The notes under the pieces were generated by a model that worked only from the letters and a program-made list of their open reading frames with translations, did not search any database and was not told the DNA's origin. This document shows, in pieces, positions 1 through 41,319 of a DNA stretch of 41,319 nucleotides. Source of the stretch: a virus; IMG/VR virus record IMGVR_UViG_3300044742_000408, positions 1 through 41,319 of that record, one strand, 5' to 3'. The number at the start of each line of letters is the position of its first letter. Within the stretch, counting starts at the first letter, position 1. A program made the translations under genes and the position numbers.

Positions 1-220
1 CTCTCCTTTCAGCGAACATCTCTCCGCCGCCTTCACGCCACGCTTTGGAGCACCGCCTCGAGTTCTGCCAATCGCGCGCAGTTCCCACGCGGCACTCGCT
101 CTTCGGCGCGCGCCTGAAGCCTAACTGGCCCGAAAGCACGAGATACAACTCGTTCGCGGCGTAAGACGCCAAGCGCCACACCCGAGCGTCCCCGCGAACC
201 ATTACGAATAGATCTTTCAC
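1..220 (-). CDS. Hypothetical protein, 3' end beyond window
   Basis: A GTG start overlaps the TGA of the upstream gene (GTGA), the junction type used throughout this operon, and the frame stays open for 73 codons to the window edge. The protein begins VKDLFVMVRGDARVW and contains a short hydrophobic run (ELYLVLSGQLGF), then a basic, tryptophan-containing stretch. I recognise no domain. The missing C-terminus prevents any functional call. A GAAAGGAG sequence at the very edge may be the ribosome site of the next gene leftwards, which would then overlap this one. Confidence 0.5.
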   Translation of the reverse strand, partial: MKDLFVMVRGDARVWRLASYAANELYLVLSGQLGFRRAPKSECRVGTARDWQNSRRCSKAWREGGGEMFAERR

Positions 221-642
221 AGCGTCTTAGCCCTCCCTCTCGCCTTCTTCACCGGGGGCTTGCCCAGTCGAGCAGCCGGCCGCGTCGCCGCTTTCTCGAG
301 CGATTCCTTAGTCGGCCACTCCTTCGGAATGAGGTTCTCGAGCGGATCGCCGAGTCCCGCTTCAATCGCCGCTTTCTGGTAGCGTATCGCCTCGGCGAGG
401 TACGGAAGCGCCTTGCGGACCGCCTTCTCGCTGTGCGGCTCGAACACCAAGTACGCGCACGCGAGCCGTTGCACGGCCATGTATCGGAAGGTCGGGCGCT
501 TCGTGATCTCCTGCCCATTCCGGTACTCATCCCAGATCGCGTCCTGGATCTTCTTCGGGAGCTTGTACCAGTGGAACTTGCAAGCGAACATTCTCGCCGG
601 AACGATGCGATTGCAGTCTGGAGCGTGACACGTGTGGCTCAT
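217..642 (-). CDS. Small zinc-binding phage protein
   Basis: The 141-residue product starts MSHTCHAPDCNRIVPARMF and has C5, C10, C21 and H24 spaced as CxxxxC-x10-CxxH, a likely zinc site. The following motif HWYKLPKKIQDAIWDEYRNG is typical of a widespread family of uncharacterised phage proteins. The C-terminal 30 residues are lysine/arginine-rich and probably flexible or nucleic-acid binding. Its start overlaps the stop of the HTH gene upstream (ATGA), so translation is probably coupled. Role unknown; a nucleic-acid-binding accessory function is only an inference from the zinc site and basic tail. Confidence 0.75.
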   Translation of the reverse strand: MSHTCHAPDCNRIVPARMFACKFHWYKLPKKIQDAIWDEYRNGQEITKRPTFRYMAVQRLACAYLVFEPHSEKAVRKALPYLAEAIRYQKAAIEAGLGDPLENLIPKEWPTKESLEKAATRPAARLGKPPVKKARGRAKTL

Positions 643-899
643 GCCTCGTCCTTTTCCCGCGTCATTCGATGGATCCCGCTCGGAGTTCTATCGAAAAGAC
701 GAGCGATCTCTTTGATCCCTTTACCCTTGTCCCTGAGCCACAAGTACACGGCCCTCCGAGCGGCGCTCGTCGACATAGTACGCGGCCCCTCGTAGAGCTC
801 GTTCATCGACACGTGGGCGCCGAGCGCCATCTTCTCGATCTTGTCGTAGAGCCCGATCTCTCGGAGCCGGGCGGCAAACTTTTCGAACGATCGTTTCAT
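639..899 (-). CDS. DnaA domain IV-like helix-turn-helix protein
   Basis: The 86-residue product has a C-terminal half (AARRAVYLWLRDKGKGIKEI then ARLFDRTPSGIHRM) resembling the DNA-binding domain IV of DnaA: a helix, a basic loop and a helix-turn-helix ending in a recognition helix. No ATPase domain is present, so it could bind DnaA-box-like sites without initiator activity, as a competitor or regulator of initiation or as an ordinary transcription factor. It overlaps both neighbours by 4 bp. The family resemblance is by eye; a profile search against DnaA_C would settle it. Confidence 0.6.
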   Translation of the reverse strand: MKRSFEKFAARLREIGLYDKIEKMALGAHVSMNELYEGPRTMSTSAARRAVYLWLRDKGKGIKEIARLFDRTPSGIHRMTREKDEA

Positions 900-1165
900 G
901 TGTACGCACCGCCGTCGAAAGCCCCTTCTTCGATATACCGACAGTAGTACTCCGGGTTGATCTCAGCGGTGATCAAGTTGAGCTTCTGTTTTCGGCCTAC
1001 GGCGCCTTCCCAGAGCGCCTTGGTGTATCGACGCTCTTCGGCCTCCTCCGGAGTTCCGATGTAACGGAAGTCGCCGTACCCGCCGCCGATGCTGATACGC
1101 CAAAGGAAGACGTCGCATGCGGCGATAGCCAGCTCTCGGAATTCTCGAAGTTCTTGCTCGTTCAT
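896..1165 (-). CDS. Hypothetical protein, 89 aa
   Basis: ATG start overlaps the TGA of the SNF2 helicase gene (ATGA). The product MNEQELREFRELAIAACDVF continues with tryptophan/tyrosine-rich sequence (FLWRISIGGGYGDFRYIG) and an acidic C-terminus ending GAFDGGAYT. No signal peptide, membrane segment or known motif is evident. Translational coupling to the helicase suggests a related role, but this is only context. Confidence 0.6.
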   Translation of the reverse strand: MNEQELREFRELAIAACDVFLWRISIGGGYGDFRYIGTPEEAEERRYTKALWEGAVGRKQKLNLITAEINPEYYCRYIEEGAFDGGAYT

Positions 1166-2811
1166 GCCGCCTTCGCTTTCTTGCCCATCTTCTTGAGCGC
1201 CGCGGCGAGCCGGGAGAGGCCCTCGTCCTTGTCGCCGGCGAGCGTTTCCTTGAGCCCGTCGCCCTTGTCGGTCTCGAAGAGATCGAGGAAGTTGTCGAGC
1301 TTGTTGATGACCGCCTGGAGGATGAGCTCGTCGCCGGTACCGCGCGCGATGACGTACTGAATGAGCACTGGCTCCTGCTGACCGAACCGGTGCAGGCGCG
1401 CTTCCCACTGCACGAGCTCTCGAGGCTCCCACACGAGCTCGGCGATAACCCCGATGCTCGCGAACGTGAGATCGATGCCCGTCGAGGTGCAGTCGATGTT
1501 GGCGGCGAGGCAGACCGGGCCCTTCTTTTTGGCGAGATCGGTGATGATCTTCGGGCGACGCGTTAACGGGATCCCCCCGTGAATGTACGCCGACGGGGCG
1601 AACTCGCTCATCGCGTCTGCTACGGCCTCGCAGACGGCGCGCCGGTACGTGCCCACGACGACGCGCTGGCCCGCCTCGAGATGATCGCGGATCAAGCGGA
1701 GCACGCTCTTGAACTTCCCGTCGGCCGCGCTGTCGAGCGCCATGCGCATTCGCCGCTTGTCGCCGACGAGGCGCGCGTCCACGCCGAGTCGGTTTCTCGC
1801 CGGTACCTCGACGTCGACGACCTGGCGCTGCATGGCCGGGAGCTCTTTCAAAACTTCCCGCTTCGTTCGTCGGAGGCAGAACCAGTCGAGACGTTGCCGC
1901 ATCTCTTTCTTGTTCGAGGTGCCGGAAAAGTCCCATACCGTCCTCATTGTGCCGCCGGGACCGGGGACGTCGCGCTTCTGCCCGTCGCAGTATCGGATCC
2001 CGTACTGGAAAAAGTCGCCGAACCTTCCGGGGCTGATCGTCTCGACGACGTTGTAGAAGTCTTTGATGTACTCGATGGGAGGCGTGCCGGTGAGCGCGAT
2101 ACGCCCGAGAGATTCGGCGGCGATCTCGCGGCACGCCTTCGAGCGCCGGCTCGTCGGGTTGAGTAGGATCTGCGCTTCGTCGAACACGGACGTGAGTTTC
2201 CCTCGACCCCACTTGATGACGGCGTCGACCCATGCGTGCACGATGTCGTAGTGCGTGACGAACACGTCGGCCTCTTCCGGGATCTCCTCTGACTTCGTGC
2301 CGTAGGGTGCGAAGACGTTCGCGTCGGGCCACCACTTGGCGAGCTCGCCGCCCTTGTCGTCGAGGCTCTTCGGGCGCTCCCACACGCCGCGGACGTGCGC
2401 CGGGCACACGATGACGGTTTTTCGACGGAGCGCACGTACCGCCTTGACCGTCTGGAAGCTCTTGCCGACGCCCATGTCGTCGGCGAGGAGAGCGCCCGAT
2501 CCCGCTTGGTTGATGAGAAAGTCGATGCCGATCCGTTGGTAGTCGCGCGCGCTCTCGTAAGACGCCGGCAAGTTGTGCGGCCACTCGCGCTTGTTCGGCG
2601 GCACTTCCTCGGTGTTGAGCCCTTGCTCCTTCAACCGCGCAACAACCTGCTCGATCGCGTCGACGTAGCCGACGTGCAGGCGACGCTTGCCGTCCCAATA
2701 GGCGCCGGGGACACGCTTCACGAGCTGATTGAGCTTCGGACTGAAGTAGCTGACGCTCACCGCCCAGAGGTGCGGCTCGTCTTCTACCGGCCAAACTTGA
2801 AAGCCTCTCAT
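1162..2811 (-). CDS. SNF2-family DEAD/DEAH-like helicase
   Basis: A 549-residue SF2 ATPase of the SNF2 type, expected to translocate on double-stranded DNA and remodel protein-DNA complexes or branched DNA. Visible motifs are Walker A ADDMGVGKS (about 110-118), motif Ia CPAHV, motif II DEAQ (211-214, a DEAH-box variant), motif III ALTGTPP (239-245) and motif VI QWEARLHRFGQQ (468-479). The first 70 residues (PGAYWDGKRRLHVGY) resemble the short HARP-like region preceding SMARCAL1-type phage helicases. The start was chosen because ATG overlaps the stop of the upstream gene; an open frame extends further upstream but is not protein-like. Phage members probably aid replication or recombination at forks; that role is inferred. 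Confidence 0.9.
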   Translation of the reverse strand: MRGFQVWPVEDEPHLWAVSVSYFSPKLNQLVKRVPGAYWDGKRRLHVGYVDAIEQVVARLKEQGLNTEEVPPNKREWPHNLPASYESARDYQRIGIDFLINQAGSGALLADDMGVGKSFQTVKAVRALRRKTVIVCPAHVRGVWERPKSLDDKGGELAKWWPDANVFAPYGTKSEEIPEEADVFVTHYDIVHAWVDAVIKWGRGKLTSVFDEAQILLNPTSRRSKACREIAAESLGRIALTGTPPIEYIKDFYNVVETISPGRFGDFFQYGIRYCDGQKRDVPGPGGTMRTVWDFSGTSNKKEMRQRLDWFCLRRTKREVLKELPAMQRQVVDVEVPARNRLGVDARLVGDKRRMRMALDSAADGKFKSVLRLIRDHLEAGQRVVVGTYRRAVCEAVADAMSEFAPSAYIHGGIPLTRRPKIITDLAKKKGPVCLAANIDCTSTGIDLTFASIGVIAELVWEPRELVQWEARLHRFGQQEPVLIQYVIARGTGDELILQAVINKLDNFLDLFETDKGDGLKETLAGDKDEGLSRLAAALKKMGKKAKAA

Positions 2812-3152
2812 CCGTAATCTGCTCCCATCCGTCGCTCGAGGCCGGCGAGCCTGTCGCCTTGAGCTTTCGGGCGTCCGCGTTCGATCCACGCCGCATGCGC
2901 CGATCGCACTAGCCGTTCGATCATCGCCGGTACCTCCGGGCCGTTCTTGCACGTCTCGTCGGCGATCGGCTCCTCGTCGTCGCAGACGTCGGCGTGAATC
3001 AGCCCCGTACCTGGGAAGCACTCGATCTCGAAGCTCCACCCTTCCTTGCGAAGCTCCTCGGCGAGCGCCGATATCTCGTTCGACATCTCGATGTAGTCGG
3101 ATCGCACGCGACCGTCCGAGAACAAGAACTGCGTGAAGTACACGTAGGCCAT
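2808..3152 (-). CDS. Hypothetical protein, 114 aa
   Basis: The product begins MAYVYFTQFLFSDGRVRSDY and alternates hydrophobic strands with acidic helices (ALAEELRKEGWSFEIECF), consistent with a small alpha/beta protein. Three cysteines (ECF, DVCDD, ETCKN) do not form a clear zinc site. It overlaps the HAD-like gene by one base upstream and the helicase start by four bases downstream, so it belongs to the same transcript. I recognise no family. Confidence 0.65.
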   Translation of the reverse strand: MAYVYFTQFLFSDGRVRSDYIEMSNEISALAEELRKEGWSFEIECFPGTGLIHADVCDDEEPIADETCKNGPEVPAMIERLVRSAHAAWIERGRPKAQGDRLAGLERRMGADYG

Positions 3153-3739
3153 CAGAGCGATCCCTCCGCGGGCTGCTTGCGCAGGGTGACAGTGTCGCCC
3201 TTCTCAACGCGGGCGCGAGACGCGACGATGGTCCCGTTAATGACCAGCTCGAAGCCGGCGGGCGCTTCGACGATAAAGCCGTAATCGGAGTTCACGGTTG
3301 CACTCGAGTATTCGACTCGAGATACCGTGAGCCCCGCTTCCGCGAACGACTTCCGCTGCTTCTTCGTCCACGACTCGAACGAGCGGAGCTCCTCCATCGT
3401 CGGGAACTTGCCCTCGAAGTGCCACCCGCGATCGTCGATGTAGATGAAAGCGTGCGGTTTTTTCGAGGTGACGGTGATCTTGCCTAACAACGTTTTTAGG
3501 TGTCTGCCCGACTCGATCCAATGCTTTACAAGCCATGCGTCGATCGCATCTTCGCCTGCCGGATCGGCTGCGCGTGCGGAAAAGATCACTACGTCGAACT
3601 CTTCGAGCACTCGCTCGAGAAAGTCGAGCGCTCCGTCGACCGGCCCGTCATGGATCTCTTCCGCCACCGTCCACTTGGAGATGTGCTTGTGGATCACCCC
3701 GTCGAAGTCGACAGCTACGGTTCTACGACGCGCGATCAT
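3152..3739 (-). CDS. HAD-like phosphatase
   Basis: The 195-residue product has HAD motif I VAVDFDGVIH (D11, D13), motif II VVIFSAR (S54), and lysine plus acidic pair near TSKKPHAFIYIDDRGWHF (K93/K94, D102, D103), the Mg2+-dependent phosphohydrolase core. Phage HAD proteins of this size hydrolyse nucleotides or polynucleotide phosphates; the substrate is unknown. About 60 C-terminal residues form an extra beta-rich extension (GFIVEAPAGFELVINGT). The ATG at 3739 is chosen because it overlaps the upstream stop; the frame is open further upstream. Confidence 0.8.
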   Translation of the reverse strand: MIARRRTVAVDFDGVIHKHISKWTVAEEIHDGPVDGALDFLERVLEEFDVVIFSARAADPAGEDAIDAWLVKHWIESGRHLKTLLGKITVTSKKPHAFIYIDDRGWHFEGKFPTMEELRSFESWTKKQRKSFAEAGLTVSRVEYSSATVNSDYGFIVEAPAGFELVINGTIVASRARVEKGDTVTLRKQPAEGSL

Positions 3740-4008
3740 AACCGTAGCCCTCGTGTCCTCGACAACAACGCGATAGCCGCCTGAGCGTGCCGCTCCGTCC
3801 CATCCCACTGCTCGATGATGCTAGTCAGATCGCTCAGAACCGCCGCGGCGCACGCCTTTCGAATGATCGCGCCCGGGATCCTGTGCACCTCTACGTTCTC
3901 GCCGGTCTCGTCCCGGCGGTGGATCTGCACGTCGCCGCTCCAGTCGCCGTTGTGGAACACGACCCATTCGCGGCCGTCGTCGTCAAACATGCGCGTGCTG
4001 TAGCTCAT
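3736..4008 (-). CDS. Hypothetical protein, 90 aa
   Basis: The product begins MSYSTRMFDDDGREWVVFHN, a predicted beta-rich N-terminus (WSGDVQIHRRDETGE), followed by a helical C-terminus (CAAAVLSDLTSIIEQWDG). Start and stop overlap neighbours as ATGA, supporting this start over a longer frame. Function unknown. Confidence 0.6.
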   Translation of the reverse strand: MSYSTRMFDDDGREWVVFHNGDWSGDVQIHRRDETGENVEVHRIPGAIIRKACAAAVLSDLTSIIEQWDGTERHAQAAIALLSRTRGLRL

Positions 4009-4379
4009 GATGGGTAGCCCTCGAAAGTGTGATCGCCTCTCGCATGCGCCGGCGTGTTCTCTCCAAGCCCGCAGACGCGGCACTTAGCCCCGCCGGACGC
4101 CGGAAGGCCCGGCTTCGGTAGCAGTCGCCAGTGTTCCCTCGGACCAGCGTTCGCCGTCCACTCCCACGCGGTTCCGTCATCGCACATGCAAAAGAGCCGC
4201 TCACCGGCCGGGATCAGTTGAACGATCTTCCGCGGGAGCCGCGCCTCTTCGATCGTCATCGCGGGCCCCGCCGGGATGCGCGCGACTCCTTCTCGGTGGA
4301 GGCAGGTCGGGCACAAGTGGCCACCAGTCACGCCGACGGTGCCCTGGTCCGCGCCGCAAGAGGGGCAAGTAGCGCTCAC
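4005..4379 (-). CDS. Zinc-ribbon protein, GTG start
   Basis: The 124-residue product has an N-terminal zinc ribbon (CPSCGADQG...HLCPTC, Cys near 5, 8, 22, 25) and a second Cys pair near the C-terminus (CRVCGLG). The middle (KIVQLIPAGERLFCMCDDGT) looks like a small beta-sheet domain. The GTG start overlaps the TGA of the preceding gene. Two adjacent zinc-ribbon genes suggest a nucleic-acid or protein-binding role, but no specific family is recognised. Confidence 0.65.
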   Translation of the reverse strand: MSATCPSCGADQGTVGVTGGHLCPTCLHREGVARIPAGPAMTIEEARLPRKIVQLIPAGERLFCMCDDGTAWEWTANAGPREHWRLLPKPGLPASGGAKCRVCGLGENTPAHARGDHTFEGYPS

Positions 4380-4585
4380 GACTTCAATCCTTCCGGTGCG
4401 GGCCGCACTTGCGCGCCGCACTTGGGGCACTCGTCCGGCATCGTCGGCCGCGTGACAAGGTGGAACCAAGCGGAGCACTTCGGGCACATGTACGTCCAGA
4501 TGCCGGTAGCCAGATCGACCCCGAGACGCACCCACCGGTCTCGGAGATCGTCCGAGTACGCTAGAGCCTGCTTGACAGTCATCAT
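4376..4585 (-). CDS. Small zinc-ribbon protein, 69 aa
   Basis: The product starts MMTVKQALAYSDDLRDRW and carries a four-cysteine ribbon (YMCPKCSAWF ... DECPKCGAQV) in its C-terminal half. The ATG overlaps the TGA of the RecD-like helicase gene (ATGA), which decides the start although the frame is open further upstream. Probably translated with the helicase; function unknown. Confidence 0.65.
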   Translation of the reverse strand: MMTVKQALAYSDDLRDRWVRLGVDLATGIWTYMCPKCSAWFHLVTRPTMPDECPKCGAQVRPAPEGLKS

Positions 4586-6126
4586 CGGAGCACCGTGAGC
4601 TTCTTCGCGGCTCGCGTGACGGCCGTGTAGAGCCACCGGCGCCAGTCCTCGTCGTTGACGGGGCCGGGCCGTTCCGAGAGAACGACCAGGTCGTCGAACT
4701 GTGAGCCTTGCATCTTGTGCACGGTCATCGCGTAGCCGAAGTCGAAGAGCGCGCCGGCCATACGGAACGAGTGGATGCCGGTCTCGCGCGCGAGCTCTTC
4801 CGGTGACTGGAACGTCTTGTCGCGGCTGAATTGCTTGCGAAGCATCTCGTACTCGCAGGCTTTGATCTCGTCCTCGGGGAACCCGATGCTCCCCATGAGG
4901 TGCGTTTCGCTCTCGCGGCAGGTCTCGCCGCGGTCGTTCTTGTGCTCGCCGTGCGGGTCACGGATGAGCTTCGGGACCGCGTTCGTCGCGAGCACGCCGC
5001 GCATGCCGTTGGCGATCGGCGGCCGGCCCTGCTCGCCCTTCATGTTGCGGAGGCACACCACGTGCTCGCCCTCGACGGGGAGCTCCCAACCTTTGCGGGC
5101 GGTGCCGCGTGCGCGCCGAACGGTCGCGTTCAGACCGACTCGGCGACGGTTCGTGTAGCAGGCCAGGCCCATCTCGAGCAATCGGGCGGCCGACGCATCC
5201 GCGTAGCGATCCTCGAGCAGCCGTTCGTATGTGCGGATCTGCCCGAACTCGACGGCGTCGCCCGGGAGACTGTCGGGCAGGCGGCCCGTCTCGCGGATCA
5301 TCTTCGAGAGCGCGATGATGGGGTTACCCTCGGCTTGGCGGTGGATCTTCTCGAGCCGGAGGTGCGGTGCCTTCATGAGACTGCCGGAGCCGCCGACGGG
5401 CGGGAGCTGGCCGTGGTCGCCGACCGCCAGAATCGGGATGTTGTAGCCGCGGAGATCGCGAAGCATCGTGTCGTCGACCATCGAGGCCTCGTCCACGATG
5501 ATGAGGCCGTAGTTGCGATCGAGGACATCGCGGCGCAGCCACTCCTTGCCGCCGCAGAGCTTGCACTTGCCGTCCGCGTCCTTCTGCGCGTAGACGAACT
5601 TGTTCGTCGGCTTGAGCTTGTCGAAGGCCTCCTTCGACTTGATGAGCCCGATGTGTCCGGCGCCACACTCGCTGCGATCGGAGCCGGGCGGGCTGACGCC
5701 CATCGGGGGGGCCCAAAACGTCTCGTGAACGCAGTTCTTCTCGGGGCACGGCTTTTGAAGCTGGACCGCTTGCGGCTCGAGGCACGCGCACGGCCGGTAG
5801 ATGAGCGAGTGGATCGTTCCGCAGAACGGCCGCTGTTCGAGCGCCACGCCGCCATCGGGGCGTCGCTTCTGCGCGCCGACCGTCTCGGTGCCGGCGGCTC
5901 GGAGCTTGCGCCGGAGCACGCTCGTCGCCTTGCCGGTGTACGCGCAGAACGCCGGCAGTTCGATCTGCTCGGCGACCAGGCTCACGAGGGTGCTCTTTCC
6001 GCTGCCGGCGTAGCCGCCGAGAGTGAGCAGAGGCGACTCGATGTCATCCGGGTCCCTAAGCCAGTTTACAATGCTGTTGTACGCCTCACGCTGGTCCGAG
6101 GAGAGATCGTTGACGGTGATGTCCAT
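4582..6126 (-). CDS. RecD/Dda-like SF1 helicase with Cys-rich insert
   Basis: The 514-residue product is a superfamily 1B (5'-3' type) DNA helicase: Walker A GGYAGSGKST (37-46), motif II VDEASM (211-216), motif III GDHGQLPP (236-243), and motif VI YTAVTRA (500-506), preceded by the SH3-like region ending AMTVHKMQGSQFD. Phage homologues such as Dda and RecD2-like proteins help start and restart forks and remove bound proteins. Residues about 112-192, between motifs Ia and II, form an insert with many cysteines (CAC, CPEKNC, CGAGH, CKLCGG) that may bind two zinc ions. ATG at 6126 is preferred over an upstream TTG. A repeated regulatory motif lies about 50 bp upstream. Confidence 0.88.
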   Translation of the reverse strand: MDITVNDLSSDQREAYNSIVNWLRDPDDIESPLLTLGGYAGSGKSTLVSLVAEQIELPAFCAYTGKATSVLRRKLRAAGTETVGAQKRRPDGGVALEQRPFCGTIHSLIYRPCACLEPQAVQLQKPCPEKNCVHETFWAPPMGVSPPGSDRSECGAGHIGLIKSKEAFDKLKPTNKFVYAQKDADGKCKLCGGKEWLRRDVLDRNYGLIIVDEASMVDDTMLRDLRGYNIPILAVGDHGQLPPVGGSGSLMKAPHLRLEKIHRQAEGNPIIALSKMIRETGRLPDSLPGDAVEFGQIRTYERLLEDRYADASAARLLEMGLACYTNRRRVGLNATVRRARGTARKGWELPVEGEHVVCLRNMKGEQGRPPIANGMRGVLATNAVPKLIRDPHGEHKNDRGETCRESETHLMGSIGFPEDEIKACEYEMLRKQFSRDKTFQSPEELARETGIHSFRMAGALFDFGYAMTVHKMQGSQFDDLVVLSERPGPVNDEDWRRWLYTAVTRAAKKLTVLR

Positions 6127-6173
6127 AAGAAGCTCGAGTCCTTTCAATACAGATGGACGGGGCGCACCCCAGC

Positions 6174-6188
6174 GGTATTCAACGTAAT
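6174..6188 (-). promoter_or_regulatory. 15-bp repeated motif, copy D
   Basis: Minus-strand ATTACGTTGAATACC matches 13 of 15 positions of the element found three more times at 19087-19123 and 19598-19612 (consensus TTGACGTTGAATACC). It lies upstream of the RecD-like helicase gene, near a GGGG-TGCG-CCCC hairpin (6159-6170). A TTGAAA...AATACC sigma70-like pair with 17-bp spacing overlaps it. It could be an operator or promoter. Confidence 0.45.
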
Positions 6189-6198
6189 TCGACGGTTT

Positions 6199-6366
6199 TC
6201 AAGGATACCGGTACTCCCCGAAGGCTCCGAGCCAGCCGGAAACGCCCAAGAAGAAAACGACGTCCGGCCGGGTCGAGCGGTGGATCATGTAGTGCGTGAT
6301 CCGCGTATGCCGCCCTACGGGGAACGTAGGCAGCCAGCCGTTAAGTTTCACGCCACCGGGGCGCAT
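6199..6366 (-). CDS. Small hypothetical protein, 55 aa
   Basis: The product begins MRPGGVKLNGWLPTFPVGRH and ends SGWLGAFGEYRYP. A clear AGGAG site sits 8 bases before the ATG, which supports translation although the gene overlaps the end of the GIY-YIG gene by 19 bp. It is rich in aromatic residues and glycine with no recognised motif. Confidence 0.5.
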   Translation of the reverse strand: MRPGGVKLNGWLPTFPVGRHTRITHYMIHRSTRPDVVFFLGVSGWLGAFGEYRYP

Positions 6367-6683
6367 TGGCGTTTCTCCTCTGCTCGACGAGCGCGCATCC
6401 GTGCCGCGGCCTTCGCGTTGTACGCCGGCTTGCAAAGCGGGCAGTAGCTAGATGCCCCGCCGCGGGCCTTCAAACGGCGCTCCAAGGCCCGGTCGCCCTC
6501 GAGCACGGCCGCGAGGGTGACAGTGCAGCCGGCGGCCAGGGCGGCCCCCACGAGCGGCGAGGGCCGTCTGCCGGTCTGGTTGAGGTGCTGGCCGACGCGA
6601 CGCGATACGTCCGCGTCCTTCGTCCAGCCGACGTAGTGCCGCGCGTGGTGTAGCGGCGGGTCGATGTGGAGAATGTAGATCAC
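6348..6683 (-). CDS. GIY-YIG nuclease-like protein
   Basis: The 111-residue product has the small GIY-YIG fold elements VIYILHID and HYVGWTKD (residues 1-8 and 16-23), then arginines and histidine (RRVGQH), a glutamate in RALERRLK, and an asparagine in PAYNAKA, matching the usual order of catalytic residues. A Cys pair (CPLC) precedes the last motif. Such proteins cut or nick DNA; in phages they act in recombination, exclusion or homing. The GTG start overlaps the upstream stop (GTGA). Confidence 0.75.
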   Translation of the reverse strand: MIYILHIDPPLHHARHYVGWTKDADVSRRVGQHLNQTGRRPSPLVGAALAAGCTVTLAAVLEGDRALERRLKARGGASSYCPLCKPAYNAKAAARMRARRAEEKRQCAPVA

Positions 6684-6865
6684 CGCGGATGCCTTCGATC
6701 CCTCGGCCAGCGTCCTCGCCGATCCTCTGCCGAGTGGGCGTTGAAAGTCCCGCGCACGTAGCCGTCGTGTTCGAGGGCGCGCTCTACGTCCTCTCGATCC
6801 ATGCTCTCGATGAAGAACACGGTATCGACGACGGTGCCGCCCTTGAGGACATCCCAAGCTCTCAT
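6680..6865 (-). CDS. Small hypothetical protein, 61 aa
   Basis: The product (MRAWDVLKGGTVVDTVFFIE ...) reads as beta-hairpin then helix (DREDVERALEHDGY), followed by a basic tail. Small phage proteins with this DVERALxxHDGY pattern are common and uncharacterised. Both ends overlap neighbours by 4 bp. Confidence 0.6.
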   Translation of the reverse strand: MRAWDVLKGGTVVDTVFFIESMDREDVERALEHDGYVRGTFNAHSAEDRRGRWPRDRRHPR

Positions 6866-7251
6866 GCGTCGAATTCCTCGACAAGCTCGGTGCCGTAGGA
6901 GCGCCCGACCGCAGCACGACGGTCGACCTCCGCCGGATCGATGAGCGGCCAGAGACGCTCCCGGTCACCCCAGTCGAGCACGAATGGGATGAGCTCGCGC
7001 GCGATCCATCGCGTCGACGGTTGCATGTTCTTGAGCAGCAACGTCGCCGCCGCGAGCAATTGGTTGCTGCCGCTGTAGGCGTAGAGCTTCATGCACGGGA
7101 CGAAGGCGTCGAGGACGCGATGGTCGGTGCCGGTGATGGGCGCCATGCAGCCGTTGAACAGCTTCGAGGGGTGCCCGGGATCCTCTTTCTTCGCGCGGAC
7201 CACCTCACGCACCCACTGCGCCCAAGTCTGCTCTTTGAACGCCCTGCTCAT
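6862..7251 (-). CDS. Hypothetical protein, 129 aa
   Basis: The product starts MSRAFKEQTWAQWVREVVRA and is mostly helical, with conserved-looking aromatic stretches (SGSNQLLAAATLLLKNM; LIPFVLDWGDRERLW). No signal peptide or catalytic motif. It lies in a chain of 4-bp overlaps, so it is co-transcribed with the GIY-YIG gene. Function unknown. Confidence 0.65.
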   Translation of the reverse strand: MSRAFKEQTWAQWVREVVRAKKEDPGHPSKLFNGCMAPITGTDHRVLDAFVPCMKLYAYSGSNQLLAAATLLLKNMQPSTRWIARELIPFVLDWGDRERLWPLIDPAEVDRRAAVGRSYGTELVEEFDA

Positions 7252-7340
7252 GGCCTGCTCCTCAACGTCAAGATGGCGACGGTCACCGACGCGACGAGCG
7301 CGACCAGCGACACGCCAAGCGAGATAACTTCGATGCTCAT
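7248..7340 (-). CDS. 30-aa single-span membrane peptide
   Basis: The whole product is MSIEVISLGVSLVALVASV followed by TVAILTLRSRP: one transmembrane helix with a short positively charged tail. ATG overlaps the upstream TGA and the stop overlaps the next ATG, the same junctions as its neighbours, which is the main evidence that so short a frame is a gene. It could be a regulatory membrane peptide or a membrane-active early protein. Confidence 0.45.
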   Translation of the reverse strand: MSIEVISLGVSLVALVASVTVAILTLRSRP

Positions 7341-7816
7341 CCGAGCCTCTTGGCGCACACTGGGCCCAAGCCGGTCTCGATGCTCTCCGGAGTCGTGAGT
7401 CGGCGCCCGCACTTGCCGCAGCGCCCCTCGTGGTAGACGGCGAGCTCCGGGTGCATCTGGCCCCCCGTGAGGCGCTGCCACACCCACGTGAACGCGACGG
7501 CGCTCGAAGCGACGTCGGCGATGCGGCTCTTACGGCCGTGCGCGTACACCCGGCTGCGATAGATGCAACCGAGGTAGTCGTAGCGGTCCGGTCCGGTCAG
7601 CACGGCCACGAAGTGCGAGGGGCCCAAGTCGACGTCGCCCGGATGGCACCGCCGTGCCTCGACACGGTAGGTGAACCGGGTGCCGGTGCGCCGGGACTGG
7701 AAAGTCACATGGGCGTTTCCGGCCAGCATGAAAGCGATAGTGACGCCGGGAACAGTGAGCTCGGCGCGGGGCCCCGGAGCGTCATCTTCCGGTTCGTATT
7801 GAAGCTCCGCTTGCAT
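7337..7816 (-). CDS. Zinc-finger protein, DUF6011-like C-terminus
   Basis: The 159-residue product ends with GRCGKCGRRLTTPESIETG then LGPVCAKRLG, the pattern of the phage zinc-finger family I know as DUF6011 (CxxC-x16-C with GxGPxC). The N-terminal 100 residues look like a beta-rich domain (TFQSRRTGTRFTYRVEARR; HFVAVLTGPDRYDYLG) seen with this finger in other phage proteins. It is the first gene of the leftward operon. Function unknown, likely nucleic-acid related. Confidence 0.7.
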   Translation of the reverse strand: MQAELQYEPEDDAPGPRAELTVPGVTIAFMLAGNAHVTFQSRRTGTRFTYRVEARRCHPGDVDLGPSHFVAVLTGPDRYDYLGCIYRSRVYAHGRKSRIADVASSAVAFTWVWQRLTGGQMHPELAVYHEGRCGKCGRRLTTPESIETGLGPVCAKRLG

Positions 7817-7930
7817 GCAGATGAGACGCGAGGGTTCGCGTTCTATTCACATACGGTACACATTCTTTTTTGAGCCGGCAAGGGGGTATTGACGCCCCCC
7901 GGGCGTCGGGCGGACACTGATCGGGACAAG
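7817..7930. promoter_or_regulatory. Divergent promoter region with inverted repeat
   Basis: This 114-bp gap separates divergent operons. Rightward, TTGACG (7889-7894) and GACACT (7913-7918) are 18 bp apart. A perfect 7-bp inverted repeat GACGCCC-CCC-GGGCGTC (7891-7907) lies inside that promoter, as an operator would. Leftward, TTGCCG and TACCGT with a 17-bp spacer are a weak candidate. Experimental start sites would decide. Confidence 0.5.
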
Positions 7931-8338
7931 ATGAGCTCTCGCACGCGCCGCCGCGTCGTCGAGGCACCCTCGCGGAAGAAACTTCCGCCAGAGCTTCGAT
8001 CGATCCGTATCGGTTTCGAGCCGGATCCTTTCGTCGACGAGACGACGACTGCGTATCTGCGCCAAGAGGGGTTCGAGGATCGCTTGGCCGCTTACGAGAA
8101 AGACGAGTTCGACTTCGTCTACGCGCGCGCCGAGGCAGAAGTCGTCATCGAGGAGATCATGCAAGTGCTCACGAGCGCCGGCCTCTACGGCATCGAGAGC
8201 GATACGGATGAAGAAGCGCTCTCGCAGATCGTCTCTGATGAGTGGATCGCGCTCCGCAAAGTTCTGACGGCGGTGGGCGTGCCCACCGAACAGTTACCGC
8301 TCGAAGTCGACCGCACGTGGGTCGAGTGGAGGATGTGA
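7931..8338 (+). CDS. Hypothetical protein, 135 aa
   Basis: The product begins MSSRTRRRVVEAPSRKKLPP, a basic N-terminus followed by an acidic helical body (AEAEVVIEEIMQVLTSAGLY). An in-frame TTG at 7889 after AAGGGGG could extend it by 14 residues, but that start would overlap the promoter and inverted repeat, so ATG is preferred. It is the first gene of the rightward block; its stop overlaps the next ATG by one base. No family recognised. Confidence 0.6.
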   Translation: MSSRTRRRVVEAPSRKKLPPELRSIRIGFEPDPFVDETTTAYLRQEGFEDRLAAYEKDEFDFVYARAEAEVVIEEIMQVLTSAGLYGIESDTDEEALSQIVSDEWIALRKVLTAVGVPTEQLPLEVDRTWVEWRM

Positions 8339-9567
8339 TGGCATCCGCAGCAGACAAGAAACGATGGGACAAGCTCCACGCGGATTACGCGAAGGCGTCC
8401 GAAGCGCGACTTCAGATCGAGATCGAGTACGACGCCAAGTACGGTCGCGGGAACCGTCAGTGGTGGCCGCGCGGCGCCCAAACCAAGTTCGACAAGCTGC
8501 GCGAGCGGCAAGACAAGATCGGTGAGCAGATCACCGAATTGCTTCTTCGAATTAGCCCGCGTGGCGACCGCTGGCTCTCCGGCGTGCCGGCGTGGTGGCT
8601 CTACGAGAGACTCACTTGGGAGGACGCAATCCGTCCAGCGAACGAACCACTGTCCGTCGTGGTACCGGGCGCATACGGGTACCCAGACGGGTACGTGAAA
8701 GAAGGAGTACAAGAGATGCCGAGAGGAACACACACCGATGCCGCACACCTTCGAGACATTCTCGAGAAGGGCGTCATCTTGGACAAGGATCGCGTCGAAG
8801 GTTCAGTCGACCTCAACGACGAGAGCCCCGTCTACGTCGGTATCATCGTGGATGTGAGCGGCTACGGCCCGCACGTCGGAGCGATGTACCTAGATCAGAA
8901 TCGATTCCACGGAAGCGCGGACGGCGCCCTTCAAGAGGCCGATCAGATCCTTGAAGAGTGGATGCTCGAACACTACGCGGAGGACTTCGCAAAACTCGAA
9001 CGCGAGCATGGCGACGACGCGATGGATATATTCACCGAAAACTTCGACGGATGGGCTTTCAAACTGTCGCCGCGCGAATTCGTCGACGCCCTCGAAGGAA
9101 CCCCAGCCGAGCAGCTAGTCGACGTCGAAGAAGAAGAAGAGGAAGGCGAAGAGGCAGAAGAGGTCGCCGAAGACCGCGGCGACTTTCAAGAGCCAGACGC
9201 GAAAGACGTCCTTGAGGGGCTCGGACCCTATCTTCAACACGAAGGGCACGACGCGGCGCGAGAGTCGGCACGTATCGCCCGCATGATCGCCAACGTCCGC
9301 GGCGATTCGAATAAAGCGGACAAGGTGCTCGAAGAGGTGGATCGTCTCATTAACGGGCACGGCATCGAGGCGATCCGAGACGAAGACGTCAACGACCGTT
9401 ACTACGGCGACGTCGTAGCGCTCTACGTGAACACGGGCGACACGTACAACGCGACGCTGCTTTACGATACCGATCGCAGCGAGTTCTACGTCACCAGTTG
9501 GGGCGACTGGTACGAGCAATACGAACAAGAAAAAGAAGAAAACGAAAAGGATCAGGAGGACGAATAA
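8338..9567 (+). CDS. Conserved phage protein, multi-domain, 409 aa
   Basis: Three parts are visible: an N-terminal helical region (residues 1-75), a middle domain (about 135-250, with SPVYVGIIVDVSGYGPHVG) and a C-terminal domain (about 320-409, with ALYVNTGDTYNATLLYDTD and FYVTSWGDWYE) that resembles uncharacterised phage proteins containing VNxGDTY and WGDW motifs. A glutamate tract (DVEEEEEEGEEAEE) at about 264-280 links the middle and C-terminal domains. No catalytic motif is recognised. Confidence 0.65.
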   Translation: MASAADKKRWDKLHADYAKASEARLQIEIEYDAKYGRGNRQWWPRGAQTKFDKLRERQDKIGEQITELLLRISPRGDRWLSGVPAWWLYERLTWEDAIRPANEPLSVVVPGAYGYPDGYVKEGVQEMPRGTHTDAAHLRDILEKGVILDKDRVEGSVDLNDESPVYVGIIVDVSGYGPHVGAMYLDQNRFHGSADGALQEADQILEEWMLEHYAEDFAKLEREHGDDAMDIFTENFDGWAFKLSPREFVDALEGTPAEQLVDVEEEEEEGEEAEEVAEDRGDFQEPDAKDVLEGLGPYLQHEGHDAARESARIARMIANVRGDSNKADKVLEEVDRLINGHGIEAIRDEDVNDRYYGDVVALYVNTGDTYNATLLYDTDRSEFYVTSWGDWYEQYEQEKEENEKDQEDE

Positions 9568-10064
9568 TGGCAAAGAAGAGAAGCAGCAGAGGCGAGAGTG
9601 GCGGCGGACGGAGCCGCGACATCACCGACAAGCAGCACGACGAGGCAATGCAGATACTCCGCGCCGAGTACTATCAAGGCGTCCGCAGCATCGCGCACGA
9701 GCTGCGTGATCGGATCAAAAGCGACGAGATCACCGACCAAGACGGTTTAGAGCAAGCGCTGCACGAGTCAGTAGATGGCTCATATTGGGTCATCTACACG
9801 CACGCGAACTACCAAGTTCTCATGTGCTCCGACAACAGCGGCGCCTACGTGGAGGACTTCGGAGAGGCGCCGGTTCAAGGCGACGACATCAACTGGGCCG
9901 CGCTCGCCTTCGCCGCGTTGAAGCGCGACGTCGAGCAACAGATGGCTGCGGAGAACATCGAGATCGGCGGGGAGATGGAAGAAGCCCGCCGTCGCAAGCG
10001 GCCACCCGAGCGCCCTGCCGAGACGCGCCGCGACCGACACCCGCTCGCACGAAGGGGACGATAA
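9567..10064 (+). CDS. Conserved phage protein, 165 aa
   Basis: An AGGAGG site precedes the ATG, which overlaps the upstream TAA by one base. After a basic N-terminus (MAKKRSSRGESGGGRSRD) comes a recognisable phage domain: DGSYWVIYTHANYQVLMCSD and DINWAALAFAALKRDVEQQM. This occurs widely in phage early regions without known function. The C-terminal 30 residues are arginine- and proline-rich. Confidence 0.65.
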   Translation: MAKKRSSRGESGGGRSRDITDKQHDEAMQILRAEYYQGVRSIAHELRDRIKSDEITDQDGLEQALHESVDGSYWVIYTHANYQVLMCSDNSGAYVEDFGEAPVQGDDINWAALAFAALKRDVEQQMAAENIEIGGEMEEARRRKRPPERPAETRRDRHPLARRGR

Positions 10065-11506
10065 TGGCACGCATGGACTCATTCACCGTCGCCTACTTCG
10101 AGGCCGCACTGTGGTCGTCGACGGACGAATCAGACGAATCGGGCGGTGAGCCACTCGATGCGAACTACAGCATCGACGACTTCGCCCCCGAAACTCGCGA
10201 CAAGATGATCGCCGACTGCGCCGACTTTCAAGCGCGCTTCGGCTCGCTCATCGAGAACGACGACTCGCCGGCCATCGACAAGTGGGGCCGATGGGTGAAA
10301 GCCGGGCACGACTTCTGGCTCACCCGCAACGGACACGGCGCCGGCTTTTGGGATGGCGACTGGCCGAAGCAAGGAGACGCGCTCACCGAGGCGTCGAAGG
10401 AGTACGGCGAGTTCTACCTGTACGTAGGCGACGACGGACGCATCTACGGACCGCCGGCAGGCGCCCACGGTGTGCGCGAGGTTCGAGAGGGCGGATGCCC
10501 GTCCGGATCGAATGCGTTCATGGCGCGGTACGTCCACAAGATCTCCCCGAGCCCGAAGGATGTGAAAGGCCCCTTTTGCATCAACGACAACGCTTTCTCG
10601 AACAGCAAAACTCTCGGCGCGGCGCTGCGCAAAGCCGGTGTGCTCCACGCCGGCGCTCGGGTGAACTCGTTTCGAGTCGAAGGCGATAAAGTCGTCGTCT
10701 TCCCGCGCATGCCGGGGCTGACAACCTACTGGCACTCCGTAGTGCTCACGCACGCCGATTCCGCCGCCGAAGCTCGAGAGGTTAACGAGGCGCACCAAGT
10801 CGCCGACTTCAACACGCTCGAGGACTTGATCGCCCACGCGCGTGACGAGCTCGGCGCAACGCACATCTTGCACGTCGACGAAGAGATCCATATCTACTTC
10901 CCGCGCCAAGACGGAACCTACGAGAAGGCCGAGGTTTGGCAGAAGGACGGCTACTGGCACGCACAGGGACCGGGGGCGCGGACGATCGTGAAGCGTCCGC
11001 CGTCGAACGCGAAGCCGATCGGAGCGAAGACGCGCCGGGCTGCGGGGCCCAAGGTCAAAGACTACGAGGCGGTCGACAACCGCGGCCGTCACATCGCCGG
11101 GCCTTTCAAGCACTACGGCGATGCGAAAGACGCGGCGGGAACGGCCGGTCACGTCAAGTACATCAGGAAACAACACGAGATCGGGGAGGCGCGCCGAAAG
11201 GGCGGCGGTTACACGTCGAATCAACGCGCGGAGAACGCGCTCATCGACGACATCTTCCTCGACGGCCACTGGATCGGTTACACCGCCGGGCCGTTTCGGA
11301 GAGCGTCGAAGGGCAAAGACTTCTACACGTGGTCGCTGCGATCGGTCTCTCCAGACGAACATCCGCCGTTCGGCATGAGCGGGGCGTCGGGTGAAGCGAA
11401 GACGCGCCAGGCCGCGCTGAAAGCGGTCATCCAAGCCGACAAGAACCGCATCGCGAAACACTCTGGCGGCAACGCGCGACGTAGCGCGCACAGTCCGAGG
11501 ACTTGA
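10064..11506 (+). CDS. Conserved phage protein, multi-domain, 480 aa
   Basis: The first 125 residues match a common phage domain by eye (YFEAALWSS; AGHDFWLTRNGHGAGFWDGD; LYVGDDGRIYG), usually a stand-alone protein of unknown function. The remaining 350 residues contain further small modules, including a tryptophan/histidine-rich stretch (AEVWQKDGYWHAQGPG), a repeat-like GPFKHYGDAKDAA module and a basic C-terminus. It appears to be a fusion of several small phage modules. Start ATG overlaps the previous TAA by one base after GGGG. Confidence 0.65.
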   Translation: MARMDSFTVAYFEAALWSSTDESDESGGEPLDANYSIDDFAPETRDKMIADCADFQARFGSLIENDDSPAIDKWGRWVKAGHDFWLTRNGHGAGFWDGDWPKQGDALTEASKEYGEFYLYVGDDGRIYGPPAGAHGVREVREGGCPSGSNAFMARYVHKISPSPKDVKGPFCINDNAFSNSKTLGAALRKAGVLHAGARVNSFRVEGDKVVVFPRMPGLTTYWHSVVLTHADSAAEAREVNEAHQVADFNTLEDLIAHARDELGATHILHVDEEIHIYFPRQDGTYEKAEVWQKDGYWHAQGPGARTIVKRPPSNAKPIGAKTRRAAGPKVKDYEAVDNRGRHIAGPFKHYGDAKDAAGTAGHVKYIRKQHEIGEARRKGGGYTSNQRAENALIDDIFLDGHWIGYTAGPFRRASKGKDFYTWSLRSVSPDEHPPFGMSGASGEAKTRQAALKAVIQADKNRIAKHSGGNARRSAHSPRT

Positions 11507-11509
11507 ACA

Positions 11510-12184
11510 ATGGCAAAACGGAAACGAAAAGAACAAGCCGAATCCGCCGGCTTCGACTACGCGATGAATCAGATCCAAAGCGACTACTTCCACGATTGGG
11601 TTACCGACCAGCTCATCGAAGCGAGCAAGATGGATCCCGAGGACGTGATCCCACTCGAGACGAAAGCCGACGCGCAGCGGATCGCGCGCAACATGCTTCA
11701 ACAGCTCGAGTGGGATACGAAGCGCGATCTCGGCCGCCAAAGCATCGACTACCCCGAGGCTTGGTTCAGAGGGTTCCACCGCGCAACTGAGAAGTCGCGC
11801 GACTGGCTCGCCGACGAGCTCTTGGAGATCAACAAGTCGATCGGCCGCCGAGCGAGCGAGCGCGTCATGCGAGATGCCCCAACGCTCACCGACATGGAGC
11901 GTCGAATGCTCAGCGGTAGGGAAGGCTTCGGCGAAGAGATCGGAGCGCCATCGGGGCTCGTGGCTCAGAACCTCGGGCTGTCGACTGGGCAGGTCACGGC
12001 CATGGCGAAGAAGCTCGCGGCCAGAGGGCTGCTCGAAGACACCGGATACGCCATGAAGTACACGAAAAAGTACCATTGGCAGTACATCGACAGGCCCAAG
12101 GGGGAAGGCGGCATGTTGACGCGACCTGGCGCATCGACCGTTTGGCGCACCACGCAAGCGGGGCACGCGGCGATCGGCGACTAG
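11510..12184 (+). CDS. Putative winged-helix DNA-binding protein, 224 aa
   Basis: Begins MAKRKRKEQAESAGFDYAMN. Residues about 140-175 contain a helix-turn-helix pattern, VAQNLGLSTGQVTAMAKKLA then ARGLLEDTGY, typical of winged-helix proteins, and the C-terminus WRTTQAGHAAIGD resembles the wing of MarR-like proteins. The N-terminal half is helical and unrecognised. A regulatory or DNA-binding role is inferred. A short gap with no promoter separates it from the next gene. Confidence 0.55.
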   Translation: MAKRKRKEQAESAGFDYAMNQIQSDYFHDWVTDQLIEASKMDPEDVIPLETKADAQRIARNMLQQLEWDTKRDLGRQSIDYPEAWFRGFHRATEKSRDWLADELLEINKSIGRRASERVMRDAPTLTDMERRMLSGREGFGEEIGAPSGLVAQNLGLSTGQVTAMAKKLAARGLLEDTGYAMKYTKKYHWQYIDRPKGEGGMLTRPGASTVWRTTQAGHAAIGD

Positions 12185-12200
12185 GTGCTAGTCTTCGGCG

Positions 12201-12602
12201 ATGCGTAAGGAGGCCGTCCTCGACGCGCTCATCAGTGCGACGATCAAAACTGTCGAGGAGTTGGAAGCGCTCGTCTCGATGATCGATAGCGCGAGCAGCG
12301 AGGAAGGCACCACCGCCTCGAAGCTTCGCGCAATTGCGAACCTGCTCGATCGGCTGCCGCTCGCCGCAAACGACTTGATGGTCATCAAAAGACGACTCCG
12401 CGGAGCGCTCTCGTCCGATCCCGACAAGACGCCTCGGGCGATCAGCGTGAAGGATATGGAAGCCGTCGTAGCCTCCGAAAAGGCCACCCCGCCCGAGGGC
12501 ACCAGATTCACGCCGGTTGAGGATCAAGCGCGTGGTCTCAATAGGCGCACCGAGACGCGCCCGGGGATCGGGATACCGCTGCCTAAGAAGGATCGCGAGT
12601 AG
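12201..12602 (+). CDS. Hypothetical protein, 133 aa
   Basis: The product is helical for its first 80 residues (AVLDALISATIKTVEELEAL; KLRAIANLLDRLPLAANDLM) and polar afterwards. Last gene of the rightward block; its 3' end overlaps the convergent lysozyme-like gene by 20 bp. No family recognised. Confidence 0.6.
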   Translation: MRKEAVLDALISATIKTVEELEALVSMIDSASSEEGTTASKLRAIANLLDRLPLAANDLMVIKRRLRGALSSDPDKTPRAISVKDMEAVVASEKATPPEGTRFTPVEDQARGLNRRTETRPGIGIPLPKKDRE

Positions 12603-13218
12603 CGAGGCTATCCTTCTGCGCTTTCACGAGCTTCCGATAGATGATCGTGTAGGTGACGCCCCGCTCGGAGATCGTCTTGCCCCAGAGCGCGCGGCAGTTG
12701 TTGGAGGGGGTATGGTACTCGGCGTAGATGTTCGAGGCCATGCTCCGCGAGGCCCCGTCGAATCGGATGTGGCAGCGCGTGATGTGCTTCGACATGATCT
12801 TCCAGCCGGCGCGCGCGCACCGGTAAGTAGCCTCTTCGTCGAGCCCTGGGAGCGACTTCCACTCGTCCTTCGTGATGTAGAAACGGTCGACGTAATCGGC
12901 GACTTCGCGCGTTGCGCGCTCGTGAACCTGCACCAGGCAGAGCTCGCCCCCGGGCCCTTTCTTCTCGCCGGCGTGCACCTTCCGCTCGAGGCCGCTCTCC
13001 CACTGCTCCGCTGTAGTTAGAAGCGAGAGACACGCCTCGATGGGGAATCCCAGGATGGGCGCCTCGTCGCGGACGCGAATGTTCACGTCCACGATCCGCT
13101 GGATCCGAGCGTGCCGGTCGGCATCGGATTCACCCCAGTACCGCTCGGGGACCCGCTTGTCGTGGTACGCGAGCATGAGCGTGAACAAGGTTACGCGCAG
13201 GATCTCTAGAGATGCCAT
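12583..13218 (-). CDS. Lysozyme/transglycosylase-like protein, possible endolysin
   Basis: The 211-residue product has an alpha-helical lysozyme-like signature: a glutamate in AEQWESGLERKVH (E74), then GPGGELCLVQVHERAT, comparable to the E(S)...GxxQxH pattern of goose-type/soluble lytic transglycosylases, and two cysteine-containing helices (TYRCARAGWKIM; HITRCHIRF) seen in related phage proteins. It would cleave peptidoglycan glycan chains. Neighbouring small membrane proteins are compatible with a lysis group. No clear signal peptide is seen. An RBS-like GGTAGG precedes ATG at 13218; a longer N-terminus is open but unlikely. The assignment rests on motif spacing only. Confidence 0.5.
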   Translation of the reverse strand: MASLEILRVTLFTLMLAYHDKRVPERYWGESDADRHARIQRIVDVNIRVRDEAPILGFPIEACLSLLTTAEQWESGLERKVHAGEKKGPGGELCLVQVHERATREVADYVDRFYITKDEWKSLPGLDEEATYRCARAGWKIMSKHITRCHIRFDGASRSMASNIYAEYHTPSNNCRALWGKTISERGVTYTIIYRKLVKAQKDSLATRDPS

Positions 13219-13246
13219 TCTACCTACCGTAGTTGAGGGTTCGTGG

Positions 13247-13483
13247 TTAGTGCAACGTCGGCTTTTCGGGCCGCGAATCGAAGCTGCCCTCGACGAGACC
13301 CCCATCTCGAAGAAGCTCACGCAGTATTCGACGTCTGCGCGGAGACACGTCTCGCAATGTGACGTCGATCGCCCGAGAGCGATTCATCGCCTCGAAGCTG
13401 CACCGCCAAAGAAAGCCGAAGAACGGCACGTAGTAGCTCAGTTTGAACGCGCGCACCGCGAGGCGTCGATGGAGGCTGCTCAT
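13247..13483 (-). CDS. Small basic protein with hydrophobic segment, 78 aa
   Basis: MSSLHRRLAVRAFKLSYYVP continues FFGFLWRCSFEAMN, a basic then aromatic-hydrophobic stretch that could associate with membranes, followed by a charged C-terminus with RRRRILRELLRDGG. ATG overlaps the upstream stop. No family recognised; its position beside the lysozyme-like gene makes a membrane or lysis accessory role possible. Confidence 0.5.
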   Translation of the reverse strand: MSSLHRRLAVRAFKLSYYVPFFGFLWRCSFEAMNRSRAIDVTLRDVSPRRRRILRELLRDGGLVEGSFDSRPEKPTLH

Positions 13484-13824
13484 CGCGGGCACTCTTCAAT
13501 CGGCACGCACGTTACTTCCGTCATGCCTTGACCGCCCCCCTGCTGAAAACATAGATACAGCCCGTCCGGCGTGCTTTGCATGGCGATGCCCCAATTGACC
13601 ACGCCGGTCGGCAACTTTCTGCACCGCACAGCGAGCTTCGAGGGCGCACTCGCAGGCACGAACGTAGGAGGCGATGACGGTGAAGAGACGGGCAGCTCCC
13701 TCACCTCGATCGTCGAGTAGAGCATCACGAGCACGAAGATCGAACACGCGATGCTGAGTCCGGCGGCGAGGAGACCGATCGCCTTGAAAGTTTTAGATTC
13801 GATCCAAGCTATCAGCACGTTCAA
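13480..13824 (-). CDS. Single-span membrane protein, TTG start
   Basis: The chosen TTG overlaps the upstream TGA (TTGA) and is preceded by GGAAGGTG at good spacing; a longer frame exists without such support. The 114-residue product has one transmembrane helix (KAIGLLAAGLSIACSIFVLV, about 12-33), a Ser/Pro linker, and a C-terminal domain with four cysteines (VRCRKL, YLCFQQ, VTCVPIEECPR) suited to disulphides outside the cytoplasm. Topology resembles a spanin or small secreted anchor, but no family is recognised. Confidence 0.55.
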   Translation of the reverse strand: MNVLIAWIESKTFKAIGLLAAGLSIACSIFVLVMLYSTIEVRELPVSSPSSPPTFVPASAPSKLAVRCRKLPTGVVNWGIAMQSTPDGLYLCFQQGGGQGMTEVTCVPIEECPR

Positions 13825-14033
13825 GGTTTCACCTTCCGCTTGGCATAGACGCACAGGACGCCGCCGCAGATCATAGCGTTTCGCACCACGGCGACCGCGC
13901 TGATCGTCACTAAGTACCAATCGGGACCATCGAGCTGTTTTGGCGGCGCACTGCCTTCCCAGTAGAGGCTCGTCACGATCTCCCAGTCGTCTAGCCGGAG
14001 AGGCAACTGCGGCTTGTCGTTTTCGTCGCTCAT
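13821..14033 (-). CDS. Small membrane protein, 70 aa
   Basis: An acidic N-terminus (MSDENDKPQLPLRLDDWEIV) is followed by one hydrophobic segment (WYLVTISAVAVVRNAMICGG then VLCVYAKRK) and a basic end. ATGA and TTGA overlaps join it to its neighbours. Size and topology are compatible with a class III-like holin, but a central arginine in the segment is unusual and no holin family is recognised. Confidence 0.5.
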   Translation of the reverse strand: MSDENDKPQLPLRLDDWEIVTSLYWEGSAPPKQLDGPDWYLVTISAVAVVRNAMICGGVLCVYAKRKVKP

Positions 14034-14218
14034 CGGAAGTCCTTTTCAGCTTGGACCGAGACAGCTTTCACGCCAAGGCGCCGGAACCGTTCCCAGCATT
14101 GGTTGAGCGCCGCGCCGGGGATGAATCGGTGCGCAGCGGCGATGTTCTCGACCCACGTCTCGAAGTCGTCGGCCAAGTAGCGGCCGTCTGGCAGTTGCAA
14201 GAGGAGCGCTGTTTTCAT
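14030..14218 (-). CDS. Small hypothetical protein, 62 aa
   Basis: MKTALLLQLPDGRYLADDFE continues with TWVENIAAAHRFIPGAALNQ. The N-terminal strand-turn-strand with LPDGRYL is common in small phage proteins. The start overlaps the upstream TGA (ATGA). No function assigned. Confidence 0.55.
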   Translation of the reverse strand: MKTALLLQLPDGRYLADDFETWVENIAAAHRFIPGAALNQCWERFRRLGVKAVSVQAEKDFR

Positions 14219-14391
14219 CGCTCGTCCCCTTGTCGAAGCGCCGCGTTGAGTGGGCCCAGTATCTTCTCGCCTCGCTCTCTGAGATCGTGCACCGCCACGT
14301 CCGCGGCCACGATGCACTCGAACGGCTTCCTTCTTTGAGCGAACTCGGCCGCGTACACCGCGATCCACACGTGGGCTTCGGCCGGCGTCAT
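14215..14391 (-). CDS. Small hypothetical protein, 58 aa
   Basis: MTPAEAHVWIAVYAAEFAQR is followed by KPFECIVAADVAVHDLRERG, a helical protein resembling short phage proteins with the pattern AADxAVxxLRER. It overlaps the metalloprotease-like gene and its downstream neighbour by 4 bp each. No function assigned. Confidence 0.55.
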   Translation of the reverse strand: MTPAEAHVWIAVYAAEFAQRRKPFECIVAADVAVHDLRERGEKILGPLNAALRQGDER

Positions 14392-14993
14392 GACCCGTCT
14401 GCCGCCTCCGCCGCCGGTTGAAACGCTCTCTTCGCAGCGCGCTCGGCTGCCGCCACGCGCCGTTTCCACTTCTTGACGAAGGTCTCCGCCCGACGAAGCC
14501 GAGTCTCGGCCCGCTTGAGCATCGTTTGAGCGTGCGCGACCTTCTTCACGCGAATCTCGTCGGCACTCGGCGGCGCTTCCGTTCTGTGCGCGACGACGAT
14601 CCCTTCGGCCCACTCCGGCAGCTCCCCGCGGCAATACCGCTGGTCGTCCGACATGTCCCCGTGCAGCACGCCGCGCCAGTGCATCGCCTCGTGGCGCATG
14701 ACGAGCGCGAACTCTCGCACGCTGAACTTCGCCGGATCTCTCGGAACTGACAACGCCATGTTGAGCCCTGTGACGTGAACGCTGTCACCGAGCGCGGCGC
14801 AGCCGTGGTGACCTAGCTCTTGGCTTGAGTACGCGATTCGAACGGCACCGCGGACGCGCATGCCCTGCGCCCTGAGCGCTCGAATCATGAGTGATCGGAT
14901 GGCGCGGGTGTCGTAGCCGGTGTCGTTGACGATCTGTAGCCCCGAGAGATGCTTGTGCGTCACCTCGGGCAGCTTGGCTCGACGGCGCCTCAT
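14388..14993 (-). CDS. HExxHxxGxxH metalloprotease-like protein
   Basis: The 201-residue product contains VMRHEAMHWRGVLHGDM: HExxH at 101-105 with a third histidine at 111, the zinc-binding pattern of metzincin/SprT-like peptidases, with E102 the expected general base. A hydrophobic core precedes it, and the last 50 residues form a basic predicted coiled coil (MLKRAETRLRRAETFVKKW). A protease acting on host or phage proteins, or a structural zinc protein, are both possible. It starts with MRRRRAKLPEVTHKHL and overlaps the RHH gene upstream. Confidence 0.65.
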   Translation of the reverse strand: MRRRRAKLPEVTHKHLSGLQIVNDTGYDTRAIRSLMIRALRAQGMRVRGAVRIAYSSQELGHHGCAALGDSVHVTGLNMALSVPRDPAKFSVREFALVMRHEAMHWRGVLHGDMSDDQRYCRGELPEWAEGIVVAHRTEAPPSADEIRVKKVAHAQTMLKRAETRLRRAETFVKKWKRRVAAAERAAKRAFQPAAEAADGS

Positions 14994-15178
14994 GACTTCT
15001 TCTTACGCTCCGACTCGAGCTCGGCGAGGCCCTTGTGCAACGCGAGACGGAGAACTTCCGTCCGCGTCACGGTCATCCCCGGTTGAGACAGCCGCTCAGC
15101 GAGCTTGTCTGCTCGGCTGAGGACGGATTCGGGTAAGCGAATCGCTGTCTGTACTTGTTGGTCCTGCTTGTCGTTCAC
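14990..15178 (-). CDS. Ribbon-helix-helix regulator, 62 aa
   Basis: The sequence QTAIRLPESVLSRADKLAER (a short strand then helix) and MTVTRTEVLRLALHKGLAEL (second helix) form a standard ribbon-helix-helix DNA-binding fold that dimerises and reads DNA with its beta strand. It is preceded and followed by 4-bp overlaps. It probably represses a nearby promoter; candidates are the palindromic and repeated motifs near 19070-19610. Confidence 0.75.
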   Translation of the reverse strand: MNDKQDQQVQTAIRLPESVLSRADKLAERLSQPGMTVTRTEVLRLALHKGLAELESERKKKS

Positions 15179-15462
15179 TTCGGTTTCCTTTCTAGAATCT
15201 CTCTCGCTTTCGCGGCGATGGCTCGGGCGCTCCTGAATCGTTCCAGCGCCGGGTTCTTAGGCGGTATAGACTGGAGCGCGCTCATCGAGAGCTCCTTGTC
15301 GGCTTCGGCCAACGCTTCCGCTTTCTGCTCCCGCGTGCCGAAGAGCAAACGGTGGCGTACATCGCCGCTGATCTTCGACAAGCAGCGGCTGCAAAAGTGT
15401 TGGCGCGCCGGAACTGCGCGGGCGCAGCTACGAACACGACAGACCTTGCCGACGTCGCTCAC
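15175..15462 (-). CDS. Small zinc-binding protein, 95 aa
   Basis: Begins MSDVGKVCRVRSCARAVPAR with a CxxxxC pair followed by HFCSRCLSKI, probably one zinc site within the first 32 residues. The rest is a charged helix (REQKAEALAEADKEL). Similar Cys-x4-Cys...FCxxC proteins are frequent in phage early regions. Function unknown. Confidence 0.6.
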   Translation of the reverse strand: MSDVGKVCRVRSCARAVPARQHFCSRCLSKISGDVRHRLLFGTREQKAEALAEADKELSMSALQSIPPKNPALERFRSARAIAAKAREILERKPK

Positions 15463-15749
15463 AGTGAACCTCCATTGAACTCGATAGTCATAGCCGCTTG
15501 CGCGTAGGCGTCTTGAAGCGTCTCACCTTGAAAGGATGCCAGATCGTTCGACGAGTAGATCATGGTCCCTCCGACGTGAATCATGTGCGCGTCGCGTATC
15601 GTCAATTGAACCCTGCCGTCGAGACTCCGCCGCGTATCGAGCGAAGCTTTCGGGTGATCGCTAAGCCAGCGGGTAAGAATATCGAAGATGCGTGCTGCGG
15701 ACCGCGCGAACGCCGTTTCGATCTCCTTTGTGCGCTCCTCGGCGGTCAC
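15459..15749 (-). CDS. Hypothetical protein, 96 aa, GTG start
   Basis: GTG overlaps the upstream TGA. The product starts VTAEERTKEIETAFARSAAR and has a central beta-rich segment (GRVQLTIRDAHMIHVGGTMI) and a helix near the end (LQDAYAQAAMTIEF). No motif recognised. Confidence 0.55.
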   Translation of the reverse strand: MTAEERTKEIETAFARSAARIFDILTRWLSDHPKASLDTRRSLDGRVQLTIRDAHMIHVGGTMIYSSNDLASFQGETLQDAYAQAAMTIEFNGGSL

Positions 15750-15937
15750 GCGCGCCTCGCTATCGCCCTGCGGTACTCGAGCAGGTCTCGCGCTCTAATG
15801 TCGAAGCGCTCGCTCAGATCCATGGCGACCTGAAAGTCTGGCGAGAGCAGCGCAAGCTGGCTGCCACGCATCACCGCCGCCACGAACGCTACGGCTTCCG
15901 CCTTGGTTTGAGGGTCGCGCGGGTTGAGCTCAGCCAT
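15746..15937 (-). CDS. Small hypothetical protein, 63 aa
   Basis: MAELNPRDPQTKAEAVAFVA is followed by AVMRGSQLALLSPDFQVAMD, giving a compact helical protein. Its ATG lies within the last codons of the upstream gene (8-bp overlap). No family recognised. Confidence 0.5.
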   Translation of the reverse strand: MAELNPRDPQTKAEAVAFVAAVMRGSQLALLSPDFQVAMDLSERFDIRARDLLEYRRAIARRA

Positions 15938-16319
15938 ACTTGATCTCCCCAAGCATCGCGAGCTGCACCACAATGTCTTCGCGCGTCGAATCCGTCTCCT
16001 CGTACCAGTTGACGCCCCAACGCTTGACGCCCTCTTCCCAAGCGCGGACAGCCATCTCGGCGTCGAGAGCGAACCAACCCGACGGGAGCGCGACGGTCAC
16101 GCCGCGCTTCCACACGCTTACCGCGTGCTCGCGATCGGGCTCCTCGCCGTGGGCGCACTTCTCGTCGTCCTCCCAGCAAAGCCAGCCGAGCTTGGGATCG
16201 TGCTCGACGCCGCGGAGCCAATAGCCCGCGTAGCCGCCACCGAAGATGTCGGAGTGGCGCGTCAAGTAGTCGATCCAGTTCGGATCGATCTCGACGGCGA
16301 TCGTGAACGTGTGCTTCAT
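15930..16319 (-). CDS. Conserved phage hypothetical protein, 129 aa
   Basis: Sequence such as IFGGGYAGYWLRGVEHDPKL and GWLCWEDDEKCAHGEEPDRE, then WEEGVKRWGVNWYEE and EDIVVQLAMLGEIKYG, marks a frequent family of phage proteins of unknown function. Its ATG lies inside the left copy of the target duplication flanking the IS (16314-16321). Before the insertion the same ATG would have overlapped the TGA of the gene now ending at 18438. Confidence 0.7.
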   Translation of the reverse strand: MKHTFTIAVEIDPNWIDYLTRHSDIFGGGYAGYWLRGVEHDPKLGWLCWEDDEKCAHGEEPDREHAVSVWKRGVTVALPSGWFALDAEMAVRAWEEGVKRWGVNWYEETDSTREDIVVQLAMLGEIKYG

Positions 16320-16321
16320 CG
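16314..16321 (+). repeat. Target-site duplication, left copy
   Basis: CTTCATCG immediately flanks the left terminal repeat and is repeated exactly at 18436-18443. Eight bases is the usual IS1595-family duplication length. It contains the start codon (minus-strand ATG) of the neighbouring phage gene. Confidence 0.85.
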
Positions 16322-16346
16322 CATGCTTATCCGGTTAGCGCCCAAG
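16322..16346 (+). repeat. Terminal inverted repeat, left
   Basis: Starts CATGCTTATCCGGTT, then AGCG, then CCCAAG; the complement of 18411-18435 with three mismatches. It includes the TAA stop of the transposase (16327-16329). Confidence 0.85.
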
Positions 16347-17343
16347 GGTGACTCCACTGCCCCGAATAGAGCCCGTCATAAGTCGGACCCTCCACGTCGG
16401 CGGCAACGCCGAGCAGGCTCCGAAAGCTGTTGAACGGGTAGAAACGACGATTGAAGCGGAACGTGAATTCATTGAGGTACGCCTGCAAATGTTGAGGACC
16501 GACGCCATGATGCACGCCGAGCAGCCACGATTTCATGTTCGAGAAAATGAGGTGAACGATCGGGAGGTACTCCTCCGCGATCCGGGCTTCGTTCCGCTCT
16601 TCCACCTGAAGATGGTGGAATCCGAGCGACTTGAGCTTGTCGTATCCCGCCCAGCCGTCCGTTACGACCATCGTCCCGGGCTCCACGGAGTCCACCACGA
16701 AGCCCGTAAGCGTCTTGGCGGTACGGTTCGGCGCGACGGAGAGCCGGAGCCTGCCAGCGTACCGGCCGCCACGGCGCGGGATTGCCTTGCTGTGCCCGTT
16801 CTCGTCGGGATCCTTGGGCTTGCGGAGCCGAACCTCCACGGCGGCCACCACGAGCGTCTGGTGATGCTTCCCGCGCCCCTCGCCTCGGGTACGGCCACCT
16901 ACCCAAGTCTCGTCCACCTCGACGTGAGCGGCCACGGTGCCACCGATCCGGTCACGGTCCGGGCGGACCATTCCGGCCCGGAGCTTGTGGAGGATCTGGA
17001 ACGCGGTCTCGTAGCGGGTGAGACCGAGCTGGCGCTGGAACTGCACGGCGGACATGCCGGGCGTCATCGTGGAGACGAGGTAGGACGCCCAGAACCACGT
17101 GGAGAGCGGCGTCCGCGTCCGCTCCATGACCGTGCCCGCCGTCAGGCTCGTGTCGGTCTGGCACTTCTTGCAGCGCAGAATGTGGGGCTTCGCCGTGAAA
17201 CGGTACGGCTCCCCCGCATGGCCACAGCGGCACCGGAAGCCGTCGCGCCAGTGGATGCGCTCCAGGTACTCGGCGCAGGCCGCATCGTGCGGAAAGAGCT
17301 TCTGAAACTCGGGAAGAGACTTCGGGAAGGGGAGATCAGACAT
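16327..17343 (-). CDS. IS1595-family transposase
   Basis: The 338-residue protein has an N-terminal zinc ribbon (FRCRCGHAG, C38/C40; LRCKKC, C58/C61) and an ISXO2-like catalytic domain. The likely active-site residues are D144 in VEVDETWVGG, D229 in VVTDGWAGY and N269/K271 in FSNMKSWL, the DDNK-type variant of this family, followed by the typical GVHHGVGPQHLQAYLNEF and FRFNRRFYPF. All are intact, so it may be active. The frame is open upstream, but the ATG at 17343 gives the usual N-terminus MSDLPFPKSLPEFQ. The start overlaps the end of the last cargo gene by 8 bp, so expression is coupled to the cargo. Confidence 0.93.
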   Translation of the reverse strand: MSDLPFPKSLPEFQKLFPHDAACAEYLERIHWRDGFRCRCGHAGEPYRFTAKPHILRCKKCQTDTSLTAGTVMERTRTPLSTWFWASYLVSTMTPGMSAVQFQRQLGLTRYETAFQILHKLRAGMVRPDRDRIGGTVAAHVEVDETWVGGRTRGEGRGKHHQTLVVAAVEVRLRKPKDPDENGHSKAIPRRGGRYAGRLRLSVAPNRTAKTLTGFVVDSVEPGTMVVTDGWAGYDKLKSLGFHHLQVEERNEARIAEEYLPIVHLIFSNMKSWLLGVHHGVGPQHLQAYLNEFTFRFNRRFYPFNSFRSLLGVAADVEGPTYDGLYSGQWSHPWALTG

Positions 17344-17533
17344 CGTCGTCCTCGTCTCCCGGGCACTCACGGCAACCCTCTTTCCGTTCCTCCGGGTGAT
17401 CAGGACAGCACTCGGCGACATCGAACCAATCTTCCGGGTGATAACGATCGTCAACCGCAGCTAGGGCCTCTTCTTTTGAGTCGAATTGCCCTTCGACTAA
17501 ACCTTCTTCATTGAAGATCCCGAAGATGTTCAT
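17336..17533 (-). CDS. IS cargo: small Cys-rich phage-like protein
   Basis: The 65-residue product MNIFGIFNEEGLVEGQFDSK continues EEALAAV and CCPDHPEERKEGCRECPGDE. The GIFxEEGLVExxFxSxEEA and CxDHPExxxxxCxEC patterns match a small protein family I associate with phage early regions. Here it lies within the IS boundaries. ATGA overlap upstream and an 8-bp overlap with the transposase downstream. Confidence 0.65.
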   Translation of the reverse strand: MNIFGIFNEEGLVEGQFDSKEEALAAVDDRYHPEDWFDVAECCPDHPEERKEGCRECPGDEDDDV

Positions 17534-17835
17534 GATCTCACCCCAGACTTCCCGCTTCCGCCGCACGCGAGGCAGCGCGTCATGGTGCATTCGGAGTGAA
17601 GCGGTTGCCGACCGCTGCCTTTGCATGCGAGGCAATCCTCGCCCAGGGCCGAGAGTCCCGCGTCTGTGGTGCCGTAGGATGCCGTACAGCCTGGAAGTAA
17701 CTCCAGAAATCCAAGGTGCGCTAGCACCTGTGCGACATTCAGATCCCCGCCAGTTAATGGCGTCGCATCGGCGCCAGCACAATGCATCAAGAGCCTCAGT
17801 GCCCCTTGAGGCAACCCCGTCTTCGGCGCGGTCAC
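17530..17835 (-). CDS. IS cargo: DnaJ-type zinc motif protein, GTG start
   Basis: The 101-residue product ends with CLACKGSGRQPLHSE and CLACGGSGKSG, two CxxCxGxG repeats as in the zinc domain of DnaJ chaperones, able to bind one zinc. The first 65 residues are helical (GALRLLMHCAGAD; NVAQVLAHLGFLELL). GTG overlaps the upstream TGA. No J-domain is present, so co-chaperone activity is not implied. Confidence 0.6.
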   Translation of the reverse strand: MTAPKTGLPQGALRLLMHCAGADATPLTGGDLNVAQVLAHLGFLELLPGCTASYGTTDAGLSALGEDCLACKGSGRQPLHSECTMTRCLACGGSGKSGVRS

Positions 17836-18065
17836 GGAAGCACCGCCTTCACGATCGTATCCGGGACAGCGCGTCCATACGAGGTGTCGCACCACTCACC
17901 TTCTCGCTCTTCATTGCCAAGAGGGCCGAACGCGCGTTCTCCACCGTTTTCGTACCGAATCATCGCCAAGGCACGACGGCGCGCGGCATTCCCGTCGCGC
18001 GCCTCAACCTTCATGATGCGGTATTCCACCACTTTTCGGTGGAGCGTGATCTCATAGAGGGCCAT
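17832..18065 (-). CDS. IS cargo: small hypothetical protein, 77 aa
   Basis: MALYEITLHRKVVEYRIMKV is followed by EARDGNAARRRALAMI, giving two strands then a helix, a layout common in short phage proteins of unknown role. It starts immediately after the stop of the preceding cargo gene and overlaps the next by GTGA. Confidence 0.6.
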   Translation of the reverse strand: MALYEITLHRKVVEYRIMKVEARDGNAARRRALAMIRYENGGERAFGPLGNEEREGEWCDTSYGRAVPDTIVKAVLP

Positions 18066-18317
18066 CTAGAGACCCTCCATATAGGCCCTGGCCGCTGCAT
18101 TCAGCTCGCGACGGAGCCCCGAGTTCCGGCGAACGGCTTGCCCACCCTGGCGGTACACCTCGAAAATCGAAACACGGTCACCGAAGCGGAGACCCTCGAT
18201 ACCGTACTTCACACCGTCCAGCGTGGCGGTAAGAGAGTACCACGTCTGGCTCAAGCCCCCGGATCTGCTCGTCGTCGCGCGATCCGTTCGGATCGAAATA
18301 ATGCTACTTCTTGCCAT
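18066..18317 (-). CDS. IS cargo: small hypothetical protein, 83 aa
   Basis: First gene behind the promoter in the right IS end. The product MARSSIISIRTDRATTSRSG then LSQTWYSLTATLDGVKYGIE and GDRVSIFEVYRQGGQA suggests a small beta-rich protein. It stops with TAG directly before the next ATG. No family recognised. Confidence 0.55.
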   Translation of the reverse strand: MARSSIISIRTDRATTSRSGGLSQTWYSLTATLDGVKYGIEGLRFGDRVSIFEVYRQGGQAVRRNSGLRRELNAAARAYMEGL

Positions 18318-18393
18318 GTTGGAAACTCAACCTTTCCGACCAAGGGTCCCGGCTGCTTCAACAGCGCGGGGCCCATTTCGTTGGTACCCCCAG

Positions 18394-18422
18394 ACTATAG
18401 CCACGGGCGGCTTGGGTGTCAA
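18394..18422 (-). promoter_or_regulatory. Strong sigma70-like promoter of the IS operon
   Basis: On the minus strand TTGACA (18417-18422) and TATAGT (18394-18399) are separated by exactly 17 bp. The -35 hexamer lies inside the right terminal repeat, just where the two repeats differ (GACA here, AGCG on the left), so only this end forms a promoter. It would transcribe the cargo genes and transposase, and possibly downstream phage genes. Confidence 0.8.
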
Positions 18423-18435
18423 CCGGATAAGCATG
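18411..18435 (-). repeat. Terminal inverted repeat, right
   Basis: Read on the minus strand it begins CATGCTTATCCGGTT, then GACA, then CCCAAG; 22 of 25 positions match the left repeat. It includes the -35 box of the IS promoter. Confidence 0.85.
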
Positions 18436-18443
18436 CTTCATCG
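18436..18443 (+). repeat. Target-site duplication, right copy
   Basis: CTTCATCG, identical to 16314-16321. On the minus strand it reads CGATGAAG and carries the TGA stop of the upstream phage gene together with a second copy of the ATG that starts the downstream gene. Confidence 0.85.
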
Positions 18444-18638
18444 CTTCGTCTTTCGAACGTCGCTGAGACGCTCGAGGGCCAGGCGCATGACGGCGTCGGC
18501 TTCGTCGCCGTAGTGGCGAACGAGCACCTTCGCGATGGCCTGCGCGTCGGGTTCGTAGCTCTTCGCGTCGTCGCGCGCGTTCTTCTTGAGGGCCCGGTCG
18601 ACAGCCGCCGGGCCTCCCGTTTTCTCTTCGTTGAACAT
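18438..18638 (-). CDS. Small hypothetical protein, 66 aa
   Basis: MFNEEKTGGPAAVDRALKKN is followed by QAIAKVLVRHYGDEADAVMR, a charged helical protein. Its TGA lies in the right target duplication; the gene it once overlapped by ATGA is now 2.1 kb away across the IS. It starts 8 bp after the stop of the preceding gene. No family recognised. Confidence 0.6.
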   Translation of the reverse strand: MFNEEKTGGPAAVDRALKKNARDDAKSYEPDAQAIAKVLVRHYGDEADAVMRLALERLSDVRKTKR

Positions 18639-18646
18639 CGTTTTCC

Positions 18647-19042
18647 TCAATCGAGCGCTACGCTGGCCGCTTCGGCCATTGCGTGGATAGCCTTGTCGAG
18701 GGTTCCGCCGTCGAAGCGGCCGAGCTCGCCGTTGAGAAGGCCTCGCACGCCGCGCAGGGCGTCGAGCCATTCGCGCCCGAGCACGCCATCCGCGCCGATC
18801 TTCGAGCTGTACTGCCGCTCGTGGGCGTCGGCGTACTCGGCGAGACCGAGCAGCATGGTCCGGAGCGAGCGCTCGAACCCGGACCGGGGGTCCTTCGTCG
18901 CGGCCACCTGCCTGTCGGCCCACCCGTTCGCCCCCGCGTTGGGTCCGAGCCCTTCGAGCGGGCACACCAAAGTACCCCACAGAGCGTTCGCGACGGCCCC
19001 GGGGCGGGGCACGAACACGGTCGGACAAGATTCACTAGCCAT
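18647..19042 (-). CDS. Conserved phage hypothetical protein, 131 aa
   Basis: The stretch EYADAHERQYSSKIGADGVL then GREWLDALRGVRGLLNGELG and GRFDGGTLDKAIHAMAEAAS matches a widespread phage family of unknown function. GAAAGGAG precedes the ATG, and a strong promoter lies 30 bp upstream, so it begins the leftward operon that continues past the IS. Confidence 0.7.
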   Translation of the reverse strand: MASESCPTVFVPRPGAVANALWGTLVCPLEGLGPNAGANGWADRQVAATKDPRSGFERSLRTMLLGLAEYADAHERQYSSKIGADGVLGREWLDALRGVRGLLNGELGRFDGGTLDKAIHAMAEAASVALD

Positions 19043-19072
19043 TCAATTCTCCTTTCGCTGTTACCTGAGACG

Positions 19073-19101
19073 ATCGTACCACCGATGGTATTCAATGTCA
19101 A
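19073..19101 (-). promoter_or_regulatory. Leftward promoter with repeated 15-bp motif (copy A)
   Basis: TTGACA (19096-19101) and TACGAT (19073-19078) are spaced by 17 bp on the minus strand. The -35 and spacer together contain TTGACATTGAATACC (19087-19101), a motif repeated at 19109-19123, 19598-19612 and, less exactly, 6174-6188. It faces copy B across a few bases, so one regulator could control both directions. Confidence 0.75.
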
Positions 19102-19108
19102 GTTTCGG

Positions 19109-19136
19109 TTGACGGCGAATACCGATAGCATACGCT
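19109..19136 (+). promoter_or_regulatory. Rightward promoter with repeated 15-bp motif (copy B)
   Basis: TTGACG (19109-19114) and TACGCT (19131-19136), 16 bp apart, lie 16 bp before the next ATG. The element TTGACGGCGAATACC is the mirror partner of copy A, forming GGTATTC...GAATACC arms (19087-19093 and 19117-19123). Confidence 0.6.
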
Positions 19137-19151
19137 ACGTCTCTACGAGAT

Positions 19152-19430
19152 ATGTCCAAGAAGGACGAGAAAGTTATCGGCGCCTGGGCGCCTAGAGCCG
19201 ATTCGAGAACCAGTAGGACCGGCTACCAGGTCGTCTACACGACGAAGTTCGGAACCGCCCACGCCGGCGCGACGCGGAAGGTCTATCGAATCCCCGATGG
19301 CATCGCCGCCCTCGATGGATCGGCGCCCGCCGTGCACCCGCTTCTCCGATGCGGCGACAAGGAGCTCGCCGAGGCCTTCGAACGACTGGTCGCAGACCCC
19401 TCGTTCTCCAAGATCAAGCTCACCCCCTAG
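19152..19430 (+). CDS. Hypothetical protein, apparently truncated by an amber codon
   Basis: The 92-residue product MSKKDEKVIGAWAPRADSRT contains a beta-rich middle (GYQVVYTTKFGTAHAGATRK) and ends FSKIKLTP before TAG (19428-19430). The same frame continues for 37 protein-like residues (EFRLAADAPRTYLEWGG ...) to a TGA. A natural sequence LTPEEF or LTPQEF would need only GAG or CAG in place of TAG. It is therefore probably a 130-residue gene with a nonsense codon, or a readthrough gene. No family recognised. Confidence 0.55.
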   Translation: MSKKDEKVIGAWAPRADSRTSRTGYQVVYTTKFGTAHAGATRKVYRIPDGIAALDGSAPAVHPLLRCGDKELAEAFERLVADPSFSKIKLTP

Positions 19431-19544
19431 GAGTTCCGACTCGCCGCGGACGCCCCGCGCACCTACCTCGAGTGGGGCGGGTTCACCTGGAAGCAACGAA
19501 AGTACCTCCGGGAGATCGTCAAAAAGATCGTCCAGCCCCGCTGA
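19428..19544 (+). other. In-frame continuation after amber codon
   Basis: From TAG the frame stays open to TGA (19542-19544) and encodes EFRLAADAPRTYLEWGG then FTWKQRKYLREIVKKIVQPR, with the amphipathic pattern of a real helical C-terminus. There is no ribosome site or start codon near its beginning, so it is unlikely to be a separate gene. Confidence 0.5.
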
Positions 19545-19567
19545 AAAACGGGCCCTTAAGGCCACTA

Positions 19568-19612
19568 GTTACAGTGTAACCGGAAGATATCTTCTGGTTG
19601 ACGTTGAATACC
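19568..19612 (+). promoter_or_regulatory. Operator-like palindromes and motif copy C
   Basis: Three adjacent sites precede the rhomboid gene: GTTAC-AGT-GTAAC (19568-19580), the perfect 12-bp palindrome GAAGATATCTTC (19583-19594) and TTGACGTTGAATACC (19598-19612), the exact consensus of the repeated motif. No good -10 lies at 17 bp from TTGACG; TATCCC lies 13 bp away. The cluster looks like a regulated promoter with binding sites for a dimeric repressor. Confidence 0.55.
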
Positions 19613-19638
19613 GCCGTATCCCCGCCCGTCTTACTGCC

Positions 19639-20196
19639 ATGGCCCGCGAAACCGCCCCCGTAACCGCCCTCCTGGCCGCCCTCGTGGTCGGCGCCTACGC
19701 CCTCGAGCTCGGTTTCGGGGGCATGGCCGCCTGCGACGCCTACGGGCTCGTGCCGGCTCACTGGAGCGTCGAGACGGCCCTCTCGAGCATGTTCCTCCAC
19801 GACCCCTCCGGGCTCTTCCACGTCGGCGGAAACCTCGTTTTCCTGGTCGTCTTCGGGATCATCGTCGAGCGCGCGATCGGGAGCCTCGGTTTCGCGGCCC
19901 TCTACGTGGCCGCTGGCCTCGGCGGCGCCGTCATGCACTTCGCAGTCAACCCGAGCGCCACCGACCCCCTCGTCGGCTGCTCCGGCGCCCTGTTCGGCCT
20001 CATGGCAGTGGCCTCCGTGCTGCGCCCACGGCTCCTCGGGTTCGTGATCGCGTACATGGGCCTCAACATCTGGCACGCGGTCGTCGGCGGCGCCGGAAAC
20101 GTCTCGTTCGGCTGCCACATCGGTGGCTTCGTGGTCGGCTTCCTCGCCGTCGTGGCCCTCCGAGCAGCCGACAGCGACGCGCTAGCGTCGGCCTAG
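19639..20196 (+). CDS. Rhomboid family intramembrane serine protease
   Basis: The 185-residue protein has about six membrane segments and the rhomboid signatures: HVGGNLVFLVVFG (H61, N65), GCSGALFG (113-120, catalytic S115) and GCHIGGFVVGF (catalytic H160). It would cleave transmembrane helices within the bilayer, expected in the host cytoplasmic membrane. The ATG at 19639 gives MARETAPVTALLAALVVGAY, whose first helix starts at residue 7; the frame is open further upstream but not protein-like. Its TAG overlaps the stop of the convergent gene. Rhomboids are rare in phages; the target is unknown. Confidence 0.88.
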   Translation: MARETAPVTALLAALVVGAYALELGFGGMAACDAYGLVPAHWSVETALSSMFLHDPSGLFHVGGNLVFLVVFGIIVERAIGSLGFAALYVAAGLGGAVMHFAVNPSATDPLVGCSGALFGLMAVASVLRPRLLGFVIAYMGLNIWHAVVGGAGNVSFGCHIGGFVVGFLAVVALRAADSDALASA

Positions 20197-20360
20197 TCGT
20201 CCATACCTCGAAGCTCGCTCTCTGCGGCTTCGAGGCGATGCTTGATCGTGTCCATCATCGCTCTGAGCCCCTCGACGAAAGAGGCGAAGTCCACGTCAAC
20301 GACCTCCGCCTCTTCAATCGAGCGCTGTGCGATGTCCTCGAACACTTCCTCAGCCGGCAC
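20193..20360 (-). CDS. Small acidic protein, 55 aa, GTG start
   Basis: GTG is preceded by GGAG at 7 bases. The product VPAEEVFEDIAQRSIEEAEV continues VDVDFASFVEGLRAMMDT and IKHRLEAAESELRGMDD, an acidic helical protein. Its TAG shares the bases CTAG (20193-20196) with the stop of the convergent rhomboid gene. Three bases separate it from the upstream gene of the same operon. No family recognised. Confidence 0.55.
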   Translation of the reverse strand: MPAEEVFEDIAQRSIEEAEVVDVDFASFVEGLRAMMDTIKHRLEAAESELRGMDD

Positions 20361-20363
20361 CGG

Positions 20364-20651
20364 TCATCTCCGACGGCGGCGAGAGCGGATGAGCTCCTCG
20401 ATACCGCCTTTGATGCCCTTGAGACCGTTGACGAACGCCGGATCGGTGACCGTGTCGGCAACGGCCTTCACGGCCTTGACCGTGTCGTTCTCGAGGATCC
20501 CATCGAGAGGCGTCGTGTCGAGCAAGTCGTACTTGTGAATGACTCTGATCGCCCGCCACGCCGCGTTGGCGCCCTCCGCGCTCTTCGGGTCATCTAGCGC
20601 GAGGGCGATGAGGCGTTTCGCCTTCTCGCGCTTTTCCTCCTTGAGACTCAT
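20364..20651 (-). CDS. Hypothetical helical protein, 95 aa
   Basis: MSLKEEKREKAKRLIALALD then SAEGANAAWRAIRVIHKYDL and a repeated VKAVKAVADTVTDPAFVNGL suggest an all-helical protein with a strongly basic C-terminus (RSRRRRR). The pattern resembles small phage proteins linked to DNA binding, but no family is certain. ATGA overlap with the upstream gene. Confidence 0.6.
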   Translation of the reverse strand: MSLKEEKREKAKRLIALALDDPKSAEGANAAWRAIRVIHKYDLLDTTPLDGILENDTVKAVKAVADTVTDPAFVNGLKGIKGGIEELIRSRRRRR

Positions 20652-20905
20652 TCGCTCTCCGGTGCCTCGTCGCTGTCCGGGGCGTCGTCACGCGAGCGAC
20701 GCTTCCGGCGTCGTTCGCTACGGCGGCTGCCGGAGAATCGGTCCTCGTACTCGTCGAGCATCGTGTCGGCTACCGCCGTCGCGACGTCGACCATGTCGTC
20801 GACCATCTCTTCGACGTCGTCGATCTCGTCGGGTATCGTGTAGTTGCTCAGCGCGGACTGAGCAAAAGCGACCCACATATCCTTGAACTCTTTCTTTTCA
20901 GCCAT
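20648..20905 (-). CDS. Hypothetical protein with charged tail, 85 aa
   Basis: The first 55 residues are acidic and helical (DEIDDVEEMVDDMVDVATAV), followed by a basic stretch (SGSRRSERRRKRRSRDDAP) and an acidic end. AAAGGAG lies before the ATG and a promoter lies 27-55 bp upstream. It may interact with its basic-tailed neighbour. Function unknown. Confidence 0.6.
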   Translation of the reverse strand: MAEKKEFKDMWVAFAQSALSNYTIPDEIDDVEEMVDDMVDVATAVADTMLDEYEDRFSGSRRSERRRKRRSRDDAPDSDEAPESE

Positions 20906-20931
20906 TCGATTCTCCTTTCAAAGCGACGGGC

Positions 20932-20960
20932 AGGATGTGTCGCCCGTCAATCGTTGTCAA
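20932..20960 (-). promoter_or_regulatory. Leftward promoter with TTGAC tandem and inverted repeat
   Basis: TTGACA (20955-20960) and CATCCT (20932-20937) are 17 bp apart. The 16-mer TTGACAACGATTGACG (20945-20960) recurs as TTGACAGCGGTTGACG at 22434-22449. An inverted repeat GACGGGC ... GCCCGTC (20925-20931/20942-20948) encloses the -10 region. It would serve the operon starting at 20905. Confidence 0.5.
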
Positions 20961-21595
20961 CCCGCCTTGATCGCCGCTCGTTTCTCTTGCTGCCGGCGCC
21001 GAACCCGTTCCACAACCTCCGGCTGTTGAATGCGAAGTAGTTCCTTCCTGAACTCTTCATCGGCATCGACACCGAGCGCCGACGCGGCGCCGTAGAGCGT
21101 CACCATGCACCCGGCGATCTCTTTCGGCGGATCGCCCACCGGGCGCTCGAACACGTAGTCGACCAAACGATGAACAGTCGCGGCGTCGACGCCACATGCT
21201 TGCGCGAGTTCGACGGCTTCTTCTACGAGCCGCAGCACACGTTCCGCGCCGTTCGTCGCCGACTCTTCGCCGAGAGTCGTAAGAATCCACTCGGCGACCA
21301 GGCGTTGAAAGCTTCGCCACTCGAGGCGATAGGTTCGCCCGCCACGATGGATCAGATCGCCGCCCAGCGAACTTTGCGGAAACTTGTCTGCGAGGCGGTC
21401 TAGATCTGCGTGCGCTGCCGCCCACGTCCGTACATCCTGCGGCCCCAGCGCTGGATTCCCGCGCAGCTCAAGGCTGTAGTGCTCTAGACAATAATTAGGT
21501 AGCGGTTCGCACGCGGCTTGCACCTGCGCACAACGCTGTTCGTCGCTGTGGATGCCACCGACGATCATCCCGTGGGTACATCGATCCGCTTTCAC
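20957..21595 (-). CDS. MazG-like NTP pyrophosphohydrolase
   Basis: The C-terminal two-thirds follow the all-alpha NTP-PPase pattern: AERVLRLVEEAVELAQACGV (EExxE metal site), a central DYVFERPVGDPPKEIAGCMV with a second acidic residue, and TLYGAASALGVDADEEFRKE. Such enzymes hydrolyse NTPs/dNTPs to monophosphates and may clear modified nucleotides or lower ppGpp signalling. The N-terminal 80 residues (with CTHG, CEPLPNYCLEH) may form a separate zinc-binding module. 212 residues, typical for phage members. Confidence 0.78.
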   Translation of the reverse strand: MKADRCTHGMIVGGIHSDEQRCAQVQAACEPLPNYCLEHYSLELRGNPALGPQDVRTWAAAHADLDRLADKFPQSSLGGDLIHRGGRTYRLEWRSFQRLVAEWILTTLGEESATNGAERVLRLVEEAVELAQACGVDAATVHRLVDYVFERPVGDPPKEIAGCMVTLYGAASALGVDADEEFRKELLRIQQPEVVERVRRRQQEKRAAIKAG

Positions 21596-21903
21596 GCGAG
21601 CCCCACTGCCGGCTTCTTACCGAAGATCCGATCATAGCCGTCGCGATAAGCCGGCGTCGCGACCTGCGGAGGACCGCTCAGCGCGGGCTCGCTCCGCGCT
21701 TCGTGCCGATAGAGAGTCTCGACGTTATGCCACTCGTCTTCCCCAGGAGTGAGCCTCACTAGCTCCGCACCCTCCGGGATCGGCCGCCCGTCGATCACAG
21801 GCGTCAACGTCCCTTGAGCGATACGCTCGCCCTTGCGCCGCTCTACGAGCCGCGTGTTCGGTCCGATCTCACCTCCAATTCGAACCTGATCTTTCTTGCT
21901 CAC
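21592..21903 (-). CDS. Conserved hypothetical protein, 103 aa, GTG start
   Basis: GTG follows GAAGGAGG and overlaps the upstream TGA. The product VSKKDQVRIGGEIGPNTRLV is followed by ERRKGERIAQGTLTPVIDGR and ELVRLTPGEDEWHNVETLYR, the order seen in short conserved phage proteins of unknown function. The C-terminus is proline- and glycine-rich. Confidence 0.6.
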   Translation of the reverse strand: MSKKDQVRIGGEIGPNTRLVERRKGERIAQGTLTPVIDGRPIPEGAELVRLTPGEDEWHNVETLYRHEARSEPALSGPPQVATPAYRDGYDRIFGKKPAVGLA

Positions 21904-22235
21904 GTGCCCTCCTTCGGGGACATGTTCTCGGCAGCCCACCGTGCGTAAGGGTTCCTGATTCGTTCAACGCGCTTCTCTTTCGAAAGGTGCCGTTGGTAGT
22001 CCTCGACGTAGCCTCGAACGACTCGCATCTGCGCGGCTTCGGACGCAATGCGCTCGTAGTCCGCTTTGCCGACGATGACCACGTGCACGGCCGCCAGCGC
22101 CTCGGCGAGCTCTCTCGCCAGCTCCAGCCACGTGCGATCGTCACGCCAGATCTCGCCCAAACCGCTCAGTTTGAGACGGTTGCCGATCACTTGCCGCAAC
22201 GATCGCGCAAGAAAGCTGACCGCCGGATGGTTCAT
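21900..22235 (-). CDS. Hypothetical protein, 111 aa
   Basis: MNHPAVSFLARSLRQVIGNR is followed by a tryptophan-containing helix (WLELARELAEALAAVHVVIV) and a basic C-terminal helix. Both ends overlap neighbours by 4 bp, which fixes the start within a longer open frame. No family recognised. Confidence 0.6.
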   Translation of the reverse strand: MNHPAVSFLARSLRQVIGNRLKLSGLGEIWRDDRTWLELARELAEALAAVHVVIVGKADYERIASEAAQMRVVRGYVEDYQRHLSKEKRVERIRNPYARWAAENMSPKEGT

Positions 22236-22429
22236 CCGACCGTGAGCCCCTTCTCGAGGAGGGCACGGACGGCCGTCGTGAACGTGATCTCGACGCCGGT
22301 CTCCTTCCGAAGTTTCGCTTGATACTTCCGGATGCGCTCTTTGAGATCGAGGCTCATGCGGATCTGCGTTTGAACGGTTCTGTCCGACTGCTTCTTTTTC
22401 TTCACTCTCATCGAGGAGGCAGCATGCAC
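22232..22429 (-). CDS. Ribbon-helix-helix regulator
   Basis: VQTQIRMSLDLKERIRKYQA then LRKETGVEITFTTAVRALLE is a clear Arc/MetJ-like ribbon-helix-helix with a lysine-rich N-terminus (RVKKKKQSDR). The start may be ATG at 22429 or 22411 (MRVKKKK); neither has a strong ribosome site. Tandem TTGAC repeats lie just upstream and could be its own operator. Confidence 0.7.
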   Translation of the reverse strand: MHAASSMRVKKKKQSDRTVQTQIRMSLDLKERIRKYQAKLRKETGVEITFTTAVRALLEKGLTVG

Positions 22430-22433
22430 CTAG

Positions 22434-22460
22434 CGTCAACCGCTGTCAACTGCTGTCACT
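22434..22460. repeat. Three 10-bp tandem repeats, operator-like
   Basis: GTCAACCGCT, GTCAACTGCT and GTCACT follow each other with a 10-bp period, one helical turn, upstream of an RHH gene. The reverse complement contains TTGACAGCGGTTGACG, also present with two changes at 20945-20960. Helical phasing suits cooperative binding of RHH dimers. Confidence 0.5.
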
Positions 22461-22472
22461 CGCGCGGCACGA

Positions 22473-22607
22473 CTATTCCCAGATCAGATCGAGGGCGCGC
22501 CCACCGAGCCAGTCGAATACGAACGATCGAACCGAGTAACCAGGCCTGTCGTACTTCCTCGCCTGGCGCATGCACCACCAGTGAAAGTCGAGTATCAACC
22601 GCTTCAA
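22473..22607 (-). CDS. Possible small protein, 44 aa, TTG start
   Basis: A TTG overlaps the TGA of the upstream RHH-like gene (TTGA), the same junction as at 13824. The product LKRLILDFHWWCMRQARKYD then RPGYSVRSFVFDWLGGRALD is aromatic and basic. No strong ribosome site is seen, so expression would rely on coupling. Confidence 0.4.
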   Translation of the reverse strand: MKRLILDFHWWCMRQARKYDRPGYSVRSFVFDWLGGRALDLIWE

Positions 22608-22828
22608 GCTGCTCGACCGCCCGCTTCGGGGCGAGCCGCCCGATGCTGACGTCGAGTCGGTCTGTCGTTGAGCGTCGCCTCCGAGATCATCGCGCGCACG
22701 ACAGCGCTAACGCTGGGCTCGATACCTGTAAGCCGCTTCACCTCGCGTTGGCGTTTCAAGATCTTGGCGTAAAGCGGCTTGCTAACGCGCGTGGCGACCA
22801 TGACGTCGACTTCGTTCTCTGCGGCCAT
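22604..22828 (-). CDS. Ribbon-helix-helix-like protein, 74 aa
   Basis: MAAENEVDVMVATRVSKPLY has the strand of an RHH fold, followed by a long helix (AKILKRQREVKRLTG) and SVSAVVRAMISEATL. The C-terminus is basic. As first gene of its operon beside a divergent promoter, it is a candidate repressor of both this operon and the VapE-led block. Confidence 0.6.
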   Translation of the reverse strand: MAAENEVDVMVATRVSKPLYAKILKRQREVKRLTGIEPSVSAVVRAMISEATLNDRPTRRQHRAARPEAGGRAA

Positions 22829-22938
22829 GGGATAGAGGGTGTAGCAGATGTTTACAGATGAAACAAGTCTCTTGACGGCGCCGCGGGCGCGGGTTTAGGC
22901 TCGCCCTTCCCCGTCGAAACGTCGAAAGGTGCTGAGCA
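22829..22938. promoter_or_regulatory. Divergent control region of RHH and VapE operons
   Basis: Rightward, TTGACG starts in CTCTTGACGGCG and TTTAGG/TAGGCT follows at 16-18 bp, near the TTG start of the VapE-like gene. Leftward, TTGTTT and TACACC are 17 bp apart. The direct repeat CAGATG-TTTA-CAGATG (about 22847-22862) lies over the leftward promoter and could bind the RHH-like protein encoded next to it. Confidence 0.45.
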
Positions 22939-24192
22939 TTGGCGAAGGCTTCATGGGACTCGTGTCTACTGAAGAACAAGCAGGGCGCTTACCTGCCGTG
23001 CCTCAACAATGCCGTAGCGATTCTGACGCACAGAAAGGAGTGGTACAACATCATCGCGTTCGACGCCTTCGCCGGCGTCGTCGTGAAGAGGCGGAAGCCG
23101 CCCTGGTGCGAAGACACGGTCCCGGAGATAGACGACGTAGGCGACTGGACGCGCGAGGATTCGCTCCGCACCGCCGTCTGGATCACGCGCGAATACAACT
23201 GCCCCGTACACACTAGCGTCGTCGACGAGGCGGTGCAGGTCGTCGCCGATCGTTGGATCGTGCATCCCGTGCGCGACTGGCTCAACGAGCTCCGATGGGA
23301 TCGCAAAACCAGAATCGACGACTTTCTCGTCCGAACAGCCCGCGCCGAAGACTCACCCTACGTGCGCGCGGTCACGAGGAGTTTTTTCCTCTCCGCCGTA
23401 GCGCGCATCCTCAAGCCTGGCGAGAAAGTCGACACGATGCTCATCCTCGAAGGCGAGCAGGGCATCGGCAAGTCGACGCTCTTTCGCATTCTGGCATCGG
23501 ACCCGTGGTTTCTCGATACGTCGTTCACGCCGGGCACGAAGGACGGCTACCAGGCTCTTCGACGGAAGTGGATCATCGAGTGGGGTGAGCTCGACGGGCT
23601 CAACCGCACCGAGCTCTCGCGCGTGAAGCAGTTCATGTCGTCGGTGAAAGACAGCTACAGGCCCTCCTACGGCAAGGCGACCATCGACTTTCTTAGGCAG
23701 TGCGTGTTCGCCGGAACGGTGAACCCCGACGGCAGCGGCTACCTCATCGACCCGACCGGCGCGCGTCGCTTTTGGCCGGTAACCGTCGGCAGGATCAACC
23801 TCAAGCAAGTGCGCGACGAACGCACCCAATTGTGGGCCGAGGCCGTCTACCGCTACCGCAAGGTCGAACCCTGGCACCTGCGTGATCCGAAGCTCCTCAA
23901 GGCGGCGGCTGCCGAGGCCGAAGATCGCCGCATCGAAGATCCGTGGGAGCCCGTCGTCCGGAAGTGGCTCGGCAAGAACGAGCGCACCCTAAAGGGCGTG
24001 ACGACGACCGAGCTGTTGAAGAGAGCGGTCGACAAGGCCGTCGATCAACAGAACCGCAGCGACCAAACACGCATGGGCCAAGTTCTACGAACGCTCGGAT
24101 GGACCATCGTGCGCCGCGGCACCGATGACATGCGCCGTTACTTCCCAGAATCCAACCTCCAACCCTCCAACCGAAAAACGAGTTCTAATTAG
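22939..24192 (+). CDS. VapE-like primase/helicase ATPase
   Basis: The 417-residue protein matches the virulence-associated E family: LCNN-like start (YLPCLNNAVAILTHRKEWYN), HPVRDWLNELRWDRKTRID, Walker A EGEQGIGKST (171-180), Walker B-like WIIEWGELDGL (211-221), KQFMSSVKDSYRPSYGK and FAGTVNPDGSGYLIDPTGAR then RFWPV, the usual order. In phages and satellites these are SF3-like replication initiator/helicases. The TTG start follows AAAGGTG and gives a complete N-terminus. The last codons form one arm of a large inverted repeat extending past the gene, as at an origin. Confidence 0.88.
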   Translation: MAKASWDSCLLKNKQGAYLPCLNNAVAILTHRKEWYNIIAFDAFAGVVVKRRKPPWCEDTVPEIDDVGDWTREDSLRTAVWITREYNCPVHTSVVDEAVQVVADRWIVHPVRDWLNELRWDRKTRIDDFLVRTARAEDSPYVRAVTRSFFLSAVARILKPGEKVDTMLILEGEQGIGKSTLFRILASDPWFLDTSFTPGTKDGYQALRRKWIIEWGELDGLNRTELSRVKQFMSSVKDSYRPSYGKATIDFLRQCVFAGTVNPDGSGYLIDPTGARRFWPVTVGRINLKQVRDERTQLWAEAVYRYRKVEPWHLRDPKLLKAAAAEAEDRRIEDPWEPVVRKWLGKNERTLKGVTTTELLKRAVDKAVDQQNRSDQTRMGQVLRTLGWTIVRRGTDDMRRYFPESNLQPSNRKTSSN

Positions 24193-24268
24193 TATGGATA
24201 ATGACCATACATCTATGGCATACCCCGTATTCTACGGGGGGTATCGAAACCCGTTTTTCGGTTGGAGG
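24164..24268. repeat. Nested inverted-repeat structure, possible origin
   Basis: A perfect 17-bp inverted repeat (24164-24180 and 24252-24268; CCTCCAACCGAAAAACG and its complement) encloses two smaller hairpins: GTATGG-ATAATGA-CCATAC (24192-24210) and CCCCGTA-TTC-TACGGGG (24223-24239). The left arm is the end of the VapE-like gene; the right arm lies just before the next gene. No T tract follows, so it is not an ordinary terminator. Position after a replication initiator and an AT-rich centre suggest an origin or a structured leader. Confidence 0.6.
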
Positions 24269-24292
24269 AGTTGGAGGTAAGCGTTTTTCTCG

Positions 24293-24691
24293 ATGTTTTT
24301 TGATGATCCGCCGCCAACCACCGCCAACGTGATCCGCATGAGTTACGACGTCGAAGAGCTGAGATCGGGCATCGTCGACCTGTTCGACGGCGCGAACGAC
24401 CTCCCCGCCATGCCCGGACGCACCGGGCGAGGGCGCGGGCACTTCGAGATCGGCGAGCTCCAACGGGCATCCACTTGGCGCGACCGGGCGCCTACCGACA
24501 GAGAGCTCCTCGTTGAGATACGTGAGACGAAACGCCTCCGATCGAAGCCTGCCGCTCCGGTGAAGTCAGATCGCCCCCTGTGGCGTCGCATCGCGGATGC
24601 GCTGGCCTCGCACGGGTTCCAGGTCTGCAAGCTATGCGGCGCGCGGTCCCCCACCCACCGCTGCCCTGTCGGGGAAAGGAAGCCAGCATGA
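24293..24691 (+). CDS. Hypothetical protein with C-terminal zinc motif, 132 aa
   Basis: MFFDDPPPTTANVIRMSYDV begins a mostly polar protein; the C-terminus CKLCGARSPTHRCP could bind zinc. A purine-rich GGAGGAGTTGGAGG lies too far upstream for normal initiation at this ATG; the internal ATG at 24338 is an alternative. The stop overlaps the next ATG. No family recognised. Confidence 0.55.
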   Translation: MFFDDPPPTTANVIRMSYDVEELRSGIVDLFDGANDLPAMPGRTGRGRGHFEIGELQRASTWRDRAPTDRELLVEIRETKRLRSKPAAPVKSDRPLWRRIADALASHGFQVCKLCGARSPTHRCPVGERKPA

Positions 24692-25866
24692 AGATACAGC
24701 CAACCGCCTCACGAACGGGCTTGCTCCTCGCCTGCCCGCGCCCGTTTTCTGAAGAAGTCGACGCCGAATCCGATCTGCCGCAAGAACCCGCCCGCTACGG
24801 GAGCGCGTTCCACCAAGTGCTCGCCGCGTGCCTTCGATCGAAGCCGAAGGCGCTGCTCGAGAAAAACGCCTCCCGGTACGCGCGAGAGATCGACATCGCA
24901 GCCAAAGAATACGAAGTCAGGGGCGCAGCCGTAGAGCTCGCGGGCCACGTGAAGTCCTCCGTGAAAGTCCTCCGCAACTGGCTCGAACGGGAGAAGCTAG
25001 AGACCGTTGCCGTCGAGGTCGCCTACGCCGTTGCCCCCGGCATCGACAACTGGACCGTTCGCGAGGCCTTGCCGCACGACGAGGATCACCACTACGACGT
25101 CGACGAGGGCGAGGTGCCGGGCACGATCGACCTCATCGCCCGCGACGCCAATCGGCGGCGCCTGGTCGTCATCGACCACAAGACGGGCTGGGAGGACGAG
25201 GGCTTCGCTCGGCCGTCGACCATTCCGCAGATGCGCACCCTAGGGCTCGTAGCGGCGGCCGAGGTACCGCTCGGCACAGAGCTCGGCATCTTCCACGCCG
25301 ACCGGCAGGGGCTCCCGGCGATCTACGCCGAACCCTACGAGCGCGAGGACCAGCGGGGCCACGTGGCGTCCCTCCGGCGCGCCCTCGAGATGGTCGGGAG
25401 CGGTTTCATGCGCACCGGCCCCGAGTGCACCTACTGCCCCGTTCGAAACACCTGCCCGGCGAAGAAAGCCGAGATCATCTCCGAGGGCACAACGGCCTTG
25501 GTCCAAGCCAGCGTGACACTCGCCGCCGAGCCTATCGACCCGGCCAAGTTCGGCATCCTCGCCGCGCCCGAGAACGGGGTGACGGTGGAGGATCGTGCCG
25601 GCGCGCTCTACGACCTCTTGAAGAAGCTCCGCGCGCTCGACAAGGCCGGCAGCGAGGAGATCAAGCGGCTCGTCCGCGGAGGGGCGGCCATCGAGACCCG
25701 CGATGGGAAAGTCTTGGCGCTGCGCAAAGACTCATACGAGACGCTCTCCAAGAAGAGCATCATCGACGCACTCGGGAAAGTCGCCGGCGAGAAAGAGATC
25801 GCACGGCTCCGAAAGAAGGGCGCGATGCGCGAGACCACGCGCGAAACGCTCATCGGGGAGAAGTAG
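24688..25866 (+). CDS. Cas4/RecB-like PD-(D/E)XK nuclease with 4Fe-4S
   Basis: The 392-residue protein has H42 (GSAFHQVL), a nuclease core GTIDLIARD (D148) and VVIDHKTG (D163, K165), then CTYCPVRNTCPAK. Cysteines 16, 247, 250 and 256 have the arrangement that holds a 4Fe-4S cluster in Cas4/AddB nucleases. It would act as a DNA exonuclease, probably producing single strands for recombination with the Sak4-like ATPase further right. The C-terminal 130 residues are an additional helical region. Start overlaps the upstream TGA. Confidence 0.85.
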   Translation: MKIQPTASRTGLLLACPRPFSEEVDAESDLPQEPARYGSAFHQVLAACLRSKPKALLEKNASRYAREIDIAAKEYEVRGAAVELAGHVKSSVKVLRNWLEREKLETVAVEVAYAVAPGIDNWTVREALPHDEDHHYDVDEGEVPGTIDLIARDANRRRLVVIDHKTGWEDEGFARPSTIPQMRTLGLVAAAEVPLGTELGIFHADRQGLPAIYAEPYEREDQRGHVASLRRALEMVGSGFMRTGPECTYCPVRNTCPAKKAEIISEGTTALVQASVTLAAEPIDPAKFGILAAPENGVTVEDRAGALYDLLKKLRALDKAGSEEIKRLVRGGAAIETRDGKVLALRKDSYETLSKKSIIDALGKVAGEKEIARLRKKGAMRETTRETLIGEK

Positions 25867-26043
25867 ATGGGCGATCTATCGAGTCTCCAAGAATTCGCCG
25901 ACAACTTGCGCGGCGACGACTACCGCCAGAAGTGCCTCGAGCTCGGAGACTACCTCGACAACGTCGACGGGTTCTTCAGCGTGCTCCGCTGGCTGTACGG
26001 ACCGCAGGTCGGCGAAGGGAAAGTGCGGGGCCCGCTTCGATGA
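25867..26043 (+). CDS. Small acidic protein, 58 aa
   Basis: The ATG follows the nuclease TAG directly. MGDLSSLQEFADNLRGDDYR continues QKCLELGDYLDNVDGFFSVL then RWLYGPQ, a helical acidic protein. The stop overlaps the next ATG (ATGA). Unrecognised; too short and in another frame for easy detection, but packing supports it. Confidence 0.55.
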   Translation: MGDLSSLQEFADNLRGDDYRQKCLELGDYLDNVDGFFSVLRWLYGPQVGEGKVRGPLR

Positions 26044-26270
26044 CGCTTCACATCCCCACCTGGTACCTCGCGATGATAGTTCCAGCGCTGGCGCACTACA
26101 TGTTCAATCTCATCAGAGCCGCTAGGCAAAGCACGCTGACAGGACCCGACCAGATGCGCGCCGCCTTCATGCTCGGATTGCTCGTCGCTGGGATACAATC
26201 GGGGCTGCTCTGGCCGCTCTACCTAGGCGCCGTCGCCGTAGGCTACATCACGGCATGGTTAAGGAGATGA
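26040..26270 (+). CDS. Two-span membrane protein, 76 aa
   Basis: MTLHIPTWYLAMIVPALAHY contains the first hydrophobic helix, and AAFMLGLLVAGIQSGLLWPL then YLGAVAVGYITAWLRR a longer one or two, separated by a polar loop with positive charges. Small size and position inside an early operon suit an early membrane-active protein or holin-like protein, without a recognised family. Confidence 0.55.
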   Translation: MTLHIPTWYLAMIVPALAHYMFNLIRAARQSTLTGPDQMRAAFMLGLLVAGIQSGLLWPLYLGAVAVGYITAWLRR

Positions 26271-26272
26271 CG

Positions 26273-27082
26273 ATGAACGCTGAGAAACACGAAGCAGCGA
26301 TGGCCGCCCTGGGCGAATTGATTCAAAGCGAGCTCGCCGGCCAGGACCGCGCCCGCTTCGCAACCGTGCAACGCCTCGCTCGCCTCGGACAGATGCTCCA
26401 GATCGAGCATCGCCCGAAACCCGAAGACGCGGACATGGACGAAGACGGAGAAGGGCCGTTTGGCGACTACAACGTGGGCGACGACATGATGGCAGGGCCA
26501 CCACGGCTACGGCGCGCCCGTCGAGCCCCGATGGGCTTCGGCGACGATCGCCAGCAGATAGTCCGAGAGATCTTGGCCATGTTCACGCCGTTCATCGAAG
26601 ATCAGCGGCGGCAACTAGACGCCCAGCGGCGATCGGCGGTAGCGGCCGAACTCGCGAACCTGTTCGACGCGCAAGGCAAAACACGCGACTCAGCAGTAAA
26701 AGGACTGATTCAAAAACGGATCGATGAGATCCTCGTACCCAAAGGAGATGAAGATGGCTTTTCAATGGTTCCTGCCGTCAATGTACGGCGACATCAAGTT
26801 GGACAAGATCTCGAACGAATCGACGCGGGTGACGCTCGTGGGCCTGTCGCCGACGGAGCAGGAGGCGGTCCGGGCCCTCTTCACGCGGGCGTCGCACCCG
26901 ACGGCGCTCCAGGCGTTGTGGGCCCCGGCGAGCAAGCTCAAGGGGATCGACCTGAGCGCCTTGAAGGAGCAGACGGTCGACCTCGACGCGCCGATTACGA
27001 AGGTCCAGGACTTCTTGCAGAAGAAGCTCAAGCCGCACCGCAAGCAGATCTCGGCGGTCCGTTTCACGAGCGGCAAGATTGA
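26273..27082 (+). CDS. Hypothetical protein with anomalous 3' extension
   Basis: AAGGAG lies 6 bases before this ATG. The first 160 residues look genuine (MNAEKHEAAMAALGELIQSE; RQQIVREILAMFTPFIEDQR), helical and acidic in the middle. After residue 160 the frame runs 330 bp through the next gene and gives low-complexity Gly/Pro/Arg sequence (DGAGGGPGPLHAGVAPDG), typical of an out-of-phase reading. The true protein may end near 26755 after a lost stop or frameshift. No family recognised. Confidence 0.5.
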   Translation: MNAEKHEAAMAALGELIQSELAGQDRARFATVQRLARLGQMLQIEHRPKPEDADMDEDGEGPFGDYNVGDDMMAGPPRLRRARRAPMGFGDDRQQIVREILAMFTPFIEDQRRQLDAQRRSAVAAELANLFDAQGKTRDSAVKGLIQKRIDEILVPKGDEDGFSMVPAVNVRRHQVGQDLERIDAGDARGPVADGAGGGPGPLHAGVAPDGAPGVVGPGEQAQGDRPERLEGADGRPRRADYEGPGLLAEEAQAAPQADLGGPFHERQD

Positions 27083-27533
27083 GCAGATCACGGAAGCGAC
27101 TCTGAAGACAATCGACGCCCCGGCGGCGAAGGAGTCGAAGGCGCCCGTGCCGGTGGCGGCCGTCACGGTGGCCCAGCCTGTGCTCGGCTGCCCAGCTCCG
27201 AACTTCGACGATGTCGAAGTCAGAGCGACGCGCGTCTTGAAGGCGTTCCTCACGCCCGAGCAGATCGAGGACTTCGAACGCCGGCAGCAGTTCGTCGCAG
27301 TCGGCGCCGACACTGGCCATCGATACCTCTTGAGCTCCCGGAACTCGAGGCATGCCCTCGAGAGCGCGAGCTACCGGTCGCTCTATGACATGGACGAGCG
27401 CTTGGCCCTCTGCGTTCACGACTGGGAGGTACCGGCGGCGGAAGAGCTCCTTGCGCTCTACACGCACGTGTCGCTCCCAGGCCTCGAGCGCTACGTCCGA
27501 TCGATTCCGGACCGCGACGGCTTGCTCCAGTAG
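26754..27533 (+). CDS. Conserved hypothetical protein, 259 aa
   Basis: AAAGGAG precedes the ATG. MAFQWFLPSMYGDIKLDKIS resembles the N-terminus of conserved proteins beginning FLPxxxGDIxL, with STRVTLVGLSPTEQEAVRAL; the remainder includes YGDIKL-type beta and helical parts and a C-terminal domain ending CVHDWEVPAAEELLALYTHV. Function unknown. The 5' third overlaps the preceding long frame in another phase. Confidence 0.65.
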   Translation: MAFQWFLPSMYGDIKLDKISNESTRVTLVGLSPTEQEAVRALFTRASHPTALQALWAPASKLKGIDLSALKEQTVDLDAPITKVQDFLQKKLKPHRKQISAVRFTSGKIEQITEATLKTIDAPAAKESKAPVPVAAVTVAQPVLGCPAPNFDDVEVRATRVLKAFLTPEQIEDFERRQQFVAVGADTGHRYLLSSRNSRHALESASYRSLYDMDERLALCVHDWEVPAAEELLALYTHVSLPGLERYVRSIPDRDGLLQ

Positions 27534-27537
27534 GTTG

Positions 27538-27846
27538 ATGGCGAAGTACCGGAAAAAACCGATCGTGGTTGAAGCCGAGCAGTGGTTTCCTGGGAAGTCA
27601 GTGAAGGGCGTGCAGGCCTTCGACGACCCCGACTCTCGCGTCCGGGACGCGCTCATGGATGCGCTCGTCCCGGGCGTCGATCCGGCGGACTACGGCATCT
27701 TGGATACCTTCGACGGTATCCGCATCGTAGTCGCCGGCGACTGGATCGTCGACTCTGAATACGGCGTTCAGAGCGTCGTCAAACCCGACTTGTTCCACGA
27801 CCTCTACGAGCCGCTGGACGCGCGGGTTCAAAGGGCGTGGCGATGA
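27538..27846 (+). CDS. Conserved phage protein MAKYRKKP type, 102 aa
   Basis: The N-terminus MAKYRKKPIVVEAEQWFPGK and the C-terminal DTFDGIRIVVAGDWIVDSE then VQSVVKPDLFHDLYEPL are the two halves of a very common phage protein family of unknown function with a beta-rich fold. It starts 4 bp after the previous stop and overlaps the next ATG. Confidence 0.75.
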   Translation: MAKYRKKPIVVEAEQWFPGKSVKGVQAFDDPDSRVRDALMDALVPGVDPADYGILDTFDGIRIVVAGDWIVDSEYGVQSVVKPDLFHDLYEPLDARVQRAWR

Positions 27847-28307
27847 CCGTCTACTCGTGCCCGGCTTGCACGCGCGCTGTGCAGACCGATCAAGAGAACT
27901 GCCTCCACTGCGGCCACCTGCTTAGCTCCGCCCTCGGCTTGGTAGCGGCGACGTCGGCTCACGCGCTCCCGCTCAGCGAAGAGGAGCGCCAGGTGGTGCT
28001 CATCGCTCTAGGGCACCTGGCCGCCGAGCGCCGCGGTTGGGACGACATGTTGAATCGCATCGCGCTGCGGATCGACAACGCGGTCGAGGGCCGCGCCGAG
28101 GCCTACGACAACTTCCGCTCGATGCACCTCGCGTCGATTCGACTCAATGAACGAGCATTCCAAGAGCTCCGGAACCTGCAAGCGATCGTGAATCGAGACG
28201 GTGGTCAAGGCAGCGTAGAGGACGCCATCGCCGAGGTGCACCGGGTGTGCGCCAAGCTCGAAGAGCTCGAAAGAGATCTCACACCCGTCGAAAGGAAACC
28301 CAAGTGA
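27843..28307 (+). CDS. Zinc-ribbon protein with helical body, 154 aa
   Basis: MTVYSCPACTRAVQTDQENC then LHCGH is a zinc ribbon (Cys 6, 9, 20, 23). The rest is helical (VVLIALGHLAAERRGWDDML; AFQELRNLQAIVNRD). The ATG overlaps the preceding TGA. A GTG six bases upstream is an alternative start. Function unknown. Confidence 0.6.
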   Translation: MTVYSCPACTRAVQTDQENCLHCGHLLSSALGLVAATSAHALPLSEEERQVVLIALGHLAAERRGWDDMLNRIALRIDNAVEGRAEAYDNFRSMHLASIRLNERAFQELRNLQAIVNRDGGQGSVEDAIAEVHRVCAKLEELERDLTPVERKPK

Positions 28308-28525
28308 ACGAACCCGAACTGGAAGTCGAAGAGCAAGAGGAGACCGTCATCATCGCCGGCGACAACTACGGAACGCTTCGCGTCGTCGAGACGAGCGAGC
28401 CCTATGACCCGGACGCGCTGGACGGCGGCGAGATCTCCGTGGAGGAGATGAAGAAGTTTCTCGGGACGGTCAAGGGGTACAGGCCGCCTTACGGCAAGAA
28501 TGGGAAGTCGGATGCCGCTCGTTAG
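28304..28525 (+). CDS. Small acidic protein, 73 aa, GTG start
   Basis: GAAAGGA precedes a GTG overlapping the previous TGA. The product VNEPELEVEEQEETVIIAGD continues NYGTLRVVETSEPYDPDA and EEMKKFLGTVKGYRPPYG. Acidic N-terminus, basic end. No family recognised. Confidence 0.55.
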   Translation: MNEPELEVEEQEETVIIAGDNYGTLRVVETSEPYDPDALDGGEISVEEMKKFLGTVKGYRPPYGKNGKSDAAR

Positions 28526-28952
28526 AGTTCAGACGCACGCGGAGAGCGGCGTCGAGCTCCTACACCTCATCGAGCATCTGCCCTACCACTTGGCGAACGC
28601 CGTGGAGATCATCTGGGGGCGCTACGTCGAACCGGACTCGGCCGACTTCCCCCACGGCACCGTTCAACAGAAGCTCGCCTACGCCGTGCTGCGGGAAGCG
28701 CAAGAGCACGTCGAGGCCGAGGCGCGGCGACGAGAGTTCTTCGAGCTCGACGACGATCCGCGGCCAAAGACCGACGTGGTGTGGCGGTCGCTCGCACGGC
28801 AAGTCATCGTCGCAGAGGGATTCAACACTGTGCTCGCCGAATTCTTGGAGTGCCTACTCCGCGGCGAGCTCACCGAAGCCGGCGCTCTACTCGAGCGCGA
28901 GATCCTCAACCCGACCGCAACCGACCGTGAAGAAGGAGAAACAACCCAATGA
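28512..28952 (+). CDS. Hypothetical protein, 146 aa
   Basis: MPLVRVQTHAESGVELLHLI then EHLPYHLANAVEIIWGRYVE is followed by helices (AYAVLREAQEHVEAEARRRE). An ATG at 28500 is a possible earlier start. It overlaps the preceding gene by 14 bp and the next by 4 bp. No family recognised. Confidence 0.55.
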   Translation: MPLVRVQTHAESGVELLHLIEHLPYHLANAVEIIWGRYVEPDSADFPHGTVQQKLAYAVLREAQEHVEAEARRREFFELDDDPRPKTDVVWRSLARQVIVAEGFNTVLAEFLECLLRGELTEAGALLEREILNPTATDREEGETTQ

Positions 28953-29419
28953 TCGCCGTCTATCTTGCACACCAACTTTCCGCGCCCACGCGCGAGGGCA
29001 TGGACGAGAACCGGGAGAAAGCCGCCCACTGGGCCGCGTGGCTTTGGAAGCGCGGCTTTTCCGTCGAGTGTTCATGGATCGTCTGCACGAGCATGCTCGA
29101 GGAGACGCCCGAGAACCGCGAGCTCGGGCTCAGAGCGGATTGCGAGCTCGTTCGTCGCTGCGACGTGATGGTCCTTTGCGGGCCGCGCGTATCGAGGGGT
29201 ATGCTTCGTGAGGCAGGGGCGGCGAAGGTTATCATCGACTTCACGTACCTCGGCCTCGAGCTCCCGACGGACGATCTCGAGTGGTTCAACGGCCGCCCGG
29301 TGACGCTCAAGATCCTCGAAGAGCTCGACCTGTTGAACGCGGCAGAAGAGGCCAACAAGCGCGCATCCGACAAGACGACACCATCGCCGCCGCCTCCGGG
29401 CTTTGAGGCGAACCCGTGA
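28949..29419 (+). CDS. Nucleoside 2-deoxyribosyltransferase-like protein
   Basis: The 156-residue product begins MIAVYLAHQLSAPTREGMDE, like the Rossmann-type start of deoxyribosyltransferase-related phage proteins (VYLAxxxxxP), followed by RADCELVRRCDVMVLCGPRV then SRGMLREAG, the D..xxxCDxxxxxGPRxSxGM pattern. These enzymes exchange or hydrolyse bases from deoxynucleosides. It directly precedes dCMP deaminase with a GTGA overlap, supporting a nucleotide role. A Pro-rich tail is probably disordered. Confidence 0.65.
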   Translation: MIAVYLAHQLSAPTREGMDENREKAAHWAAWLWKRGFSVECSWIVCTSMLEETPENRELGLRADCELVRRCDVMVLCGPRVSRGMLREAGAAKVIIDFTYLGLELPTDDLEWFNGRPVTLKILEELDLLNAAEEANKRASDKTTPSPPPPGFEANP

Positions 29420-29910
29420 GGCCGGAGATATTCCACGGCGGCGTGCTCGTGACCAAGCCAGGCATCGAGCACATTCGGCCGACGTGGGCCGAGACGTGGA
29501 TGTCGATCGCCTACGTGATCGCACAACGCTCCGTCGACCCGCGGCTCAAAGTCGGCGCGATCGTCGTCTCGAGCGGCAACACGCAGATGCTAGCCGGCGG
29601 TTACAACGGTAACTACGCCGGCGGCCCGCACGAGCACGAGTCGACCGAGCCGGGACAGAGCGGGTTCATCCACGCCGAGGTGAACGCGCTCATCAAGCTC
29701 GACTACAACTACGCCGGCAAGAAGCATATGTACATCACGCACTCGCCGTGCCGAATGTGCGCGAAGCTCGTCATCAACGCCGGCATCTCCAAGATCGTGT
29801 ACAGCGAGGCGTACCGCGACCCGAGCGGCATCAATCTCTTGAGAGACGTCGGTCTCGACGTGCGATCGGTCCAAGAAGCTATCGAGTACGAAAGGGGCGC
29901 GAGATCATGA
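29416..29910 (+). CDS. dCMP deaminase
   Basis: The 164-residue protein has the zinc-dependent deaminase motifs HAEVNAL (H86, E88) and PCRMCAK (C112, C115), with SVDPRLKVGAIVV and GGYNGNYAGGPHEHE before them, as in phage dCMP/deoxycytidylate deaminases. It converts dCMP to dUMP for ThyX (39384-40235). GTG start overlaps the preceding TGA. Confidence 0.92.
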   Translation: MRPEIFHGGVLVTKPGIEHIRPTWAETWMSIAYVIAQRSVDPRLKVGAIVVSSGNTQMLAGGYNGNYAGGPHEHESTEPGQSGFIHAEVNALIKLDYNYAGKKHMYITHSPCRMCAKLVINAGISKIVYSEAYRDPSGINLLRDVGLDVRSVQEAIEYERGARS

Positions 29911-30149
29911 ATTCGAAGGAAGTAGCGAAGTCGATCGCAGCTTGGGCGTACTGCGACTCGATGATCGAGATCGACATCGACAAGCTCGTCGACGCCCTCC
30001 ATGAAGACTTGGAGGCCCGCGAGGGTGACATGCCGAACGAGGCCGAGTGCTGCCAGCTCGTTTGCGGCGGCGACGACGGACAAGTCCCGGCGAGACTCGT
30101 CGAGCGTTTCCCGGCGACCAACGCGCTCCTCGGAACCTACTGGGAATGA
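29907..30149 (+). CDS. Small acidic protein, 80 aa
   Basis: MNSKEVAKSIAAWAYCDSMI then EIDIDKLVDALHEDLEAREG is helical, with CCQLVCGG and PATNALLGTYWE at the end. Start and stop overlap neighbours by 4 bp. No family recognised. Confidence 0.6.
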   Translation: MNSKEVAKSIAAWAYCDSMIEIDIDKLVDALHEDLEAREGDMPNEAECCQLVCGGDDGQVPARLVERFPATNALLGTYWE

Positions 30150-30961
30150 GCGGGCGCAACGGGCCCCCCGACGAGGCCGACATCCGAAAACACGAAGGGG
30201 CGCTTACACGTCTTTCGCCCGAAGAGGCTTTCTGCGAGCGGCTGTACGAGTCCGGTAAGCGACGCGCCGAGCTGGAATCGTTCATTCGAACCGACGAGCT
30301 AGCGCAAGGAACCGCTCGCCACGTACTCGTCGGACAAGCTTGCCTCAACCACTGCTGGGAAGCAGACGAGACCGGAGTTCGGTGCTGTATGCACTGCGGC
30401 GTGACCGACGAAAGGGATAGGCCAATAACGGTAGAGGAGCAGCGAGATTCACTGTGGGCCCTTCTCGACAACATCGACACGCTAGACGATGCGTGCCGCG
30501 AGAACGATCGCGCGTTCCGCAACTTCTCTCGAAAGCACTTGCGCGCTCGATTCGCCATCCACAACCCGGAACAAGGAAGAAGAACAATGGACCCCAACTA
30601 CTCAATGGAAGCCGACATCCGGAAGCATGAGGGCCTACGAACCCAAGTGCGCGACGGAACGGCCGTGCTGCTCATGCAGGCGCGGCAGATCTGGGGCAAC
30701 GACAAGTTCAACCTTCCCGACGTCGTCGTCAGGCTCATGGTAGGTGTCGGCGACCTCGCACGGCTAACCAGAGACGTCTACAGTGGCGGCCCTAGCAGTG
30801 TCGACCATGAGCGTTGGAGACGAGAGCTCAAGAAAGAGCTCGGCAATGTCATCTTCTCGACGATCCGTTGGGTTGATGATCTCGGCCTCGACGTGCTCGA
30901 ATGCCTTGATCTCGCGATCGAGGCGCAAGAGAAGTTCGCGGGAAGCGGACGGCCACGATGA
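30146..30961 (+). CDS. Fusion protein with MazG-like C-terminal domain
   Basis: The N-terminal 145 residues include a probable zinc site (CLNHCWEAD, VRCCMHCGVT) and helices. From M148 an RBS (AAGGA) and ATG at 30587 could start a separate 124-residue protein with an all-alpha NTP-PPase look (RWRRELKKELGNVIFSTIRW, DLAIEAQEKF). The motif ADIRKHEG occurs in both halves (residues 11-18 and 156-163). It may be a fusion of two genes or produce two proteins. MazG-like domains hydrolyse NTPs to NMPs. Confidence 0.7.
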   Translation: MSGRNGPPDEADIRKHEGALTRLSPEEAFCERLYESGKRRAELESFIRTDELAQGTARHVLVGQACLNHCWEADETGVRCCMHCGVTDERDRPITVEEQRDSLWALLDNIDTLDDACRENDRAFRNFSRKHLRARFAIHNPEQGRRTMDPNYSMEADIRKHEGLRTQVRDGTAVLLMQARQIWGNDKFNLPDVVVRLMVGVGDLARLTRDVYSGGPSSVDHERWRRELKKELGNVIFSTIRWVDDLGLDVLECLDLAIEAQEKFAGSGRPR

Positions 30962-31275
30962 GCCGCACGCGCGCTGCGAAGAAGTCATCGCCTGCGCCGA
31001 CGATGCGGAAGTTTCGAGTCCGCTTCGAAGGCGAGATCGAGCTTGAAGTCGCCGACGAGCTCTTGAAGAGCTGCAACACCGACGAGTGGCGCGAGCAGAT
31101 GATGCCCTTCAAGCGCGACGAAGAGTTCGTCGAGCACATCGCGTACAACACCGTAATTAACAACCTGCGCCTCGAGCAGATCGACGGCTACGCCGATCAA
31201 CCCGAGGAGCGCGTGCGTCTCGTCGACGTCCACCAACCGCACTGGGAGATCGAAGCCGAAGAAGTCAGAGAATAA
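30958..31275 (+). CDS. Hypothetical protein, 105 aa
   Basis: The basic N-terminus MSRTRAAKKSSPAPTMRKF is followed by a beta-rich RVRFEGEIELEVADELL and a helical stretch, ending with PHWEIEAEEVRE. A second ATG at residue 16 (MRKFRVRFEG) is a possible start. It is the last gene before the large noncoding region. No family recognised. Confidence 0.6.
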   Translation: MSRTRAAKKSSPAPTMRKFRVRFEGEIELEVADELLKSCNTDEWREQMMPFKRDEEFVEHIAYNTVINNLRLEQIDGYADQPEERVRLVDVHQPHWEIEAEEVRE

Positions 31276-31296
31276 GGATTCTGCCGCAGGTCGGTT

Positions 31297-31336
31297 GCGC
31301 CCAAGTGTGGGTAGGACTCCCACGCGGACCGGGCGC
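31297..31336 (+). repeat. Hairpin A of the noncoding region
   Basis: GCGCCC (31297-31302) pairs with GGGCGC (31331-31336); inside, GTGTGGG (31305-31311) pairs with CCCACGC (31319-31325, one G-T). No T tract follows, so it is not a typical terminator. It lies 21 bp after the preceding stop. Confidence 0.55.
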
Positions 31337-31387
31337 CGCGGATGCCGGATATCCGAGTATTCGCCGATCAAGGAGCGGAAAAGTCGA

Positions 31388-31476
31388 GTGCAGTCGACGG
31401 CTCGCTCCTCTCTCCCGCTAGCAAAAACCGGCGCTCGGTTCGTTGGCGGCTCGCGGGAGAGGCGGCGAGGCTGCAC
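31388..31476 (+). repeat. Hairpin C, long nested inverted repeat
   Basis: Successive paired arms: GTGCAG (31388-31393) with CTGCAC (31471-31476), CTCGC with GCGAG, and CTCTCCCGC (31410-31418) with GCGGGAGAG (31453-31461). The apical part contains ACCG-GCGCT-CGGT. A separate perfect palindrome CGGATATCCG lies at 31346-31355. The structure lies just upstream of a strong promoter. Confidence 0.55.
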
Positions 31477-31483
31477 GTGCGTT

Positions 31484-31512
31484 TTGACAATCAGACTGGA
31501 GATCACTATGTT
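31484..31512 (+). promoter_or_regulatory. Strong sigma70-like promoter
   Basis: TTGACA (31484-31489) and TATGTT (31507-31512) are separated by exactly 17 bp. It points at a terminator only 37 bp downstream, so its main product may be a short RNA unless termination is relieved. Confidence 0.75.
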
Positions 31513-31518
31513 GATGCT

Positions 31519-31588
31519 CCGAGCGGATCTCCTTTCTCTGCTCTCACGCCCGCTACCCTTTTCGACGGGGGTAGCGGGCTCTTTTTTA
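31519..31588 (+). ncRNA. Predicted ~70-nt small RNA or attenuator leader
   Basis: The segment between a strong promoter and a strong intrinsic terminator has no ribosome site with a start codon. Its 5' part GGATCTCCTTTCT (31525-31537) resembles the 16S rRNA 3' end GGATCACCTCCTTTCT lacking ACC, and is complementary to AAAGGAG ribosome sites used in this genome. It could act as an antisense or decoy RNA, or as a terminated leader of the ATPase operon. Confidence 0.45.
31549..31588 (+). terminator. Rho-independent terminator
   Basis: CCCGCTACCC (31549-31558) and GGGTAGCGGG (31569-31578) form a perfect 10-bp stem with a 10-base loop, followed by CTCTTTTTT. It would stop transcription from the promoter at 31484 and from upstream genes. 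Confidence 0.9.
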
Positions 31589-31716
31589 TCTCGCGTGTAT
31601 CGTTTTTGTTTGCACACGGCGCCGAGATTCGATAGAACGGTGATCCCTCAAGCCCAACGTCGAAGAGTCGCCGCTCGAAGGCGACGGCGGGCAGGGGAAA
31701 CAAGGAGTCCGACAAC
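31589..31716. other. Leader before ATPase operon
   Basis: The 128 bp between terminator and ATPase gene contain a T-rich stretch (ATCTCGCGTGTATCGTTTTT) but no convincing promoter by eye and no protein-like frame with a ribosome site. CAAGGAG lies 9-15 bp before the ATG at 31717. Confidence 0.4.
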
Positions 31717-32478
31717 ATGCCGCAGGAAGCGTCCGCGCTAGAGCGCGAGTCGTATGACCGCGTCTTGATTCTAGGTGATCCGCACATAGGTAAGTCGACG
31801 AGCATCGTGGCGAGCGCCGCGGCGGCATTCGGTCCCGGCTACGTCATCAACTGCGGCAAGAAGACAGGTCTCCTCGCCGCCTCTCGTAAGAACAAGCGCT
31901 TCGAGTGGGATCTCATTCGTGACGAGCGTCAGATGGAGGACGCGCTGAAAGTTGCGCGGGTGGGGTGCAAAGAGGGCAAGTACAAGTGGGTCGTCGTCGA
32001 CGACATGAACCTCTACGCTGATTGGTTGGAGGAAGCGCTCGAGGATCAAACACGTAACGCGAAGGGCGAAGCGGACGGGCGGCGTTTCTGGCGCGAGTAC
32101 CGAAAGCGCCTCCAGAACATCTGCGCGCGTTGCTTCGACCTAAAAGCGCACTTCTATTGCGTCATGCATTACATCGAGACTGGCGGTTTGATCGAAGGCC
32201 AAACTGAGAAGGCGGGACACGGCATCGCGCCCCTGCTCGGAGGAGCGGCACGAAAGACGATCCCCGCCATGTTCTCCAACACCGTGTTCATGGCGCCGCA
32301 CTCGAAGGATCCGGCGAAGCGGAGCTTCTACATCAACCCGGTAGGCGTCTACGGCCCGAGCTGTCTCGACGTCGACGGCACGTTCGAGATCGAGGCCGAC
32401 GTCGGCGCCCTCCACGAAGAGTTCAAGAGAGGGTGGAAGACGAAGCCCGACAAGAAGGACCGGGGGGATCGCAGATGA
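31717..32478 (+). CDS. RecA-fold ATPase, Sak4-like
   Basis: The 253-residue protein has Walker A LILGDPHIGKSTS (GDPHIGKST, 20-28) and Walker B KWVVVDDMN, with a RecA/AAA_24 layout and FYCVMHYIE near the usual sensor. Phage homologues (Sak4 type) promote single-strand annealing in recombination together with a ssDNA-binding protein, and here a probable one follows three genes later. Identity within the RecA-fold group is inferred from size and neighbours. Confidence 0.75.
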   Translation: MPQEASALERESYDRVLILGDPHIGKSTSIVASAAAAFGPGYVINCGKKTGLLAASRKNKRFEWDLIRDERQMEDALKVARVGCKEGKYKWVVVDDMNLYADWLEEALEDQTRNAKGEADGRRFWREYRKRLQNICARCFDLKAHFYCVMHYIETGGLIEGQTEKAGHGIAPLLGGAARKTIPAMFSNTVFMAPHSKDPAKRSFYINPVGVYGPSCLDVDGTFEIEADVGALHEEFKRGWKTKPDKKDRGDRR

Positions 32479-32696
32479 GCAGGCCGCAGCCACCGGGCGC
32501 GTTGAATCTCACACTCCAACGCGGCGGAAGCGTGCTCGCCGGTGCCCGCCCCGCCGAGGGCATCTTCACGCTGGACGTGTGTCAGCATGGCGGCCCTCTC
32601 GTCGAGGCGAAGCTCAATCGCGCGGAGTTCGCGGCGCTGCACGCGGCGATGGGAGAGCTCCTCGCGTTCTACCGTGAAGAAGCGCTCGACCGATAA
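32475..32696 (+). CDS. Small hypothetical protein, 73 aa
   Basis: MSRPQPPGALNLTLQRGGSV starts a product with a beta-rich N-terminus (GIFTLDVCQHGGPLVEAKL) and a helical end (EFAALHAAMGELLAFYREEA). The ATG overlaps the ATPase TGA, so it is translationally coupled to it. No family recognised. Confidence 0.6.
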   Translation: MSRPQPPGALNLTLQRGGSVLAGARPAEGIFTLDVCQHGGPLVEAKLNRAEFAALHAAMGELLAFYREEALDR

Positions 32697-32708
32697 AGGA
32701 GGAAGTCA

Positions 32709-32930
32709 GTGGCCAAAGTGTTCGAAGTAGAGCCGGCGCTCGCGGTCGAAGTGAAGACGCCGATAGCAGAGCTCTGCGACCGCGCAGAGCGCTTGTTGGA
32801 TCAAACGGCGCTAACGCAAGCGCCCGCGCGGCACATCACGGCTTGCAAAAGCGCGCTCCGTAACCTCGTCGAGGCGGTGCGCGAATTAGACGCTCAGGTC
32901 AAAAGCCTGGTCGAACGTTCGAAACCCTAA
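32709..32930 (+). CDS. Small helical protein, 73 aa, GTG start
   Basis: AAAGGAGG precedes the GTG. VAKVFEVEPALAVEVKTPIA is followed by two helices (LCDRAERLLDQTAL; SALRNLVEAVRELDAQVKSL), consistent with a small coiled-coil or three-helix protein. No family recognised. Confidence 0.6.
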   Translation: MAKVFEVEPALAVEVKTPIAELCDRAERLLDQTALTQAPARHITACKSALRNLVEAVRELDAQVKSLVERSKP

Positions 32931-32942
32931 AGCAGAGAAAGA

Positions 32943-33578
32943 ATGGAGACAGTAAAGATGGCATCAAACGCAGCACGTACTCAGGACAAGAAGATGGAGT
33001 TCAAGCGCGTCGAATTCGACGCGAACGACATCGCCCCCGACGCCCCCGAAGGCGAGTGGCAGATGTCGGTGCCACGGGGCAAGTGCAAGATCCAACCGAC
33101 GAAGGAGGACAAGTTCCCGATGGTCATCGTGCCGATCCGGCTCGACAAGACTGACGAGGACGGCGACGAGTTCCAGCGGGCGCTCGGCACGGATCTCTCC
33201 GTGTTCCTCGTATTCGGCGGGAAGAACCCCCGCGGCGAGCGCTTGAACAAGCTCCGCATTCGCCAGTTCTGCGAAGCGCTCGACATCGATCTCGACATCA
33301 TCCCGAAGGTCATCGAGTCGTCCGACGATCTCGAACCCTTCGTGAAGGCTGCCGAGGGCAAGAAGTTCGCTGGTTGGACTATCTTGAACGAGCGCAAGGA
33401 CACCGGCGAGATCGTGTCGGAGGTTCGCTTCACGGATCCGAAGCGGCCTCTCGCGGCAAAGGGCGACGACGACGATGACGACGCGCCGCCGTCCAGCCGC
33501 GCGCCGGAGTCGGAGGCGCAGCCCCGCGGTCGCAGCAAGGCATCGAGCAAGGCGAACGGCAGGAGCAAGCGCAGGTGA
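32943..33578 (+). CDS. Probable ssDNA-binding protein
   Basis: The 211-residue product has a beta-rich core (GEWQMSVPRGKCKIQPTKED; FPMVIVPIRLDKTDEDGDEF; LSVFLVFGGK) consistent with an OB fold, then an acidic tract (GDDDDDDAPPSS) and a basic tail (KASSKANGRSKRR). Following a Sak4-like ATPase, this suits a phage single-strand binding or recombination mediator protein. The acidic patch recalls the SSB tail but is internal. ATG at 32958 (MASNAARTQDKK), after GGAG, is a plausible alternative start. Assignment is by context and composition only. Confidence 0.5.
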   Translation: METVKMASNAARTQDKKMEFKRVEFDANDIAPDAPEGEWQMSVPRGKCKIQPTKEDKFPMVIVPIRLDKTDEDGDEFQRALGTDLSVFLVFGGKNPRGERLNKLRIRQFCEALDIDLDIIPKVIESSDDLEPFVKAAEGKKFAGWTILNERKDTGEIVSEVRFTDPKRPLAAKGDDDDDDAPPSSRAPESEAQPRGRSKASSKANGRSKRR

Positions 33579-33745
33579 GCGTTCCTCGTAGACGTTCGCT
33601 GCTCGAGGACGATGAGCTCTCCGAGATCGGAGGGCGCGATGAATCCTCGAGCGGCGACGTCTGCGAGCGATGCGGCTGCACACGGGGGAAGCACGGCGAA
33701 GACGGCTGCAAGGGCTGCAAGAAGTGTGAGGAGTTCGTCGAATGA
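33575..33745 (+). CDS. Small zinc-binding protein, 56 aa, GTG start
   Basis: GTG overlaps the preceding TGA. VSVPRRRSLLEDDELSEIGG is followed by CERCGCTRGKHGEDGC and KGCKKCEEFVE, seven cysteines and one histidine in 30 residues able to bind one or two zinc ions. Overlaps the next ATG by 4 bp. Confidence 0.6.
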   Translation: MSVPRRRSLLEDDELSEIGGRDESSSGDVCERCGCTRGKHGEDGCKGCKKCEEFVE

Positions 33746-34131
33746 GCTACGAAGGACACTGCAAGGCGTGCGGCGCGATCAACGCGCAAGAACATCGGCG
33801 TCGATGCGACGGCTGTGGCGGGTCGATTCTCTATAGCGAAGGGAGCACATCGACGGTTCAAGTGAACCGCGAGACCAGTGAAGGTTTCCAAGCCGACAGA
33901 GAGAACTCGCGGGACTACTGCGCGGCATGCACCGAGAAGGTGAACGCAGCGCTCCCCGTTTGGCTTTGCTGCAACTGCGGGCACCCGAAGCACATGCACA
34001 ACGCGGCCTGCCTGGATCGCAGCGGCGTCCAAGCCGGCGAAGCGGGATGCCACTGCGAGGCGTTCGTCCCGCCGGCGGGGACGGGGCCTGACGCCGACTT
34101 TGGCGCCAGCGCTCGAGGGAAAAGCGCATGA
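33742..34131 (+). CDS. Cys-rich multi-zinc-ribbon protein, 129 aa
   Basis: Four cysteine pairs are visible: CKACG, CDGCGG, YCAACTEK and CCNCGHPKHMH with CHCEAF, enough for two or three zinc sites. No enzymatic motif. It may bind nucleic acid or be a host-takeover adaptor; unknown. Confidence 0.6.
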   Translation: MSYEGHCKACGAINAQEHRRRCDGCGGSILYSEGSTSTVQVNRETSEGFQADRENSRDYCAACTEKVNAALPVWLCCNCGHPKHMHNAACLDRSGVQAGEAGCHCEAFVPPAGTGPDADFGASARGKSA

Positions 34132-34355
34132 GCGCCGAGGGGGCTCACCTTCTCGAGGACGCGCGGAAGTACGCGCCGGTTCTCGAGCGCATGGTCGACA
34201 TCCTCTCGAAGGACAACATGACCTTCGAAGCGGCGCTGCAACGCGCCGCACGTGAGCTCGAACTGGAGATCCCGGAGCACGTGCAGGCGCCGCTCATCGT
34301 GACGGCGTTCAAGATCTTCGCGGGCGGTCGCATCCCGGGGCTACCCGAGGCTTGA
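34128..34355 (+). CDS. Small helical protein, 75 aa
   Basis: MSAEGAHLLEDARKYAPVLE then RMVDILSKDNMTFEAALQRA and ELEIPEHVQAPLIVTAFKIF suggest an all-helical fold. It ends 6 bp before the UDG-polymerase gene and overlaps the previous stop, so it is likely co-expressed with the polymerase. Function unknown. Confidence 0.6.
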   Translation: MSAEGAHLLEDARKYAPVLERMVDILSKDNMTFEAALQRAARELELEIPEHVQAPLIVTAFKIFAGGRIPGLPEA

Positions 34356-34361
34356 GATCGG

Positions 34362-36017
34362 ATGGGCTACGATCCGCGGAAGTTCGGCGCGCGCTGCGAT
34401 CTCTGCCCGTTGCGCGGTAACACCGTCGTTCCGCCGAAAGCCTCGAGCCTCCCAACGAAGCTAGTGTTCGTCGGCGAAGCGCCCGGCCGCAAAGAGGAGA
34501 TCCAAGGCATCCCCTTCGTCGGCCAAACCGGTTCCTTCCTCCGCGGGCTTTGCCGAGAGGTCGACATAGATATCCGCGAGGCCGCCCTCCAGAATGCAGC
34601 GCTTTGTAGGAGCAACATCGACCGGGAAAACGAAGAGGCCGCAGTCTGCTGCGCGCCTCGACTCCTGAAAGATCTCGCGAAGTTCGATCCGTCGATCCCG
34701 ATCGTCACGCTAGGCAAGACGTCTACGCTCTCCGTACTCGGAGTGCGCTCGATCATGCACGCGCGCGGCTTCGTTTGGACGGCGCGCGAGATCGACGCGA
34801 TACCGGCGTGGAAAGCGGCGAAGAAGGCGAAAGAGCGGGCCGCGCCGAAGTGGAAAGAGCTTTGGTTGAAGGCGCAGATCGTCGACGGGCGAAGTCGGCT
34901 TGCGGGGCGCACGGTGCTTCCGACGCTCCACCCGGCGTTCATCTTGCGATCCGACACGTGGCTCCCGGTGTTGAAGATCGACCTCGACCGCATCGCTCGG
35001 TGGCTACGCGGAGAGCTCACGCACAAGAAGCTCGTCGACAACGGGCCCTACGTCGTCGTCACGAAGAAGAACGACGTCATCCACGAGCTCGCCAAGTTGA
35101 AGCCTGTCGTGAGCGAGGACATCGAGACGGGCCCGAGCACTCCCGGCGGCCAGGACGGTGCGAACCCGCTCCGGAACAGAATCCTGTGCATCGGCATCTC
35201 CGACGCCAAGCACACGGTCGTTATCTGGCCCTGGCGGCCGAAAGTGCACGTCCCGATCATCCGACGCTTCCACGAGCGCGTGCGCATCGTTGGAATGCAC
35301 AACGGCTACAACTTCGACCAGATCAGCATGGATCGCGCGGGGATCCCGTTCGACGAGATGGAAGACAAGCTCGAGGACACGCTCATCGCGCACCACACGT
35401 TCGCGAGCCACATGCCGCAAAGGCTTTCGCACGTCGCAAGCTGCTTCGTCGACGCGGGCCCGTGGAAGGTCACGTTCAAGCGCGGCAAAGACGGGGCTTC
35501 AGAAAAGGGCCTCCCGCCTGAAAAGCTCAGCGGCGCCGAGCTCTGCCTCTACAACGCGGCCGACGCACGCATCCAAGCGCTGGTGTGGCTCAGGATGCAA
35601 GCCGATCTCGAGAGCGAGCGGATGATCTACGAGGTCGACAAGGAAAACGCACGCCTCTGTCGCGACATGATCATTCGAGGCTCCGGCGTGGATCTCGACC
35701 GGCGCGATGTGCTCCGTGCGGCGATGGTGGAGAAGGAAGCGAGGCTGCTCGAGAAGATGCGCGTTCTCCTCCGGCGGCCGAACTTCCATCCAATGCAATT
35801 GGCCGAAGTGCGCCGCGCGCTCTTCACGACGCTTCGCGCCCCCTTGGCGGCGGCGGACCCCACCGATACGGGATTGCCCTCGACTAGCCAGAAGACTCTC
35901 GAGCGCCTCAAGGAGAGCCCGACGAGAGCAGGCCGGTTCGCCGACATGCTCCTCCAGTGGCGCGGCGTCGTGAAGATCAAGGGCACCTACATCGACTCGC
36001 AGGTGCTCGATGTCTAG
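34362..36017 (+). CDS. UDG / 3'-5' exonuclease / Pol I N-terminal part
   Basis: The 551-residue protein is a fusion. Residues 1-220 are a family 4-type uracil-DNA glycosylase: GEAPGRKEEIQGIPFVGQ (39-55), LPTLHPAFIL (187-195), and cysteines 12, 15, 82, 96/97 for a 4Fe-4S cluster. Residues about 245-405 are a DEDDy exonuclease: SEDIETGP (D253, E255), GMHNGYNFDQ (D319) and YNAADARIQ (Y397, D401). The last 140 residues match the Pol I thumb, ending RGVVKIKGTYIDSQVLDV. The palm and fingers are in the next gene, overlapping by 8 bp in another frame. The unit would proofread and remove uracil during replication. Confidence 0.88.
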   Translation: MGYDPRKFGARCDLCPLRGNTVVPPKASSLPTKLVFVGEAPGRKEEIQGIPFVGQTGSFLRGLCREVDIDIREAALQNAALCRSNIDRENEEAAVCCAPRLLKDLAKFDPSIPIVTLGKTSTLSVLGVRSIMHARGFVWTAREIDAIPAWKAAKKAKERAAPKWKELWLKAQIVDGRSRLAGRTVLPTLHPAFILRSDTWLPVLKIDLDRIARWLRGELTHKKLVDNGPYVVVTKKNDVIHELAKLKPVVSEDIETGPSTPGGQDGANPLRNRILCIGISDAKHTVVIWPWRPKVHVPIIRRFHERVRIVGMHNGYNFDQISMDRAGIPFDEMEDKLEDTLIAHHTFASHMPQRLSHVASCFVDAGPWKVTFKRGKDGASEKGLPPEKLSGAELCLYNAADARIQALVWLRMQADLESERMIYEVDKENARLCRDMIIRGSGVDLDRRDVLRAAMVEKEARLLEKMRVLLRRPNFHPMQLAEVRRALFTTLRAPLAAADPTDTGLPSTSQKTLERLKESPTRAGRFADMLLQWRGVVKIKGTYIDSQVLDV

Positions 36018-37059
36018 CGCGGCGGCCCGGCGGGCGGTCAAGCGCGCCCGGCGGCGGACGCCCGTGCGGAAGCCCAGAGCGAAGCGTGAGAAAGCGATCG
36101 GGGCCACGGCGGCGGCCGAGGCAATCGCACCTCTAGGCCCGGTCGTTCGCGTCGCGCGCACGCACTTCAACTGGCGATCTTACGGTACGGCGAGCGGTCG
36201 GTACTCGTCGCGCATCCAAAGCTGCCCGCGGGCGGAGTACCTGCTCGATCCGCAGACGAAAGAGAAGTTCATCGTCCTCGAGACGCGCATGCGTGAGCTC
36301 TACGTGGCGCCGCCGGGCTACAAGCTCGTCTACTTCGACCTCTCCCAAGCAGAGCTCCGATTCGCCGCGTACCTTTCCGGCGACGAGACGTTCATCAAGG
36401 CGTGCGAATCCGGCGACGTGCACACGGCGATGGCGAAGCTGCTCTTCCCCGCCGACGCCGAGCTCATCGGCCGCGATCCGAAGGGCGCCGGCAAACCCTT
36501 CCGCGACGTCGAGAAGAATTGCATCTTCGGATGCATCTACTACGCCGAGGCCGGGACGCTGTTCGCTTTCGTGCGCTCGAAAGGCCTCCCCGTCGAGATG
36601 CGCGACGTCGTGCAGCTCCAGGAGATGGTGCGCGACACGTGCAGCGGCTACTTCAAGTACGTCGAGGGCAACAAGCGCTGGGTCGACAAGCACGGCTACT
36701 TGAGATGCGCCCTTTCAGGTCGCATCTCGTGGTTGGGGTGGCACGCCGGTTTTCCGGACGTTGCGAACCGGCCGATCCAAGGCGGGATCGCGAGCTTGAT
36801 GAACGTGCGCTTGCCGAAGATCTGGCACGCCCTCCCGCGCGGCGCCGCCGTCGTCAAGCAAGTGCACGACGCGGCCATCATGGAAGTGCCTGACCGGCAC
36901 GTCGACCAGGTTTGCGAGCTCGTCGACAAGACGTGGGAAGAGCCCGTCATCATTCCGGCGAACGGATGGGGATCGTCGTTGAAGATTGAAGACGGCGCGC
37001 GGAGCTTTCGAATGCCGATCGATCGGAAGGTCGGGCAAAGGTGGTCGGACTTTGGATAG
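36010..37059 (+). CDS. DNA polymerase I palm/fingers part (split)
   Basis: The 349-residue protein holds the polymerase core: ASGRYSSRIQSCP (the TGRLSS-like region), motif A LVYFDLSQAELRFAAYLSGD (D110), motif B RDVEKNCIFGCIYY (165-178) and motif C VVKQVHDAAIME (D287). In motif C the residue after the catalytic Asp is Ala, where Pol I has Glu. Residues 1-35 are a basic linker (RRAVKRARRRTPVRKPRAKR). It must associate with the exonuclease/thumb protein encoded just upstream, and the 8-bp overlap supports coupled synthesis. Confidence 0.88.
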   Translation: MSSAAARRAVKRARRRTPVRKPRAKREKAIGATAAAEAIAPLGPVVRVARTHFNWRSYGTASGRYSSRIQSCPRAEYLLDPQTKEKFIVLETRMRELYVAPPGYKLVYFDLSQAELRFAAYLSGDETFIKACESGDVHTAMAKLLFPADAELIGRDPKGAGKPFRDVEKNCIFGCIYYAEAGTLFAFVRSKGLPVEMRDVVQLQEMVRDTCSGYFKYVEGNKRWVDKHGYLRCALSGRISWLGWHAGFPDVANRPIQGGIASLMNVRLPKIWHALPRGAAVVKQVHDAAIMEVPDRHVDQVCELVDKTWEEPVIIPANGWGSSLKIEDGARSFRMPIDRKVGQRWSDFG

Positions 37060-37068
37060 GAGAACGTC

Positions 37069-37803
37069 ATGATAATCGGGATCTCGGGGCTAGCGGGTTC
37101 AGGCAAAGACACGTGCGCGGACTTTCTCGTGCGCGATCACAACTTCGTGAAGGTGAGCTTCGCCGATCCGATGAAGCGCATCTGCATGGACGTCTACGGC
37201 TTCTCGTTCGACCAGCTATGGGGCCCGAGCGCGGCACGGAACGCGCCCGACACGCGGCTTCCGCGCAAGCACATGTGGCAGCCGGACTACAACGATGGCT
37301 GGCACACGTGCCAATGCTGCGGGGCCAAGTGCAAGCGCGGCGAGAGTGCAGATCGGGATCAGTGTTACCTCACGCCCCGGTTCGCGCTCCAACAGCTAGG
37401 GAGCGAGTGGGGCCGCGTGTGCCGCGAGGACACGTGGGTCGAGTACGCGTTAACTATCGCGACGAAGCTCAGCCAGGAGGGCGGCTATCACTATTCAGCG
37501 ATGGGCGGCCTCAGCCACGACTGGCGCCCCGGCGACTTGAACTGGAAAACGGACGTCGTCATTCCCGACGTGCGCTTCGAGAACGAGCTCCTAGGGCTCG
37601 ACGTCGTCGGCGCGCGCACGATTCGCGTCATCCGTCCCGACGCCGGGCTCAGCGGCGCCGCCGGCGCTCATCGGAGCGAGACGGAACAGGGCGAGATACC
37701 GAACGATCGCTTCGACCTCGTGATCGAGAACGACGGCACGCTCAAAGATCTAGAATGTGGCCTCACAACAGCGGTCTGCGTGTGGGCCGCACAAGGAGAG
37801 TAA
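37069..37803 (+). CDS. Deoxynucleoside monophosphate kinase
   Basis: The 244-residue protein has P-loop ISGLAGSGKDT (GLAGSGKDT, 7-15), VKVSFADPMKR and RFALQQLGSEWGR, and the DVRFENELLGL pattern typical of T4 gp1-like dNMP kinases. It phosphorylates dNMPs, including dTMP and modified ones. A zinc-like insert CQCCGAKCKRGESADRDQC lies at 81-99. The set dCMP deaminase, ThyX and dNMP kinase completes dTTP synthesis. Confidence 0.85.
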   Translation: MIIGISGLAGSGKDTCADFLVRDHNFVKVSFADPMKRICMDVYGFSFDQLWGPSAARNAPDTRLPRKHMWQPDYNDGWHTCQCCGAKCKRGESADRDQCYLTPRFALQQLGSEWGRVCREDTWVEYALTIATKLSQEGGYHYSAMGGLSHDWRPGDLNWKTDVVIPDVRFENELLGLDVVGARTIRVIRPDAGLSGAAGAHRSETEQGEIPNDRFDLVIENDGTLKDLECGLTTAVCVWAAQGE

Positions 37804-37806
37804 CCA

Positions 37807-37986
37807 ATGGTTGCGGTAGTAGAGCTCGTTTACGAAGACACGGCCAAGAACCGAAAGCTCGATGTTCCCGTCAAACGGAACCTCAAAGGGCAGCGCCTCA
37901 TGAACGCAATCGAATCCGGCGTCGAGCGGCTTGCGAAGGACGACAAGGACTGGACTCGCTGGAACCTCGTCTCGATCAAGGAGTAA
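37807..37986 (+). CDS. Small hypothetical protein, 59 aa
   Basis: ATG is 4 bp after the kinase TAA. MVAVVELVYEDTAKNRKLDV continues PVKRNLKGQRLMNAIESG and VERLAKDDKDWTRWNLVSIK. Strand-helix layout; no family recognised. It ends with AAGGAG, which serves as ribosome site of the next gene. Confidence 0.55.
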   Translation: MVAVVELVYEDTAKNRKLDVPVKRNLKGQRLMNAIESGVERLAKDDKDWTRWNLVSIKE

Positions 37987-37989
37987 GCG

Positions 37990-38256
37990 GTGGCCGAAGC
38001 TGTCCACGACATGAAGTGCGATCAGTGCGGGCGGCTCATGTACCGCGCGAGCAACAGCGGCGTGAGATACGACGCGCGAAACGTGCGGCCCATCTCGGTG
38101 ACGATCGGGGTCGTGATGTATCACCTTTGCTCGCGTGCGTGCCTCGTCAACGGCATACACGAGATGTCCGACCAAGAATTGACCGCCGGTACCGGCTATC
38201 GCCTCCCGTGGGGATGGCCGTCCGGCGGAGAGGAGCAGCCTCCCGGTGAAGGCTAA
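37990..38256 (+). CDS. Small zinc-binding protein, 88 aa, GTG start
   Basis: AAGGAG lies 6 bases before GTG. The product VAEAVHDMKCDQCGRLMYRA has a CxxC pair and a second one, LCSRAC, giving a zinc site of treble-clef type. The C-terminus is Gly/Pro-rich. No family recognised. Confidence 0.6.
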   Translation: MAEAVHDMKCDQCGRLMYRASNSGVRYDARNVRPISVTIGVVMYHLCSRACLVNGIHEMSDQELTAGTGYRLPWGWPSGGEEQPPGEG

Positions 38257-38626
38257 GAAGAAGACAGACGGGGTGCGCTCGTTTCTCCCGGAGGCTGCGA
38301 AACCAGCGTTCGACGCGGGCGTTGCGGCGGCCGAAGAGGAGCCGCCGGCGACGATGCCCGAGAGCGGCTTGAAAGCGGCCGGCGTTGGCGCGCCCAAGAA
38401 GCCGGGGCGCCCCAAGGGATACATGCGACCGAGAAAACCAGCGACGCAAACGGTCGACGAGATCCTCACCGACATCGAGAAGAAAGGCGGCGCGGTCATT
38501 CCCGAGATGGTCATGCTCGTACTCCGCGCGTACCGCGCGCTCGAGGCGACGAACCGCGCGCAGAAGACAATCATCGCACAGCACATCGCGCAGATCCGAC
38601 AGTTGAAAGGAGCGAAGAAGAAGTGA
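38246..38626 (+). CDS. AT-hook-like small basic protein, 126 aa
   Basis: The GTG start overlaps the previous gene by 11 bp. The product begins VKAKKKTDGVRSFLPEAAKP. At residues about 48-60 KKPGRPKGYMRPRKP resembles an AT-hook (GRPKG). The C-terminal half is helical (VIPEMVMLVLRAYRALEATN) and basic. Minor-groove DNA binding is plausible but inferred. Confidence 0.6.
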   Translation: MKAKKKTDGVRSFLPEAAKPAFDAGVAAAEEEPPATMPESGLKAAGVGAPKKPGRPKGYMRPRKPATQTVDEILTDIEKKGGAVIPEMVMLVLRAYRALEATNRAQKTIIAQHIAQIRQLKGAKKK

Positions 38627-38802
38627 TCAAAGCAAGCTTGAGCGACGCGGATGCGAGCTCGATCGCCGAGGGCATACTCACGAGCTTCACGCCGGCGGAA
38701 GAAGCCGACGGAACGCTCGACAAGGCGATCGACGAGCTCGCGTACTACCTCATCCGCGCCGTCGACGACTTCAACGAGGAGCAGAAAGCGAAAGCAGGTT
38801 GA
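38623..38802 (+). CDS. Small acidic protein, 59 aa, GTG start
   Basis: GTG overlaps the preceding TGA, with AAAGGAG 10 bases before. VIKASLSDADASSIAEGILT is followed by PAEEADGTLDKAIDELAYYL then IRAVDDFNEEQKAKAG. Helical and acidic; unrecognised. Confidence 0.5.
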   Translation: MIKASLSDADASSIAEGILTSFTPAEEADGTLDKAIDELAYYLIRAVDDFNEEQKAKAG

Positions 38803-38806
38803 AACG

Positions 38807-39361
38807 ATGGCTGACATGAAACGCAGCATGAGAAAGAACCCTCCGAAAGAGGCAGTCTTCGTAGCTCGCCGCATATGGGGCGGCCTCTTGCGCACCGAAG
38901 TCTACGCACTCGAGCGATGGTCGAGATGGATCTCGGCTACTTCTTCGATGCGATGCGATCGGTGCTCTCCGGCGACTTTTGGCGCAGCACGGAACTTACC
39001 TGTTTCACAGCGCCGTGGACGCCACGATGACGTGCCAACGCTGCAAGGAACACAAGGCTGCGATCGGCTCGTACTTCTGCGATGCGTGCTTCCGCGCCGT
39101 GTGGCGCCTACTTCAGGGAGGCAAGCGATGAACGAGCCCGATGCTTACGAAGTGTGCGCGTTCGTGCGGCACTACTACCGGAAGAACGGATACCTCCCAA
39201 CCGTCGAGATGCTAGGCGTCACACGCGAGTATCTTGACCAGCTCGTCGAGAACGGCATCGTGAATATTATTCCGCTGTACGAAGGCGGCCCGCCAACTAA
39301 GGTCGTGCTCACTGAGAAAGGGGCCACGATGGCCGACAAGAAAGCTGAGAGGCGGCGATGA
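38807..39361 (+). CDS. Long open frame of uncertain reality
   Basis: From ATG the first 40 residues look protein-like (MADMKRSMRKNPPKEAVFVA, RRIWGGLLRTEVYALERW), but the middle (RNLPVSQRRGRHDDVPTLQG) is out of phase with two more convincing small genes, and the end is a separate gene starting at 39128. Either only the N-terminal part is real, with a frameshift near 38917, or the whole is a fused gene. Confidence 0.3.
   Translation: MADMKRSMRKNPPKEAVFVARRIWGGLLRTEVYALERWSRWISATSSMRCDRCSPATFGAARNLPVSQRRGRHDDVPTLQGTQGCDRLVLLRCVLPRRVAPTSGRQAMNEPDAYEVCAFVRHYYRKNGYLPTVEMLGVTREYLDQLVENGIVNIIPLYEGGPPTKVVLTEKGATMADKKAERRR
38917..39030 (+). CDS. Possible small protein, 37 aa
   Basis: MVEMDLGYFFDAMRSVLSGD continues FWRSTELTCFTAPWTPR and stops with a TGA overlapping the next ATG, the junction typical here. 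It has no strong ribosome site, and may be the C-terminus of the protein starting at 38807, in another frame. Confidence 0.35.
   Translation: MVEMDLGYFFDAMRSVLSGDFWRSTELTCFTAPWTPR
39027..39131 (+). CDS. 34-aa zinc-knuckle-like protein
   Basis: MTCQRCKEHKAAIGSYFCDA continues CFRAVWRLLQGGKR. Its CxxC...CxxC arrangement with 14 residues between the pairs suits one zinc. Both ends overlap neighbours as ATGA, and the Cys pattern is the main support. Confidence 0.45.
   Translation: MTCQRCKEHKAAIGSYFCDACFRAVWRLLQGGKR
39128..39361 (+). CDS. Small winged-helix-like protein, 77 aa
   Basis: GGAGG lies 6 bases before the ATG, which overlaps the upstream TGA. MNEPDAYEVCAFVRHYYRKN then LPTVEMLGVTREYLDQLVEN and VNIIPLYEGGPPTKVVLTEK looks like helix, HTH and wing. 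A DNA-binding role is inferred only. It shares frame with the long open frame above. Confidence 0.6.
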   Translation: MNEPDAYEVCAFVRHYYRKNGYLPTVEMLGVTREYLDQLVENGIVNIIPLYEGGPPTKVVLTEKGATMADKKAERRR

Positions 39362-39383
39362 CAACAAGAAAGGAAACAGGAAA

Positions 39384-40235
39384 GTGGAACGACAAGCGCG
39401 AATTCTAACCAGTGAACCGACCGTAACGTGCATTGCACAGATGATGCTCATCCCCGATGGGCTCAACCAGATGGCGGAGTGGGTGCGTGATCGCGCGCCG
39501 GACTGCCTACCGGACGAGTTCAACATCGAGGACAGCGGCCGTTGGAAGACGCTCTTCCCGCACAGCATGCGCGAGGCTGACAGAGTCCTCAGCCCGAACG
39601 AGCTCCTGGTCGAGCTCGCCGGACGCAAGTGTTACAACAGCTTCGGGCTCAAAGCGGGGCGGAAGACGAACCGCGAGTACATCGCGCAAACGCAAGTCGG
39701 CGATATCCCGCACGCGAGCATCATGTACCACGCGAAGATGACGTTCTTCATCGGCGGCGTGTCGCGGCGCGTGTCGCACGAGATCATTCGGCACTACGTC
39801 GGCGCCGATCGCACCGAGGAAGGATCGCCGTCGCAAGAGTCGACCAGGTACGTCGAGCACGCGGGGTGCTACATCGCGCACCCGGCGATCATCGATAACG
39901 CCGACGAGCTCAGCTACTTCAAGTCCGCGATGGGGCGAAACTACCGGGAATATCTCGATTACATCCGCCGGCGGACGGCGCACTTCGAGGAAGCTTACAG
40001 CGCGCCGCCGAAGGGGATGGATCGGAAGCGCATCTTCGAGAGCGCCTCGCCGTATCTCTCCCACTCGTGTGAGACGTCGTTTATCTGGACGTCGAACCCC
40101 ATCGCGCTCCAGAAGATGTTCAAGGAGCGCGCCAACGAGTTCGCCGACCTCGAGTACCAACGGCTCGCTAAGAAGTGGAAGCGCGTGTGTCTAGATCACG
40201 CGCCGAACTTGTTCCCGGAAAGCTGGAAGGAGTAG
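39384..40235 (+). CDS. thyX: Flavin-dependent thymidylate synthase ThyX
   Basis: The 283-residue protein has the ThyX signature region EIIRHYVGADRTEEGS then PSQESTRYVEHA (about 133-160), with S..QESTRY matching the family's RHRxxSxNExSxRY motif, preceded by CYNSFG and HASIMYHAKMTFFI as in phage ThyX. It makes dTMP from dUMP using FAD, NADPH and methylene-tetrahydrofolate. GTG start after AGGAAACAGGAAA. A short N-terminal extension of about 60 residues precedes the usual start. Its TAG is in frame with the following gene. Confidence 0.92.
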   Translation: MERQARILTSEPTVTCIAQMMLIPDGLNQMAEWVRDRAPDCLPDEFNIEDSGRWKTLFPHSMREADRVLSPNELLVELAGRKCYNSFGLKAGRKTNREYIAQTQVGDIPHASIMYHAKMTFFIGGVSRRVSHEIIRHYVGADRTEEGSPSQESTRYVEHAGCYIAHPAIIDNADELSYFKSAMGRNYREYLDYIRRRTAHFEEAYSAPPKGMDRKRIFESASPYLSHSCETSFIWTSNPIALQKMFKERANEFADLEYQRLAKKWKRVCLDHAPNLFPESWKE

Positions 40236-40283
40236 TCCACGGTCGATCGACTCACCCGCCGCGCGATTCGGTGCCAATACGAA

Positions 40284-41063
40284 TTGGTCCGAACGCTATG
40301 GACTGAAGAGCAGACGAGCGCGCTCGAGGCCGATGTCTTGAGCGCGCTCGAAGCTGAGTTCGGTCGGGCGGTAGAGCGAGAGCCGGAGGAGCCGTTGCAG
40401 TACCCGGTCGGGTGGCGCGATGACGAGTACGATCAAGCGATCGTTCAAAGCTATCCGACCGAGACGCTTCCGAACTACGTCGCGCACGACCGGCTCGAGA
40501 TACACTGCTGCAAAGGCTGCGGCCAGCGCACCGCATGGCGGCCGTCGTGGGGACTCTGCGCTTGCAACGCTACGTGTAAGAAGCTTCTCGCGGCGAAGGA
40601 CGCCAAGAGAGCGCGCGAAGCGGTCGAGGAGCGCATGCGAAAGGCGGCTGAGGATCGCCGTCGCGAGGAGCAGCGGCACGGGGAACGACGGCGAGAGAAC
40701 GAGCGCTATCGCAAGGAGGGCTACTTCTCAGCCGCATGCGCAGAAGTAGGTCAAAAGCCTCCGAGTCGGTATGCCTACCTGGTCCCGGACTCCGAAGAGC
40801 TCAGAAAGATCGTCGAAAGGATCCAGCGGCAGTTCGTCGAACAACACGACGTCTACACCATCTTCCTGAGCTCGAGTCTCGTTCGAATGAACTCCGGGGA
40901 TCTGGTCCAAAAGGATTGGAACGTGCTCGAGTTCGTCGTCACGAACGGAAAGGGCGGCACGCTGCACGTTATCTTGAACGGCAGCGGCCCGGGGCGCGCC
41001 GCCTGGACGCTCGGCGCGGTATCTGCCGAGCAAGCCGTGCGGCGCGCCGTCGGATTCGCTTAG
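40284..41063 (+). CDS. Coiled-coil zinc protein, 259 aa, uncertain start
   Basis: A TTG start (40284) gives 259 residues, but the same frame runs back to the ThyX TAG, and AAGGAG lies 6 bases before an ACG at 40239, suggesting a non-standard or mutated start and a 15-residue longer N-terminus (TVDRLTRRAIRCQYE). The protein has a zinc motif (CCKGCGQR, LCACNATCKK), a basic coiled coil (about 105-145; AREAVEERMRKAAEDRRREE) and a C-terminal alpha/beta domain (FVVTNGKGGTLHVILNGSGP). Function unknown. Confidence 0.6.
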   Translation: MVRTLWTEEQTSALEADVLSALEAEFGRAVEREPEEPLQYPVGWRDDEYDQAIVQSYPTETLPNYVAHDRLEIHCCKGCGQRTAWRPSWGLCACNATCKKLLAAKDAKRAREAVEERMRKAAEDRRREEQRHGERRRENERYRKEGYFSAACAEVGQKPPSRYAYLVPDSEELRKIVERIQRQFVEQHDVYTIFLSSSLVRMNSGDLVQKDWNVLEFVVTNGKGGTLHVILNGSGPGRAAWTLGAVSAEQAVRRAVGFA

Positions 41064-41319
41064 GGGGCAGTCAAGGTCGCGTAGAACGACCAGTGCCACG
41101 CCACGAAGTTCGGCGAGGTTGAGAAGGTCGCGGGGAGCGGTTGATACGGACGCGAGAAGTACGCGGCGTTGACCCCGCCCGGTTGAGACGCGAAGTGCAA
41201 GCCGTCCGAACTCGGCGCATAGGCGAGCCAGTACTTGCCTGGAGCGAGCGAGAGCGGCGCGACGACGGGCTGCGTGTTCCAGCCGACTACCGGCGTGAAC
41301 TCTGCCGTAGCGGCCATGA
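41060..41319 (-). CDS. C-terminus of a probable tail-fibre-like protein
   Basis: A leftward frame enters from the right edge and ends at TAA (41060-41062), so only about 86 residues are seen: VVAPLSLAPGKYWLAYAPSS then GLHFASQPGGVNAAYFSRPY. The G-x-YWLA and aromatic beta-rich pattern resembles C-terminal domains of phage tail fibres or other surface proteins. The start lies outside. Its orientation opposite to the early block suggests that the structural genes lie to the right. Confidence 0.55.
   Translation of the reverse strand, partial: MAATAEFTPVVGWNTQPVVAPLSLAPGKYWLAYAPSSDGLHFASQPGGVNAAYFSRPYQPLPATFSTSPNFVAWHWSFYATLTAP

Follow-up and report, generated by a model that had tools for sequence, protein, structure and literature searches.

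The analysed stretch of DNA, hereafter called the window, is the IMG/VR virus record IMGVR_UViG_3300044742_000408 (41,319 bp, about 63% GC). It contains a phage-type replication module with genes for helicases, a primase/helicase, an exonuclease, a DNA polymerase and a thymidylate synthase. Two neighbouring ORFs (34362–36017 and 36010–37059) match successive parts of a single DNA polymerase family (phrog_17), one earlier and one later, so the polymerase looks split. Two minus-strand phage genes of the window are separated by an insertion sequence (IS) with passenger ORFs (Table 1).

Table 1. Features of the IS-containing junction in the window.
Feature	Coordinates	Strand	Remarks
Upstream phage gene, 66 aa	18438..18638	-	Intact; ends inside the duplication, TGA 18440-18438
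Target-site duplication copy 2, CTTCATCG	18436..18443	.	Contains TGA stop of upstream phage gene
IS1595-family insertion sequence with passenger ORFs	16322..18435	-	2114 bp; inverted repeats, 8-bp duplication, transposase, absent from sister phage
Terminal inverted repeat, promoter end	18411..18435	.	CATGCTTATCCGGTTGACACCCAAG on minus strand
Promoter-like site TTGACA-17-TATAGT	18394..18422	-	Sigma70-like, 11/12; -35 inside inverted repeat
Passenger ORF A, 83 aa	18066..18317	-	No family match
Passenger ORF B, 77 aa	17832..18065	-	GGAGGG ribosome-binding-like site; no family match
Passenger ORF C, 101 aa	17530..17835	-	GTG start; GTGA overlap with ORF B; CxxC motifs
Passenger ORF D, 65 aa	17336..17533	-	ATGA overlap with ORF C; 8-nt overlap with transposase
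IS1595-family transposase, 338 aa	16327..17343	-	PF12762 and PF12760 matches, alignment A1
Terminal inverted repeat, transposase end	16322..16346	.	Outward ...CCGGATAAGCATG; includes transposase stop TAA (16329-16327)
Target-site duplication copy 1, CTTCATCG	16314..16321	.	Contains ATG start of downstream phage gene
Downstream phage gene, 129 aa	15930..16319	-	Intact; starts inside the duplication, ATG 16319-16317

A preliminary description of this DNA had reported an IS1595-like insertion at 16314–18443, and the inverted repeats, the exact duplication and the Pfam domains of the transposase bear this out. The transposase matches DDE_Tnp_IS1595 (PF12762; 1.4e-34, 119.8 bits, cut-off 27) and, in its N-terminal part, Zn_ribbon_IS1595 (PF12760; 8.7e-08, 32.5 bits, cut-off 25.4). 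The candidate catalytic residues D144, D229 and N269/K271 are conserved in the transposase alignment A1. The terminal inverted repeats start with CATGCTTATCCGGTT... and are perfect over 15 bp, with 88% identity over 26 bp. The element shares with the IS1595 family the DDE domain, the zinc ribbon, the inverted repeats and the 8-bp target duplication. Such a duplication is usual for this family (PMC8101967, PMC12561309), and an N-terminal zinc-finger domain occurs in all of its groups except IS1016 (PMC8101967). The element was placed at the family level (subgroups ISNwi1, ISNha5, ISPna2 and others), from which it differs in being located in a phage and in carrying four passenger ORFs. No prior report of a phage-borne IS1595 element was found in the open-access literature, where absence proves little.

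The element has the same orientation as the phage operon, with the promoter-like site followed by the four small ORFs (a passenger region of about 1.09 kb) and then by the transposase. The same promoter layout scores at least 9/12 in 43 of 55 viral copies, compared with 0.6% in shuffles. Within 15900–18700, neither a second such promoter nor a terminator-like site on the minus strand was found. The search for viral relatives of passenger ORF B gave no match. The transposase TAA lies within the inverted repeat, 7 nt ahead of the downstream phage ATG, and a mini-ORF at the IS end (AUG-CGA-UGA) overlaps this ATG. Given this arrangement, read-through transcription and translation re-initiation should maintain the expression of the downstream phage gene, whose ribosome-binding site after the insertion is weak (GGA, 10 nt upstream). 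It is also possible that the IS could itself drive the expression of this gene, judging by the sequence.

The state of the junction before the insertion is available from a sister phage, IMGVR 3300012164_000002, an 85.6 kb record whose ends overlap, which indicates that the genome is probably circular. The two phages are 98.8–100% identical on both flanks of the IS and otherwise collinear, so that the relative with an uninterrupted junction, for which the preliminary description had proposed a search, does exist. Its empty site reads ...AAGACGAAGCGATGAAGCACACG... / ...GTTCGAAAGACGAAGCGATGAAGCACACG... and contains a 4-nt ATGA overlap, in agreement with the pre-insertion state that had been proposed. 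As had also been described, CTTCATCG is exact at both ends of the IS and covers the stop codon of one gene and the start codon of the next. Since the 8-bp duplication spanned the whole 4-nt overlap, both the upstream stop and the downstream start were kept; each gene received its own copy of the target, and no codon was lost. The downstream ATG is the sole candidate start (ATG, GTG or TTG) in 72 open upstream codons of the IS-free relative. Homologues of the downstream gene were found by protein search in 8 viral contigs, and the copy in the sister phage is 100% identical. The earlier statement that ATGA overlaps join nearly all neighbouring genes was too strong, as this is the case at 35 of the 72 same-strand junctions. 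The insertion shows how a phage genome dense in such overlaps can accept a 2-kb insert with no codon lost. The junction is a clean natural case of a target duplication rescuing both overlap partners, with the pre-insertion sequence at hand. No prior report of duplications regenerating start/stop overlaps was found in the open-access literature, although absence there proves little.

It should be noted that a tyrosine integrase is present in the record of the sister phage at 57178–57660 (L180 3133–4287), which suggests that this phage is temperate. Ten large proteins of the sister phage gave no structural PHROG match, and a search with the flank 14000–16321 of the window retrieved no DNA relatives among named phages.

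Based on the above results, we suggest that the phage operon recently received, by transposition, an IS1595-family element with passengers, and that an ordinary, weak palindromic target motif, not recognition of an ATGA junction, determined the site; we give this reading a probability of about 0.85. Staggered cuts 8 bp apart followed by gap repair would have duplicated CTTCATCG, and the landing on an overlap would be a low-probability event, possibly retained since it was harmless. Gain or loss of the IS yields an identical pair of sequences, and the IS could in principle be ancestral, the sister phage having lost it together with one copy of the duplication by precise excision. We regard this as very improbable: seven more distant relatives (L064–L070), homologous at the downstream gene, are also without the IS at this junction, and with flanks of such high identity a recent gain is simpler. 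The absence of the IS from both the near-identical sister phage and these distant relatives indicates that the insertion is recent. The least probable alternative is an assembly chimera, in which the IS was attached to the phage contig in error. Like other repeats, IS copies can cause misassembly, but a misjoin is not expected to give an exact duplication of the single 8-bp copy of the sister phage, full inverted repeats and intact genes. The transposition footprint as a whole is also far beyond chance: a random 8-mer match has a probability of about 1.5e-5, and the empty site is in agreement with the duplication, the inverted repeats and the transposase.

The preliminary description had offered two reasons for the position of the element, namely selection of harmless sites in densely packed phage genomes and a preference of the element for ATGA junctions. 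The choice of target was analysed on 92 independent insertions of transposase relatives, 53 in viral contigs and 39 in bacterial genomes, for which an 8-bp duplication was the selection criterion. The idea of a phage-only lineage was rejected, as at least 514 relatives occur in bacterial genomes; 80 of these were taken. The boundaries were set from inverted repeats and duplications, and the flanks were joined by a script to give an empty site for each insertion. Each insertion site was compared with all local positions, either uniformly or weighted by a motif learned leave-one-out. The gene-based counts refer to unreviewed calls of a simple dynamic-programming caller written for this analysis.

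The target motif of the 92 insertions is an 8-bp palindrome, about TnGWWCGWWCnA, and the site in the window is at the 98.7th local percentile of the motif score. An insertion covering both codons of a same-strand start/stop overlap was found once among the 92, in the window only, with 0.20 expected uniformly and 0.42 with motif weighting. An insertion would have this outcome at an overlap for about 0.5% of the positions in the joined phage sequence. The site in the window itself, together with the presence of ATGA or TCAT in 8 of the 92 duplications (3.3 expected from local frequency), could be taken to mean that the element evolved to target ATGA stop/start overlaps. However, seven of these eight duplications are located off any gene overlap, the motif weighting leaves the share of ATGA sites in the window phage nearly the same (0.71% uniform, 0.72% weighted), and a gene is broken by 40 of the 53 viral-contig insertions. 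Evolved targeting of this kind is thus highly unlikely, and the proposed preference for ATGA junctions was not upheld. Targeting of start/stop overlaps in general was likewise rejected, as there is no excess among the 92 insertions or among 30 sites of transposase-less cassettes (0 at an overlap, 0.08 expected).

Selection for harmless sites fared better. The insertions are nearer to gene borders than expected with motif weighting (KS p 0.00075, n = 92), and 15 of the 92 fall within 8 nt of a border, where 7.4 are expected. Border distances below the motif prediction mean that there is some influence of selection or of a target feature missing from the model, and the modest excess could be explained by selection. 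The transposase-less cassettes behave likewise, with a border percentile of 0.246 (p 4e-6, 30 sites, not motif-weighted) and with genes intact at 12 of 30 sites, compared with 4.6 expected uniformly and likewise not motif-weighted. It is possible, at somewhat less than even odds, that insertion is driven by the motif and blind to genes, and that selection in dense phage genomes purges the harmful insertions, which would leave the border enrichment, the site in the window included. On the other hand, the viral insertions with all called genes intact (13 of 53; 8.1 expected uniformly) equal the motif prediction of 13.1, and the same border excess is seen in bacterial copies. This account is compatible with the main explanation of a recent, motif-guided transposition and differs from it in the share of the pattern that is due to selection. 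The earlier proposal of selection for harmless sites is thus partly supported by the border excess, whereas a single event cannot show that the site in the window was selected. The broken genes showed no in-frame excess relative to the IS-terminal ATG (viral phases 10/19/11), and the orientation of the IS relative to the target gene was not biased (29 same, 24 opposite).

Passengers were found in 51 of 53 viral-contig copies and in 8 of 39 bacterial copies, a contrast that is confounded with transposase lineage. The trait follows this lineage, the tree requiring just 3 changes, and a viral-versus-bacterial contrast is not supported by independent pairs; we therefore do not claim that phage life causes the carriage of passengers. 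The viral status of the contigs rests on IMG/VR. Among 48 records, 14 have a PHROG terminase and 19 have a tyrosine integrase, the sister phage being one of these 19, so many of them may be temperate or proviral.

In 14 of 16 compared pairs, with transposases 90–99% identical (89% in the pair of the window), the alignment of the passenger region is limited to its ends, alone or with a partial stretch, and the remainder is unrelated. Two pairs depart from this pattern: L037/L038, whose passengers are identical, and L158/L080, in which the passengers are downstream. In six pairs (L025/L027, L022/L032, L166/L168, L030b/L162, L042/L044 and the window IS/L002; transposases 89–99% identical), only the ends are common, and the passenger region of 0.5–1.2 kb between them is unrelated. 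Among the passengers are DNA methyltransferases and an XcyI-type restriction enzyme. In L037 and L038, the passenger region contains a DNA methyltransferase gene adjoining an ORF, and the XcyI-type match probably comes from this pair; judging by these genes, the IS may carry a restriction-modification system. Some passengers match ordinary operon genes of other phages: the cargo of L166 has 78% DNA identity with L033 8377–8745, a gene in a dense operon outside any recognised IS.

In addition, a search for the IS ends in viral contigs revealed about 40 elements of 241–1191 bp with exact 8-bp duplications and no recognised transposase, the presence of which was judged by simple sequence motifs that may misplace a few elements. 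Their genes include members of the NADAR, Mom, Dam, C5-methyltransferase and PAPS-reductase families. Examples are L036 10357–10941, L197, L185, L227, L202, L214, L191, L230, L206 and others. Related cassettes occupy different targets, and genes of some of them also occur in copies that have a transposase. We consider it an even bet that this IS1595 lineage represents an exchangeable phage gene cassette system, in which fixed ends and a transposase enclose a swappable slot for phage genes, and transposase-less cassettes moved in trans spread DNA-modification genes and others of counter-defence type between phages. If confirmed, this would be a transposition route moving counter-defence-type genes between phages, and such behaviour of the lineage is of wider interest than the junction.

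Several known systems resemble parts of this picture. Phage morons are self-promoted units located between adjacent phage genes, neither of which is broken. The insertion in the window is likewise self-promoted and breaks neither neighbouring gene, but as a transposon it has inverted repeats and a target duplication. Transporter IS (tIS) are described by Siguier et al. 2009, as cited in PMC11891212, as IS with passenger genes, and ISNha5 of the IS1595 family is a cited example. As in these tIS, IS ends and a transposase are combined in the window with genes unneeded for transposition, the latter judging by passenger-free relatives of 1.06–1.11 kb, which retain the ends, transposase and duplications. 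In contrast to tIS, the transposase in the window shares one operon with its passengers, which are small phage-type ORFs, and relatives whose transposases are almost the same have completely different passengers. The mobile insertion cassettes (MIC), such as MIC231 of Bacillus cereus (cited in PMC6542083), have IS ends around a gene, lack a transposase and are moved in trans. The element in the window has a full transposase and is not a MIC, whereas the related cassettes elsewhere have this organization but differ in being located in viral contigs and in carrying Mom, Dam, C5-methyltransferase and NADAR genes. Although phages are considered to contain few IS (PMC8136500, citing Leclercq and Cordaux), the lineage recurs in viral contigs with changing sets of phage genes and with Mom/Dam/NADAR cassettes. 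Two kinds of this IS are common to the viral contig L011 and to L077 and L098 of the Pseudorhodoplanes MAG Bin_75R, with transposases 94–97% identical, which may be a clue to the host of the L011 phage.
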